From NCBI GenBank assembly GCA_005888745.1, contig VBBS01000039.1:1-51858 (forward strand): DNA of 51,858 bases, written 5' to 3'. Shown here one piece after another: positions 1 to 51,858 of the stretch. Every line of letters begins with the position of its first letter. Position 1 is the first letter of the stretch. The stretch comes from Candidatus Bathyarchaeota archaeon. Its GTDB lineage: Archaea > Thermoproteota > Bathyarchaeia > 40CM-2-53-6. The notes below the pieces were generated by a model. That model saw only the letters and a program-made list of their open reading frames with translations. It was not told where the DNA came from and searched no databases. A program made the translations under genes and the position numbers.

Positions 1-120
1 ACCCAGCGAAGACTATGGTGTCCACACTGTGGAGCCATACTAGACAGGGACGAGAACGCGGCCAGGAACATAGCTGCGGGAGGGCTGAGGTTCAGCCCCA
101 ACTTGCCTCCAGATGAAGCA
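1..120 (+). repeat. Inverted repeat arm A (TnpB copy)
   Basis: 120 bases identical in inverted orientation to 5862-5981. The match continues to the window edge, so the true repeat is probably longer. It results from two copies of the same transposon family in opposite orientation. Confidence 0.95.
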
Positions 121-306
121 GTGAAGGGGAACCCGACGACGACGGTAATCCTCAGAGTCGATGGAGGCAAGTTAAGTCAGCGATCAACAAAGAGCAGCAT
201 TGGCCAACACTTGCGACTTAACAGAACCGAAAGAGCTAAGGTGTCATCCTCCTCCCCCCAAAACGCGCTCGGTTCAACATCATGGAAGGAGGTATTGGTA
301 GACTAG
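1..306 (+). CDS. tnpB: TnpB (IS200/IS605) C-terminal fragment, cut by window edge
   Basis: The reading frame is open from base 1, so the gene starts outside the window. It begins inside the TnpB zinc ribbon (CPHC at codons 7-10), followed by LDRDENAARN, which holds the last catalytic Asp of the RuvC-like nuclease. TnpB is an RNA-guided endonuclease of IS200/IS605 elements; its 3' end also encodes its omegaRNA. The first 120 bases are identical to the complement of 5862-5981, inside the intact tnpB. The two copies then diverge but share TGGAGGCAAGTTAAGTCA (161-178). The frame continues to a stop at 304-306, probably through flanking DNA beyond the element's right end. Family assignment is firm; whether the whole gene is intact cannot be seen. 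Confidence 0.85.
   Translation, partial: TQRRLWCPHCGAILDRDENAARNIAAGGLRFSPNLPPDEAVKGNPTTTVILRVDGGKLSQRSTKSSIGQHLRLNRTERAKVSSSSPQNALGSTSWKEVLVD
82..178 (+). ncRNA. Putative omegaRNA 3' hairpins / right end of TnpB copy 1
   Basis: Two hairpins lie inside the tnpB 3' end. The first is GGGCTGA (82-88), loop GGT, TCAGCCC (92-98). The second is an 11-bp perfect stem, ACTTGCCTCCA (101-111) with TGGAGGCAAGT (162-172), closing a 50-nt loop. Similarity to the intact element ends at TTAAGTCA (171-178), taken here as the right end. In this family the omegaRNA covers the tnpB 3' end and the right end, and the guide is the flanking sequence just beyond; here that would begin GCGATCAACAAAG. The hairpins are seen directly; the RNA role is inferred from the family. 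Confidence 0.55.
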
Positions 307-395
307 TCCGGCATCCCTTATCTCCCTTCAAGAAGAGAGCAATCTTTGCAATCGCAATTCTGGGCTTAGTGATGGCTATCGGAACCTTGGCATGA
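282..395 (+). CDS. Short membrane ORF: first TM helix of a split channel-like protein
   Basis: A 37-codon ORF starting ATG, with a basic stretch (PFKKR) followed by a hydrophobic helix (AIFAIAILGLVMAIGTLA). Its TGA overlaps the ATG of the next gene (ATGA at 392-395). Together the two ORFs give the order helix, pore-like re-entrant segment, helix, as in two-TM potassium-channel-type proteins. This suggests one ancestral protein now divided by a frame change, or two translationally coupled subunits. It is too short to be sure on its own. Confidence 0.45.
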   Translation: MEGGIGRLVRHPLSPFKKRAIFAIAILGLVMAIGTLA

Positions 396-685
396 TGGTC
401 TTGGAAGGCTGGGACCTCGTAACCTCGTTCTATTTCATGTCCCTCCTGGCAACTGCCGAAGGCCCCGCACAATCGCCCATTACCGTGGGGGGCAAGATCT
501 TCGCGTCTTTCATGGCCTTCCTCTCGATTGGCGCGGCAATATCCGCGATCACACTTACCTTCGGACCGCTGTTTGGCTCTGTAGTGAAAGGGGGCTTCGC
601 CTACGTCGTGAGAGAAGAGGACAAACCCAAGACAAGGCTAGAGAGCAAAGACCGACTGCATTCTCCTAGCAACCAGGAGAACTAG
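392..685 (+). CDS. Two-TM ion-channel-like protein, pore and second helix
   Basis: A 97-residue protein whose first part (GWDLVTSFYFMSLLATAEGP) resembles the pore helix of Kcs-type channels. It is followed by a PxTxxGK-like turn (ITVGGKIF) and a long hydrophobic helix (residues about 35-62), then a charged cytoplasmic tail. The selectivity filter TVGYG is absent; ATAEGP stands in its place, so potassium selectivity cannot be claimed. The first TM helix of such a fold lies in the preceding overlapping ORF at 282-395. The VOC gene follows after 3 bases. Function is inferred from topology only. Confidence 0.6.
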   Translation: MMVLEGWDLVTSFYFMSLLATAEGPAQSPITVGGKIFASFMAFLSIGAAISAITLTFGPLFGSVVKGGFAYVVREEDKPKTRLESKDRLHSPSNQEN

Positions 686-688
686 GAT

Positions 689-1045
689 TTGCCAAAACTC
701 GTCAGTGACATCGGCCATGTCATCCTTCAAGTCGGGGATATGGACAAGGCAGTCAAGCTATACTGTGAAACGCTAGGATTCGAACTCAAGGAACACTCGC
801 CTGAATGGAGCGTCATCTCCACTAGGCTGGGCGAGCTGACCCTCTACAAGACCCCGAAGATTACACCTCTGGTTCTTCGAGGCGCTGATGTAACCCCAAT
901 TAGCCTTCACGTAACCAGTTTCGAAGAAGCGGCTGATCAATTGGAGAAGAAAGGATATTCTGTCAAACGCAAAGGCAAGAACTCAGGGACGCTAACTGAC
1001 CCGTGGGGAAACATGATCGAACTTCACGATCACCGCAAAGCCTGA
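689..1045 (+). CDS. VOC-superfamily (glyoxalase/bleomycin-resistance-like) protein
   Basis: 118 residues with a TTG start three bases after the preceding stop; GGAGA at 676-680 can serve as ribosome-binding site. The fold signature is a paired beta-alpha-beta-beta-beta module: GHVILQVGDMDKAVKLYCE, then ISLHVTSFEEAADQLEKKG, then the C-terminal DPWGNMIELHDH. His at the start of the first strand and Glu in IELHD are typical metal ligands of the vicinal oxygen chelate family. Substrate is not predictable; members include glyoxalases, dioxygenases and methylmalonyl-CoA epimerases. It converges on SRP54. Confidence 0.85.
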   Translation: MPKLVSDIGHVILQVGDMDKAVKLYCETLGFELKEHSPEWSVISTRLGELTLYKTPKITPLVLRGADVTPISLHVTSFEEAADQLEKKGYSVKRKGKNSGTLTDPWGNMIELHDHRKA

Positions 1046-1092
1046 ATTTTTTCAATCCAGAATTCGCCATGAAGGACAACTGTGTGTACGAA

Positions 1093-2415
1093 TCACTTTT
1101 TCATGAAAGGCATGCCTTTCATCATGGGTCCACGTCGTTTCATCTGCTTCATCATTTTCCGCATCGTAAAATACTGGTTAACTAGTTCGCGCACCTCGCG
1201 CTCTGGCCGACCAGCGCCTCGGGCAATTCTCTTCGACCTGGAGCTGTCTACCAATCGAGGCTCTCCCAATTCCTTCTTTGTCATAGACTGAATGATGACT
1301 CTCCACGCCTTCATCTTCTCCTCCGCCACTCCCAGTTGCTCCTCAGGAAGACTTACACCTCCCGGAATCATTTGGAGAACTTTCCTCAGGGGTCCCATCT
1401 TCCGAAGATTCTCCATCTGGTCATACATGTCCTTCAAGGTAAAACGACCCTCCATGAACTGTTTGACTTTCGCCTCAGGAACCTGCACCTCCGCCTCCTT
1501 CACTTTCTCCAGAAGCGCGTTCAGATCTCCCATTCCCAAGAGCCGTCCCACAAAATCGGTCGGAACGAACTGTTCCAGATCCTCAACACGTTCTCCAGTT
1601 CCGATGAATTTGACCTTCGATCCTGTCCCGGCGACCGCCGAGAGTGCCCCTCCTCCTTTGGCCGACCCGTCCATCTTAGTCAGCAACACCGATCCTACAG
1701 GTGTCGCTTCATGGAAAGCGCGGGCTTGGGTAATCGCTTGCTGCCCTATCGTCGCGTCGATTGCCAATACGATCTCGTCGGGCTTGACCGCAGAGGCAAT
1801 TCTCTTCATCTCGTCCATCAGGTCCCGCTCGTTCCTGTGCCTTCCTGCAGTATCGATAATCACGATGTCGGTCTTCTCCTTCCGATAATGGTCGAGACCA
1901 TGCCTCGCGATGTCCTCAGGCTTCTTGTTGCCAGGCTCACCGTAAACTGGAATCTCGACTGTCGCTGCTAACTGCTTCAGTTGGTCCAATGCGCCGGGAC
2001 GGTAAGTATCAGCACCGACGATGCCCACCCTCAACCCTCTCTTCTGGAAAAACCGTGCCAGCTTCACCGAGCTAGTTGTTTTCCCCGTCCCCTGAATCCC
2101 GACCAGCATTAGTTTGCGAAAGACGCCTGGTTGAACCTCGACTTTAGCGGCGTCTTGGCCGACAAACTTCGTCATTTCTTCGTATAGAACTTTGACAACA
2201 TGCTCTCGCCTAGTGATCCCAGGAGGAAGGTTCGCCTTCAAAGAACGATCTTCGACTGTCTTGGATAGTTGGAGGACAAGTTCGACGTTCACGTCAGCCT
2301 GCAATAGCGTTCTCTGAAGATCCTTCACAAGTTCCTTGATCGCCTTCTCGTCGACGTTCGGCATCCGCAAGAGCTTGCGGACCGCGTCTGTCAGAGAACG
2401 GCCGACTGTTTCCAA
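1093..2415 (-). CDS. srp54: Signal recognition particle GTPase SRP54
   Basis: A 440-residue GTPase that binds signal peptides through its M domain and SRP RNA, and targets ribosomes to the SRP receptor at the membrane. The N domain (about 1-90) is followed by the G domain with G1 GIQGTGKTT, DTAGRH and TKMDGSAKGGG, then the methionine-rich M domain ending RRGPMMKGMPFMKK. Length is normal for archaeal SRP54. It is the last gene of an apparent operon aIF5A-DHS-srp54, starting two bases after the DHS stop codon. Confidence 0.97.
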   Translation of the reverse strand: METVGRSLTDAVRKLLRMPNVDEKAIKELVKDLQRTLLQADVNVELVLQLSKTVEDRSLKANLPPGITRREHVVKVLYEEMTKFVGQDAAKVEVQPGVFRKLMLVGIQGTGKTTSSVKLARFFQKRGLRVGIVGADTYRPGALDQLKQLAATVEIPVYGEPGNKKPEDIARHGLDHYRKEKTDIVIIDTAGRHRNERDLMDEMKRIASAVKPDEIVLAIDATIGQQAITQARAFHEATPVGSVLLTKMDGSAKGGGALSAVAGTGSKVKFIGTGERVEDLEQFVPTDFVGRLLGMGDLNALLEKVKEAEVQVPEAKVKQFMEGRFTLKDMYDQMENLRKMGPLRKVLQMIPGGVSLPEEQLGVAEEKMKAWRVIIQSMTKKELGEPRLVDSSRSKRIARGAGRPEREVRELVNQYFTMRKMMKQMKRRGPMMKGMPFMKK

Positions 2416-2417
2416 GA

Positions 2418-3332
2418 CTACTCTCCTAACGTTCTCACGCGCTTCTTAACCTTCCCGAGGACAGCGGCGATTATCAACGGGAAGCAGACAGTAGCATCAC
2501 CATACACGTCGACGAATCTTCCTCCTTTCCGGATTTTTCTCCAGCTGATCGACTCAGCCAACGGAGCACCGCTCAGTCCTCCCGGTTCGGGTCTATCTGC
2601 GGTTATCTGGACCGCCGCGTCGACTCCCTCTCGCAGAACACTAGCCAATAGAGTGTGGTGCTTGGGTAATCCCCCGCCAAGAATCAGAACCCCGAGCTTT
2701 TTCGAAGTCATCGCCATTTCCACCATATTAGTCACATCAGCCATAGGGTTCAGCTGCAGCACCTCGGTCTGGGAGAAACCCCAGAGGCTAAGTCCCAGGA
2801 TTGAGTCCAGAAGCCCTGGTGAGAAGATCCTGACCTTGTTTCGGGCAGCTTTGAAAAGAATCGAATCCTTGTCTCCCAGGAGGAGGCCGATTTTTCCCAA
2901 GATGTCCGAGAATGCGACTCCTCGCCTCTGATCAGCTGGAATGTTTCCAAGAAGCCTTCGGACAGTCTTATCTAGAATCTGGAACGATTCTTCTTTGACA
3001 AAGATGTCCGCGATTCGGCTGTACCCCTTCTTGATCAGGAGACGATCATCGACTTGGAAGGTGCCCTGATAATGATGAAGGCCAAGCGCTTCGATAACGT
3101 CGTGGGTCAAGTTCGCTCCTGAGGTCACGATCGCATCGAGAAACCCCCGATCGATCAAATCTCCAATCAGCAGTCGAAATCCCGATGGGACCATTGGCCC
3201 TGCGAGTGTCAGGAAATTTGTATAATCGCGGCCCCGGAACATTTCTTCGACAACATCGGTAGCTGCCCCGATTCGGCCCCCACCTAGGACCCCGGTTGCT
3301 CTCATCTCTCCGACGAGAGCGCTGGCCGTCAT
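2418..3332 (-). CDS. dys: Deoxyhypusine synthase (DHS)
   Basis: A 304-residue NAD-dependent enzyme that transfers the aminobutyl group of spermidine to a lysine of aIF5A, the first step of hypusine formation. The catalytic lysine lies in LILGGGLPKHH. NAD-binding and active-site segments include VTSGANLTHD, DAAVQITADRPEPGGLSG and VYGDATVCFPL. It sits directly downstream of its substrate gene, aIF5A, and upstream of srp54, all on the minus strand with short gaps. A second, divergent DHS paralogue lies at 31476-32612; this copy is the likelier true DHS. Confidence 0.93.
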   Translation of the reverse strand: MTASALVGEMRATGVLGGGRIGAATDVVEEMFRGRDYTNFLTLAGPMVPSGFRLLIGDLIDRGFLDAIVTSGANLTHDVIEALGLHHYQGTFQVDDRLLIKKGYSRIADIFVKEESFQILDKTVRRLLGNIPADQRRGVAFSDILGKIGLLLGDKDSILFKAARNKVRIFSPGLLDSILGLSLWGFSQTEVLQLNPMADVTNMVEMAMTSKKLGVLILGGGLPKHHTLLASVLREGVDAAVQITADRPEPGGLSGAPLAESISWRKIRKGGRFVDVYGDATVCFPLIIAAVLGKVKKRVRTLGE

Positions 3333-3390
3333 TCCCGGCCAAAGCCGTAGGTGTCTTACTTTTGAAGGACTTTTACTCGTGATGGGCTGC

Positions 3391-3786
3391 TCAGCCCTTT
3401 CGGCGAACGACCATGTTCCGTCCCATAACGCTCCAGTATTCGACTTCGATTCCGGAAGCCATCTTGTTCTTCAAGTCCTCGTCATCAGGCATGGGTGTTT
3501 CGAATGTCTGATAATTCTCCATGTCCATCACTTGGAGAAGATTTCCAGAGATGGAGAGCACCTGTCCTGTTCGCTTGTCAATGAGCGGGACTTCGGCTTT
3601 GCCGTCAACTGGGCTGATGAGGTTCTTTTTCTGGCCTGTGAACGCGCTTATCGCAACGATCCTTGCCTTTGCGGAGCCGTGCTTGCCGGGCTTGGATTTC
3701 TCGAACTCTACAATCTTACACGGTTCACCATCAATGAGGACGTATTGGCCAATCTTCAGACTGCCAACGTCGACCGGCTTGCTCAT
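3391..3786 (-). CDS. eif5a: Translation factor aIF5A (hypusine-containing)
   Basis: A 131-residue factor that promotes peptide-bond formation at stalled ribosomes and translation termination. The N-terminal SH3-like domain carries the hypusination loop KSKPGKHGSAKARI, whose central Lys before HG is the modified residue; an OB-fold C-domain follows. The ATG at 3786 is chosen because family members begin MSxxPVDVGSLKxGxY; a frame-extending upstream start at 3810 would add eight non-conserved residues. It heads the operon with its modifying enzyme DHS and is divergent from nadK. Confidence 0.95.
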   Translation of the reverse strand: MSKPVDVGSLKIGQYVLIDGEPCKIVEFEKSKPGKHGSAKARIVAISAFTGQKKNLISPVDGKAEVPLIDKRTGQVLSISGNLLQVMDMENYQTFETPMPDDEDLKNKMASGIEVEYWSVMGRNMVVRRKG

Positions 3787-3909
3787 GAAATAGGTCTCGA
3801 CCGCGAGCATTCCAAGGACTGCATCTAAAAGACTTCGCGTGATTCGAAGGGTATTCCTAGAGAATTCTTTTCAACTGGTCTACTCCCGTTCTCCACGATC
3901 TGGAAAGCC

Positions 3910-4749
3910 ATGCCCAAGGCTGTCGGCATCCTCGCCAAGAAAGACTCGAAAGAAATCCTCACCGAGGCCAAGAGGATTCACAAAATAATCGAACAGCACG
4001 GCTTCAGACCTGTTCCAGACCAAGATCTAGCAGAATCGACGAAGATTCCTGGGGGAAAACATCTCAGGCGAATGGAGATCGAGCTCCTGGTAACGCTAGG
4101 AGGGGATGGCACCGTGCTGAAAGCGGCGAAGGAGATGTTGAAACCAAAAACCCCGATCCTGGCGGTAAACATGGGCCGCAGGGGTTACCTCACGGAGGTC
4201 GAACCTTCCGAGTTCGAGACCGCCTTCACCAAGTGGGAGAAAGGCAACTACGAGCTGGAGGAGCAATGGAAACTCTCCGTGTTTCACAAGAACCAAGTTG
4301 TCGGCGAAGCCCTCAACGAGGCACTCCTACTTCCAACCATACCGGCCAAAATGCTCAACCTCAATCTAGCCCTCGGGGGCAGACAGGTTTTCCAGGCTCG
4401 GGCCGATGGAATCATCGTCTCCACCCCAACCGGCTCGACAGCTCACTCCTTCTCAGCGGGAGGACCAGTTCTAGAAACCTCAATGGACAGCGTATCGCTA
4501 ACGCTTATCGCCCCTCTTCAACCAGTCAAGTCCATCGTGGTACCCGTGAAGGCAGGCGTTCAGCTGCGAGTGGCAGAACCAGGTCCAAGCGCTAACCTGG
4601 TGATAGATGGCCGTCTTGAGCAGGAGATACGCATCGGGCAGTCGTTATCGTTCAGAAAATCCGTCAACAGTACGTTTTTCGTCAGGTTCGGCGACTCATT
4701 CCTCCAGAGGAGTCTCAGAAGATTGTCCTCCGAAAGGGAAAACGGTTGA
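3910..4749 (+). CDS. nadK: NAD kinase (ATP/polyphosphate)
   Basis: A 279-residue cytosolic enzyme that phosphorylates NAD to NADP. Diagnostic motifs are GGDGTVLKAA in the N-terminal domain, VNMGRRGYLTEVEP, and the C-terminal NAD-binding TPTGSTAHSFSAGGP. Length is typical. The ATG start follows a 120-base divergent promoter region shared with aIF5A. The stop overlaps the TTG start of the next gene (TTGA, 4746-4749), so the two are translationally coupled. Confidence 0.95.
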   Translation: MPKAVGILAKKDSKEILTEAKRIHKIIEQHGFRPVPDQDLAESTKIPGGKHLRRMEIELLVTLGGDGTVLKAAKEMLKPKTPILAVNMGRRGYLTEVEPSEFETAFTKWEKGNYELEEQWKLSVFHKNQVVGEALNEALLLPTIPAKMLNLNLALGGRQVFQARADGIIVSTPTGSTAHSFSAGGPVLETSMDSVSLTLIAPLQPVKSIVVPVKAGVQLRVAEPGPSANLVIDGRLEQEIRIGQSLSFRKSVNSTFFVRFGDSFLQRSLRRLSSERENG

Positions 4750-5273
4750 AGGTGCTCGTTCTCGATACGTCAGCGTTCATCATGGGCTTCAACCCAACCC
4801 GGCCGGGAGAAGTGTACACGGTACCGGCTGTAGAGGATGAGCTGCTGAGGGGAACGATGACACAGCTACGATTTCACGTGAACAAAGAGAAGGGCAAGGT
4901 GATCCTCAGGTTCCCATCTCCTCGTGCCTTGGAATCGGTCGAAGCAGTCAGCACCAAAGCAGGTGAGAAGGGCCATGTCTCACAAGCGGATCGAGAGGTC
5001 GTTGCTCTCGCTCTGGACCTGAAACTCGATGGTCAAGAGCCTGTCATCGTCAGCGATGATTACGCGGTGCAGAACATGGCTGAGCATCTTCATCTCAACT
5101 ATGGATCGCTAGCCAATTTCGGGATCGCTCACAAATTTGACTGGATAATGTATTGCCCAGCATGCCATCGAAGATCCATGGGACCCGAAAAGACCTGCAG
5201 GGTCTGCGGAACCGAGCTGAAAAGGAAGGTATTATCTCGATCCAAAATATCTCGAGGCCAATCAGAGAAATGA
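4746..5273 (+). CDS. nob1: Nob1-like PIN endoribonuclease with zinc ribbon
   Basis: A 175-residue ribonuclease expected to mature the 3' end of 16S rRNA. The PIN domain shows LDTSAFIMGF, ADREVVALAL and VSDDYAVQN, supplying the acidic metal ligands. A C-terminal zinc ribbon follows with CPAC and CRVC pairs, ending in a basic tail (KRKVLSRSK). This PIN plus rubredoxin-like ribbon order is characteristic of archaeal Nob1. TTG start, overlapping nadK. Confidence 0.9.
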   Translation: MKVLVLDTSAFIMGFNPTRPGEVYTVPAVEDELLRGTMTQLRFHVNKEKGKVILRFPSPRALESVEAVSTKAGEKGHVSQADREVVALALDLKLDGQEPVIVSDDYAVQNMAEHLHLNYGSLANFGIAHKFDWIMYCPACHRRSMGPEKTCRVCGTELKRKVLSRSKISRGQSEK

Positions 5274-5279
5274 ACAGCC

Positions 5280-5714
5280 ATGGCTAAGAGGAATCCTAAA
5301 GACCGTGCGTCGAGCCCGACTCGGGTTACTGGTATTGGTGGAATATTCTTCAAGGCCAAAGACCCTGGAAAACTGATGTCATGGTACACAACCCATCTTG
5401 GGGTCAAACCCGAAAGCGAAGGATCTAGCACGACCATGTTTCAATGGCGAGAAAAAGACGATACCAACCAAGTCGGTTACACTGTCTGGTCAATCTTTCC
5501 CCATGATACGAAGTATTTTGACCCGAGTGCCTCGCCTTTCATGATAAACTTCCGGGTCAAGGATCTCGACAGACTATTGAATCAGCTTAAGCGAGAAGGC
5601 GTGAAGGTGGACGACAAACGAGAAGAATATGACTATGGTAAATTCGGATGGATCATTGACCCAGAGGGCAACCGGATAGAGCTCTGGGAACCGAAGGGCG
5701 GTCCTCCTGAGTGA
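5280..5714 (+). CDS. VOC-superfamily protein (glyoxalase-like)
   Basis: 144 residues. The N-terminal half has GIGGIFFKAKDPGKLMSWY, typical of the first VOC module; the second half has NFRVKDLDRLLNQLKREG, then DYGKFGWIIDPEGNRIELWE, the classic C-terminal metal-ligand strand. It resembles bacterial glyoxalase-like proteins that often contain the GKFGWIxDPEGN motif. The ATG lies six bases after nob1, so it is probably co-transcribed. Substrate unknown. The TnpB element ends just downstream. Confidence 0.87.
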   Translation: MAKRNPKDRASSPTRVTGIGGIFFKAKDPGKLMSWYTTHLGVKPESEGSSTTMFQWREKDDTNQVGYTVWSIFPHDTKYFDPSASPFMINFRVKDLDRLLNQLKREGVKVDDKREEYDYGKFGWIIDPEGNRIELWEPKGGPPE

Positions 5715-5741
5715 CTACTCTAGTCTGGCCGCGAAGCATTT

Positions 5742-6980
5742 TCAGGTTCTGTTAGTCTTCAAGAGATGGTTAACGTTGTCAACCATAGGTTGTTGACTTA
5801 ACTTGCCTCCATCGACTTTGAGGATTAGGGTCGCGTTCTCCGGTTCCCGTTCTTCTACCATTGCTTCATCTGGAGGCAAGTTGGGGCTGAACCTCAGCCC
5901 TCCCGCAGCTATGTTCCTGGCCGCGTTCTCGTCCCTGTCTAGTATGGCTCCACAGTGTGGACACCATAGTCTTCGCTGGGTGCTCTCTAGGGTCTTGTAC
6001 CCGCATATTGAGCACCGCTTGGAGGTATCTCTAGCAGGAACGTAGATTACCTTCACTCCATCCCATCGAGCCTTGTACTCTACTTGTCGCTGTAGCTCTC
6101 CATAACTGCAACTGTTCATCTTCGCTCGGTACCTTCTAGATTGTCCGTTGCCCCTACGATAGAGTCTTCTCATCCCGGTCAGCCTCTCCATTACTATTCC
6201 ATACCGACCGGTCTTGGCCTCGTCAACTATTCTCTTGGAGACATTGTGGAGTAGCGGCTGTACCCGGTTCCGCTGCTTCTCCCCATACTTGGAGAAGACC
6301 CGCGTTCTCATTCGCTCATCGTTTCTCTTGCACCGGCTTTTGACATAACGATAGCCGGACTTGATTCTGGTCGCCTGTGACAGGTCAAATGTTCGCACTG
6401 TCTTGTTTGTTGCGGTAGTCACATTGTCCAGGATACGGTCTACACCAATGTATCCTTCCGGCTCGATTTCGACGGTCTCTTTGGAGTAGCTTATGCTTAG
6501 AGAGGCCGGGGTCAGCGTGACCGAGCGAACGTTTAGCCCTGAGAGAACCTTGAGCGTGTGACTGTTGAGCTTGAGATAGACGAATTTTCGTGGTTTGACC
6601 GGTAGCCTGAGAAGATTGTCATCTATCTTGAACCCATAGCAGCTGGTTAGCACCAGTCTTTTGGCATATGGAAGCTTTGTCCGGGCGTTCCTTCTCTCGG
6701 CCTTTCGGTAGTTGCGGATTATTACCGTGGCTGCGCCGATCGCTCCGAGCCTATAGTAGCCAAGCATGTCACGGCTAAGACGCGAGTAGGCTCTGGAGGA
6801 GAGAGTCCTGAGAGACGAGACTTTTTGTTCGATTCCAATCATTATGCAGACGTTTACCATGCGTCTGAACTCGTCCAGGAGCCATAGGAGATCAGCTGAA
6901 GTCTGATATTGCTGTCTGACCGTCTTGACTGCCAGCAATGGCAACTCGACACTGGGGCCCGTCTTCAATTGATAACTCAT
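5742..6980 (-). CDS. tnpB: TnpB RNA-guided nuclease (IS200/IS605 family)
   Basis: A 412-residue full-length TnpB. The RuvC-like catalytic triad appears intact: Asp in YIGVDR, Glu in IVMERLTG and Asp in LDRDENAARN. The zinc ribbon has CSIC and CPHC. The N-terminal half contains the helical RNA/DNA-recognition region. No tnpA (Y1 transposase) is nearby, so movement would require TnpA in trans. The frame extends about 17 codons beyond the inferred right end (5794), so the C-terminal tail comes from flanking DNA. TnpB proteins cut DNA matching an omegaRNA guide and help retain the element. Confidence 0.95.
   Translation of the reverse strand: MSYQLKTGPSVELPLLAVKTVRQQYQTSADLLWLLDEFRRMVNVCIMIGIEQKVSSLRTLSSRAYSRLSRDMLGYYRLGAIGAATVIIRNYRKAERRNARTKLPYAKRLVLTSCYGFKIDDNLLRLPVKPRKFVYLKLNSHTLKVLSGLNVRSVTLTPASLSISYSKETVEIEPEGYIGVDRILDNVTTATNKTVRTFDLSQATRIKSGYRYVKSRCKRNDERMRTRVFSKYGEKQRNRVQPLLHNVSKRIVDEAKTGRYGIVMERLTGMRRLYRRGNGQSRRYRAKMNSCSYGELQRQVEYKARWDGVKVIYVPARDTSKRCSICGYKTLESTQRRLWCPHCGAILDRDENAARNIAAGGLRFSPNLPPDEAMVEEREPENATLILKVDGGKLSQQPMVDNVNHLLKTNRT
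5794..5900 (-). ncRNA. Putative omegaRNA 3' hairpins / right end of intact TnpB element
   Basis: On the minus strand a 7-bp hairpin (GGGCTGA/TCAGCCC, 5900-5884) is followed by the 11-bp stem ACTTGCCTCCA/TGGAGGCAAGT (5881-5871 and 5811-5801) and the shared terminal TTAAGTCA ending at 5794. The loop is 59 nt, against 50 nt in the other two copies. The candidate guide beyond the end begins ACAACCTATGG on the minus strand. The RNA role follows from the family; boundaries are inferred from copy comparison. Confidence 0.55.
5862..5981 (-). repeat. Inverted repeat arm B (TnpB copy)
   Basis: Exact reverse complement of bases 1-120. Identity stops at 5861, within the loop of the right-end hairpin, although the closing stem and the terminal TTAAGTCA are again identical between copies. 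Homologous recombination between the arms would invert the block lying between them. Confidence 0.95.
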
Positions 6981-7106
6981 AGAGGAGCCAGGACAACAGT
7001 ATTAGAGGGCAGCTTACAAGTGATCGCAACACCCCACAGAGTTAACAGAGAGCATTTTCAGAAGAATTAAATCCGGTGACCAGTCTGCCGTGGGAATGAG
7101 ACAGCC

Positions 7107-7844
7107 TTGTTGAAGACGGAGACGAGTCTTTACGATGATATGTCAAAGGGCCGCGTTGACCCTTCGAAGTGGAAGATTCTCAGCTTCCCTATGGGTAACG
7201 GTGAGAATTGGGTCTGGGAGGAACTGAGGGCCAAGATTTCGTCCCGGAGTGGCGGGTTAGCGTTGACCGTGGATCCGTTCACGCGGAAGCATGATAAGAT
7301 CCACATGTTTGACGATCCGAAGCAACTGTACGCCTCAACACGGACCTTTCCGGTATCGCATGATCAGGTGACGGTTTTCGAGGCTGAGATGGGGGCGGAG
7401 ACTTATCGAAGCAATGCTGAGGATTTGCAGGACGCGTTCGCGGGCTTCATACTCATGGACTTCTCCACTGGCATGATTTTCGACTTTATCACGACTGGGA
7501 AAAAGATCGGAGTAATCTACGAGCGACTCCTCATTCCGGGTGTTACAGACGAGAAGACAGCGTTCACCTATGTGATTGAGGCACCGTTTTCGGGGGTTCG
7601 TACGAAGCCGGAAATGATGCACCACTACATGGTCAGAATAGACGCGCAACGGAAGAGGGCCGAATGGATTGTTGATGGAAAGGAGTTCTTCAAGGTAGAG
7701 AGCCTCCCGGTGGCTCCCAAGGACATTCTTGTGGGCTGGGGACTCTTCACACTCAAGCCTGTTGACCCGGAGAAGGGAAGCGTGTCAGTCCACGGTCAAG
7801 GCGCGACCGGCATCTGGAAGAATTTCAGATACTCGATCCTTTGA
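7107..7844 (+). CDS. Uncharacterised beta-sandwich protein (DUF6081-like)
   Basis: 245 residues without signal peptide or membrane helix. The sequence alternates beta strands (VTVFEAEMGAETY, AFAGFILMDFSTGMIFDF, YMVRIDAQRKRAEWIVDGKE) and ends GATGIWKNFRYSIL, a layout like concanavalin/lamin-G-type sandwiches. It resembles the uncharacterised DUF6081 group, but this is from memory and not certain. The start is TTG at 7107 or the adjacent TTG at 7110. It lies alone between the TnpB element and a convergent flavoprotein gene. Function unknown. Confidence 0.65.
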   Translation: MLKTETSLYDDMSKGRVDPSKWKILSFPMGNGENWVWEELRAKISSRSGGLALTVDPFTRKHDKIHMFDDPKQLYASTRTFPVSHDQVTVFEAEMGAETYRSNAEDLQDAFAGFILMDFSTGMIFDFITTGKKIGVIYERLLIPGVTDEKTAFTYVIEAPFSGVRTKPEMMHHYMVRIDAQRKRAEWIVDGKEFFKVESLPVAPKDILVGWGLFTLKPVDPEKGSVSVHGQGATGIWKNFRYSIL

Positions 7845-7880
7845 GCAAGCACGATTTGCCCGATGGCTCGAGTTGACTTC

Positions 7881-9215
7881 TTAGGCCACTATTTTGGGAG
7901 CTTCGCTTATCATACCGGTGACGGACTCGTAGTCCCATGGACCTTTGGGCCTCGCCGAGGTCTTCTTGTTGAGACCGATGTAGCCTAGTGAACCAAGTTT
8001 TTCGACCAGCCAAGCCGCGTAAGCCGGCGACCCGGTTGCTCCTGGAGAGTTATAGTTGGTAATGTGGTACGACAAGGGGCCTTTGATCTCGATAGCTTCT
8101 TTGATGAAGTTCCCGTTTCGATCGATGACTTGCGCGCGGACCCCTGCAATTCCAGGTTTGACCAGATAGTCTAGTTTGAGTTCGGGAATGAACTCCTGCG
8201 CCCTTCTCGCCATTTCTGATTTGAAGATGGACGATTTCCATTCTTCCCCTGCTAGAGTCAGGAAATCCTTGTTGTATAGGAGTGCGATTTTGTTCATCAT
8301 CGGAGGCTCTAGAAGCTTCTCCAAAGCTTGTATCGGGTTCTTGAAAAAGCCCTTGTAAGTGTAGGGTCCAGCAACCGGGACGGCGTTGGGTCCTATCTCT
8401 CGACGCCCGTCCGCACGGCATATCCAGTGTGGATCCAGGAATGGTAGCTCAGGATGTTGTGCTACTGTGTAGATGTTCCTCGTGGCTAGGTATCTCCATT
8501 CCTCTCCTACCTCCCAGTATTCTCCTCGGAAGTTGAGGTCGGCATATTCTCTTCCGATGCCGAGCATGTGGGCTATCCGAATGGAGTTTCCTCCTGCGCA
8601 GTTTATCAGGAACCGGGTCCGTATCGTCTCGCCGCCATTTTTGGGCTGAATCTCCAAGAAATCTTTTGTTACTCCGATCGATTTGACCTCGAAACCGAGA
8701 ATGAATCTGACTCCTTCACGTTCTGCGTCACCCCGCAACGATCGCGTAAACGAGGGATAGTCGACCGAGGTGTCTGTCTTCGACCATATTGCCCCGTGAG
8801 ACCTTACATGAGGCTCAAGCCTGCGAACCTCTTCTTCTGTTAGAACTTCCAGCTCGTCTTCTCCCATCCCGTTCTCAAGGCCCCAGTGATGGTACTTCTC
8901 CACGCGCTTCACATCCGCATCTCGCGTCGCCACCTCCAACGTTGTCACAGGCGACCAGGGCAGGCCTCGCTCTTTCGCGTATGACTTCCACATTCCATAA
9001 GCTGCTTGCGACGATCTGGCAAAGACTCGGCGTTTGAGAGGGTCCAAGTAGAAGGGACGGTGGACGACTCCAGTATTCCTCTTGGAAGTGTGAACCGCTA
9101 CCTGTTGCTCTTTCTCGATAACGGCGATTCGTCCCTCATACTGGTTTGCCAGCCAGTAAGAAACGGAGGTCCCGAGGATGCCGCCTCCTATGATCGTAAC
9201 ATCCCACGGTTCCAA
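7881..9215 (-). CDS. lhgO: FAD-dependent oxidoreductase, L-2-hydroxyglutarate oxidase-like
   Basis: A 444-residue DAO-family flavoprotein. The N-terminal Rossmann FAD site is TIIGGGILGTSVSYWLA, with acidic VIEKE at the end of the second strand. HTSKRNTGVVH matches the substrate-side motif of L-2-hydroxyglutarate dehydrogenases/oxidases, and the C-terminal SPGATGSPAYAAWL closes the FAD fold. The predicted reaction is oxidation of L-2-hydroxyglutarate to 2-oxoglutarate (metabolite repair); glycerol-3-phosphate or malate-type substrates remain possible. It is a single gene with its own upstream region (9216-9373). Confidence 0.85.
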   Translation of the reverse strand: MEPWDVTIIGGGILGTSVSYWLANQYEGRIAVIEKEQQVAVHTSKRNTGVVHRPFYLDPLKRRVFARSSQAAYGMWKSYAKERGLPWSPVTTLEVATRDADVKRVEKYHHWGLENGMGEDELEVLTEEEVRRLEPHVRSHGAIWSKTDTSVDYPSFTRSLRGDAEREGVRFILGFEVKSIGVTKDFLEIQPKNGGETIRTRFLINCAGGNSIRIAHMLGIGREYADLNFRGEYWEVGEEWRYLATRNIYTVAQHPELPFLDPHWICRADGRREIGPNAVPVAGPYTYKGFFKNPIQALEKLLEPPMMNKIALLYNKDFLTLAGEEWKSSIFKSEMARRAQEFIPELKLDYLVKPGIAGVRAQVIDRNGNFIKEAIEIKGPLSYHITNYNSPGATGSPAYAAWLVEKLGSLGYIGLNKKTSARPKGPWDYESVTGMISEAPKIVA

Positions 9216-9373
9216 TGTGGCTTCCTGACTCCGCTAGATTGAGAGAACTCGATATGCTATATTCAGATTATGCCTTACTTTCCGGACAGGGACAAGCTCA
9301 CCCATACCCAGGGTCGCACGTAATCTACCTACTTTCCTGCCGAACCCAGAATGACTTGCACCGTTTTGGCGAT

Positions 9374-10186
9374 TCAGGGCTTTCCCTTGAGCCTAATTGT
9401 CCGAAGTATGATCCAGTAGGCTAGAGCTCCTATCGTGGCAAGAGGCAGTGAGGTGGCAAGGAGACTTGCTAGGGCACTAGTTTCCAAAGCGTTTCCGCCG
9501 AAGGCGGAATTTCGGAGAACGCCAGCTGCGAGGCTAAGAGGGTTGTACTCCGCAATCGTGGCAATCGGGGCGGGAAGATATTGAGCGATGGTTTGTGCAG
9601 GGTAGAATACGGTGCTAATTGTGACCATTGATACTTGGAGTGCTTGTGCGTAGACCCAGTACATCTCTCCTCTTCGCGATACGCTAGCGAAGAAAGCCGC
9701 TAGACCCGCGATTCCGGTCGAGAGAACGAATAGGAAGGGAATGAGGATGAGAGCGTATAGTATTCCTTGGATTGGTATCGGGGCTTTGAACAAGATGAGT
9801 GAGAGATAAGCTATGATGAGTAGTGCGCCGGAGTAGACTATTCCTCCGAGGCCTCCTGAAATGATGTAGGCTCCGACAAGGCCTCGGGTCCGGATTGGAA
9901 GTGTCAGATAGTACTGTATGACTCCCTCTCGAAGCGCGAGCCAGATTCGTCGGCCTGTGTCTGTTGCTGCCGAAAACAAGCCGACGACGACTATCCCCGG
10001 AACTAGGAACTGAAAATAGGAGGAGCCAATGGCAGTGGAGGCGGGGATCAACCTTGTGTATACAAGCCCTACGACGAGCATGTCTGAAAGGCTGAGGCTT
10101 ATCAATACCGCCATCAACCATTTTGTCCGGAAGAAATACGAGAAATCTGTTCGTGCAATGCGGACTAGTCTTGAGAACTGGCTCAA
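9374..10186 (-). CDS. ABC-2 type transporter permease
   Basis: 270 residues with six predicted TM segments, for example LMAVLISLSLSDMLVVGLVY and FLVPGIVVVGLFSAATDTG; the VPGIVVxGLF region is typical of ABC-2 exporters. Its start overlaps the stop of the preceding permease (ATGA, 10183-10186). It probably pairs with that permease as a heterodimer driven by the ATPase at 10944. Substrate (drug, lipid or polysaccharide) is unknown. Confidence 0.88.
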   Translation of the reverse strand: MSQFSRLVRIARTDFSYFFRTKWLMAVLISLSLSDMLVVGLVYTRLIPASTAIGSSYFQFLVPGIVVVGLFSAATDTGRRIWLALREGVIQYYLTLPIRTRGLVGAYIISGGLGGIVYSGALLIIAYLSLILFKAPIPIQGILYALILIPFLFVLSTGIAGLAAFFASVSRRGEMYWVYAQALQVSMVTISTVFYPAQTIAQYLPAPIATIAEYNPLSLAAGVLRNSAFGGNALETSALASLLATSLPLATIGALAYWIILRTIRLKGKP

Positions 10187-10947
10187 GCTGCTTTTACCCC
10201 TTCGATGACTTTGTCGACTATCTTCGCGCTCAACGAGAGGGTTCCAACCGCCACTCCCGTGACAACGGCGGCGGCTATGATCGGGTTGAGGAGGAAGTTA
10301 GGGTCGAACCCCAGGACCCATCTCGTAAGGTCCGCGCCATAGGTCAAGGGACTCAACACTGATATTGGTGAGTAGAAGCTGGGCATGAAGATGAGTGGGT
10401 AGAAGACGGTGCTGAACCGGACGATCAAGGCTGACAGCCCGGCCAGGAATGCGCTGTATATGTCAACGGACTTGAATGCAATGAACGACATTGATACCAT
10501 TATTCCGGTGATTCCGAGTCCGAGGAGAAACATCGAGATCAAGGCGAACACGGCGCCTTGAATTGTAAGATCGCCAACAAACCAGAGAACCCCGAGAAGG
10601 GGTGGAAGAACCTTGATCATCGTGTTCGCGACCCCATAGATCGCTTGAGCTGCAAGGAATCCTCCGCGGGAGACCGGGAGAGAGAGGAAATAGGGCAACT
10701 CCCCCTCGTGCGCATGTTCGACGAAGTGTCGACCCACGTCGGCTCCAGAGTCGAATACGGTGATTACCATCAGGCCTATCGCGTAGAAGAACAGGTAGTT
10801 CGGGACCGCTGTCGATACCAGCTTTGACATCAGGGATCCGTAGACGGCTATCTGTAATCCGAAAAGCGCCCAGGCGAGGAAGAACCATGTCCTCTCCGAT
10901 AGTAGAGTACTGACGTTGTATGCGGCGAGGGTCAACACGCGGTTCAT
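10183..10947 (-). CDS. ABC-2 type transporter permease
   Basis: 254 residues from ATG 10947, chosen because it overlaps the ATPase stop as ATGA and begins a normal cytoplasmic N-terminus (MNRVLTLAAYNVSTLLSER). The longer frame upstream runs antiparallel in register to the ATPase C-terminus and is non-homologous. Six TM segments are predicted. It lies between the ATPase and a second permease in a tightly overlapping three-gene exporter operon. Confidence 0.88.
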   Translation of the reverse strand: MNRVLTLAAYNVSTLLSERTWFFLAWALFGLQIAVYGSLMSKLVSTAVPNYLFFYAIGLMVITVFDSGADVGRHFVEHAHEGELPYFLSLPVSRGGFLAAQAIYGVANTMIKVLPPLLGVLWFVGDLTIQGAVFALISMFLLGLGITGIMVSMSFIAFKSVDIYSAFLAGLSALIVRFSTVFYPLIFMPSFYSPISVLSPLTYGADLTRWVLGFDPNFLLNPIIAAAVVTGVAVGTLSLSAKIVDKVIEGVKAA

Positions 10948-11888
10948 GGCTGGTCCGCCAGGGCTTTGCCTGTGAAGTGTAGGAAGACGTCGTCGAGGGA
11001 AGGCTCGGTAATCCTGATCGACGCGATTTTCGCGCCTGCGACATAGCTTGCCGACGTCATCCTCGGAACCCAATCTTCCGCCTTGGAAACCTTCGCCCGC
11101 AACTGATTACTTTCCGGCAAGAGCGAAACCTCGCCGCCCAGCCCGTTGAGGTCTTGGACAAGTTTCTCGGGTACAGGGTCTTCGAAATCTACTTCAACGA
11201 TGTCTCCCCCGGCGATCGCGTCCTTCAATTTAGGAATAGTATCACAAACAACCCGATTGCCCTCATGCAGGATCGTGACCCTGTCCGCAAGGTATTCGGC
11301 CTCTCGAACCTCGTTCGTCGCAACGATGATCGTGGACCCCTGATCACGGAGCTCGCGGATCTTGTCCCAGATCTTCCGCTTACCCCGAAGATCCACTTGG
11401 CTGGTGGGCTCGTCGAAAATCGCCAGCTTAGGCTGTTGAATGAGGACCTTAGCGGTTTCCAGCCGTTTTGCCTGGCCACCTGAGAGGTGCATGAACATCT
11501 TGTCACGTGACTCCCACAATTCCAAATCTTTCATCGTGCGCTCGATCAGATCCTGGCGCTTCGCAGGATCGATATCGAACATGGATGCGTGAAACCTCAG
11601 AATCGACGAGGGCTTGTGACGCCAGAAACCTCTCGCCTCCTGGAAGGCTATCCCCATCACCTCTCGAACTTTGGTCCCCTCCTCGACAACATCAATCCCA
11701 ACAACCTTGGCAGTGCCCGACGTCGGTTTCAGGATCGTGCAGAGGATCATCAGGAGAGTGGTCTTGCCTGAGCCGTTCGGGCCTAGAATTACCATTATCT
11801 CGCCCTCGTTGACCGTAAAGTTCAGGCCTCGTAGGGCATCGGTTTTCCCGTACCTCTTCGCGAGGTTGAGCGTTTCCACTGCAAACAA
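10944..11888 (-). CDS. ABC transporter ATP-binding protein (DrrA-like)
   Basis: 314 residues. Walker A GPNGSGKTT, signature LSGGQAKRLE, Walker B LAIFDEPTSQVD and the switch region TIIVATNEVREAEYL are all intact. After the nucleotide-binding domain (about 1-225) there is a C-terminal DrrA-type extension to residue 314. This is the first gene of the exporter operon; upstream 11889-12017 is a divergent promoter region shared with the LLM oxidoreductase. Substrate unknown. Confidence 0.92.
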   Translation of the reverse strand: MFAVETLNLAKRYGKTDALRGLNFTVNEGEIMVILGPNGSGKTTLLMILCTILKPTSGTAKVVGIDVVEEGTKVREVMGIAFQEARGFWRHKPSSILRFHASMFDIDPAKRQDLIERTMKDLELWESRDKMFMHLSGGQAKRLETAKVLIQQPKLAIFDEPTSQVDLRGKRKIWDKIRELRDQGSTIIVATNEVREAEYLADRVTILHEGNRVVCDTIPKLKDAIAGGDIVEVDFEDPVPEKLVQDLNGLGGEVSLLPESNQLRAKVSKAEDWVPRMTSASYVAGAKIASIRITEPSLDDVFLHFTGKALADQP

Positions 11889-12017
11889 GCTTGGGGGAAA
11901 CGTGGTTCGTGGAGATGGGCGATAAAAATGTTGAACCAGCGCGACTGAGATCCTGCGCGGATTTACCGTGCGCGACTTCGGAAGAATGTTATCAACAATA
12001 GATACATTGCTTCCGAC

Positions 12018-12905
12018 ATGAAATTCGGCGTATGTGTGCCAAACTACGGCGAATCATCCTCCCCCGAAGCGCTCCGTGCCGTTGCTCAGGAGGCGGAGCG
12101 TGCTGGCTGTGATTCGCTCTGGACCACCGACCATGTCTTGATGCCGAGAAACAGTGGGACTCCGTATGAGAGAATTTTCGACAGCATCACAACCCTCGCC
12201 TACCTGGCTCCAATTACAAATCATGTAAGACTTGGAATCTCGTCATTGATCATGGCGATGCGAAACCCTGTCGTCGTCGCAAGACAACTCGCTACGATTG
12301 ACAATCTAAGCGGGGGAAGGCTCGTGCTTGCGGCCGGTGCCGGCTGGAACGAGAAAGAGTTCTCGCATCTAGGCTCAAACTTCCACAATAGAGGCAAGAG
12401 GCTGGACGCGACTATTCGATTGATAAGAGCACTATGGAGGGGAGAGGTAAGTTTCAAGAGCCGTGTTCTTGGGATCGATTTCAGCGGGGTAGTTTTCGAG
12501 CCGCGCCCAAGTCAGAAGGATTTGACTATCTGGATTGGTGGAACAAGTAAGGCCGCGATGAGACGCGCGGTAACCCTTGGTGATGGATGGCATCCCAACG
12601 TTCAACCACTCGACCAATTCACAAAACTCGTGACGGAGTTCCGGGAAATCTCTCAAGAAGCGAAAACCAAGAAGATCTGCGTCCGAATCGCCATAAATAC
12701 AAAGGCGGAGCAGTCAGAATACAGGTCGCCGCAAGGAGAAAGACGAATAATGCTATCCGCAAATCAGGCTCAGAACAAAAACATACTCTCAAATCTAGAA
12801 CAGCTTGGAGTCTCGTACATCATTGCCGTGCCGAGCCCGGACGGTAAGGCAAGTGTTGCGAACCAAGTGGACGCGATCAAAGCTTTGTCGAAAGTTCTCA
12901 GTTGA
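12018..12905 (+). CDS. LLM-class (luciferase-like) F420/FMN-dependent oxidoreductase
   Basis: 295 residues forming a TIM barrel. The N-terminus MKFGVCVPNYGESSSPEALR, the segment AERAGCDSLWTTDHVLMP, and VVVARQLATIDNLSGGRLVL followed by GAGWNEKEF are hallmarks of F420-dependent luciferase-like monooxygenases and dehydrogenases. Archaea of this type usually make F420, but FMN cannot be excluded. The substrate is not identifiable. Divergent from the ABC exporter. Confidence 0.88.
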   Translation: MKFGVCVPNYGESSSPEALRAVAQEAERAGCDSLWTTDHVLMPRNSGTPYERIFDSITTLAYLAPITNHVRLGISSLIMAMRNPVVVARQLATIDNLSGGRLVLAAGAGWNEKEFSHLGSNFHNRGKRLDATIRLIRALWRGEVSFKSRVLGIDFSGVVFEPRPSQKDLTIWIGGTSKAAMRRAVTLGDGWHPNVQPLDQFTKLVTEFREISQEAKTKKICVRIAINTKAEQSEYRSPQGERRIMLSANQAQNKNILSNLEQLGVSYIIAVPSPDGKASVANQVDAIKALSKVLS

Positions 12906-12977
12906 TCGGCGAATGATCTACTGGAGTATCCAAAGTTCTTTAACCACAGTCAGGTCCAAGCGAGTCCTGTAACTAGA

Positions 12978-13448
12978 ATGCTTCCTACCGCTGGCGTAAA
13001 TCGTGTCTTCGGTTTACTTGATCTTTTGAAAGCGTATAATGGAAAGACGGACATTGCCACCCTAACCATCGACCTTCGCATCGACCTTGACGAGCTACTG
13101 CCCATCATTGACACGGCGGAGTATCTTGGACTTGTCATCGTCAAGGAGGGTGAGATCTCGTTGACAGAACTTGGCACCAAAGCTCTCAACAGCAGGATAG
13201 CTGAACGCAAAAAGCTCGTCCACCAGCGTCTGGAAACCCTCGAGCCCTTCTCTGACATCGCAAAACTGCTCAGGGAACAAGGACAAGTCACACGGTTCAC
13301 CTTGGCTCGTTTCATCAGCTCCAAATACGGTCCAACTCTCGACATACCAACGTTGATCAGCATAATCATCAGTTGGGGAGTCTTCACAGGCCTATTCGGT
13401 TACGATGGTCAGTCGGAACGGTTGCAGCCGAAAGCTCACATTCACTAG
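12978..13448 (+). CDS. AAA-associated-domain protein (winged-helix, ABC ATPase partner)
   Basis: 156 residues resembling the C-terminal 'AAA-associated' domain usually fused to nitrate/taurine-type ABC ATPases. Features are VFGLLDLLKAYNGKTDIATL, a helix-turn-helix-like LDELLPIIDTAEYLGLV and wing VKEGEISLTELG, then a C-terminal helical part. Here it is a separate gene convergent with such an ATPase; the stops share the palindrome CTAG at 13445-13448. It probably regulates that importer, but this is inference from the family. Confidence 0.75.
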   Translation: MLPTAGVNRVFGLLDLLKAYNGKTDIATLTIDLRIDLDELLPIIDTAEYLGLVIVKEGEISLTELGTKALNSRIAERKKLVHQRLETLEPFSDIAKLLREQGQVTRFTLARFISSKYGPTLDIPTLISIIISWGVFTGLFGYDGQSERLQPKAHIH

Positions 13449-14206
13449 CTGATCTTCGAGATTATCCGGTCCGCGAGATCGTACAACGCGGGGTCTCGAG
13501 GGCTCCTTGGTCGTTCGAGATCGATCTTAACATCATCAACTATTTTCGCCGGCCTTGCGCTCAACACGATTACGCGGTCAGCCATCTCGACAGCCTCCTG
13601 AACGTTGTGTGTGACCATTATCACCGAACCAGTAGGGTAGGCTGGGTCCCTCCAGATATCCAAGACTTCGCGCCGTAGGTTCTCGGCTGTCAACGCGTCG
13701 AGGCTGGAGAACGGCTCGTCCATCAACAACACTTCCGGCTGGAGCGCGAGAGCGCGGGCTATCCCGACCCGTTGCTTCATCCCACCTGACAATTCCTTCG
13801 GATAGGAAGACTCGAATCCTTCCAGGCCAACATCTTGGATGTACTTCTGTGCGATCTTCAGCTGTTCCTCTTTCTGAATTGATGTTGATGAAATCGCCAT
13901 CAACACGTTTCCAAGGACGGTCTTCCAGGGTATTAGGGCGAAGGTCTGGAAGATCACTCCGATCTTAGGGCTCGGACTCGTAATCGGTTGGCCGTGAAAA
14001 ACCACCTGGCCGCCAGTTGGTTTGTCAAGTCCATCAATAATCCGGAGCAGGGTGCTCTTGCCGCAGCCTGAAGGTCCAACAATACACAGGAATTCCTTGT
14101 AGACATCGAATGAAATGTGGTCCAGTACTGTTGTGCTCTTGCCTTCCCCTGGGTAGATCTTTGTAATGTCCTCAATTTGGAGAATGGGTTCAGAGGGCTG
14201 GCTCAA
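13445..14206 (-). CDS. NitT/TauT-type ABC importer ATP-binding protein
   Basis: 253 residues. Walker A GPSGCGKSTLL, Q-loop VIFQTFALIPWKT, signature LSGGMKQRVGIARAL, Walker B LLMDEPFSSLD and switch MVTHNVQEA are complete. The LIPWKTVLGNV segment is typical of the nitrate/sulfonate/taurine group. It lacks the C-terminal AAA-associated domain found in many relatives; that domain is encoded by the convergent neighbour. The gene lies four bases after the double permease. Substrate unknown. Confidence 0.93.
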   Translation of the reverse strand: MSQPSEPILQIEDITKIYPGEGKSTTVLDHISFDVYKEFLCIVGPSGCGKSTLLRIIDGLDKPTGGQVVFHGQPITSPSPKIGVIFQTFALIPWKTVLGNVLMAISSTSIQKEEQLKIAQKYIQDVGLEGFESSYPKELSGGMKQRVGIARALALQPEVLLMDEPFSSLDALTAENLRREVLDIWRDPAYPTGSVIMVTHNVQEAVEMADRVIVLSARPAKIVDDVKIDLERPRSPRDPALYDLADRIISKIS

Positions 14207-14210
14207 CTAG

Positions 14211-16049
14211 CTATGCCTCGAACTTGTACCTGTCCGCCTTCCGCAGTAGACGCCTCCAGACCATGCGGTTAATGATGAGGACTGTTGCGGTCATGACGAG
14301 AAGAGATGCGTAGATCTCAACAGTTGCGAGTGCAGGGTCCTTTGATGAGGCTTGAACTAGAAAGGAGCCCAGCCCGGGGACATTAGCGTTGGGCCCGATG
14401 TATTCAGAGACTATGAGAGCATTCCAGCCTCCGCCCCAGGCCTGTATGCTTCCAATGAGGATGGCGGGAAAAGAAGCTGGAATGAGGATCTCTTTGACAA
14501 ACCGTCGTCCGCGAATTCGATAAGCTGTTGTCGCTTCCAATATGTCATTCGGGACACCGTTTACCGCACCAACGATGTTGAACAGCAAATACCACTGCAT
14601 ACCAGTGAGAATTAAGAGCACTGAAGCTAGGTTCAATGTGAACCCTAGATAGGGGGAGTTTTTGAACGGATTAACAAGCAGTATTACGACAAGTGGGAAG
14701 AGGGCTGTCGCGGGGATAGATTGTCCGATGTCGAAGATAGGGACGAGTAGCCTGGACAGTCTCTGACTTCTCGCTATCAATATTCCAGCACCGAGGGTCC
14801 ACGAGAGGGCAATCGCGTAGGCAATAACCAACCTCGATAACGATAGAACAGTAATTGCGACAAGCCCGAAACCTGTTACATCAGTCGCAAGCAGAGAAAT
14901 TCCGCTCTCAATGGATTGGGACCGCGACATAATCGTGACGATAAGGCCCAAGATAACTAGTCCAACGAATATCGCGTAGCTGAGGAGCCTTCCCCATAAC
15001 GGTATTCTAGAGATCCGTTCTGGGAACCTCAACCTCTCTGTTATGTGGCGTATTCGTTTCAGACGAGTGATTTCCAGAACTCGTCCCGCGTAGGACCGTT
15101 CAGACTTGAAGAACGTAAGTACCGGGGAAACGAGACGGTCCTCATATCTTCTCACACCAGCAACTACAGAACTCTGCCGCGTTGCAGTTGTCCTGGGAGC
15201 GGCAACTGTTTCGTATTTGTATTTTTCCGCCCTCGTTCCCAGGGGCTTCCATATCAAACGGTCAATCGCTAGTATGATGCCCACAAGTACTACGAGTCCA
15301 AAGAGCGCCAATCCTAGGTCCGCTTTCAACGCGGCCAACGCGATATACCTGCCTATTCCTGGCAGGTCCACCTGAGTCTGATTTGGAGGAGATCCGAAGG
15401 CCAGGTGCTCCTCGACCGGTATTAGGTACCAGCCTCCGCCCCATGCAAGAATGCTGCTCCAAACTAGTTCTGGGAATACCGCCGGAAGAACGATCTGGCG
15501 CAGGTACTTGGCGCCGTGCATTCCGTAGGCATGAGCCGCCTCTTTGATGTCTGTCGGGATCGCGTTTATTCCTGCAATAACCCCGAACGTAGGTGCCCAG
15601 GCCATAGCTGTGAAGATCAGTATGATCGAAGCAACTTCTTGGTTGAATACAGGGGGATTGGCTCCCGTTCCCAAGATGATCAGGAATACTACTGGTACCA
15701 CTCCAAGAACAGGTACCGACTGGAAGATGTCGAGCAAGGGTAAGAGCACGTGCGAGGCGCGATGGCTCATCGCTGTCGCGATTCCATATGTCAATGCAAA
15801 GCCGAGAGCAAAAGCGTAGGCAATTGTCATTCGGGTAAGAGTTCGAATAGCATACCCAGGAATACACAACGGGTCTAGAGGATTATTCTGACAGTTCGGA
15901 GTTAGCCCGCCGGTCAGTAGATCGATTATCAAAGCACCTATCGTTACAACAGCGATTGCGCTAAGGAATATCTTGGTGAAAAGAGAGGCTGTTTTCCCGG
16001 CCGAGGCCGTGGTTACGCGTTTTCTAAGGCTCGGCCTTGGCACATGCAA
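14211..16049 (-). CDS. NitT/TauT-type ABC importer, fused double permease
   Basis: 612 residues, two BPD_transp_1 permease domains in tandem. Each has the EAA loop (DIKEAAHAYGMHGAKYLRQI and DILEATTAYRIRGRRFVKEI) and each half ends in a similar amphipathic tail (RAEKYKYE and KADRYKFE), pointing to an internal duplication. About twelve TM helices are predicted. The partner ATPase follows; no substrate-binding protein is seen in the window. The upstream region (16050 onward) also holds an outward-facing TATA box for a putative RNA. Confidence 0.92.
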   Translation of the reverse strand: MHVPRPSLRKRVTTASAGKTASLFTKIFLSAIAVVTIGALIIDLLTGGLTPNCQNNPLDPLCIPGYAIRTLTRMTIAYAFALGFALTYGIATAMSHRASHVLLPLLDIFQSVPVLGVVPVVFLIILGTGANPPVFNQEVASIILIFTAMAWAPTFGVIAGINAIPTDIKEAAHAYGMHGAKYLRQIVLPAVFPELVWSSILAWGGGWYLIPVEEHLAFGSPPNQTQVDLPGIGRYIALAALKADLGLALFGLVVLVGIILAIDRLIWKPLGTRAEKYKYETVAAPRTTATRQSSVVAGVRRYEDRLVSPVLTFFKSERSYAGRVLEITRLKRIRHITERLRFPERISRIPLWGRLLSYAIFVGLVILGLIVTIMSRSQSIESGISLLATDVTGFGLVAITVLSLSRLVIAYAIALSWTLGAGILIARSQRLSRLLVPIFDIGQSIPATALFPLVVILLVNPFKNSPYLGFTLNLASVLLILTGMQWYLLFNIVGAVNGVPNDILEATTAYRIRGRRFVKEILIPASFPAILIGSIQAWGGGWNALIVSEYIGPNANVPGLGSFLVQASSKDPALATVEIYASLLVMTATVLIINRMVWRRLLRKADRYKFEA

Positions 16050-16097
16050 AATGAACCCTATCCGATATTCTTAGAAAAACGGACGAGTGCGTCTCGT

Positions 16098-16106
16098 TAT
16101 AAAAGG
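16098..16106 (+). promoter_or_regulatory. TATA box ahead of omegaRNA-like locus
   Basis: TTATAAAAG on the plus strand, a good archaeal TATA match. Transcription would start about 25-30 bases downstream, near 16128-16135, and read into the structured region 16200-16460. No protein gene follows on this strand before the antisense tRNA, so the likely product is an RNA. Confidence 0.4.
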
Positions 16107-16199
16107 GGGTACCATGCTTCTCATTGTCATTTGATAGTACCTTCAATCATCTCTCTGTTATGTTAGGTGAATGACTCGTTAGTTGTAGGGGCACTCGTC

Positions 16200-16460
16200 G
16201 GATGAGCCTGTCACGTTGGGATGAGGGGAGTGAGTCCGACCACCTGACGGGTCTGTGGGATAACCGGTTGGTTGGCCCACCGTAAAATCCCTGCATGGCA
16301 ATGGCCAAGCTACCAGCTACAGGCGTGAGGGTGCGGTTGAGGTTCGACCGTTCACTGCCGAAAAGAGACTATGCGTCTCTGAGGCGCAAGGGCTCTCAGG
16401 TGAGGCAGTGAAGAGGAACCCGCCGACGACGGTAATCCCCAGGGTCGATGAGAGCAAGTC
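16200..16460 (+). ncRNA. Stand-alone omegaRNA-like relic of a TnpB element
   Basis: Bases 16392-16460 align with the tnpB 3' end at 105-173 and in broken frame encode EAVKRNPPTTVIPRVDESK. An earlier stretch (about 16242-16330) still suggests a TnpB zinc ribbon (VCG, HRK) but has stops and frameshifts. RNA structure is better kept: hairpin CGGTTGA/TCGACCG (16334-16350) with loop GGT, a local hairpin AGAGAC/GTCTCT (16364-16380), and stem GCTCTCA/TGAGAGC (16392-16398 with 16449-16455) with a 50-nt loop. Against 105-111/162-168, this stem differs by three compensatory pair changes. It may be an expressed guide RNA or simply a dead remnant. Confidence 0.5.
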
Positions 16461-16577
16461 GAGCCCTCGAACAATCGAACGCAAGAGAGAACCAAAGGGC
16501 AACCAGACTCAATGGTTCAAACAGGGCTTCTCCGTCTCTTTCGTAGAGCTATTCAAGGCAGCCGGGAATTTTGTTGA

Positions 16578-16720
16578 TGGTGGGGCCGGTGGGATTTGAA
16601 CCCACGACCTCTGGCCCCGATTTCTCGGGGTCGCCAGCGCCCCAGGGTCACCGTCCAAGATTGGACTCTGGTATCCTCTGGGCGGGGTCAATCCCCTTGA
16701 CCAAGCTAGACGACGGCCCC
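16578..16720 (-). tRNA. Intron-containing tRNA, probably tRNA-Pro(CGG)
   Basis: On the minus strand the acceptor arms GGGGCCG and CGGCCCC pair perfectly around 140 bases. The T arm is GTGGG TTCAAAT CCCAC, the D arm starts GTCTAGCTTGGT, and a CCA is encoded at 16580-16578. About 65 bases exceed a mature tRNA, so introns are required. Anticodon-stem candidates are CTGG(C) and (G)CCAG; the only U33-like position reads T-CGG-G, giving anticodon CGG (proline), consistent with the G-rich acceptor. One intron appears to lie near the D-arm/anticodon-arm boundary and another before position 33, both non-canonical. Identity and splice sites are uncertain. Confidence 0.7.
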
Positions 16721-16806
16721 TGAGTTTGGAATCGAATCGGGCTGCTTTTCTGTGTTATGCTCAGCGCTTGTCAGATGAATGACGGTTACCCTTCGAGAGA
16801 ATTGAT

Positions 16807-17265
16807 CTATTGAGACGCGGGAATAGTCATCCGCATAACCGTCTCTTCGACTGGATAGCCTTCTTTTCTCCAGCCTTCCATGCCATCGAGCATCTCCTTC
16901 ACTCTGAAGCCGAGAGCCGTCAGTTTCGCGGCTGCCTTGGTGGAGGCGTTGCAGAAGACTCCGTCGCAATAAGTTACGATGACCTTGTCTCGGGGCAAGG
17001 AAGCGGTCGTGGAAGAGTCGATGGCTCGGTGGGGTATGTTGACGGCTCCCGGAACGTGTCCTCTTGCGTAGGTTTCAGGGGTTCTTGCGTCTAGCACGAC
17101 TATTCTGAAGATCTTGTTTGTGATATCGTGGTAAACGTCTGAGGGGTCAGTTTCGAACGAGAGCTTTGATTGGAAGTGATTCTCGGCGACCGAGGGGTCA
17201 GCCGGTGGGTTTTCCAGTACTTTGGAGGTCCGTTGAGTAAGTGATTCATTCGCGCGATCTGACAT
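16807..17265 (-). CDS. Rhodanese-like domain protein
   Basis: 152 residues with one rhodanese domain: VVLDARTPETYARGHVPGAV, then the active-site loop VTYCDGVFCNAS and LDGMEGWRKEGYPV. The Cys in TYCDG is the expected persulfide-carrying residue. Such proteins transfer sulfur or serve redox roles in the cytosol; the specific partner is unknown. The N-terminal 45 residues are polar and unconserved in appearance. It follows a membrane-protein gene after seven bases and may share its transcript. Confidence 0.9.
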   Translation of the reverse strand: MSDRANESLTQRTSKVLENPPADPSVAENHFQSKLSFETDPSDVYHDITNKIFRIVVLDARTPETYARGHVPGAVNIPHRAIDSSTTASLPRDKVIVTYCDGVFCNASTKAAAKLTALGFRVKEMLDGMEGWRKEGYPVEETVMRMTIPASQ

Positions 17266-17272
17266 TGGAGTT

Positions 17273-17776
17273 CTAGGATAGGTAAGAGGGCTTATGCCTG
17301 CGATAGGTTGCGAGCGCTCCCAGTCCGCTGATGACCAAGAGTGTTGCTATCGGAAAGACCGGGACAACGAGGAGAGTTGCGACCAGACGGTCAACTGGTA
17401 TGACGAGAGGTGCAGTGTAGAACTGGGAGAAGCGTAGGGGAATGGCTTGCAGACTCGCCGTTCGGGCCGATTGCTCCATGGTTCTCGCGTAGAGCACGCC
17501 GATGCCGAAGGTGGCCAGACCTCCCAGAGTGTTGATCGCGCCGCCCAAACGAGTATATCTAGCTAACATCAGACCGCTTCCAATCAGGACTATGAACGCG
17601 ATGCCGAACTGTAGAAGCATTAGGTTCTCGGACTGACCTGAGGCGAAATTGACTGTTGAGGAAAGGTTGTAGCCGAACAGAGCCCAGCCGATAGCGAGAA
17701 GGCTGGCGAATACCCCTAGACCACCCGCAAGCAATGACCTTGGATGTCCAACTCGTATCGGGTTTACTTTAGCCAT
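17273..17776 (-). CDS. Small multi-pass membrane protein, unknown
   Basis: 167 residues with four predicted TM helices: LAGGLGVFASLLAIGWALF, MLLQFGIAFIVLIGSGLML, INTLGGLATFGIGVLYA and a C-terminal VATLLVVPVFPIATLLVIS. An outside loop of about 35 residues lies between helices 3 and 4. It ends in a short basic tail (YRRHKPSYLS). No family is recognised. It is upstream of the rhodanese gene on the same strand. Confidence 0.7.
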   Translation of the reverse strand: MAKVNPIRVGHPRSLLAGGLGVFASLLAIGWALFGYNLSSTVNFASGQSENLMLLQFGIAFIVLIGSGLMLARYTRLGGAINTLGGLATFGIGVLYARTMEQSARTASLQAIPLRFSQFYTAPLVIPVDRLVATLLVVPVFPIATLLVISGLGALATYRRHKPSYLS

Positions 17777-17818
17777 TTTTCCAATCCGCGCCTAGGAAGG
17801 CGGTCTATTGGATAAGTC

Positions 17819-19139
17819 TTACAATTGTCTTGTGAAGGATTCCAGCATCTTGCCGAGGCTCGTTCCCCTTCGTTTTGCTTCTTTCAACAAGACCTTCTGG
17901 ACGCCACTGGAATATTGCACAGCCCTTTTCGGCCGGTCTGTCACATTTTCCGGCAGCTTCATACGAGCAGCAAGTCTTCTCAGAATATATTTTCGTATCA
18001 CCTTTCCATTGATGAGCCTGACTCGAAGAAAGGAAGGCAGTCTCAAAGCATATTCGACAAGTGGAAGATACGCGAAGGGACAGCAAAGCTCGACACCAGC
18101 CGCAGTCGCCAGCTTGTCTCCGGGATCAAAGTCTTTGGCGGATGCCGCTTTGACGCTCTCGAACATTTCCCTTCCAAGGTTCTCGGTCCCGTCTCTCAGG
18201 GCGACTTCTTCGAACTTTCCATAACCGCCGAACAGCTCATCGCTTAGCTGGCCAACTGCGATATAGCTCAGGCCCATCTCGTGCGCCTTTTGGCAGGCAA
18301 AGTAGATCGGGACCGAGATCCCAACGATCACCGGGTCGGTGGTCTCAACGATGTTGACAACATTTGGCAATGCGTTGAGAATCTCTGAGCTCGACAGTTC
18401 CTCAATGTAGACGCGGAGTCCGAAGCTTTTCGCGGTTCGGGCTGCGTGGTCATAGTTCTGGCTTTAGTCCCGCACTCTTCGCCACGTAGGCAACGAGAGC
18501 GCTATCTAATCCCCCAGAGAACGCGATTCCGGAACCTCGCGGCACAACCCTGGCGACGGCTTCCATGAAGAGCCCGTCCAAGGTCCGAGTTGCATCGGGC
18601 TCATCTATCGATTCTTCGTCTGGCTGCTTCAGCGAGTAATCATTCAGTGTCTCGTACCCTCGGGCGGTGGCTCGGATCACCCTGCCCGGAGGAACGGGTT
18701 CGGGTTCGCGGATGCCGATTGAGACGAGAGGAGATCGTAGGCTCGCAAAGGCGATAGCTCCGTCTTGCGTCCGTCCAAAATACAGAGGTTTCTGACCCAC
18801 GATGTCTCTTCCTGCGATTAGGTGATCCTGGTGCGACATTAAGAAAGCAAAGGCTCCGGGCGTCTGTATGAGACGACTGGGACCTGCGCGGCCTCCACTG
18901 TCATGTCTTGCATCGCCGCCGAAGAAAACACCATCAAGGGCCAATGGCACCGCTTGATCCGCGAACGACTGCGCGCCAGCAGGGCCGCAGACTCCGAGAG
19001 TGATCTTTTCTCCGATGGGGAGGCTTCGCGAGAATATTCGAGATGTTGTTCCGCGGTTCCGCATTAGGGACAGGACGTTCTTTGCTCTCGATTCGAGATC
19101 TTCCATATCTCGTCCTATGAGGCCGCAGATGCCCGTCAT
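17819..19139 (-). pseudogene. Asparagine-synthetase-like amidotransferase, frameshifted
   Basis: The N-terminal frame (18450-19139) has a class II glutamine-amidotransferase-like domain and the PP-loop FSGGLDSALVAY. The C-terminal frame, open upstream from about 18455 to 17819, has GQLSDELFGGYGKF and the rest of the synthetase fold. The frames are offset by one base, and about eleven expected residues (the ..TVGxxxSxD.. strand after the PP-loop) are missing at the junction, so a small deletion with frameshift is inferred. The N-terminus reads MTGICGLIG; the nucleophile Cys is usually residue 2, so glutaminase activity is doubtful even in an intact form. Assembly error is possible. Confidence 0.75.
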
Positions 19140-19165
19140 TATTCCTCTTTTACTATTCGGAGTTG

Positions 19166-19174
19166 TTTAATATG
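19166..19174 (+). promoter_or_regulatory. TATA box for purB
   Basis: TTTAATATG, about 35-45 bases upstream of the TTG start at 19210. This implies transcription from near 19200 and a very short leader. Confidence 0.4.
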
Positions 19175-19209
19175 ATAGGCTAGTCGTTTCTCTATTCGAG
19201 TCGGTAAGA

Positions 19210-20547
19210 TTGCCCATTCTTCCAATTGACACGGGTCGTTACGGCAGTCCGGAGATGAGGAGAATCTTCGAGGAAGAAAACAAACTCCAACGATGGTTGG
19301 ATGTGGAAGCGGTGGTTGCAGAAGCGCAGGCGTTCGTCGGTGACATTCCCAAGGAGGCGGCGGAAGAAATTGGACGAAATGCCAACACGAAGATCGTGAC
19401 CTTGGATCATGTCAAAGGTATTGAGAAAGAGATTCGTCATGATCTAATGTCAATGGTGGTAGCGCTCTCAGAGGCCTGCACGGGCGAGGGACGTAAGTAT
19501 GTACACTACGGTCTCACAAGCTACGATATCGAGGATACGGCAACGGCGATCCAGTTCAAAGAAGCATTCTCGGTCCTTGAGAAAGGACTCGATCTGATCG
19601 AGGAGACTCTTGCTTCACGCGTACGTAAACACAGAGCTCTGTTGATCGTCGGCCGGACGCATGGACGGCACGCCGGTGTTATCACTCTTGGACTTAAGTT
19701 CGCAGTCTGGCTGGAGGAGGTTCGAAGATACCAGCAGAGGCTGAAGCAGATCAAAGAAAGGGTTCTTGTCGGCAAGATTCTGGGAATTGTTGGAAATGGT
19801 GCTGGGCTTGGGAAAAACGCGCTGAGGATTCAGGAGCGAGCGCTAAACAAATTGGGCCTCAAACCAGCCGGCCTCGTTACACAGGTCATCCAGAGAGATC
19901 TTCACGCCGAAACCGTCTGTTATCTTTCTCTACTGGGATCGAGCCTTGACAAGTTCGCTACGGAGATCCGGAACCTGCAGCGGAGCGAGATCTCGGAGGT
20001 AATGGAGCCGTTTGAGCGAGACAAACAGGTCGGAAGCTCGGCTCTACCGTCGAAGAGGAATCCGGAGCTCAGCGAAAGAGTCTCAAGCATGGCGAAGCTG
20101 ATGCGGGGCCTAGTCATACCTGCTCTCGAGAACATTCCTCTCTGGCACGAGCGGGACATATCCAACTCTGCCAGCGAGCGCTTCATCTTTCCAATGTCTT
20201 TCATCCTTGTTGACGAAATGCTGAGGCTTGTGACACGTGTTCTGGATGGCTTGGAAGTTGTTCCCGAAAACATGGAGCGGAATCTAGAGCTGTCGCAGGG
20301 CGCTTTGCTTGCAGAGAGAATTGTGAACTTGCTCGTGGAGGCGGGAGTGCCAAGACAGGATGCTCACGAGAGAATGAGAAAAATCTCGATTAAGGCCATT
20401 GACAGCAAGATTCCCTTCTCGAATCTCTTGCTCGAAGACAAGTTCGTCTCGAAAAGACTCAAGAGCAAAGGGATCAAGGAAGCACTCGACTACCGAACAT
20501 ACCTCGGCGTTACGCGCGAACTGATCAACCAGGCTTTGAAGGAATAA
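19210..20547 (+). CDS. purB: Adenylosuccinate lyase
   Basis: A 445-residue fumarase/aspartase-superfamily enzyme that cleaves SAICAR and adenylosuccinate to release fumarate in purine synthesis. The signature GSSALPSKRNPELSERV (superfamily SSxMPxKxNP) carries the flexible catalytic loop; GRTHGRHAG holds the conserved histidine, and YVHYGLTSYDIEDTA the substrate site. Length is standard. TTG start at 19210 (MPILPIDTGRYGSPEMR), the usual N-terminus of the family. Confidence 0.96.
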   Translation: MPILPIDTGRYGSPEMRRIFEEENKLQRWLDVEAVVAEAQAFVGDIPKEAAEEIGRNANTKIVTLDHVKGIEKEIRHDLMSMVVALSEACTGEGRKYVHYGLTSYDIEDTATAIQFKEAFSVLEKGLDLIEETLASRVRKHRALLIVGRTHGRHAGVITLGLKFAVWLEEVRRYQQRLKQIKERVLVGKILGIVGNGAGLGKNALRIQERALNKLGLKPAGLVTQVIQRDLHAETVCYLSLLGSSLDKFATEIRNLQRSEISEVMEPFERDKQVGSSALPSKRNPELSERVSSMAKLMRGLVIPALENIPLWHERDISNSASERFIFPMSFILVDEMLRLVTRVLDGLEVVPENMERNLELSQGALLAERIVNLLVEAGVPRQDAHERMRKISIKAIDSKIPFSNLLLEDKFVSKRLKSKGIKEALDYRTYLGVTRELINQALKE

Positions 20548-20571
20548 GACGGTCCGTACTCGATAATAGGT

Positions 20572-20581
20572 AAACTTTTAT
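20572..20581 (+). promoter_or_regulatory. TATA-like element for small membrane protein
   Basis: AAACTTTTAT, about 40 bases before the TTG at 20620. Spacing fits an archaeal promoter with a short leader. Confidence 0.35.
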
Positions 20582-20619
20582 TTCGCTTCCATCCGCGAGA
20601 TGACCGAAGGTGGCAAGGC

Positions 20620-20811
20620 TTGAAGGAAGCTTTTCTCACGGTGGGAATGCTCCTCCTCTTCACAGGATGCATGGGTGCAATTGCTGCCACCACGGCAATG
20701 GGCGCTGGCGCCGCGATTACGAGCCAAGCGCTTCAACAACTTCTAGTTGCTGAGGTTATCTCGACCATTATCGCATTCGTCGGCGGCGCACTGGTAATGC
20801 GTAATCGCTAG
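20620..20811 (+). CDS. Small two-TM protein, unknown
   Basis: 63 residues: MKEAFLTVGMLLLFTGCMGA, then an Ala/Thr-rich segment and VAEVISTIIAFVGGALVMRN. Two hydrophobic helices are separated by a small-residue linker, and the Cys after LLLFTG could recall a lipobox but lacks a clear signal-peptide context. TTG start. Convergent with the RFC large subunit; the two stops share CTAG at 20808-20811. No family recognised. Confidence 0.55.
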   Translation: MKEAFLTVGMLLLFTGCMGAIAATTAMGAGAAITSQALQQLLVAEVISTIIAFVGGALVMRNR

Positions 20812-22008
20812 CCGGCCGAATCCGAGTCCAGCGAGAGTATCTCATCTAGCGGCTCCTTCGCATCAAGCCACTCTGCAATCTGGCCATACTTTTCAGGATC
20901 GTGCTCATGGATGAACTGTATCATAGGGAGGAAGAGTTTGGTTCCTCTTCTACTCGAAACGTGGGACCTGGAACCGATAAGCGCTCCAACTCCTTTCCGA
21001 AGCTCTCTGGTTCCTCGGCTACGGGACATTGAACTGATTCGTTGCGGGAACTTCATTGACACCCAGCCTCCTGGGCTCGTCTCCTTTGCGACAGCAACAC
21101 CCGCTGTCATGAGATCGAGAGCGTACGATAGTAGGTGCCACGATTGTGTCTTCCTGATCCGCGCGAAGTAGAGATCGGCTTCTGCGAGCGCATACATTGC
21201 CGCTTTGAGTTCGCGAGGCTTCGGAATCTGGCTTGGAGTGTTTTCCAGTATCCATTGAAAGAGCATTTCTTGGTCCACATCTGACTTGTCTAGAGCGCGT
21301 CGAGCCTGAGCGACTGTTCTACTGTTGAAGATGATACGCAGCACCTCGAATATGGACTCCGTTCGGTCTCGGTGCGAAAGCAACGCCGTATCCTCCAATG
21401 TTAGAGTTTTCTTGGGTCCGGTTAGGATCTGGAGGTCGGTTATCGCTGATCGCATGTCGCCTCGGTCCCGCTCCATTATGGACCTGAGTGCTTCCTCGTC
21501 GGCATTAACGCCCTCTTTGGCTAGGATTCCCTTCATCAACGGAATTCCTTCTCTCAGTCCGAGTCTCTTCAGCTCGATGAGGAGACACGCGTCTCGTAGG
21601 GGCCTAATTTTTGGATCCCAGGGGTCGTTGGCCGTTAGAACAATGGGAAACTGAGATTCCTTGATTACACGGAGGATCGCGATGATCGCGCCTGAGTCAG
21701 TTCTAAGATTGATCCCATCGACCTCGTCCAACAGGATGAGTCTCCCCTTGCTGAACAAAGAGGATTGCGTTGATGCGAGTCCTGCGATTCTGAAGAGAAT
21801 GTCGCCGCTACGCTTGTCGGAGGCGTTTATCTCCACTAGGTCCCAGCCTCTCTCTCGAGAAATGGCTTCTGAGAAGGACTGCCGCCTTGGACGGTTTGCT
21901 ATTGGACCAGGAGCCAAGCCATTGGTGAATCTTCTCAATGGCTAGCTTGTTGCCTGCGATCTCTCGAGTTGTCTGTGGCCTGTATCTAACGGTCCAGGGC
22001 TGTGACAT
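20808..22008 (-). pseudogene. rfcL: Replication factor C large subunit, frameshifted and lacking Walker A
   Basis: The clamp-loader large subunit loads PCNA. The first frame (22008 to about 21871) reads MSQPWTVRYRPQTTREIAGN and on to KPSKAAVLL. The second frame (from about 21869) resumes EAISRERGWDLVEINASDK, then ILLDEVDGI (Walker B), VLTANDPWD (sensor 1) and a normal C-terminal collar. Between them the P-loop segment (expected HGPPGxGKTxxA) is missing and the frame shifts by one. The rest is well conserved. The start overlaps the rfcS stop by 23 bases. For an essential protein, a sequencing or assembly error must be considered. Confidence 0.8.
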
Positions 22009-22984
22009 GTTCTTCTCGAACGCTCCTGTGAACCGTTGATTGAGCTGCTAGATGGGCCAGCAGGGCGCTTAGCTGGACTTCTTCATCTCCGCCTTGTACC
22101 AATCGGAAGTCCGTGTCTCCGATGGCCTCGATCAGGCTAATTCTCGTCTTCTCTGGAACGGCGAGGCGGAAGACCTCCGAGTGAATCTGGCGAACAATGT
22201 CGGACCCTGATAATCCATACTTGACGAGAAGGTTTCGAAGCTCGTCGCGGGCTTTGAGGAAGTCGCCCTTCAAAGCATGGTTCAGCATATCATGGACATC
22301 AGTTGGCCTTGCCCTTCCAACCACCTGGTAGACGGTCTCCTCGGAGATCCCCTTGGACATGGACGAGGCTGCTTGAAGTATGTTGATGGCCTTTCGGAGG
22401 TCTCCCTCGGCCACTTCAACAATCGTCTTCAAACCCCCCTCAGTGGTCTTCAGGTTCTCATTCTTTGCAATTCGGTGAAGGGATTCCACGACCTTCTCTT
22501 CAGGCAGTGGTGTGAACCGGAATAAGGCGCATCTTGACTGGATGGGCTCGATTATTCTGCCAGAATAGTTGCAGCAGAGAATGAAACGGCAAGTGTTGGT
22601 ATAGTTCTCCATCGTTCGCCGAAGCGCGCCCTGCGCGTCGCCAGTCATGTTGTCAGCCTCGTCCAGGACAAGAATCTTGAAAGGAACAGTAGTCAGAGAC
22701 GCCATCCGTGCGAACTCCTTCACGGTGGTCCGTACAACATCTATTCCTCGCTCATCACTCGCATTTAGTTCTTTGAATGCGTCTTGGAATCGTTCCCCGA
22801 ACAGATCATGGGCGAGACACAGCCCTGCGGTAGTTTTACCCGTCCCTGGCGGACCCGCGAAGAGGCAGTGGGGCATGGTTCCCCTCTTGACAAAGTCCTT
22901 GAGCCGCGAAACTATCTCTTCCTGATCCATTATGTCGTCAAGACTCTTCGGCCTGTACTTCTCAGTCCAGAGAGCGGCTTCCAA
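21986..22984 (-). CDS. rfcS: Replication factor C small subunit
   Basis: A 332-residue AAA+ clamp-loader subunit; four copies assemble with RFC-L to load PCNA. MEAALWTEKYRPKSLDDI at the N-terminus, Walker A AGPPGTGKTTA, Walker B VLDEADNM, the SRC arginine-finger motif in IQSRCALFRF, and a C-terminal collar domain. No intein, although RFC-S is a common intein host. It is the first gene of the rfcS-rfcL pair and divergent from GINS-MCM. Confidence 0.96.
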   Translation of the reverse strand: MEAALWTEKYRPKSLDDIMDQEEIVSRLKDFVKRGTMPHCLFAGPPGTGKTTAGLCLAHDLFGERFQDAFKELNASDERGIDVVRTTVKEFARMASLTTVPFKILVLDEADNMTGDAQGALRRTMENYTNTCRFILCCNYSGRIIEPIQSRCALFRFTPLPEEKVVESLHRIAKNENLKTTEGGLKTIVEVAEGDLRKAINILQAASSMSKGISEETVYQVVGRARPTDVHDMLNHALKGDFLKARDELRNLLVKYGLSGSDIVRQIHSEVFRLAVPEKTRISLIEAIGDTDFRLVQGGDEEVQLSALLAHLAAQSTVHRSVREEHVTALDR

Positions 22985-23016
22985 TCAGATCCAACCAAAG
23001 ATGTTGATGCTCTCAG

Positions 23017-23026
23017 CCATATAGAA
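23017..23026 (-). promoter_or_regulatory. TATA box for rfcS-rfcL
   Basis: Minus strand TTCTATATGG, about 35-40 bases upstream of the rfcS ATG at 22984. It lies in the short divergent region shared with GINS-MCM. Confidence 0.4.
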
Positions 23027-23089
23027 CTGTTTCATCCACCTCTCTGGCGCAAATATCGTGTGATCGATTTGCTTTTCTGTTTAGAATGG

Positions 23090-23097
23090 TTTTATGG
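23090..23097 (+). promoter_or_regulatory. TATA-like element for GINS-MCM
   Basis: TTTTATGG on the plus strand, about 40 bases upstream of the GINS start at 23137, placing transcription near 23115-23120. Confidence 0.35.
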
Positions 23098-23136
23098 AGC
23101 TTACTTTTGCCTTGCTGATTCCCGGGGGCAAGTAAA

Positions 23137-23700
23137 TTGGAGAAAGAACCTTCTATCGTAGAGATTGTAGACACAGAATTTGAAAACTCGCCTTCACGCA
23201 TAACACTTCTCCGAGAATTTCCCGAAACCCGAATCGGCGACAGAACCCTCGGCCCCTATCGAATGGGCCAGGAAGTCGAACTGTCGCTATGGACTGCCCA
23301 GCACTTGGTTCAGATGGGATACGCCCGCTTCAAAGACGAAGAGCAACTAACTCTCAACACCTTATCGACGACTCACTATAAGGAGACGCTGCCCGGCTCA
23401 AGACAGATCCCGAAGCTTCCTCGGTCATTCTACTTTCAACTCCGGCGGCTAATCAAGGAGCTAAAGGGCCTCGAAGCGAAAGACCGCACGAAGGCCCGTG
23501 ATCTAGACAAAGCCCTATCCCTGTCGAGGGACATTGTCAACATCCGAGTAAAAAAGATCGCCTCTCTGGGCGCCTCTGGAGAACAGACGACCGATGTTAC
23601 AGCCAATCTGACAGCAGAGGAGCAGGCACTCTACGAGAAGGTGCGCGAGAACGTGGAATCTTGGAAGAGGGACATTCTCGGCCGTGAGAGCACTAGTTGA
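23137..23700 (+). CDS. DNA replication complex GINS subunit
   Basis: 187 residues resembling archaeal GINS (15/51 type). The N-terminal beta part ends at GPYRMGQEVELSLWTAQHLVQMGYARF, and the helical A domain contains PKLPRSFYFQLRRLIKELKG. GINS binds MCM and the RecJ-like/Cdc45 protein in the replicative helicase complex. It precedes mcm with a TTGA overlap, an association common in archaea. The start is TTG at 23137. Subtype not settled. Confidence 0.82.
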   Translation: MEKEPSIVEIVDTEFENSPSRITLLREFPETRIGDRTLGPYRMGQEVELSLWTAQHLVQMGYARFKDEEQLTLNTLSTTHYKETLPGSRQIPKLPRSFYFQLRRLIKELKGLEAKDRTKARDLDKALSLSRDIVNIRVKKIASLGASGEQTTDVTANLTAEEQALYEKVRENVESWKRDILGRESTS

Positions 23701-26700
23701 CACTAGTTAGCCCTCAAACGTCCCGTCCCGAGGATGTGTTCCAGGACTTTTTCCGCTCATATCAAGCCGATCAGGTCGGCTCCAAGTACCGAAAACGTCT
23801 TGCTCAGGTTGCAGTAAACAACGGCATTTCTCTCATTATCGACTTCGACGATCTAATCGCCTTTGATCCAGCCCTAGCCCGAAGTGTCACAGAACGACCA
23901 GACGACTTCATCGGCTATGCAAGCTCAGCAGCAACGGCGCAAATGCGCGTGGAGGATCCTGAGTACGCAGAACACGCTGGTCGAATATTCGCTCGTTTCC
24001 GCCGCCTACCTGAAAAGAGATCCCTGCGAAAGATTGGCGCCGAGGACATGAAAAAGCTCGCTCTTGTAGAGGGGATCGTTGTAAGGACCACGCAGGTTCG
24101 GCCCATGATCCTCAAGGCCGTCTTTCGATGCAGAAAGTGCCTCGAAATCGTCCAAGAAGAACAAAGTGGGGACCTGATGAGAGGCCCAGGTCCAACATGT
24201 CCGAGTTGCAAACAGAAGACTGCGTGGGAACTGTTGGAGGAGCAATGTAAGTTCAAGAACACACAGGAAGCCCGAGTTCAGGAACGGCCGGAGGACCTTC
24301 CTCCAGGACAATTGCCGCGGTATCTCGATGTCAGGTTAGAAGACGATATCGTAGACTCGGCCCGTCCCGGAGATCGCGTCGCCGTCACATCGATCGTCAG
24401 AGCCGAGAAACAGTATGTCGGAGAAAAAGGGCGCCTTAGAACCTTCAACCTCTACCTCGAAGCAAACTTCGTCGATGTAGTGGGCAAAGAGACAGAAGTT
24501 GTCGAGCTCACTCGCGAAGATGAGAAAAAGATCCTGGAGGCGTCGAAGGACCCATTCGTACACCGCAAACTCATCATGAGCCTCGCACCATCCATCTACG
24601 GATACGGAGAAATCAAAGAAGGAATACTCTACCTCCTCTTCGGAGGCGTCTCCAAACACCTCCCCGACGGAGTAAGCATCAGAGGCGACCTCAACACGTT
24701 ACTAATTGGGGACCCTGGCTGCTTGTTGGGTGACGAACGAATCGTGCTTGGAAGTGGGGCGATTGTGAAAATTCAGGATCTTGGGGGAGAACACCTACAG
24801 GCAGTCAGGACACAAGTCCTCACGGGGGAGGGTGGTGGGAAGAGAGACTGGGCCACCCGGTTCCATGTTTATCGCCAGCAACCAATCATCGAGGTCGTCA
24901 CTGAGAGTGGAAAGAGCATTAGAGGCACTCCGAATCATCCTCTTCTTGCGTTGGAGAAAATCCTTGACAAATCTGTTCGCAAGTGGAAGCGTCTTGATGA
25001 GTTCAAGGTTGGGGATAGAGTAGCTGTCGTCACTGGATTTCCGTGCACGATTACAGGTTTTCTGGATACTAATTGGTCGCCTTTGCCCCTCAAACGAGGC
25101 CGTCGTTTCACGGGTCGGCTTCCGGAGAAGCTGACGCCGGATCTTGCGGGACTTTTGGGTTATGTTCTTGGAGATGGCTACGTATCAAAAGGGCAGTTCG
25201 GTTTCGTCGTTGCTGAGGGAGAGAAGGATGTTCTAAGCTACCTCTGCGAGACGGCCGAACGACTCTTCGGTGTCAAACCCGGTGTGCGGGCAGGAGTACT
25301 GAGAGGCCGTACGGTGACACTCTATCGGGTTGTACTTCGCAGCAAGGACATTGTGGAGAACCTCCGCTTCCTGAGAGAGAAGCGTGTCCCGGAGATGGTC
25401 TTGCGATCGGGAAACGAAGTTGTTTCCAGTTTTCTCAGGTGGCTGTACGAAGCCGACGGCACTGTTTTCAGCACTAGAAGAGGCTGCGGGACGATTGGGC
25501 TCAAAGCCAAAGACATCGAGTTGCTCCGCGACGTGCAGATACTTCTTCTAAGATTCGGTATCCACTCTCGCATTGTCTCCAACGCTTTGCTGATAAAACG
25601 TGGAGAGAGCATTGTCAAGTTCGCATTCAAGATAGGATTTGCATCCGAGAAGAAACGTTCCAGGATGTCAACTTTGCTCGATCGCGCTCGAAGACTGAAG
25701 AGATTGAACAGGCAACGTAGCGAGCGAATCATTTCCGTGGTCGAAAGAGAACCAGCTGATGTCTACGACATCGAAGTTCCTAAGACTCACCGGTTCATAG
25801 CTAATGGAATCGTCTCTCACAACACCGCGAAGAGTCAACTCCTGCAATATGTTTCGAGAATCGCTCCTAGAGGGCTTTACACTTCAGGCAGAGGAACCAC
25901 GGCCGCCGGGCTTACCGCAGCTGTTCTTCGGGAGAAGACCGGTGGGATGGTTTTAGAAGCCGGTGCACTGGTGCTCGCAGATAAGGGAACGGCGTGCATC
26001 GACGAGCTCGACAAGATGCGGCCTGATGATCGGGTTGCTATTCACGAGGCTCTTGAGCAGCAGACTGTGAGTGTTGCCAAGGGTGGCATAGTTGCCACGT
26101 TGAACGCTCGGGCATCTGTTCTGGCAGCGGCTAATCCTGCCTTGGGAAGGTATGAGCCTCACAAAAATATCAATGAAAATATCAATCTTCCAGTAACGAT
26201 ACTCTCCCGATTCGACCTGATCTTTCTAGTGAAGGATCTGCCTGAGCCGGAAAATGATACCCGAATGTCGGAGCACATTCTCTCTTTGCACAAGACCAGT
26301 CATACGCCTGAGGAGGCCCCGTTTCCGCCTGATTTTCTGCGTAAATATATCAGCTATGCGAAGAGAATAGTTCCAGTCCTAACCCCTGGAGCCGTGAAAG
26401 AGCTTCAAGATTTCTATCTAAAGATGCGTAACACTACGGGCAAGGAGGCGGCTGTTGCGATAACCCCTCGTCAGCTCGAAGGGCTGGTCCGGATTTCCGA
26501 GGCCAGGGCTCGCGCGTTTCTCCGGGACGAAGTGACTGTTGAAGATGCGAAGAGCGCAGTCAAGATCATGAGCTACGCTCTTTACGATGTTGGAGTGGAT
26601 GTGAAGACTGGCAAGATCGATATCGACACAATAATGACCGGTAAACCAGCCACTGTTCGTGACTCCCTGGGAAGAGTGATGGCGATTGTGGCTGAACTCG

Positions 26701-26861
26701 AACGGGAGACCGGGACGGTGGATGAAAAGATACTCCTCGCGGCCCTAGTTGAGAGAGAGAAAGTGACTGATGGCGAGGCGCGGCGGTTCGTCGGACAGTT
26801 GATTAAGGAAGGAATGCTCTACTCGCCCAAGGAAGGAAAACTAAAGCGAACCTCAGGCTAG
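23697..26861 (+). CDS. mcm: Replicative helicase MCM, intein-containing precursor
   Basis: 1054 residues, of which 342-709 are an intein, leaving a 686-residue MCM. The hexameric ATPase unwinds DNA at forks. The N-terminal domain holds a zinc site (CRKC and CPSC). The AAA+ core has Walker A GDPG^TAKSQ interrupted by the intein, Walker B CIDELDKM, sensor 1 in AAANPALGRY and arginine finger LSRFDLIF. The C-terminal 75 residues form a winged helix (TDGEARRFVGQLIKEG). Start TTG at 23697, overlapping the GINS stop. Activity requires splicing. Confidence 0.96.
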   Translation: MTLVSPQTSRPEDVFQDFFRSYQADQVGSKYRKRLAQVAVNNGISLIIDFDDLIAFDPALARSVTERPDDFIGYASSAATAQMRVEDPEYAEHAGRIFARFRRLPEKRSLRKIGAEDMKKLALVEGIVVRTTQVRPMILKAVFRCRKCLEIVQEEQSGDLMRGPGPTCPSCKQKTAWELLEEQCKFKNTQEARVQERPEDLPPGQLPRYLDVRLEDDIVDSARPGDRVAVTSIVRAEKQYVGEKGRLRTFNLYLEANFVDVVGKETEVVELTREDEKKILEASKDPFVHRKLIMSLAPSIYGYGEIKEGILYLLFGGVSKHLPDGVSIRGDLNTLLIGDPGCLLGDERIVLGSGAIVKIQDLGGEHLQAVRTQVLTGEGGGKRDWATRFHVYRQQPIIEVVTESGKSIRGTPNHPLLALEKILDKSVRKWKRLDEFKVGDRVAVVTGFPCTITGFLDTNWSPLPLKRGRRFTGRLPEKLTPDLAGLLGYVLGDGYVSKGQFGFVVAEGEKDVLSYLCETAERLFGVKPGVRAGVLRGRTVTLYRVVLRSKDIVENLRFLREKRVPEMVLRSGNEVVSSFLRWLYEADGTVFSTRRGCGTIGLKAKDIELLRDVQILLLRFGIHSRIVSNALLIKRGESIVKFAFKIGFASEKKRSRMSTLLDRARRLKRLNRQRSERIISVVEREPADVYDIEVPKTHRFIANGIVSHNTAKSQLLQYVSRIAPRGLYTSGRGTTAAGLTAAVLREKTGGMVLEAGALVLADKGTACIDELDKMRPDDRVAIHEALEQQTVSVAKGGIVATLNARASVLAAANPALGRYEPHKNINENINLPVTILSRFDLIFLVKDLPEPENDTRMSEHILSLHKTSHTPEEAPFPPDFLRKYISYAKRIVPVLTPGAVKELQDFYLKMRNTTGKEAAVAITPRQLEGLVRISEARARAFLRDEVTVEDAKSAVKIMSYALYDVGVDVKTGKIDIDTIMTGKPATVRDSLGRVMAIVAELERETGTVDEKILLAALVEREKVTDGEARRFVGQLIKEGMLYSPKEGKLKRTSG
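24720..25823 (+). mobile_element. Intein in MCM Walker A (368 aa, LAGLIDADG endonuclease)
   Basis: Begins with Cys (CLLGDERIVLGSGAIVKI) and ends HRFIANGIVSHN, followed by extein Thr. Block B is GTPNHPLL. Homing-endonuclease motifs are LLGYVLGDGY and FLRWLYEADGT, both with the catalytic acidic residue, so the endonuclease may be active. The insertion splits GDPG^TAKS, a known MCM insertion hot spot. All splice-junction residues look competent (Cys1, His-Asn, Thr+1). Confidence 0.93.
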
Positions 26862-26887
26862 AACCTGATTTCTGGAGCTATCATCAG

Positions 26888-29800
26888 TTGAAGATTAGCG
26901 AACTCTCCATTGACAAGCAAGTAATCGAGTTATTGACAAAGGAAGGTCTCGACGAGCTCTACCCACCGCAACAACACGCCATCGAAGCAGGAGTATTAGA
27001 TGGGAAGAACCTTGTTCTTGCCAGTCCTACTGCGAGTGGCAAAACTCTCGTTGCAGAACTATGTATGATGCAACATGTTCTCGAACACCGAGGCAAAGCA
27101 CTCTACCTGGCCCCGCTGCGTGCTTTGGCTAGCGAGAAATTCAAGGAATTCCAAAGATACTCCACAATCAAGAAATCAAATGGAGAATACATTAGAGTTG
27201 GAATATCCACAGGCGACTATGACAGCTCCGACCCGTGGCTAGGAAGATACGACATTATCATTTCGACCAATGAAAAAGGAGACTCCCTACTTCGCCACCG
27301 CGCTCCATGGATGGGTGAGCTTACCTTGGTCGTTGCCGACGAGATTCATCTCCTAACTGAACAGGAAAGGGGTCCGACCTTAGAAGTGGTTCTAACTCGA
27401 CTTAACGAGATCAATCCGAACATACAGGTACTAGCGCTAAGTGCTACAGTGAGGAATGCGGACGAGGTTGCGTCCTGGCTGAAGGCTGGCTCTGTTACAA
27501 CTGACTGGCGTCCAGTTCCCCTGAGAGAGGGAATCTACCACGATAATCAAGTACAGTTCCGTGATGGTGCAAGTCGAGAGATTCTGAGCGGAACCAAGAC
27601 ACCGAGCCTCGACATCGCACTCGACATCCTTGGCACGGGCGGACAAGCGCTGATCTTCACCGAGACCCGACGATCTGCAGTCGAGATGGGCCGCAGAGCA
27701 TCGGTAGCCGTGAAAAGTCGCCTGTCAAAACCCGAAGAGAGAGCGCTGCGCACTATATCCGACCGAATACTCTCGACAGGCGAAAAAACCCGTTTAAGCG
27801 AAGCCCTGGCGACGCAGGTAGAAGCAGGCGCAGGTTTTCACCACGCAGGCCTAGCCGGAACTCATCGAGGAATAATCGAGGACGCTTTTCGAGAAGGTAG
27901 AATCAAGGTCCTAGCGGCCACTCCAACACTTTGCCTCCCGGCAGGGGAGGAGATTTTCGGAAACCCTGCCCCTGTTGCTATAGAGAAGCTCTCCAGCGGC
28001 GACAGAGTCTTGACTCACGGAAACGTATTCGAAGACGTTGTCGCGCCGACTTCCAGATGGTATGACGGGATTCTTGTGAAAGTCACGCCATGGTTACAGC
28101 TTCCGATGAGGATGACGCCAGAACACAAGGTGCTCAGAGTTATCCGCACGAGGCGTTCATCACACACTCGGAGCACGACTCGTCATTGGTGGACTTATTC
28201 CAAGTCCGAGTGGGCCGCCGCAAAGAACTTGCAGGTGGGAGATTTGGTACTCTTCCCCAGAATCAAGGAAGAGCACGATCTTCAGTATCTTGACTTATCG
28301 GAGCAAGGCGCCCTATCAAACCAGTATGGGGTCGTAGGAAAACACTGGTCAAGATTGAAAATTGACCGTCTAGAATTGACGTGTCAAACACTCGAAGTAT
28401 TGGGGCTCTACCTCGCTGAAGGCTACTCCGGAACGCAAGGCCAAGTGTTGTTTGCTCTGAATACAAAAGAAGCAGAACTCACCTCAATGGTCACAGACTG
28501 GTTCAAAGCAATCGGGTTACGGCCCACCGTTATTGACAGCGAGAGGCACAGACGAGTCGTCGGGGCTTGTTCTAAACAGCTTGCCAAGACACTTCGAGCA
28601 TTGTGCGGGCGAAGAGCCAATGAGAAAAGGATTCCGCATCAACTAATGTACCTACCGAACAGCCTACTTACCGCTGTTGTTAGAGGAATGTGGCAGGGAG
28701 ATGGTAACATCACCCGATCCAAAGCACGAACGGCTAGATACGCAACTGTGTCAGGAGTCCTGGCCAAGCAACTGTTCGCAGTGCTCGTCAAACTGGGATA
28801 CATGCCGGCAATCAGCATAAGCAAGAAGGCTGGGATTACTTCCAAATACGGGCTAGCAATTACGCACAAGCACGCCCTCTACACGGTATCGGTTTCTGGG
28901 AAACAGCTAACCCGATTCCTCGTAGACGTGTTGAAGGTCAAATCTGACATGTTTGGAGGGAATCGTGAATTCAATAGAGGGTATCTCGATTCCAATTTCT
29001 ACTACATGCCAATTAGAAAGGTCGAACGAGAGCCCTACAAAGGCACAGTTCATAATCTGGAGGTCAAGGGACATAGTAGTTACGTCGGGTCGTTCGTGGT
29101 CCACAATTCTGCAGGTGTCAATCTTCCTGCAAGGGTTGTCGTTATCAGCAGTTATGAACGGTACGAAGCTGGCTACGGTCGGTATCCGATAAGTGTGCTA
29201 GAGTATCGGCAGTTTTGCGGCCGTGCAGGTCGGCCGAGATACGACAAGTTTGGCGAGGCACTGCTGATTGCGCGTAATCCGGATGAGGCGGAGTGGTTGA
29301 TGGAGAATTATGTGCTCGCCCAGCCTGAAAAGCTTTGGTCGAAGCTGGCAGCGGAACGGATTCTTCGGCCTCACGTGCTGTCTACCATAGCGGCTGGTTA
29401 CGCTCATTCAGAGGAGGGATTGTATGGCTTTTTCGCGAGAACATTTTACGCGCATCAGTACGGGCCGCGGCTGATCAAGACCAAGATCGGAGATATTCTC
29501 CGGTTTCTCTTCAAAGAAGAGATGGTGCTAGTGGAGGGCAAGGACCTGTCGGCCACAAAGTTCGGAAAGCGTGTGTCGGAGCTGTACATCGACCCAATGT
29601 CTGCGGTGATATTGAGGGACGGTTTGTACAATCGCGCAAAGAAGATGACTGACCTCAGCGTCCTGCACCTGATCTCGAAGACTCCTGACTTGGCCCCGCG
29701 GCCCCGTCCGCGAGGAGGCGAAGTGGACAAACTTGGCTTACTAGCAGAACAAAGAAGCGACGAGTTCACCTATCCCATTCCAACGCAGTTCGAGGATCCT

Positions 29801-30316
29801 GTCGCCTACGAGGAATTCCTTGGCGAGCTAAAAGCCGCTCAAGTTCTATCTGACTGGATTGATGAGCGGACAGAGGATCAAATACTCGAAACGAGAAAGG
29901 TTGAGCCAGGCGACCTCCTCAGACTTGTCCAGGGGTCCGAATGGCTGATACTTGCTACTCAAGAACTAGGACGCTTGTTCGGACACAAGGATCTGCTGGC
30001 TCCCCTGGAAATGCTCAAAGTGAGGCTTGCAAAGGGCGTTCGGCCAGAGCTTGTCAAATTGACCACGCTTGAGGGCGTCGGACGGGTCAGAGCCCGCATG
30101 TTGTACGATGCGGGATTGAAGTCAATTGACGATATCAAAGAGAGGAGCCTCGAACAGTTGATGAGCATTCGAACCATCGGTCCATCACTTGCTAAGAGGA
30201 TCAAGGAACAAGCCGGGGGGCTCATCAAAGCAGATGAGTGGGAAAAGGCGAAGAAAGCAAGACCGTCGGATGTAGAACAGCAAGTGGTTCTCACCGAGTA
30301 CGAAGACTCCGAGTAA
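26888..30316 (+). CDS. Ski2/Hel308-like superfamily 2 helicase, intein-containing
   Basis: 1142 residues with an intein at 349-740; the extein is 750 residues, right for Hel308-type repair helicases. Motif I SPTASGKT, motif II ADEIHLL, motif III LSATV, motif V TPTL^SAGVNLPAR (interrupted) and motif VI QFCGRAGRPRYD are present. A winged helix and ratchet domain follow, and the C-terminal helix-hairpin-helix is TLEGVGRVRARMLYDAGL with IRTIGPSLAKRIKEQ. Expected role: remodelling stalled forks. TTG start at 26888, 26 bases after mcm. Confidence 0.92.
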   Translation: MKISELSIDKQVIELLTKEGLDELYPPQQHAIEAGVLDGKNLVLASPTASGKTLVAELCMMQHVLEHRGKALYLAPLRALASEKFKEFQRYSTIKKSNGEYIRVGISTGDYDSSDPWLGRYDIIISTNEKGDSLLRHRAPWMGELTLVVADEIHLLTEQERGPTLEVVLTRLNEINPNIQVLALSATVRNADEVASWLKAGSVTTDWRPVPLREGIYHDNQVQFRDGASREILSGTKTPSLDIALDILGTGGQALIFTETRRSAVEMGRRASVAVKSRLSKPEERALRTISDRILSTGEKTRLSEALATQVEAGAGFHHAGLAGTHRGIIEDAFREGRIKVLAATPTLCLPAGEEIFGNPAPVAIEKLSSGDRVLTHGNVFEDVVAPTSRWYDGILVKVTPWLQLPMRMTPEHKVLRVIRTRRSSHTRSTTRHWWTYSKSEWAAAKNLQVGDLVLFPRIKEEHDLQYLDLSEQGALSNQYGVVGKHWSRLKIDRLELTCQTLEVLGLYLAEGYSGTQGQVLFALNTKEAELTSMVTDWFKAIGLRPTVIDSERHRRVVGACSKQLAKTLRALCGRRANEKRIPHQLMYLPNSLLTAVVRGMWQGDGNITRSKARTARYATVSGVLAKQLFAVLVKLGYMPAISISKKAGITSKYGLAITHKHALYTVSVSGKQLTRFLVDVLKVKSDMFGGNREFNRGYLDSNFYYMPIRKVEREPYKGTVHNLEVKGHSSYVGSFVVHNSAGVNLPARVVVISSYERYEAGYGRYPISVLEYRQFCGRAGRPRYDKFGEALLIARNPDEAEWLMENYVLAQPEKLWSKLAAERILRPHVLSTIAAGYAHSEEGLYGFFARTFYAHQYGPRLIKTKIGDILRFLFKEEMVLVEGKDLSATKFGKRVSELYIDPMSAVILRDGLYNRAKKMTDLSVLHLISKTPDLAPRPRPRGGEVDKLGLLAEQRSDEFTYPIPTQFEDPVAYEEFLGELKAAQVLSDWIDERTEDQILETRKVEPGDLLRLVQGSEWLILATQELGRLFGHKDLLAPLEMLKVRLAKGVRPELVKLTTLEGVGRVRARMLYDAGLKSIDDIKERSLEQLMSIRTIGPSLAKRIKEQAGGLIKADEWEKAKKARPSDVEQQVVLTEYEDSE
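27932..29107 (+). mobile_element. Intein in helicase motif V (392 aa, LAGLIDADG endonuclease)
   Basis: Begins with Cys (CLPAGEEIFGNPAPVAIEKL) and ends SYVGSFVVHN, followed by extein Ser. Block B is RMTPEHKVLRV. Endonuclease motifs are VLGLYLAEGYSG and VVRGMWQGDGNI. Insertion is at TPTL^SAGVNLPAR, the conserved motif V of the helicase, so splicing is needed for ATPase coupling. It shares little obvious sequence with the MCM intein. Confidence 0.92.
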
Positions 30317-30343
30317 AGAGTCGGAGCATTGGTAATTTCTAGG

Positions 30344-30351
30344 CTTATAAT
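30344..30351 (+). promoter_or_regulatory. TATA box for inositol-phosphate synthase
   Basis: CTTATAAT about 45 bases upstream of the ATG at 30394, predicting transcription from near 30375. Confidence 0.45.
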
Positions 30352-30393
30352 GCGGGGCTCTGCTACGTTCTCCTTCCTAAGGAAAGTACGCAG

Positions 30394-31479
30394 ATGGGAA
30401 AGATCAAAGCAGCACTCGCGGGCGTTGGAAATTGCGCCAGCGCACTGATACAGGGGATCCAGTACTACCGGAAGAACCCGCCCAAAGAAGACAATCTCAC
30501 GACGGGTCTGATGCATCCAAAGTTCGGGGACTACAAAGTAGAGGATATCACGTTCGTTGCCGCGTTTGAGGTCAACCGGAAGAAGATCGGAAGTGATCTC
30601 AGCAAGGCAATATTCACTGAACCGAACTGTGCGCCGAAGATAAGTGATGTCCCGGACATGGGGGTCACCGTCAAAGCGGGGCCGATACTAGATGGTGTCG
30701 CCCCTCACATGAAGGAGCCGTTCCATGTCTACAACAAGAACAGAACCAAACCTGTAGACGTGGCGGCTGAGCTAAAGGACTCTGGAGCAGAGATTCTCGT
30801 AAACTATCTTCCAGTTGGAAGCGAAAAAGGCGCAAGATTCTACGCGCAACAGGCCCTGGATGCGGGATGTGGCTTCGTAAATTGCATTCCCGAATTCATC
30901 GCGTCAAACGACGGGTGGTCGAAAAAATTCGAAGACAGAAAACTTCCGATCGCTGGCGACGATATCAAAAGCCAGGTTGGAGCGACGATTGTTCACAGGG
31001 CGCTCGTGGACCTCTTCCTAAGGCGCGGCGTGAGAGTTGATGAGAGTTATCAGCTCAATCTTGGTGGCGATACTGACTTTCTCAACATGACGGTGGAAGA
31101 GAGGCTCCATTCGAAGCGTATCAGCAAGACAACGGCTGTTGCAAGCCTCATTCCGTACGACGTTCCGACAAGAATTGGCCCGTCAGATTATGTTCCTCAT
31201 CTGAAGAACAAAAAGATCTGCTACATCTACTTGAAGGGAAGAAAGTGGGGGAACATTCCGTTGCAGATCGATCTCAAACTCTCCGTCGAGGACTCGCCCA
31301 ATAGTGCAGGAGTGGTTGCCGACGTAATTCGTGCGGTGAAGCTCGGTCTGGACCGGGGAGTTGGAGGTGCACTCACTAGCATTTCCTCCTACTGTTTCAA
31401 GTATCCGCCGGTCAAGATCCCTGACGGTCAGGCTTCTCAGTGGGTCGAAGACTACATTCAGGGAAAAAGAGAGCGCTAA
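30394..31479 (+). CDS. ino1: L-myo-inositol-1-phosphate synthase
   Basis: A 361-residue NAD-dependent enzyme that converts glucose-6-phosphate to inositol-1-phosphate. The Rossmann motif is AGVGNCASALIQG. The central segments VNYLPVGSEKGARFYAQ, CGFVNCIPEFIAS and GDDIKSQVGATIVHRAL contain the catalytic lysines and substrate loop. The short archaeal form suits synthesis of inositol phospholipids or compatible solutes. It has its own promoter and converges on the DHS-like gene, with overlapping stop codons at 31476-31479. Confidence 0.95.
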   Translation: MGKIKAALAGVGNCASALIQGIQYYRKNPPKEDNLTTGLMHPKFGDYKVEDITFVAAFEVNRKKIGSDLSKAIFTEPNCAPKISDVPDMGVTVKAGPILDGVAPHMKEPFHVYNKNRTKPVDVAAELKDSGAEILVNYLPVGSEKGARFYAQQALDAGCGFVNCIPEFIASNDGWSKKFEDRKLPIAGDDIKSQVGATIVHRALVDLFLRRGVRVDESYQLNLGGDTDFLNMTVEERLHSKRISKTTAVASLIPYDVPTRIGPSDYVPHLKNKKICYIYLKGRKWGNIPLQIDLKLSVEDSPNSAGVVADVIRAVKLGLDRGVGGALTSISSYCFKYPPVKIPDGQASQWVEDYIQGKRER

Positions 31480-32612
31480 GCCGAGACTTTCCGAGTCTTC
31501 CGTACCGCGGGGGCTTGTAGAGACTCTCCCCAGTTGTGATTCAACCGGCCCCTACTCTTCCATTCCTCATAATGTTCCATTACACCCGTGAACAGCAGCG
31601 GCAGCCCGATAGTAGCGTCAACATGCACGGTGCACTGTTCGGCCTTCGGGTCAAGCTTTCCCCATGACTGGCTCTCCGGTAACTCGCAGCCCGAGAGACC
31701 CCCGAACTTAGGGTCATCGGTTGTTACTTGGATCGCATAGCTGTGCGGGGGAACAGGCATCCCGGCAATCTCTGCCATCGGGATAACCTGCTGAATGTAA
31801 TTCTTAGGAGTCCCACCCCCGATGAAAATCACTCCCGATTTCTGCCATCGCCTCTTTAGGCTCATAATCTCAAGATTGTCCAACATGGGGTCATAGACCA
31901 TCGGGGGCCGACCCTGGTCGAGTTGCTCATTCCTATAGACTGTGAGTGCCATCCCTACTGAACTATCAGCTAGTGCAGGACAGAAGACTGGAAGGTGTTC
32001 CCTCGCGGCAGTGGCGAGGATGCCGTACTCGTCGTTTATTCGTTGTCCCATCAATTGGAAGAACTCTCTGCTGGAATATCCTCGTGGCTCAAGGCCCTCC
32101 GAGAACTTTTCGACGAATTCGTCAGCCTTAGTGAACATGACATCGTCTGCGTAGGTGTCGTAGACCCTGTCTATTCTCATACTCCTAAGGGTCGGGTCGT
32201 CAATGTGATGATGGGCCATATAATGGCGGCCTCCAAGAGACTCGTAGAGATCGTGACTGAGATTCGCACCGGTTGATACTAGCACATCGATCGCATGGAA
32301 AGCGATGAGGTCCCGGAGGAGTCGCCTCATTCCCCCAGCAATCATTGCGCCAGACAAGCCAAAGAAGATGAGCGGACGATCGGGGTCGCTTAGCATATGA
32401 AGCCAGATCTTGTAACACTTGCCAAGCATTCTGCTCTGGAATGAAGTGGCGTTGAACGCTTCGAGAGCTTCGCTAACGGTGTGAACCTTTGCAACATCAA
32501 AATGCTGGACAGGATGTTTGAATGCGTCGCCCCGCGGCGAGAATTGAATGCGAGACGATGAAGCTGACGCAGATATTTTTTCGTGAGAGTCAGAATTCTT
32601 GTTGGACTTCAT
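31476..32612 (-). CDS. Deoxyhypusine-synthase-family paralogue (homospermidine-synthase-like?)
   Basis: 378 residues. Conserved DHS features include FFGLSGAMIAGGMRRLLRDL, VSTGANLSHD, the lysine motif GGGTPKNY, YAIQVTTDDPKFGGLSG and HVDATIGLPLL. It has an N-terminal extension of about 45 polar residues. The GGGTPKN form is typical of 'DHS-like' proteins, some of which in bacteria are homospermidine synthases. With a canonical DHS next to aIF5A (2418-3332), this one may act in polyamine synthesis; that is inference. Convergent with ino1. Confidence 0.85.
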   Translation of the reverse strand: MKSNKNSDSHEKISASASSSRIQFSPRGDAFKHPVQHFDVAKVHTVSEALEAFNATSFQSRMLGKCYKIWLHMLSDPDRPLIFFGLSGAMIAGGMRRLLRDLIAFHAIDVLVSTGANLSHDLYESLGGRHYMAHHHIDDPTLRSMRIDRVYDTYADDVMFTKADEFVEKFSEGLEPRGYSSREFFQLMGQRINDEYGILATAAREHLPVFCPALADSSVGMALTVYRNEQLDQGRPPMVYDPMLDNLEIMSLKRRWQKSGVIFIGGGTPKNYIQQVIPMAEIAGMPVPPHSYAIQVTTDDPKFGGLSGCELPESQSWGKLDPKAEQCTVHVDATIGLPLLFTGVMEHYEEWKSRGRLNHNWGESLQAPAVRKTRKVSA

Positions 32613-32792
32613 TTTATCCTTCTAACTTAGCCACCCTAGGGTCTTTCCGTTTCTATTAAAATGTTCCACAACTCGCAACACGGGTCACTGGGACGATTGA
32701 AAATTTTCCGGGAAATTCTTGTTTTGTTAGAGGATGTTTTTCGGGCTTCAGTTCTTAGCGTGGGCAGTTAGGAAATCTGGGACCGTCGATAT

Positions 32793-34055
32793 CTAATATC
32801 GGCGTCTGTGTCGTTGGAATCTCGGTGGACGACGGGCCGGACGCCTTCCACGACCTCTTTGATGTCTTTCTCCACCTCGCCTCGGGCCATAGGGACGAGG
32901 CGGGAGGAACAGCGTCGGGTATGATCTTCGGCCAGGAGATGTCAATCTGATCATCTCTTGAATGTTTGAGGAAGTTGTTCGTCTTATTCTCTCAAAGATG
33001 GAGTCATCACTGCGGCTTACGAGGGAGACTGCGATTCCGGCGCTTCCAGCGCGGGCGGTTCTACCGATTCTATGGAAGTAGGTTAGGGGCTCTTCTGGTA
33101 GGTCGAAGTTGACGACATGGCTAACGCTCGTAATGTCCAGGCCTCTTGCCGCCACATCCGTCGCGACAAGGAGGGCGATTGAGCCATTCCGAAAGGCCAG
33201 AATTGCTCTGTCCCTTTGGCTCTGGGACAGGTCCCCATGAATCGCCAGTGCGTTGTAGCCCTCGACTCTGAGGGCTTGGGCAAGTCGACCGGCTCTGATC
33301 TTGGTCGAGCAGAATATGAGCCCCCTGGTTATCTTCTCGGCTTCTAAGAGGGAGCATAGAGCGGGGAACTTTTCATTCTCTTCAGCCCACGTTTATTTTT
33401 GGGAGACGGATTCAACTGAAATCTCGTCGCTATCGACAAATATTCTCAGGGGATTCTTCATGTAGTGATGAGCGAGCCTGATGATCTCGTCGGGCATGGT
33501 CGCCGAGAATAGCGTTGTTTGACGGGGTCCCGGAACTCTTTCGAGTATCAGTCTCACGTCATCGATGAATCCCATGTCCAGCATCCTATCCGCTTCGTCC
33601 AGTACTACAAATCGGACCCTGTCTAGGTCCACGGTCCTTCTCTCCAGATGATCGAGGAGTCGGCCGGGAGTGGCGACGATGACTTTCGTCGTAGGCCTTT
33701 CCAGTTTGTTGATCTGGACTCCAATGTTTTGACCACCGTAGACTGGGACGGTTCTTATTGGGAGGTGCCGAGCGAGGCGCTCAAATTCTCCTGCAACCTG
33801 GACTGCCAGTTCGCGTGTCGGGACTAGGACGAGTGCTTGAAGCCCATGAACGTGGTTGTCAATCCTCTGGAGTATCGGAAGAGCATAGGCAAGTGTCTTG
33901 CCCGAACCCGTGTGCGCCTGTCCGATGATGTCTCTTCCCTGAAGAATAGGCGCGATAGCTTCCGCTTGAATTGGGAACATTTCTTCGAAGCCCATATCCT
34001 TGATTCCCTGAAGAAGCCGTGGTTGGAAACCGAGGGCTTCGAACTGTTGAGCCAA
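32793..34055 (-). pseudogene. DEAD-box RNA helicase with in-frame TAA between the two lobes
   Basis: 421 codons in one frame, interrupted only by TAA at 33393-33395. Lobe 1 (34055-33396) has the Q motif region GFQPRLLQGIKDMGF, motif I AHTGSGKT, motif II VLDEADRM and motif III LFSATMP. Directly after the stop the same frame continues with AEENEKFPALCSLLEAEKI, then ATDVAARGLD (motif V) and HRIGRTARAG (motif VI), and ends in an Arg-rich tail. A single-base nonsense change in a Tyr-like position (SQK-x-) explains it. Possibilities are a pseudogene, a split two-lobe protein, readthrough or a sequence error. Confidence 0.8.
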
Positions 34056-34148
34056 CTATTGTTCTAACAATAAGTCCGCCCGCCCCCATAAAGACCTTCC
34101 AGTCTCGGTAATCCAAATCAGAAGGGCGAGGAAACCTATTCCTTTTAC

Positions 34149-34319
34149 CTACGGCCTTTTGGTTCTCTTCCACAGACTAGATGCGTCATCGGCGAGGCCC
34201 TCATGACGATGCTCCCAAGCTTGGTGTTTGGGCATATGATCTTCGCAGAAAGTCTTGCCGCAATACTCACACATCTTGTTCTGTTGCGTTACACGTCCGC
34301 ATTCGTCACATTTGTCCAA
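34149..34319 (-). CDS. Small AN1-type-like zinc-finger protein
   Basis: 56 residues from a TTG at 34319. Starts DKCDECGRVTQQNKMCEYCG, then KTFCEDHMPKHQAWEHRH. The spacing of Cys-x2-Cys, Cys-x2-Cys, Cys and His residues matches AN1-like zinc fingers that bind two zinc ions. A basic tail (WKRTKRP) precedes the stop. No earlier start exists in frame. It lies between the DEAD-box helicase and a winged-helix gene. Role unknown. Confidence 0.75.
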   Translation of the reverse strand: MDKCDECGRVTQQNKMCEYCGKTFCEDHMPKHQAWEHRHEGLADDASSLWKRTKRP

Positions 34320-34368
34320 ATCAAACCAACTTCGAACAGAGACAATACTGATGATAATCGTGGGAGGT

Positions 34369-34680
34369 TTAAGCTTGAGCCCGGACGGCGCCTACTTCCT
34401 GACCGTGATTCCACTTTGAGATCAATTCATGTAGAAGTTTCGCGCGATCGTTAGTGAGGTTAAGCTTGAAAACTCTCACACGTCCGAAGTCTCTCTCCTC
34501 CACAATTCCTGCCTTTGATAGGTCGTCCAGATGCCGCTCGGTAGCGCTGTAGCTTTGCTCAGTTCTCTTGGCAATCTCTGTCAAGTGCAGCTGCTCGACT
34601 CCGGAGAGAACAGCCAGTATTCGTATTCTACCGCTGCTCGAAAGGATCCTGTCTAAGGGTGCATCTTTTTCTTCGGCCAA
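34369..34680 (-). CDS. ArsR-like winged-helix transcription regulator
   Basis: 103 residues: ILSSSGRIRILAVLSGVEQL, then the helix-turn-helix LTEIAKRTEQSYSATERHLDDLSKAGIV and a wing RDFGRVRVFKLN in successive segments. A short acidic N-terminus and a C-terminal helix follow. It starts two bases after the cdc6 stop on the same strand, so it is likely co-transcribed and could regulate replication-linked genes (inference). Confidence 0.85.
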   Translation of the reverse strand: MAEEKDAPLDRILSSSGRIRILAVLSGVEQLHLTEIAKRTEQSYSATERHLDDLSKAGIVEERDFGRVRVFKLNLTNDRAKLLHELISKWNHGQEVGAVRAQA

Positions 34681-34682
34681 GG

Positions 34683-35909
34683 TTAGGCTCTGATTGAGAG
34701 GGTTGATTCAAGCCATCGGCGGATGGCGGAGGCAGGGGCCGAGGATATTCCTAGCAGGGTTGTTTTTCCTCTGAAGCCAGTGGTGGAGAGCTGGCTGGAG
34801 AGGATGCCTGTAGCGTTCAGGTTCTGGACATACTTCCATACTTGCGTGTGGGCCCGGTATGTTTCTTTGTGCTCCTCGCAAGCCATACGGTACGCTATCT
34901 CGACATCACCCATGGTGGCGTATGTTGCATTGTTTCTCTCCAAGACTCGAGCCAGCGCTAGCAATATGAGTTTCTCGTGAAGGTTGAGATGCTGAGAATA
35001 TTCTGTACGGAGAACAGGGTATACGCTGTTCGCGGCAGCTCTGATATGATCAGGCTTCACCTCTCTCGCACCTTCCGTGTCAGCGTACTTTCCACCCCTC
35101 CAAAGTAGTTCGATAGCATAGCGAGCATCGCCCCCCGGCGTCGCCATGTCAGCGACGAAGTTCAAGACCTCTTCAGGAACAGTTGCTTCTTTGAACGCGA
35201 GTTCTGCCCTTTCTCTCAGAATATTTTCCAACTGTGGAGTTGTGTAGTGGTCGAGACGAATGACGTTTCGCTGGAGAGTGCTCTGAGTGCTCCTATCGAG
35301 ATCTTCGAGATTCCTGATCTCCCGCAAGATGATTATGAGGGACAATCTTACTGGCCGGCCAGGGCGCTCCTCTTGGATGCGCGTGAGATTGTAGAGGCTG
35401 GTGGAGCCTTCTGCTTTGATGAGCGAGTCCGCCTCGTCGAGGGTGAGGATGACGTGGAGTTTCTTGTCCTCCAGCTGGTCTAAGAGGATGTGCAGTAGTT
35501 CCTCGCTAGAGAACCCTCGCTGGGGAAATTGGGGCGTGAAGGTCTGGAGGACTCGTTTGAGAATCATGAAGAGGCTTCCTCGATACTCGCGGCAGTTGAC
35601 GTGGATGTAGGCGAGGTTGAGCTTCAGGGTCTTGGCGGTGCGCTGCATGTCGGTGCCAAACCGTTGCGTCAGAACGGTCTTACCGGTTCCAATGTCGCCA
35701 GTTATGAGGACCTTGGGGCTAGTGGTTCCGGGTTTGTCGACGACCGATCGGAAGAGTTCGGCGAGAAATCGTAGCTGGTTTTCTCGGTGGGGTAGCCGGT
35801 TTGGGAGCCACTCAAGGCTGAGAGGGCCCTCGTCTTTGAATATGGTGGGTTTGGAGAGAGCGTCCCGTACTATCTCGGAGGGGGCGGAGAGGCTTGTTTT
35901 CTCGATCAT
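34683..35909 (-). CDS. cdc6: Orc1/Cdc6 replication initiator
   Basis: A 408-residue AAA+ origin-binding protein. Walker A is ITGDIGTGKTVLTQRFG, Walker B ILTLDEADSL, sensor 1 LIIILREIRNLEDLD and sensor 2 TPGGDARYAIELLWRGG. The C-terminal winged helix (about 310-408) includes LNLHEKLILLALARVL and the wing near GFRGKTTLLG. Archaeal cdc6 genes often sit beside an origin; see 35910-36104. Confidence 0.95.
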   Translation of the reverse strand: MIEKTSLSAPSEIVRDALSKPTIFKDEGPLSLEWLPNRLPHRENQLRFLAELFRSVVDKPGTTSPKVLITGDIGTGKTVLTQRFGTDMQRTAKTLKLNLAYIHVNCREYRGSLFMILKRVLQTFTPQFPQRGFSSEELLHILLDQLEDKKLHVILTLDEADSLIKAEGSTSLYNLTRIQEERPGRPVRLSLIIILREIRNLEDLDRSTQSTLQRNVIRLDHYTTPQLENILRERAELAFKEATVPEEVLNFVADMATPGGDARYAIELLWRGGKYADTEGAREVKPDHIRAAANSVYPVLRTEYSQHLNLHEKLILLALARVLERNNATYATMGDVEIAYRMACEEHKETYRAHTQVWKYVQNLNATGILSSQLSTTGFRGKTTLLGISSAPASAIRRWLESTLSIRA

Positions 35910-36104
35910 GACGAATACTTACACCTGAAAGCTCTCAAACTATACTGATGAACGTATAAGATGAGCAGAGATGGATAAAAGTAATCGCCAAAGCCAGCCT
36001 CATCGAATATCGCTATTTGCATCTTCGCCCTTTACACAAATTCTCGGTGATTCGCTAAAAGATGAGCCTTCACGTACCCCCCTTTCAGGGTCTTGAGTGA
36101 GAAA
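35910..36104. other. Candidate replication-origin region upstream of cdc6
   Basis: 195 bases between the divergent cdc6 and glycosyltransferase genes, with AT-rich patches (GTATAAGATG, GGATAAAAGTAATCG) and one sequence CCCCCCTTTCAGGG (36079-36092) that recalls the G-string side of an ORB element. Only one such element is seen and there is no convincing pair of inverted ORBs, so this is a weak call; the region may only contain promoters. Confidence 0.25.
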
Positions 36105-36866
36105 ATGAGCCAAACGGTTTCTATTGTAATGCCGACCAAGGGTCGCGTAGAACTGGTACGGCGGGCGGTCGAGAGTGTTCTTGCTCAAACTCACGGAGCG
36201 TTCGAACTCCTGATCCTAGACGACAGTGCGAGAGAGGAGGCGAGAGAGATAATTAAACTAGCAAACTCAGATTCGCGAATTGAATTCGTGGATCGCAAGG
36301 GCGTCGGCGTTTCGGAAGCGCGGTCACAAGGGGTCCATAGGGCTCGGGGGCCATTCCTCACTTTTCTGGACAGCGATGACTATTGGGCCGATCGGAGGCT
36401 CGAACGCCACGTAGAGGTTTGGGAGAATAATAAGGTCGGACTAAGTTGGGACGTGTGCACCGAGACAGGGGGGCCTCCCACGCTTGCGAGGCAACCTTTC
36501 CATGGAGGACTTATTGAAGCTCCCAAAGTCGCGCGGAAGTTATTTCTCGGAAATTTCATTCACGCATCTTCAGGGTTCACTCGGACCGGTTTCGCACGCG
36601 AGATTGACTTTTCGTGGAGCATTCTATCTGACTGGTTGCTCTTCATGAGGCTCGCTGAATCCCGCGGTGCATTCTTCATCAACGAAACACTCTCCTTCAG
36701 ATCCGTAGAACCTAGCGACAGGGTTTCCAACACCTACTCTGACACGTTTTTCTTCAAAGAATCAAGTAAAGTCAGAAGAGGAGTCATCTGGGCGAATCCC
36801 GCAGTCTATGTTCCAGCATGGATGGAACGGTCTTGGTCTAGACTAAGGAGGAAAATGAGAGTGTGA
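36105..36866 (+). CDS. Family 2 glycosyltransferase
   Basis: A 253-residue GT-A enzyme. It begins MSQTVSIVMPTKGRVELVRR, then LILDDSA, GVSEARSQGVHRARG and the metal-binding LDSDDYW. The C-terminal half is variable, as usual for acceptor specificity. No TM helix. ATG 36105 is preferred to a TTG four codons earlier. It is the first gene of a glycan-biosynthesis island. Confidence 0.88.
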   Translation: MSQTVSIVMPTKGRVELVRRAVESVLAQTHGAFELLILDDSAREEAREIIKLANSDSRIEFVDRKGVGVSEARSQGVHRARGPFLTFLDSDDYWADRRLERHVEVWENNKVGLSWDVCTETGGPPTLARQPFHGGLIEAPKVARKLFLGNFIHASSGFTRTGFAREIDFSWSILSDWLLFMRLAESRGAFFINETLSFRSVEPSDRVSNTYSDTFFFKESSKVRRGVIWANPAVYVPAWMERSWSRLRRKMRV

Positions 36867-37140
36867 TCTCCGTTATTAGATAGCAGATGGCTCCATCGAA
36901 TCAACTGTTTCGTGAACGGCCAGCGACTAACTTGGTCACCTCACCTCATATGTGCGGGAACAACTCTAAGTTTGATAATCAGAGTGATCTATGCAGTGGT
37001 TCCTGCGAGTCAGACCGTTGATTGCTAAGATCGTTGCTGGATTCACCGGGGGCGATGCTGCAAGGCCCAGTTTTCTATCAATACGGACTGTTCACCAACT
37101 GAAGTGACTATCCCTGAGAGTTCTCGTAGTTCATCCAGAG

Positions 37141-38190
37141 ATGAAATTCCTTGGAGGAGGGGAACGACTGTGCTGTGACACGATTCGCGCCTTACTATCC
37201 ATGGGACATGACCTGACCTTGCTCTCTGAAACGTTCGATCAGCAGAAGACCGAGGATTTCTTTGGCTATGACGGATTATTCGAGAGAGTCCATCTGTTAA
37301 ACTATCCTCCGAACAATCGCGAGCGGCACTTTGGGACCTCGTCGCATCTAATCCACCACCTTAGAGGTCAGACGCGCGCGTTAAACCAGTCCAAGCATAC
37401 AGAGGGCCAGCCGTTTGACCTAATTTTTTCCACTCAAGACCCAGGGTACATTCCCGACCTCTCCGTGCCGGTTCTTCAATGGGGATACTTCCCTCGATAC
37501 TTTCCAGATTTCCCTCCCGGCTCGCTCCTCAGTCTGCCTTTACATGAGTACTACAGGAGGAAAATTTCGAGAATTGGACTAGTACTTGCAATCTCACGGT
37601 ATTCAAAACTGAACTTGGACTTGAAATGGAGTCGACCGAGTGCCCTGATCTACCCCGCATGCAATATGGTCAGAGCTAGAGTCAAACGAAATCTAGTTGT
37701 GACCGTTAGCCGGGCAATCCCCGCAAAGAGGCTTGAGCTGTTTTGGCAAGTTGCATCCCTTTGTCCCAACTACGAGTTCGCAATGCTTCTTACTCAAGAC
37801 CCTGGCCTCATCGAATACTCCAAGAGTTTGTCGAGAGGATCACCAGTCAACGGAAGGACGATTTTCAACCCGCAGATAGAAACCTATCACAAGTTTCTAG
37901 GAGAGGCTAGGGTCTACCTCCACTTTATGCATGGAGAACACTTTGGGATCACGATTGTTGAAGCCATGTCTGCAGGCTGCGTGCCCGTTGTTCACGACTC
38001 CGGGGGTCCGAAGGAAATCATAAATGAGGAAACTGGATTTAGATGGCAGTCGATTGAGGAGGTTCCTGAGATGGTAGAGGCTGCAATGAAGAGTTCTCCT
38101 TCATCTGCCTCCAGGCTTAGGGCCGAAGAATTCAGTTTTGAGAGGTTCGAAAAGAGGCTCTCCGAAATCCTTTCCGAATCGCACGCGTGA
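37141..38190 (+). CDS. GT-B glycosyltransferase (family 4/1, ALG11-like)
   Basis: 349 residues from ATG 37141. The donor-binding C-terminal domain has VTVSRAIPAKRLELFWQ and the E-x7-E motif GEHFGITIVEAMSAG followed by VHDSGGPKEII. The N-terminal domain contains FLGGGERL. Homology appears to continue upstream as LRVLVVHPE (37114-37140), the first beta strand of the fold, but the only initiator there is CTG and an in-frame TGA lies at 37105. The true start may be CTG 37114 or the gene may have lost its start. Probably acts with neighbouring genes in surface glycan assembly. Confidence 0.87.
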   Translation: MKFLGGGERLCCDTIRALLSMGHDLTLLSETFDQQKTEDFFGYDGLFERVHLLNYPPNNRERHFGTSSHLIHHLRGQTRALNQSKHTEGQPFDLIFSTQDPGYIPDLSVPVLQWGYFPRYFPDFPPGSLLSLPLHEYYRRKISRIGLVLAISRYSKLNLDLKWSRPSALIYPACNMVRARVKRNLVVTVSRAIPAKRLELFWQVASLCPNYEFAMLLTQDPGLIEYSKSLSRGSPVNGRTIFNPQIETYHKFLGEARVYLHFMHGEHFGITIVEAMSAGCVPVVHDSGGPKEIINEETGFRWQSIEEVPEMVEAAMKSSPSSASRLRAEEFSFERFEKRLSEILSESHA

Positions 38191-38458
38191 AATTCAGCAT
38201 TACCTCTACGAGCCTTTGAACCACTAGCAGCGGTAGCAATCTAAAGCCCTCTTCCCCTAGAGGCTACGCTTCGCTGTCTCATACTCGTCAGCTCTGATAC
38301 TATGTCCAAGGAGTCACAACGATTATTCGTTTTCGATACGAAGAATTCCATATCAAGACTCGATCTGATCTTAATTATCTTTGTATTGTAATGATTGCTG
38401 AAATCGGAATCGCGTCTCGTGGTACACCCCAATTTCCTCTTAACAAGATGAGTCCGCT

Positions 38459-38977
38459 TCAAATATCGGGCCAGACCTGGTAGTAGGCCCAGTTTCGCCA
38501 AAGGGGCAACTTCCTAACCAAGACCGCGAACCTCGACTTGCCGAGCACAAATGACCTCAACCAGACCGAGAGTCTGATTCCGAGGCGAGTCCTGGGAAAC
38601 GGTAGAAAGCGGAATCCAGGAAGTTGGAGCCAGAGATGCTCAGGAGTCGCCCACATCGGTATGTGGAGAAATTTGTCCTGACGGCAGACTACTTTTGCTC
38701 CTACTCGGAGGAATTCTACTATGCAAGCTCGGGGACTTTCGACATGCTCAAGAACATTGAAGGCGATTACAAGGCTGAAAGCTCCAGACCTGAAAGGAAG
38801 ATGTGAGGCGTCAGACCGGACGAAGTTGCTTGGAACTGTCCGGGAGGGAATGTCAATGTCCACACAAATGTCTCCTCTTGGAACACTAGGAAATATCCCG
38901 CCCCCACTGCCAACATCGAGAACGGGACGGTCGGAATCGAGCAGTTGTAGAATGTCTTGTTCCTTCAAGCGTTTCAT
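38459..38977 (-). CDS. SAM-dependent methyltransferase (class I, type 11)
   Basis: 172 residues. Motif I VLDVGSGGGIFP, acidic motif II CVDIDIPS, DASHLPFRSGAFSLVIAFNVLEH is split across the post-motif region, and a C-terminal hydrophobic/aromatic part follows. It is short for the family, with an abbreviated N-terminal cap. It lies downstream of the sugar C-methyltransferase on the same strand. Substrate is unknown but context suggests glycan or lipid. Confidence 0.83.
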   Translation of the reverse strand: MKRLKEQDILQLLDSDRPVLDVGSGGGIFPSVPRGDICVDIDIPSRTVPSNFVRSDASHLPFRSGAFSLVIAFNVLEHVESPRACIVEFLRVGAKVVCRQDKFLHIPMWATPEHLWLQLPGFRFLPFPRTRLGIRLSVWLRSFVLGKSRFAVLVRKLPLWRNWAYYQVWPDI

Positions 38978-39040
38978 CTGTAATCCTAGTTCCTCACCCT
39001 CAACCCATGCTCGGAAGCGTCGCTTTCGACGACCATCCCT

Positions 39041-41323
39041 CTAGGAACCAACGAGTCGAAATTGTGGGAGTGGGACTATGAATTTGCCTCCCGAATGCAA
39101 GTATTCACGTTCTTCCCTACGAATTTCCTCCAAAAAGTGGTGGGGAAGAACAAGGAAATAATCAGGGTTGTCATGCCGTGCCTCAACCTTCGAAACAATG
39201 GGAATCCCTGTTCCTGGGATCCTTAGCCCCCACTTTTCCGGGTTCGCGTCTGTCGCCTTCTTGATTAGTCGATTATCCAGTCGGCAATATTGAAGAATTG
39301 TGTTTCCTCGGGTCGAGTTACCGCAGAAAGCAAATTTCCCATTCCTCTCCACTAGGAAGTTATGATTCGGCACGGTCGCACACCAGATGATACCATCATA
39401 TTCTTTTTCGGTCAAGTTAGGAGTTCCGTCTTGTTTTCGGTTATATACTACTGGCCGAGTTCTGGCCATGTTGACGATGTATGATATGGTGGAAGTAGTG
39501 TGTTCGTCTCTAAAGGTCGACTTGCTTTCTCGCCGCGACACTGTTGGGTAGAAGCCTAGTTTGAAACCGAGCTGGACGAGCCCATGAACGAGATGTTCCG
39601 ATACGGTGACGTATCTCATTCGTCCTTCGGGGCCTTTCTCTTGCCATCCGTCGCTGTCAATCAGGCCTTTGAGAAGGAAGGATAGTTCGTTCGGCGCGTA
39701 TTTGAGAGCCCATTCTGGAATGCGTTTCTCATGGGCGCCTCTGCCACATTCGCTGAATATTCTAACGAGTGCTTTGGATGAAACATGGATCTCCCTTCCT
39801 CTAGATTCTTCCCTATAGAGTATGCTGTTCCGTTCGAGTGTTGCTTTCAATGATTGTCTGGCCTTGTCGCCCTCCGGTACACAATAATTGACTATGAATC
39901 CCTGACTATGAGTGTCACAGTATCCGTCGCCTATGTAGAGGCCGAGTAGATAGAGAAAGTCGACGGTTGGGATCTCGTCTGAGATTTTTCGAGCTCTCAG
40001 GCGGAAGCTGCTCTTATCCACAAATCTGGTGATCTGGAATGTCTCGTTTTGGATACCTCGCCACTTGCCACGAGGGAGTTTGAAGCAACTACGTGTCCGG
40101 GTTTTATGGGCTTTCTCATAGGCTAGCTTACCGCTGTGCCAGGTTTCGACCAGCATATTGTGGTCCGGAGTTACGCACAAATCGACTCTCTTTCCGCGAA
40201 AACAGATCATGGGGCCCTTGTATGGCTGGATGATTATCTCTTGGACGGTTTGAGTTTCAATCTCCTTTGTCCTTGGATTTAATGTGATAATTCGGTCATC
40301 GTCTTTCAGCTGGTCGAATGTCTTGAATCCGTCAGTCGTAACAGCTCTAGTCTCAGTGTCGTAACATGCGCCGTAAACATAAACTGTCTTGCCATCGCCT
40401 ACTTGACTAGAAATGAACTGGCTAAGTTGTGCTCTGATCCTCCGAATATTTTTTGCAAAGGTTGAGTATATCGAGGGCTTGATCGCGAACAATTTCCTCT
40501 CAAACTCTTTCATCTCCTCTACGCTCTCCTGAACTGGGAACTGCCCCTTTCGCGCGACGTAGGTACGGAAGCTTCCACCGTTAACATCGTTCTTCTCTAC
40601 GTCGAAGATCTCTAGGTCATGGTTGCTCAGTAACCGGCCCATTGTTCCTAGAGAATAGTAGGTAAGGTGCTCGTGTCCTATGTTGTCAAAACCGTTTTGC
40701 TCCAGCATGGAGCACAAATAGTTCTGTTGGATCACCCAGACGCCCTGTGGATCAAGGCACTTTACTATGTCCGCCACGAAAGGGTCGGGGTCATCTAGAT
40801 CGTAGAACATTGCGATACTGGTGAGTAGCTTGGCTTTCGAGCCAGGGAATTTTTGTCTGAACAGTTCGTGTCCAAAGAAATCGTTGAAGACGAATTCGGT
40901 GCCTTTTCTTGCTTCTTCGACGAGATTTTTCGCGGGTTCAAATCCGACCAATCTCAGACCTGGAATCTTGTATGATCGTAGGAGTGTTCCGTCGTTGCAA
41001 CCGATGTCTACGACAATATCGCCATTTTTGGGCCGAGCGATTTCGCACGACTTGAGGACTATATCCTCCAGAGCCTTTCTCATTGTCGAGCTTATTCCTG
41101 AACGGTACCAATAGTGACGGTAGAGGGAATCTCGTGGGAATGTGTGTTTGAGTTGGACAAGGGTGCAAGAGGTGCATCTCATCAGTTCGAGCGGAGATCG
41201 CGGGCTGTCTCCTTCGGGTGTCACGAAATCCGAAACGTGTTGGTTGCCTAGCGATAAGATTCGGACAAGAGTCCTCGAATGGCAAAGTCTACAGCCTTTG
41301 ATCGGGATGGCGATCGGGCCCAA
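39041..41323 (-). CDS. Sugar C-methyltransferase-like protein, intein-containing precursor
   Basis: 760 residues with an intein at 320-669; the spliced protein is about 410 residues, typical of C-methyltransferases acting on NDP-keto-sugars. It has an N-terminal zinc-binding module (CRLCHS and CTSC), SAM site VVDIGCNDGTLLRSYK, GHEHLTYYSLGTM near the catalytic pocket, and a C-terminal Rossmann-like domain whose first loop, YGA^STRGN, is interrupted by the intein. It belongs to the glycan island with two glycosyltransferases. It can act only after splicing. Confidence 0.9.
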   Translation of the reverse strand: MGPIAIPIKGCRLCHSRTLVRILSLGNQHVSDFVTPEGDSPRSPLELMRCTSCTLVQLKHTFPRDSLYRHYWYRSGISSTMRKALEDIVLKSCEIARPKNGDIVVDIGCNDGTLLRSYKIPGLRLVGFEPAKNLVEEARKGTEFVFNDFFGHELFRQKFPGSKAKLLTSIAMFYDLDDPDPFVADIVKCLDPQGVWVIQQNYLCSMLEQNGFDNIGHEHLTYYSLGTMGRLLSNHDLEIFDVEKNDVNGGSFRTYVARKGQFPVQESVEEMKEFERKLFAIKPSIYSTFAKNIRRIRAQLSQFISSQVGDGKTVYVYGACYDTETRAVTTDGFKTFDQLKDDDRIITLNPRTKEIETQTVQEIIIQPYKGPMICFRGKRVDLCVTPDHNMLVETWHSGKLAYEKAHKTRTRSCFKLPRGKWRGIQNETFQITRFVDKSSFRLRARKISDEIPTVDFLYLLGLYIGDGYCDTHSQGFIVNYCVPEGDKARQSLKATLERNSILYREESRGREIHVSSKALVRIFSECGRGAHEKRIPEWALKYAPNELSFLLKGLIDSDGWQEKGPEGRMRYVTVSEHLVHGLVQLGFKLGFYPTVSRRESKSTFRDEHTTSTISYIVNMARTRPVVYNRKQDGTPNLTEKEYDGIIWCATVPNHNFLVERNGKFAFCGNSTRGNTILQYCRLDNRLIKKATDANPEKWGLRIPGTGIPIVSKVEARHDNPDYFLVLPHHFLEEIRREEREYLHSGGKFIVPLPQFRLVGS
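39317..40366 (-). mobile_element. Intein in sugar C-methyltransferase (350 aa, LAGLIDADG endonuclease)
   Basis: Begins with Cys (CYDTETRAVTTDGFKTF) and ends NHNFLVERNGKFAFCGN, followed by extein Ser. Block B is VTPDHNMLVE. Endonuclease motifs are LLGLYIGDGYC and LLKGLIDSDGW. The penultimate residue is Gly instead of the usual His, a known but less common variant. The splice gives YGA-STRGN, the conserved loop of this methyltransferase family. Confidence 0.92.
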
Positions 41324-41542
41324 GGGTTCTCTTGTCTCTGTGTGAAACTAATTTCGGAGTGGATTCACATCCTCCTTCAAGTCGCCTATAAACTACTTGA
41401 GGGTTGAATGCCTGTCTTGTCTTCATGGGGAATGAACGTTTTCAAAACAAAATTTCGAAGTCAAGAATCTCGGCCTTTGCTAGGGTCCAGGTAGCGAACC
41501 TGCACTGCAAAACTATTAGTTACTGAATGTTAGAAGACCAGC

Positions 41543-41893
41543 ATGGCTAATGTATCAACTATCGAGCAACTTGCATCGGAGACGTGCATTGAGCGGACGG
41601 GGATTCCGCCGATGGCTCGGCGGGAGGCTGAACAGCTCTTGCGAGCCCTTCCGGGATGGACTCTGGCAGACGGCTTGATTGAGAAGGAGTTCCGTTTCGA
41701 ATCCTATCTCGATGGCTTGAACTTCGCGTATTCGGTCGGCAAGATTGCCGAGGAGCAGGATCATCATCCTGACATTTTGATCAAATGGAGACGTGTGAAG
41801 CTAACGTTATCCACTCACTCTATCAAAGGGTTGAGCCAGAATGACTTCATAGTAGCTGCAAGATCTGAACTCAAGTACAGCGAATCGGGCTAA
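41543..41893 (+). CDS. phhB: Pterin-4a-carbinolamine dehydratase
   Basis: 116 residues. The catalytic signature is EEQDHHPDILIKWRRVKLTL followed by STHSIKGLSQNDF, with the two adjacent His and the later His of the active site. An N-terminal extension of about 20 residues precedes the domain. The enzyme dehydrates 4a-hydroxytetrahydropterin; in archaea without aromatic hydroxylases its role is unclear, and a link to molybdopterin has been suggested for some homologues. No partner gene is adjacent. Confidence 0.9.
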   Translation: MANVSTIEQLASETCIERTGIPPMARREAEQLLRALPGWTLADGLIEKEFRFESYLDGLNFAYSVGKIAEEQDHHPDILIKWRRVKLTLSTHSIKGLSQNDFIVAARSELKYSESG

Positions 41894-42084
41894 CCTTGGT
41901 CAAGCTCGCAGGAATCCGTGTCAAAAAGAGCAGTGCATTCTTCAGCTGATCTTATTTCTGAAGACACCTTTCCTCCACACTATGGCATCAACTCTGGGAC
42001 CCTTTCGTCTCGGAATTTTAGAAGTTAAAAGGTTCCTATTGTCCCCCTCAAGTTTGTGGCTGAATCGAGGGGCCGACGGGGCAA

Positions 42085-42279
42085 TTACCTCTTCGTTTTC
42101 AAATGTTCCTCTATTACCTTGAGTCTGTTTTCGATTCCTGTAAGTCTGTCCAGTATCTCCTTGAGTATTCGTACGCTTTCGTCACTTCTTTGAATGTACT
42201 GGCTTGGGGGTCTAAGAGGTGAAGGGAGCGGTTGGATTGGGGCTGGAGAGAGTGGGTCAAACGGCCGCCTGGGTTCCAT
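42085..42279 (-). CDS. Small Pro-rich coiled-coil protein in KaiC module
   Basis: 64 residues from ATG 42279; an upstream GTG at 42354 would add 25 residues that do not look conserved. A Pro-rich N-terminal half (PFDPLSPAPIQPLPSPLRPP) leads to an amphipathic helix (ESVRILKEILDRLTGIENRL) with heptad-like Leu/Ile spacing, probably a coiled coil. It is the last gene of the KaiC module. No family recognised. Confidence 0.5.
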   Translation of the reverse strand: MEPRRPFDPLSPAPIQPLPSPLRPPSQYIQRSDESVRILKEILDRLTGIENRLKVIEEHLKTKR

Positions 42280-42368
42280 ACATATCGGCCCTTTCCTACG
42301 TGCGAGATGGCTTTGACTGTTTCTATCGAAAGCCCTGAAAGTCAATTGGTGCACGAAACCTCGGAAGC

Positions 42369-42821
42369 TTAGCCGAAGTATTTGCGGACCATTTTAACAC
42401 CGACGTCGCTGGCTGCCCATTTTTCGCCGTTGAACTTGACCGCTCCTAGTCGTTCAAGGTTAGCTAGGTGTTCGCCTAGCTTCTCTGCAGGGAATCCCTT
42501 CTCCTTGTGTCCAGGATAGACGTCACCGAGGGCCTTCGCAACTTCTTTTGCGCTCTTGGGGGTCTCACATATCCTAACAATCTGAATGTTCACCTCTGTC
42601 GTGGTGAGGATCCGGAAGATTTCCTCCTCTGAGAGGCGGGGTTTTGTCAAGCTGAAGCTAACTGCGCCTGACGCTTGTGATGGACCGGTCTTTGGCCCGT
42701 GTCTCCTGCGACGCACGATTCGATAGCCAATTGCTCCCCATGTTGCCGCGAGGAGCGACCAGAGAAATGTTGGATTCGCTAGAATCCCGATAATATCTTC
42801 GAATTGTAATGTCATCACCAT
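42369..42821 (-). CDS. Membrane-anchored winged-helix protein
   Basis: 150 residues: one N-terminal TM helix (NPTFLWSLLAATWGAIGYRI) followed by RRRRHG, which should place the rest in the cytoplasm. After a linker, a winged-helix domain runs from LSEEEIFRILTTTEVNIQIV through KSAKEVAKAL to LGEHLANLERLGAVKFNG. The domain order suggests a membrane-tethered sensor or regulator. It starts four bases after the KaiC-like pseudo-ATPase and is probably co-transcribed. Confidence 0.7.
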   Translation of the reverse strand: MVMTLQFEDIIGILANPTFLWSLLAATWGAIGYRIVRRRRHGPKTGPSQASGAVSFSLTKPRLSEEEIFRILTTTEVNIQIVRICETPKSAKEVAKALGDVYPGHKEKGFPAEKLGEHLANLERLGAVKFNGEKWAASDVGVKMVRKYFG

Positions 42822-42825
42822 TGTT

Positions 42826-43536
42826 CTATCTCACCCTGTGCAGCGCAGCCATCTCTATTCCCGCAGGACCTACACGATACGCGTAGACTTTCATGTCTCC
42901 GAGTGCGCCTGGCATTTTCAATACTCGCATCTTCCTCGCATAATCCTCACTCCCGAACGGTTCCGTAGACAAGTCGACAACACCATCACTCAAGTGCTGA
43001 ACGGTATTCTCAACGTGTTCTGTGTGAATTCCTTTCGACGCTAGCAGTAACGCTAGCCCTCCTGTGGATCTGACGTGATTCTGTAGGATCTTCAGAGTCT
43101 GCTCCACCGCTGGAAACGGTGCTGAACGGATAATATCGCTCAGGCTGTCGATCACGATGGTTGTTGTCCCTAGCGGTGTGATTACTCGTGGAAACTCTTT
43201 GGCTAGCAGGTTGGCGGGGCCGATGTCCCATGAGACCTCGCCAGAAACCTTCTCTTTCTTCATGCTGAAGCTGTCGATGAACCACATCTTCCTCTTCTCA
43301 AAATAACTATCAAGGCTCCAGCCGAACACCGCCATCTCGCCAACAACATCTTCCCATGACCGTCCTGTTGTGAAGTAGACAGCTGGTCTACCTTCCCTCA
43401 AGCCCTGGTAGAGGATCTGTTCGGCGCATGTGGTCATCCCGGTATCCGCTTCGCCGAGAAACGTGATAATGCTCCCTGATGGAAGGCCTCCGATAGACTC
43501 GTCGAAAGCTCCGATTCCACTTCTGATATTCGCCAT
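42826..43536 (-). CDS. KaiC-like RecA-superfamily protein with degenerate Walker A
   Basis: 236 residues with the KaiC/RadA fold: IGAFDESIGGLPSGSIITFL, then LGEADTGMTTCAEQI in the P-loop position, where the invariant Lys is Met. Walker B-like TTIVIDSLSDII is retained. ATP hydrolysis is therefore doubtful, though nucleotide binding is possible. It lies nine bases after the Q-rich tail ORF and next to an intact KaiC paralogue, suggesting a catalytic/regulatory pair. Confidence 0.82.
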   Translation of the reverse strand: MANIRSGIGAFDESIGGLPSGSIITFLGEADTGMTTCAEQILYQGLREGRPAVYFTTGRSWEDVVGEMAVFGWSLDSYFEKRKMWFIDSFSMKKEKVSGEVSWDIGPANLLAKEFPRVITPLGTTTIVIDSLSDIIRSAPFPAVEQTLKILQNHVRSTGGLALLLASKGIHTEHVENTVQHLSDGVVDLSTEPFGSEDYARKMRVLKMPGALGDMKVYAYRVGPAGIEMAALHRVR

Positions 43537-43545
43537 TTTCCATCT

Positions 43546-43782
43546 CTACGCTTGTTGGTTTCCCTGTTGGCCCTGGTTGCTCGGGTACTGGTCCCGGTAC
43601 CCTTCCTGGTTTCCTGCTTGGTCGGAGGCTGATTGCTCCACTTGAACCCCTTGTTCCACTACCTCTGCATCTTGGGATACTGGGATGTTACCTCTCACGA
43701 CTTCTTCGGTGTCCGTGCTACCGTCAGCTTCGGCGCTTTCTCCCGCTGCTGCTGTGGAGGCGCCTGTGGCCGTGGCTGACAC
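43546..43782 (-). CDS. Low-complexity Ala/Glu/Gln-rich ORF, possible frameshifted KaiC tail
   Basis: 78 codons from GTG 43782, overlapping the 3' end of the KaiC gene in another frame. The frame is open further upstream and there reads AQSEFEVSATATG. Composition is Ala/Thr/Glu then Gln/Asn/Gly-rich (NQEGYRDQYPSNQGQQGNQQ), likely disordered. It may be the real C-terminal tail of the KaiC protein reached by a frameshift (natural or sequence error), or a separate small protein. It ends nine bases before the next gene. Confidence 0.45.
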   Translation of the reverse strand: MSATATGASTAAAGESAEADGSTDTEEVVRGNIPVSQDAEVVEQGVQVEQSASDQAGNQEGYRDQYPSNQGQQGNQQA

Positions 43783-44521
43783 TTCGAACTCCGACTGGGC
43801 CTTTGATGACGATACCGTCGGGTCCGATGGCGAAGGCGTAGTCGTTTAGGCTGTGGCTTGTTCCACGCATCTTCCGGACGAATAGCTTCCGTATTGGCGA
43901 GCTCTGGCGGACGAGCGACAAGACCATGACTCCGGTTGCTAGGAATTCTTCGATACCGAAGCGGCTGATCAGTCCCGAGCCCTCAACGATCTCAGTCGTC
44001 ATCAGTGTCGTACATCCGACGTCTTTCAAGAGGAGTCCGACTTCGAGGAAGATCTCTCGTAGAGTGTTGAGATCGGTTACGCGGAAGCCGAATCCTGGTA
44101 GTGAATCAACGACGAGTCTTGTTGCTCCTAGTTGTTCGACTAGTATCTTGACTTCTGATAGTTTTGATCGGAGGTTGTAGAGGATTGACTGGAGGCTTTC
44201 TTGTTCGGTGACTTCTGATTCGACGCGCTGGTAGACTGCGTCTACCATGCCGATTTTTTTCTCGTTTTCTAGCTTCTTGAAGTCCCAGCCGAAGCGCAGC
44301 ATGTTCGCCTTGAACTCGGAGGGTGGTTCTTCGGTGCTGACGTAGACTCCGGGTTCGCCGAACTTTGTGGCTCCTTTGTAGAGGTATTGTCCGCAGCATA
44401 TTGTCTTCCCGCAGCCCGCTCCTCCTGCTAGGAGGACTCGAGCGCCTTTGGGGAAGCCGCCTTCGAGAACGTGGTCCAGGCCTGGGATCCCAGTATGGAC
44501 CCTTTCGATCGCAGTTTCCAT
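43724..44521 (-). CDS. KaiC-like RecA-superfamily ATPase
   Basis: 265 residues. It opens METAIERVHTGIPGLDHVLE, typical of archaeal KaiC-domain proteins. Walker A GGAGCGKTICC is intact, the catalytic Glu pair lies in VYVSTEEPPSEF, and Walker B is TRLVVDSLPGFG. The domain ends about residue 245 at IGPDGIVIKG; the last 20 residues look out of frame. It is the first gene of a minus-strand module with a pseudo-ATPase, a membrane winged helix and a coiled-coil peptide. Such proteins act in signalling; target unknown. Confidence 0.88.
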   Translation of the reverse strand: METAIERVHTGIPGLDHVLEGGFPKGARVLLAGGAGCGKTICCGQYLYKGATKFGEPGVYVSTEEPPSEFKANMLRFGWDFKKLENEKKIGMVDAVYQRVESEVTEQESLQSILYNLRSKLSEVKILVEQLGATRLVVDSLPGFGFRVTDLNTLREIFLEVGLLLKDVGCTTLMTTEIVEGSGLISRFGIEEFLATGVMVLSLVRQSSPIRKLFVRKMRGTSHSLNDYAFAIGPDGIVIKGPVGVRSVSHGHRRLHSSSGRKRRS

Positions 44522-44566
44522 AGTGGACCAAGGCTAGGGCGGGCAGAAGCTACCATAAGGCTACAG

Positions 44567-44592
44567 TAACCCTGTGGCCATTCCACAGGTTA
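44567..44592. promoter_or_regulatory. Imperfect palindrome upstream of KaiC module
   Basis: TAACCCTGTGG-CCATT-CCACAGGTTA: two 10-11 base arms pair with one bulged C. It lies 46-71 bases upstream of the KaiC start and could be an operator for a dimeric regulator or a leader hairpin. No other gene uses it. Confidence 0.4.
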
Positions 44593-45049
44593 CACCACCG
44601 ATCCTTTGCCTGGAATTTCAACGAGATGAATGAAACCAGGAGTCATGGCTGCCCTCTTCGGCCGGAAGAATAGACGAATCGCCCAGAATCTGCCATGATC
44701 CGGAATCCGAGCCTTCGAATTCCGGACACGCAATCTTTGACTCTTAACCCTATAGGGGATCGCACGGGTTTAGGAAGACCGTAGACAAGCCCAGACCATG
44801 CTCGCCAACAGCCGGGCTCGCGCATTATCCTTGCCGGACAGTGAACCATCTAGGAAAAAAATTGAATCCCTTGGCACCATTATGTGGCAGGAGAGGGCAA
44901 GTTTGGAGTTCTCCGAAATTTTTGAACCCTTGGTCCATGGAGTGACCGGCTGGTTTGAATTATGAAAACCAATCCGACGCCTTTGACGACTTTCGTGGAC
45001 GTTTCTTCCACAAAGAATCGAGTATCATCGGTATTTGTTCCCCAAAGGG

Positions 45050-45056
45050 TTTTTAG
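45050..45056 (+). promoter_or_regulatory. TATA-like element of the ribosomal operon
   Basis: TTTTTAG about 45 bases before the uL22 ATG at 45098, giving a start near 45078. A Shine-Dalgarno GGTGA follows at 45086-45090. Confidence 0.35.
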
Positions 45057-45097
45057 CTTGAGGACTGGGGCTCCTCGAAGCTTCCGGTGAAAAGGGA

Positions 45098-45565
45098 ATG
45101 CCAGAACGAGGATACTCAGTTACGGGCTTGGACCCAGATCGTACTGTGAAGTGTTCTGGCCGCGAACTCCGCATATCTCCGAAGGCATCAGTAGAGCTCT
45201 GTCGCACAATTAGGGGAATGAAGCTACCTGACGCGAAGAGGCTTCTCGAACGCGTTATCGAGTTGAAACAAGCAGTCGCCTACCGTCGGTTTCACAAGGA
45301 AGTCCCGCATCGGCGACAGCTGAACGAGCATTTCTATGCGGGCCGTTTTCCACAGAAAGCCGCTGGCAGACTCTTCAAGCTTCTAGAGGAGTTAGAGGCG
45401 AATGCCGAGTATAGGAATCTCGACACGGAAAGGCTTAAGATAATTCATGCCGCCGCGCAGCGCGGGACCAAGATTCCAAAGAGGAATCCGAGAGCCTTCG
45501 GTAGATCCGATCTTTTGCAGGGAACGATGACGCATATCGAACTTGTCGGCTACGAGCTGGAATAA
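45098..45565 (+). CDS. rpl22: Ribosomal protein uL22
   Basis: A 155-residue large-subunit protein lining the exit tunnel. Motifs KCSGRELRISPKASVELCRT, the long tunnel hairpin region (RRFHKEVPHRR) and the C-terminal strand THIELVGYELE match the archaeal family. GGTGA lies seven bases upstream of the ATG. It is the first gene of the operon here; the usual upstream genes (uL3, uL4, uL23, uL2, uS19) are not in this window, so the cluster is broken at this point. Confidence 0.96.
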   Translation: MPERGYSVTGLDPDRTVKCSGRELRISPKASVELCRTIRGMKLPDAKRLLERVIELKQAVAYRRFHKEVPHRRQLNEHFYAGRFPQKAAGRLFKLLEELEANAEYRNLDTERLKIIHAAAQRGTKIPKRNPRAFGRSDLLQGTMTHIELVGYELE

Positions 45566-45568
45566 TCC

Positions 45569-46321
45569 TTGTCAGTTACCAAGTATTTTGTCAAAGACGT
45601 TTCTCGACGCCTCGAAATCGACGAGCACCTCGCGCTAGAGCTGAAACGTGCAGGATACAGCCACGTCGAACTCACAAAGAGTCCTGTAGGCACGAGAGTC
45701 GTCATTTACGCCGCCAAGCCTGGGATGGTTATTGGTCGAAGGGGCCAGAGCATCAGAGATCTAACAAAAGTTTTGGAGGAAAAATTCCATATTGAAAATC
45801 CCCAGCTCTCAGTTGCGAACATCGAGGTCCCTGAGCAAGATCCCAAGGTTGTTGCGTCCCAGGTTTCTCAGGCACTCCAGAGAGGCGTACACTTCCGCCG
45901 AGCCGCCTACTGGGCAATTCAGAGAGTAATGGAGTCGCAAGCCCTCGGCGTCGAGATCACTATCCGGGGAAAGCTTACAACAGAACGATCACGATTCGAG
46001 AAGTTTAAGGCCGGCTACCTCCCCAGAGTCGGAGATCCAGTGTTAAAGAGCGTGAAGACTGCGGTTGCTGATGTTCAGTTGAAGCAGGGCCTGTTCGGGA
46101 TCAACGTCCGCATTCTACCTCCACAGATCGATTACATTGACAAGCCTATCATGCTGACTCCGCCCGCACAGACCGTGCCCCAACCCGTCGTCCTTGTGAA
46201 GGAGGTTGAACCGGTGGCCATGCCCGAGGTCGCGGTCGAGGTGGAGACTACTGCGGGGGATGTTGCGGTTGTCGTGGAGGATAAGGAGGAAGAGGAAACT
46301 GGCGATTCTGAGAAAGCGTGA
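45569..46321 (+). CDS. rps3: Ribosomal protein uS3
   Basis: 250 residues: N-terminal KH domain with GMVIGRRGQSIRDLTKVLE, then a C-terminal domain with VEITIRGKLTTERSRFEKF and GYLPRVGDP. The small-subunit protein forms the mRNA entry site. After residue about 205 an acidic Val/Glu-rich tail (DKEEEETGDSEKA) extends beyond the usual fold. TTG start, three bases after uL22. Confidence 0.96.
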   Translation: MSVTKYFVKDVSRRLEIDEHLALELKRAGYSHVELTKSPVGTRVVIYAAKPGMVIGRRGQSIRDLTKVLEEKFHIENPQLSVANIEVPEQDPKVVASQVSQALQRGVHFRRAAYWAIQRVMESQALGVEITIRGKLTTERSRFEKFKAGYLPRVGDPVLKSVKTAVADVQLKQGLFGINVRILPPQIDYIDKPIMLTPPAQTVPQPVVLVKEVEPVAMPEVAVEVETTAGDVAVVVEDKEEEETGDSEKA

Positions 46322-46517
46322 GCTCAACCAGATGCTCCCTGAGGAGCGACGGAAGAAGGTAACAGAACTGCGAGCAGAACTCACCAGCATCCGAACATCC
46401 GTAAAGTCAGGAGGAACGGTGGAGAATCCTGCGCGAATACGCGAGCTGCGCAAGACAATCGCTCGCTTGTTGACAGTCGACAACTCGCCTACGAAACCAG
46501 CACCGGAGCCGGCCTAG
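46299..46517 (+). CDS. rpl29: Ribosomal protein uL29
   Basis: About 72 residues: AILRKRELNQMLPEERRKKV, then TELRAELTSIRTSVKSG and the second helix RIRELRKTIARLL. The two-helix hairpin binds 23S rRNA near the tunnel exit. Start is uncertain: homology begins at xAILRKREL, where the codon is CTG (46299), overlapping uS3; the next ATG (46332) would remove eleven conserved residues, and ATG 46260 would add unrelated ones. The Pro-rich tail is an extension. Confidence 0.85.
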   Translation: MAILRKRELNQMLPEERRKKVTELRAELTSIRTSVKSGGTVENPARIRELRKTIARLLTVDNSPTKPAPEPA

Positions 46518-46520
46518 ACC

Positions 46521-46796
46521 ATGATCACCCCGCAGAATATTACGGCTCACGAATGGATCGGACTAAGGGTCAAGGTAGCAAAATCCACAGACCCTACTGT
46601 CCAGGGACTGGAGGGTGTAGTCCGGGACGAGACCATGAACACGTTCACGATAGAAGCCAATGGAAAACTGCGACAGGTCCAGAAACAAAAGACAACCTTC
46701 CGAGCAGAGCTGCCGACCGAAAACGTCGAAGTCGACGGCTCTCTCCTACGATTTCGGCCGGAAGATAGAGTGAAGAAGGGGTTGAGGAAATGGTAG
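46521..46796 (+). CDS. rnp1: RNase P protein component 1 (Rnp1/Pop4/Rpp29)
   Basis: A 91-residue Sm-like barrel subunit of archaeal RNase P, which trims tRNA 5' leaders. Segments NITAHEWIGLRVKVAKSTD, GLEGVVRDETMNTF and [15 protein letters not shown] match the family. Its place between uL29 and uS17 is a conserved archaeal arrangement. The 3' end overlaps the uS17 start by seven bases. Confidence 0.94.
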   Translation: MITPQNITAHEWIGLRVKVAKSTDPTVQGLEGVVRDETMNTFTIEANGKLRQVQKQKTTFRAELPTENVEVDGSLLRFRPEDRVKKGLRKW

Positions 46797-47125
46797 TCCG
46801 AAACACCGGTCTTGACGTAAAACCACCGAAGACTGGATGCAACGATCCCCTCTGCCCATTCCACGGACACCTCTCAGTTAGGGGAAGAGTCTTCGAAGGA
46901 ACTGTAGCCGGGTCGCGATCCCCCAAGACCGTCTCAGTAGAACGTGCATACTTGCACTATTACACGAAATACAGCAGGTACGAGAGACGGAGAAGCAAGA
47001 CTCTCGCCCACAACCCACCATGCATCTCAGCGGCAGAAGGCGACAAGGTCACAATTGCAGAGTGCAGGCCTCTAAGCAAAGAGGTCACCTTCGTCGTCGT
47101 TGAGAAGACCGGAGGAGTAGCCTAG
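46790..47125 (+). CDS. rps17: Ribosomal protein uS17
   Basis: 111 residues: OB-fold with [40 protein letters not shown] and [15 protein letters not shown]. An N-terminal extension with [10 protein letters not shown] is characteristic of archaeal members. It overlaps rnp1, and its stop codon shares a base with the GTG of uL14. Confidence 0.96.
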
Positions 47126-47562
47126 TGCCTGCGCCAAAGACGCGAGCAGTCAGCGCCCGGGGAATGATAGAATACCGGCCAAAGGTTGCGCGAGGCCTAC
47201 CGGTCGGCTCCCGGATGACATGCGCCGACAACACTGGCGCTAAGGAATTGAAGCTCATCAATGTCCGCGGCTACCACGGCCGACTACGACGTGTCCCGGC
47301 GGCGTGCGTTGGAGACATGGTGATGATAACAGTCATGAAAGGCTCCCCCAGCCTCAGGAAACAAGTCTTTCCCGCCGTCGTCGTACGACAGGCCAGAGCC
47401 ATTCGAAGACCTGATGGAACACGTCTCAGTTTCGAAGACAACGCTGCGGTCATAATGACCCCTGAGGGAGAGCTCAAAGGCACTGAGATTCGCGGACCCG
47501 TGGCGAAGGAGGCTGCTGAACGATGGCCCCGAGTCGCGAACCTAGCGAGCACGGTGATCTAG
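47125..47562 (+). CDS. rpl14: Ribosomal protein uL14
   Basis: 145 residues: [38 protein letters not shown] and [20 protein letters not shown]. It lies at the subunit interface and contacts the factor-binding region. GTG start. The N-terminal 20 residues form an archaeal-type extension. Confidence 0.96.
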
Positions 47563-47563
47563 A

Positions 47564-47935
47564 ATGGCTTCCTCTAAGCCGTCCAAGCAAAGGAAGATGT
47601 TCTTCAACGCTCCACAACACCGCCGACGACGAATGCTCGCCGCCCGGCTCTCCGACGATCTCACCAAGAACCACAAGGTCCGACGGCTCCCGGTAAGAAC
47701 CGGCGACAGCGTCCGCGTCATGAGAGGAGACTTCGCAGGGCTCGAGGGAAAAGTCCAACGCGTAGACTATACCAACGGTAGAATATTCGTCGAGGGAATG
47801 GCCCGAGAAAAAGCCGCCGGCGTCTCGTCCCAGCTGCCAGTACACGTTACAAAGGTCCGGATAACCAACCTCAACCTTTCAGACAAGTGGCGGAGCGGTC
47901 TATTGGCTGAGAGAGGAAAGTCCAAGGAGGAATGA
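47564..47935 (+). CDS. rpl24: Ribosomal protein uL24
   Basis: 123 residues: KPSKQRKMFFNAPQHRRRRM, KNHKVRRLPVRTGDSVRVMR and the KOW motif GDFAGLEGKVQRVDYTN. It initiates large-subunit assembly. The ATG follows the uL14 stop by one base. Confidence 0.96.
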   Translation: MASSKPSKQRKMFFNAPQHRRRRMLAARLSDDLTKNHKVRRLPVRTGDSVRVMRGDFAGLEGKVQRVDYTNGRIFVEGMAREKAAGVSSQLPVHVTKVRITNLNLSDKWRSGLLAERGKSKEE

Positions 47936-47938
47936 GAG

Positions 47939-48682
47939 ATGGCGCGAAAGTTCGGCCCCAGACAACTGAAACGAGAACCTTCACCTGGCTTCTGGCCTAT
48001 CCACCGAAAAGAATACACGTGGGCACCTAGGACAAGACCGGGACCCCATCCACGCGAAAAAAGCCTACCCCTAGTCGTAATCCTCCGGGAATCCCTTGGA
48101 CTTGCAAACATCGCCAAGGAAGCGATCATGATCATCAGCGCAGGCAAAGTCAAGGTCGATGGCGTCGTTCGACGTGATCGCCGCTTCCCCGTCGGGCTGA
48201 TGGACATCGTCCAGATCGAAGGCATTCCACAAGTCTACAGGGCACTACCCAAGCCGAACAGAGGACTCGTACTCTCTCCAGCACAAGATAAGGAGGCTGG
48301 CTACAAGATCTGCAAGATAGTCGGAAAGCAGAATGTGCCAGGCGGCAAGTTACAGTACAGTCTCCACGATGGAAGAACCTTACTCAGTGTTGCAAAGGAC
48401 ACCAGGCCGGGAGGCGAGGAACTCGCAGTAGGAGGCGCGATCCAGCTGAGCTTTCCAGCACAAAAAATAGTAAAATACGTTCCCTTCCAGGTCGGAGCTC
48501 TGGGACTCGTCATCGACGGTAGAAACCAAGGATACTACGGAAAAATCAGCTCCATCACTCCGGGGACGTACGCGCGCCGGAAAATCGTGAGAATTGAAAC
48601 AGGCGCTGAGGGCTTCGAAACGCCTGCCGAATACGTGATACCTGTTGGAACTGACCAGCCGCTAGTGACGTTGGAGAAGTGA
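47939..48682 (+). CDS. rps4e: Ribosomal protein eS4
   Basis: A 247-residue archaeal/eukaryotic-specific small-subunit protein. N-terminal WPIHRKEYTW-like region (FWPIHRKEYTWAPRTRPGPH), S4-like RNA-binding LANIAKEAIMIISAGKVKVDG, and a KOW domain near FQVGALGLVIDGRNQGYYGK. The stop overlaps the uL5 GTG start. Confidence 0.95.
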   Translation: MARKFGPRQLKREPSPGFWPIHRKEYTWAPRTRPGPHPREKSLPLVVILRESLGLANIAKEAIMIISAGKVKVDGVVRRDRRFPVGLMDIVQIEGIPQVYRALPKPNRGLVLSPAQDKEAGYKICKIVGKQNVPGGKLQYSLHDGRTLLSVAKDTRPGGEELAVGGAIQLSFPAQKIVKYVPFQVGALGLVIDGRNQGYYGKISSITPGTYARRKIVRIETGAEGFETPAEYVIPVGTDQPLVTLEK

Positions 48683-49224
48683 TTAGATTGCAGAAAAATG
48701 AGATTGCAGCAAAGACAAATCCGTTGCTGAACATAAGGATCGAGAAAGTCACGATCAACATTGCAACTGGGAAATCAGGCGAGCCGTTGGAGAAGGCTAA
48801 GAAGGTGCTAAACCAGCTGACCAACAAGACCCCGACTACCAAGCTTGCGAAAAAGGCGATCAAGGACTGGGGAATCCGCAAAGGCGAACCGATTGCCACG
48901 GTCGTTACACTTCGGCGCGATGACGCCGGCAAGTTCCTAACTCGCGCTCTCGACGCAGTCTCGAACAAGGTGAACGATTCATGCTTCGATGATTATGGTA
49001 ATTTTTCCTTCGGAATCAAGGAACACATCGAAATACCCGGTACCAGGTATGTTCCAGAGCTAGGCATCTTCGGTGCCACGGTCCACGTTACTCTCGAACG
49101 GCCGGGATACCGGTTGAGACGTCGCTCTATACGCCCAGCCAAAATCGGGAAGAATCACTATGTCTCGAAGAAGGATGCCATCCAGTTCATCCAGGAAAAC
49201 TTCAGGACACAGGTAGGAAGCTGA
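48679..49224 (+). CDS. rpl5: Ribosomal protein uL5
   Basis: 181 residues: [40 protein letters not shown] and [20 protein letters not shown]. It binds 5S rRNA and the P-site tRNA. The start is GTG 48679 in the GTGA overlap with eS4; a TTG three codons later is an alternative. Confidence 0.96.
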
Positions 49225-49231
49225 CAACCAG

Positions 49232-49396
49232 ATGGCGAAGATAAAGCCGAGGAAAGTGCGAAAATACGGAAAAGGGGCTAGGCCGTGCAAACGCTGTGGC
49301 CAGTATGGACCCATAGTGAGAAAGTATGGGTTGAACTTCTGCAGACAGTGCTTTAGGGAAGTCGCGGTGGGCCTCGGATTCAAGAAGTACATGTGA
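49232..49396 (+). CDS. rps14: Ribosomal protein uS14 (zinc-binding)
   Basis: 54 residues: [20 protein letters not shown], then [20 protein letters not shown] and [14 protein letters not shown]. The two Cys-x2-Cys pairs bind zinc, the usual archaeal form. It begins seven bases after uL5 and completes the uL5-uS14-uS8 order. Confidence 0.95.
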
Positions 49397-49403
49397 TCAC
49401 ACC

Positions 49404-49787
49404 ATGGAACCAATCTCAAACATGTTCTCAGCCATACTCAACAACGAGAGGAGGCACAAACACGACTGCATCGTCTACCCCGCCTCGAAGCTCATGGGCC
49501 AGGTTCTTCGAGTGATGCAGAAATACGGCTACGTAGGCGAATTCGAGTTCGTCGATGACGGCCGCGGCGGAAAGTTCAAGATCCAACTCCTGGGCAGGGT
49601 AAACAACTGCGGCAGCGTCCGCCCCAGATTCTCCTCCACAGTGCCAGAATTCGAAAAGTGGGGCAAACGATACCTCCCCTCGAGAGATGTCGGAATACTC
49701 ATCGTAACAACACCGAAGGGCGTTGTCGCACACAAGGAAGCAAGGGAGATGGCTTCCGGTGGCCTGCTCCTAGGCTACGTTTACTAG
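49404..49787 (+). CDS. rps8: Ribosomal protein uS8
   Basis: 127 residues: NMFSAILNNERRHKHDCIVY, YGYVGEFEFVDDGRGGKFKI and the C-terminal RDVGILIVTTPKGVVAHKEA. It binds the central domain of 16S rRNA. ATG start seven bases after uS14. Confidence 0.96.
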   Translation: MEPISNMFSAILNNERRHKHDCIVYPASKLMGQVLRVMQKYGYVGEFEFVDDGRGGKFKIQLLGRVNNCGSVRPRFSSTVPEFEKWGKRYLPSRDVGILIVTTPKGVVAHKEAREMASGGLLLGYVY

Positions 49788-49796
49788 GTGGATAGC

Positions 49797-50375
49797 ATGG
49801 CGCGTTTCGAAACTCTCCAACGCACGATTCAGGTCCCCGACGGGGTAACGGTAGGAGTCGACGGGAAAACCGTCAAGGTCAAAGGCCCCCTCGGAACCCT
49901 TCAAGAGGATCTGTCCCACCTGCCCGTAACGATCAGCCAGACCGGTCGAGAAGTCCAGGTTTCAGTCACCTGGCCACGCAAGCGAGAGATCGGCATGCTA
50001 GGAACAGCGGCAGCCCACATACGAAACATGATCAGAGGGGTAACAAAGGGCTACCGGTACAATCTCAGAACCGTGTATGCTCACTTCCCGGTCACCGTGA
50101 AGGTCGACGAAAAGGCAAAAGCGCTCAAGGTTGAGAACTTTACTGGCGAGAAAACACCCCGGTCCGCCCAGATACTCGACGGAGTAAAAGTCGTTGTAAA
50201 AGGCGACGATATCACTGTTGAGGGAATAGACATCAAAGCCGTAAGCCAGACCGCGGCGAACATTCAGAACTCTACAAAGATCAAGAAGAAGGATCTCCGC
50301 GTATTCCTAGATGGCATTTACATTGACACGAAGACCAGTCTCGAGACTCCCACCGGACCGGCGAAAGTGAAGTAG
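49797..50375 (+). CDS. rpl6: Ribosomal protein uL6
   Basis: 192 residues from ATG 49797; a GTG three codons earlier abuts the uS8 stop. Two L6 domains: VTVGVDGKTVKVKGPLGTL and HFPVTVKVDEKAKALKVEN, then QTAANIQNSTKIKKKDLRVF and DGIYI near the C-terminus. It lies near the sarcin-ricin loop. Confidence 0.96.
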   Translation: MARFETLQRTIQVPDGVTVGVDGKTVKVKGPLGTLQEDLSHLPVTISQTGREVQVSVTWPRKREIGMLGTAAAHIRNMIRGVTKGYRYNLRTVYAHFPVTVKVDEKAKALKVENFTGEKTPRSAQILDGVKVVVKGDDITVEGIDIKAVSQTAANIQNSTKIKKKDLRVFLDGIYIDTKTSLETPTGPAKVK

Positions 50376-50376
50376 A

Positions 50377-50898
50377 ATGGCGAACAATAACAAGCCCGCG
50401 TTCAACCGGCAGGAAAGCTGGCGATACAAACGCGTAAAGCCTGCGTGGAGGCGAGCCCGCGGCGTAACGAGCAAGATCAGAAAGGAAGAAGCCGGCTGGC
50501 CTGCAAAAGTCAAGATAGGATACGGAACGGCAGCGGCGACGAGAGGTCTGCACCCACGAGGCCTCCATGAACGTCTCATTCACAGGCTGTCAGAACTCGA
50601 AGGACTCGACCCGAAGATCCACATCGTCAGAATCTCCGCGCGGGTCGGAGAGAGAAAGAGACTAACCTTGCTTGACGAGCTACGACGTCGAAACTTCCAC
50701 ATCGCCAACCCGGGCAAGCAAGAAGAAAAACCGGTCCTGGCCGAAGAGCCGACCACGGTAGAGGCTCAGGGCGCCGAAGAAACCAAAGTCCCATCGGCAA
50801 ATAGCCAGACAGTAGAGGTACGAGAAGAAAACGGTGAACTAGAAACGATGGAAGAGTCAGCGAAGGACGACGCTAACGAGGAGGAAGAGGACAAGTGA
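50377..50898 (+). CDS. rpl32e: Ribosomal protein eL32 with acidic C-terminal extension
   Basis: 173 residues. The core (1-125) has FNRQESWRYKRVKPAWRRAR, VKIGYGTAAATRGLHPRG and ARVGERKRLTLLDELRRRN. Residues about 126-173 form a Glu/Ala-rich, probably disordered tail ending NEEEEDK. The core alone matches the family length; the tail is unusual. Overlaps the eL19 start by four bases. Confidence 0.95.
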   Translation: MANNNKPAFNRQESWRYKRVKPAWRRARGVTSKIRKEEAGWPAKVKIGYGTAAATRGLHPRGLHERLIHRLSELEGLDPKIHIVRISARVGERKRLTLLDELRRRNFHIANPGKQEEKPVLAEEPTTVEAQGAEETKVPSANSQTVEVREENGELETMEESAKDDANEEEEDK

Positions 50899-51323
50899 GC
50901 CTGAAAAGCCAGAGACGACTCGCCGCCAGTCTTCTCGGCTCCGGCCAAAGCAGAATCTGGATAGACCCGGAAGAGACAACGAGGGTCGAATCTGCTATTA
51001 CTCGTCAGGAAGTCAAGTCGCTTATCGATAGCGGCAGGATTCGATTGCTTCAGAAGAAAGGGGTTAGCAGAGGCCGCCATCGAATGAAATCGGCGCGACG
51101 GAAGAAGGCCGGCAGCCGCAAGGGTGGCCAGAATCCTGGCAAGGAGGCTTGGGTGTTGAAGATCAGAGCGATTCGACGGCATCTACGGTTCTTGAGAGAC
51201 AAGAGACAGTTGGCCCCCGCGAGTTACAAGCTTCTCTTGGGCATGTCGAAAGGAGGGGCGTTCCGAAGCCGCTCGCATGTCGATGAGTATGTAAAGGCCC
51301 ACCAGCTGCAGAGGAAGCGTTAG
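50895..51323 (+). CDS. rpl19e: Ribosomal protein eL19
   Basis: 142 residues: LKSQRRLAASLLGSGQSRIW, IRLLQKKGVSRGRHRMKSA and KIRAIRRHLRFLRDKRQL. A basic helical protein of the large subunit that forms intersubunit contacts. GTG start in the GTGA overlap with eL32. Confidence 0.95.
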   Translation: MSLKSQRRLAASLLGSGQSRIWIDPEETTRVESAITRQEVKSLIDSGRIRLLQKKGVSRGRHRMKSARRKKAGSRKGGQNPGKEAWVLKIRAIRRHLRFLRDKRQLAPASYKLLLGMSKGGAFRSRSHVDEYVKAHQLQRKR

Positions 51324-51326
51324 TCG

Positions 51327-51858
51327 ATGGCTGACGGTCCACGATACTCGGTTCCGTTCAGGCGCAGACGAGAGGGTAGGACGGACTACAAGCTTCGCCG
51401 AGCCCTCGTCAGGTCGGGAAAACCGAGAGCCGTTGTTCGAGTAACCAACAAATATGTTTACGTCCAGATTACTGATGCAGAGCTTCGCGGTGACATAGTG
51501 CGAGCGGCCGCATCATCCAAGGAACTTGCAAAGATGGGATGGAAGGGAGCGACAGGAAACATTCCATCAGCCTATCTTACTGGGGCTCTGGCCGCGCGTC
51601 GAGCTCTGGCGAAAGGAGTCAAAGAGGCCGTGCTTGATATCGGCTTGAAACCTTCGACTAAGGGTTCCAAGTTGTTTGCTGTCCTGAAGGGTCTCACGGA
51701 CGCGGGTCTCGAGGTCCCACACTCCGATGGCCCACTACCTGATAAGGGTCGGATTGGCGGAGCTCACATTTCAGAATATGCAAAGAAGCTCTCAGGCGAA
51801 ACAGACGTTTACCGGAAAACGTTCAGCGGATACCTGAAACGTGGTTTGAAGCCCGAAG
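51327..51858 (+). CDS. rpl18: Ribosomal protein uL18 (cut by window edge)
   Basis: 177 codons are visible before the window ends without a stop: YSVPFRRRREGRTDYKLRRA, TNKYVYVQITDAELRGD and the region AYLTGALAARRALAKGVKEA. It binds 5S rRNA. The ATG at 51327 follows the eL19 stop by three bases. The C-terminal end lies outside the window. Confidence 0.94.
   Translation, partial: MADGPRYSVPFRRRREGRTDYKLRRALVRSGKPRAVVRVTNKYVYVQITDAELRGDIVRAAASSKELAKMGWKGATGNIPSAYLTGALAARRALAKGVKEAVLDIGLKPSTKGSKLFAVLKGLTDAGLEVPHSDGPLPDKGRIGGAHISEYAKKLSGETDVYRKTFSGYLKRGLKPE

Follow-up and report, generated by a model that had tools for sequence, protein, structure and literature searches.

What kind of genetic unit is a short stretch of archaeal DNA which resembles the 3' end of a tnpB gene, has no intact protein frame and can be folded into several hairpins? 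The question is raised by a locus in the window analysed here, a stretch of 51,858 nucleotides from contig VBBS01000039.1 of a Candidatus Bathyarchaeota archaeon (assembly GCA_005888745.1). The original prediction described a TnpB-less, omegaRNA-like locus with its own TATA box and considered it as a possible domesticated guide RNA acting with a TnpB in trans. Much of the structural description was borne out. The locus is related to the tnpB 3' end at 105-173, its protein frame is broken, with no open reading frame of at least 80 amino acids crossing it, hairpin 2 was confirmed, and the main stem with its loop of 50 nt matches that of copy 1 near the beginning of the window (GCCTCCA/TGGAGGC, 105-111/162-168, loop 50). 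A third hairpin is also present, but it is not unique to the locus as had been thought, since it was found in most TnpB-less copies of the family described below; shorter hairpins can be drawn at this position in many tnpB copies. The features of the window are listed in Table 1.

Table 1. Features of the window related to the TnpB-less element
Feature	Position	Strand	Remarks
3' part of another tnpB copy with right end	1..228	+	cut by contig edge
Complete tnpB-bearing relative with terminal inverted repeats	5745..7052	-	8-bp duplication TGAAAATG at 7053-7060 and 5737-5744, preceded by TTC
tnpB, 412 aa	5742..6980	-	related to ISDra2 TnpB (8bf8, E 1.1e-13)
TTA, TAM-like motif in host flank, directly 5' of the target duplication	16097..16099	+
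8-bp target-site duplication, left copy, TAAAAGGG	16100..16107	+	single in seven empty sites
TnpB-less element, decayed copy, 386 bp	16108..16493	+	family alignment and empty sites
Left terminal inverted repeat, strongly decayed in this copy	16108..16137	+	no match to the terminal repeat pattern; 0.37 identity
Hairpin 2, CGGTTGA-GGT-TCGACCG	16334..16350	+	helix 1; 97.0% of cells paired
Hairpin 3, AGAGAC-TATGC-GTCTCT, length-variable	16364..16380	+	helix 6; double changes in 4 of 6 pairs (49 copies)
Main stem, 5' strand, GCTCTCA	16392..16398	+	helix 3; both-side changes at 5 of 7 pairs
Main stem, 3' strand, TGAGAGC	16449..16455	+	helix 3
Right end with terminal hairpin	16456..16493	+	family CAAGTC/GACTTG; here CGAGCC/CGCAAG, 3 of 6 pairs left
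Right target duplication AAAGGG, six-base remnant of TAAAAGGG	16494..16499	+	expected guide start

When the genome to which the window belongs (2.2 Mb in 75 contigs) was searched with positions 16050-16560, at least 41 matches were obtained, the window included, 40 of 55 candidates having been scored. At least 28 other places match over 120 bases or more; the TnpB-less element is about 390 bp long. Ten of the shorter matches were inspected and turned out to be 3' ends of tnpB, tnpB elements with deletions and, in one case (L036), a diverged TnpB-less copy. Matches to the family were detected in 13 out of 101 genomes, that of the window among them: 12 of the 18 genomes of the genus and one of a sister genus. 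A 19-base piece of hairpin 2 is contained in 60 stretches of named genomes, one from Opitutia and one from Candidatus Methanomethylicota, the others being MAGs named Bathyarchaeota, Crenarchaeota, Thaumarchaeota or archaeon, many with sample names that look like soil depths; no exact match to this piece was present in viral contigs.

The aligned copies have a common left end, GGCACTGTCAACTCTTCGGTTG, and a common right end, CAACCGAAGACTTGACAGAACC, which form inverted repeats of about 20 bp, and ends of the same kind (GGTTCTGTTAACTCTTCGTCGG) delimit the tnpB-bearing elements, mostly 1273-1279 bp in size. The end pattern produced 72 matches in the genome and none with the reversed control. Among 49 TnpB-less copies with both ends, 19 are flanked by a perfect 8-bp duplication and six more by one identical at 7 of 8 bases; either end could be moved by as many as 4 bases, which 17 of the 19 did not need, and a few copies share a site. 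Perfect duplications were also found for seven of the 19 tnpB-type elements readable at both ends, for L045 and L201, and for the complete tnpB element of the window. A second TnpB-less subfamily of 292-363 bp with like ends (L172, L160, L200, L194, L066, L192, L177, L148), most members having the RNA fold, shows perfect duplications in seven of eight cases, although its ends were picked by inverted-repeat identity alone. This search covered 22 loci, one more being too near a contig end, and nine of the 22, from other lineages or copies, had no convincing left end. In the MAG named Candidatus Methanomethylicota (L169), a 395-bp element with a weaker repeat (14/20) follows TTA and a perfect duplication, CGGAAAAT.

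The site of the window copy could be read in 10 of the 18 genus genomes, three being occupied and seven empty; in G004, about 975 bp lie between the flanks. Empty sites read GTTATAAAAGGGCAACC or a close variant (G014 has one G fewer, G005 differs after GGGCA, and one site has TAAAAGG). In the occupied genome G013, TAAAAGAG is located to the left and TAAAAGGG to the right of the element, while in G015 TAAAAGGG is present on both sides, as seen on two contigs. These comparisons also account for the TATA box attributed to the locus. The proposed box consists of the TTA and the left duplication listed in Table 1, and TTATAAAAGG occurs in all seven empty sites read, six of which have TTATAAAAGGG. 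It is host flank plus target duplication, and it is older than the insertion. The conserved sequence TTTTATAA (16097-16107, minus strand) is situated upstream of a gene on the minus strand, 14211-16049, and may be the promoter of that gene; the promoter-like sequence has been preserved by the duplication made on insertion.

Single-copy empty sites together with 8-bp duplications point to a DDE-like mechanism, and suggest that TnpB-less and tnpB-bearing copies alike are moved in this way by a transposase whose existence we infer. Inverted repeats and duplications are both missing in elements of the IS200/IS605 and IS607 types and both present here. Short size, no genes, terminal inverted repeats, target duplications and many copies are what is found in MITEs. 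The end repeats, written GGYWCTGTYAACT, presumably resemble those of the IS6 family; IS6/IS26 elements have terminal repeats starting with GGTTCTGTT/GGCACTGTT and generate 8-bp duplications. Start of the repeat and length of the duplication seem alike, but an IS6-type transposase with the ends of the family was not found.

The predicted fold, including its compensatory changes, was supported by comparison. Across 44 right ends (12 from elements of the 390-bp kind, the window copy among them, and 32 from tnpB-type or other elements), four helices were paired in 93.2% of 948 cells, with 174 double-change cells. The covariation score was 0.375, compared with 0.126 +/- 0.009 in shuffled alignments and 0.04-0.09 in slid controls. 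Main stems occur as GCTCTCA/TGAGAGC, GCCTCCA/TGGAGGC, CGGAGCA/TGCTCCG, CAGAGCA/CGCTCTG and in other forms, and hairpin 2 is represented in relatives by GGGCTGA-GGT-TCAGCCC and CGGGTGA-GGT-TCGCACG. Kinship inflates covariation scores; yet the same pairs switch among GC, UA, CG and AU. The hairpins are real and covary beyond chance. Among the 49 TnpB-less copies alone, covariation is modest: 90.8% of the cells are paired, 89.8% after shuffling, and the score is 0.105 versus 0.088 in shuffles and 0.012-0.055 in slides. In 44 of these copies, mean pairwise identity is 0.874 in the core versus 0.697 in the left arm, and the core is the more similar part in 938 of 946 pairs. The rows L029, L034, L036, L178 and L183, which are incomplete, carry internal deletions or have diverged strongly, were omitted from the 49. 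The RNA part is therefore constrained also in copies without tnpB. Folding the window copy singly by minimum energy gave an unremarkable z value of -1.6, and the main stem was not chosen. RNAalifold applied to whole elements returned a mixed structure that showed little covariation, the TnpB-less copies being too similar to one another; the named helices were counted on the broader alignment instead.

Rfam gave no match inside the element. Three sub-threshold matches in 15900-16900 all fall within 16578-16720, where the minus strand carries a tRNA-like gene, perhaps with one or more introns. The Rfam match there is a sub-threshold one to tmRNA, ARAGORN reported none, and positions 16578-16650 are identical in G013 and G015 (73/73).

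A further signal was detected outside the elements. In 50 distinct left flanks of TnpB-less copies, the three bases before the duplication are T in 41, T in 34, and A or G in 38 cases. Flanks more than 70% alike were merged, which reduced 50 TnpB-less left flanks to 43, 38 tnpB-type left flanks to 32 and 106 right flanks to 101; for the tnpB type, 40 left ends had been retrieved, two without a readable repeat. TTR stands directly 5' of the duplication in 26 of the 43 independent TnpB-less flanks (about 1.4 expected, P 2e-28) and in 16 of the 32 tnpB-type flanks (about 1.4 expected, P 5e-14). It is present at all eight elements of the second subfamily, whereas the only complete tnpB element of the window has TTC before its duplication. 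The mirror motif YAA follows the duplication in eight of 101 right flanks (other offsets, 1-7). TTR appears TAM-like, since it stands on one side only and shares the orientation of the RNA, as expected of a TAM for TnpB. In front of tnpB-type copies (L234-L272), 15-20 bases upstream of the left end, the flanks contain a TATA-like stretch rich in A and T, with 63-84% A/T per position in 38 flanks, as if nearby host promoters drove tnpB.

In TnpB-omegaRNA systems, the guide begins where the conserved right end stops, and the insertion site has a TAM, according to the available part of PMC11043419. The motif is located 5' of the left end also in the present family, but an 8-bp duplication intervenes, and the guide assigned here is deduced from position. 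Combining these features, we consider it probable that 16108-16493 represents a mini-transposon of Bathyarchaeota-type archaea in decay, one that lacks tnpB and carries an omegaRNA, with DDE-like movement in trans and re-cutting of vacated sites by TnpB. The family would be moved by a DDE-like transposase supplied in trans. Insertion would set the RNA scaffold, which ends in ...AACC, directly against the duplicated target, and the guide would comprise the duplication plus the right flank. If the guide begins behind ...AACC, its seed would be the variable duplication. Once an element had left, the rejoined site would read TTR, duplication, flank, that is, a TAM followed by a full match to the guide. 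TnpB from other copies would cut this rejoined site, and repair off a sister copy would restore the element. Cutting of the vacated site by TnpB and restoration through repair from a sister copy are proposed here by analogy with TnpB biology; production of RNA by TnpB-less copies and its binding by TnpB are steps assumed here. Re-cutting of this kind would explain both the retention of the RNA core in TnpB-less copies and their position 3' of TTR, and most likely it is for re-cutting vacated sites that these copies borrow TnpB.

A rival reading, which we regard as rather unlikely though of some weight, is that of a passive MITE, in which the core is kept as DNA required in cis for transposition, TTR reflects an asymmetric target preference of the mover, and TnpB is not involved. 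The terminal inverted repeats are obvious cis signals, and MITEs ordinarily borrow a transposase only. Among eight elements which have the same ends but neither hairpin 2 nor the 5' strand of the main stem, three are preceded by TTR; one of the three occupies a site in common with tnpB copies and could be a deletion in place. Similarly, L148, which has lost the 5' strand of the main stem and kept hairpin 2, is located behind TTG and a perfect duplication. From such cases TTR could be the target choice of the mover. On the other hand, a covarying fold, even if the covariation is weaker within the TnpB-less copies, is needless for a DNA site. Counted from the right end, the core spans about 200 bp, and its conservation exceeds that of the ends themselves. 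No mirror motif was seen, although targets of DDE transposases are usually symmetric. Finally, the fold-less elements seen in the genome of the window are present at one or two close copies each.

That the window locus is a domesticated guide RNA, regulating or cutting a host target with TnpB in trans, is very improbable. Hairpin 2, hairpin 3 and the main stem are intact despite the decayed left end, and TnpB genes are present in the genome. However, the body shows 0.90 identity to the consensus, and the other copies 0.91, so there is no mark of its being kept for host function. The first 30 bases, by contrast, are 0.37 identical versus a mean of 0.81 in the others, the lowest value of 46, and the last 40 bases 0.80 versus 0.86, the tenth lowest; all figures were measured from the true start in 46 of 50 sequences, four copies of other type being excluded. 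The site is empty in seven congeners, the copies which occupy it in G013 and G015 are of a different lineage, and the promoter-like box is host sequence. A unique domesticated locus was rejected on the number of genome matches, the empty sites and the average conservation of the body; the locus is one among many mobile copies. TldR-like domesticated regulators are conserved stand-alone loci with a nuclease-dead TnpB, in contrast to the empty sites described above and to the TnpB of the window, which retains GVD, ME and DRD (D, E, D motifs, identified by eye), taken here to be the catalytic motifs. The guide start predicted after 16460 falls inside the element, the shared right end extending to 16493. 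As the right duplication is two bases short, a guide beginning behind AACC would no longer be in register with TTA. With its left end decayed, its right hairpin broken and its right duplication shortened, the window copy is probably a mobile element past its working life.

The history of this site appears to be more than a simple single insertion, since in the tree the copies which G013 and G015 have at this position group elsewhere and are not sisters of the window copy. Their identities to it are 0.87 and 0.85 in the core and 0.69 in the right flank; as they are not simple orthologues, this difference was not counted as host selection. The left arm of the window copy is nearest to that of L002, and columns 60-110 are 0.90 identical to L002, the next best value being 0.69. 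Two separate hits at the site, or else an exchange of sequence between copies, must have taken place. G006, whose site is empty, has a left flank nearer to the window (92%) than that of the occupied G013 (0.75), and this flank similarity would also fit two insertions or several precise losses. L016, L173 and L074, from different genomes, occupy one common insertion site with the duplication GGAAAGCA; L016 and L173 belong to different sub-lineages in a tree lacking L074, as expected for repeated insertion or exchange. L048 combines the left flank of the L025 site with the right flank of the L071 site, by recombination of copies or an assembly error.

Hardly credible at all is a PATE-like derivative of the IS200/IS605 type moved by a Y1 transposase, with chance-like duplications: TnpB and the right-end hairpin CAAGTC/GACTTG would suit it, as IS605 right ends carry a hairpin, but inverted repeats, 8-bp duplications, the single-copy empty site and a genome without a Y1 transposase match all speak against it.

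A partnership with TnpB in trans is plausible. The genome contains 19 matches to PF07282, 17 of them above the cut-off, and seven have open frames of 379-457 amino acids. Within the genus, tnpB is present in 11 of 18 genomes, and long TnpB-less copies were found in eight of these 11 and in none of the seven tnpB-negative ones (Fisher P 0.004), but several of the 18 genomes are incomplete and a shared mover would yield the same co-occurrence. The stop codon of the tnpB gene in Table 1 (TGA, 5742-5744, minus strand) lies in the target duplication, outside the element, and the end of the reading frame therefore depends on the insertion site.

Candidates for the mover were searched by profile. PF01797, PF00239 and PF13610 had no match in the genome of the window, which is 93% complete, and PF12762 had none in 18 genomes. 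Among 21 family genomes, PF13610 matched once, without matching ends: an IS6-like transposase of 383 amino acids (L143, G005:C27, 897-2046) with no convincing family ends around it. No obvious transposase was noticed by eye among the open frames beside 12 end loci, and as to an autonomous partner, only tnpB was seen within paired ends in the genome of the window. Mobilisation by a Y1 transposase as in IS200/IS605 was rejected for want of a Y1 TnpA match in this genome, and mobilisation by a serine recombinase as in IS607 likewise, duplications being present in addition. A transposase of IS6 or IS1595 type was not found with family ends either.

Among known systems, the TnpB-omegaRNA (reRNA) of IS200/IS605 elements, for example ISDra2 or Sulfolobus TnpB7, is similar in having a TnpB homologue and a covarying fold at the right end. 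The family differs by its terminal inverted repeats, its 8-bp duplications, the lack of a detectable Y1 transposase and the absence of tnpB from most copies. Prokaryotic elements with only TnpB have neither inverted repeats nor duplications in the available part of the paper by Bao and Jurka (PMC3627910), and the same is stated of IS605-type elements and of the PATEs of Haloquadratum in the corresponding part of the survey PMC3119063. The latter resemble the present elements as high-copy, gene-less archaeal elements, some PATEs deriving from the IS605 type; the MITEs of Haloquadratum, for their part, are relatives of ordinary transposons, and that part of the report (PMC3119063) mentions no guide-RNA fold. 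In the open-access papers searched, no prokaryotic TnpB family with terminal inverted repeats and duplications was found described.

A further likeness is to Fanzor elements, which occur in eukaryotic DDE transposons according to the available parts of PMC3627910 and PMC10711439 and place a TnpB-like nuclease system within a transposon with terminal inverted repeats and target duplications. For Fanzors of such transposons, the duplication belongs to the scaffold, as far as the available text of PMC10711439 goes. The family described here is prokaryotic, and its duplication, being variable and lying directly after TTR, should be the guide seed and would form the first eight nucleotides of the guide, unlike the Fanzor scaffold.

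Ends and landing sites of the family suggest an unexpected pairing of an RNA-guided cutter with cut-and-paste-style movement. Tentatively, though as a real possibility, this may be extended to a prokaryotic transposon family which joins RNA-guided TnpB to DDE-like movement and uses the variable 8-bp duplication of each insertion as guide seed, its gene-less copies being guide RNAs which are mobile, program themselves and have TnpB in common, in trans. If so, the pairing of TnpB with DDE transposition, described in the sources available as a eukaryotic trait of Fanzor, with prokaryotic TnpB assigned to IS200/IS605 and IS607 elements lacking inverted repeats and duplications, would have arisen in prokaryotes too, and the problem of the guide boundary would have been solved differently, with the duplication as seed instead of scaffold. 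The 8-bp spacing would offer a clean way of reading TAMs off genomes. The constrained RNA of TnpB-less copies would be evidence that guide RNAs are able to spread apart from their nuclease, insertion sites throughout the genome would record a TTR TAM, and the gene-less copies would defend their own sites.
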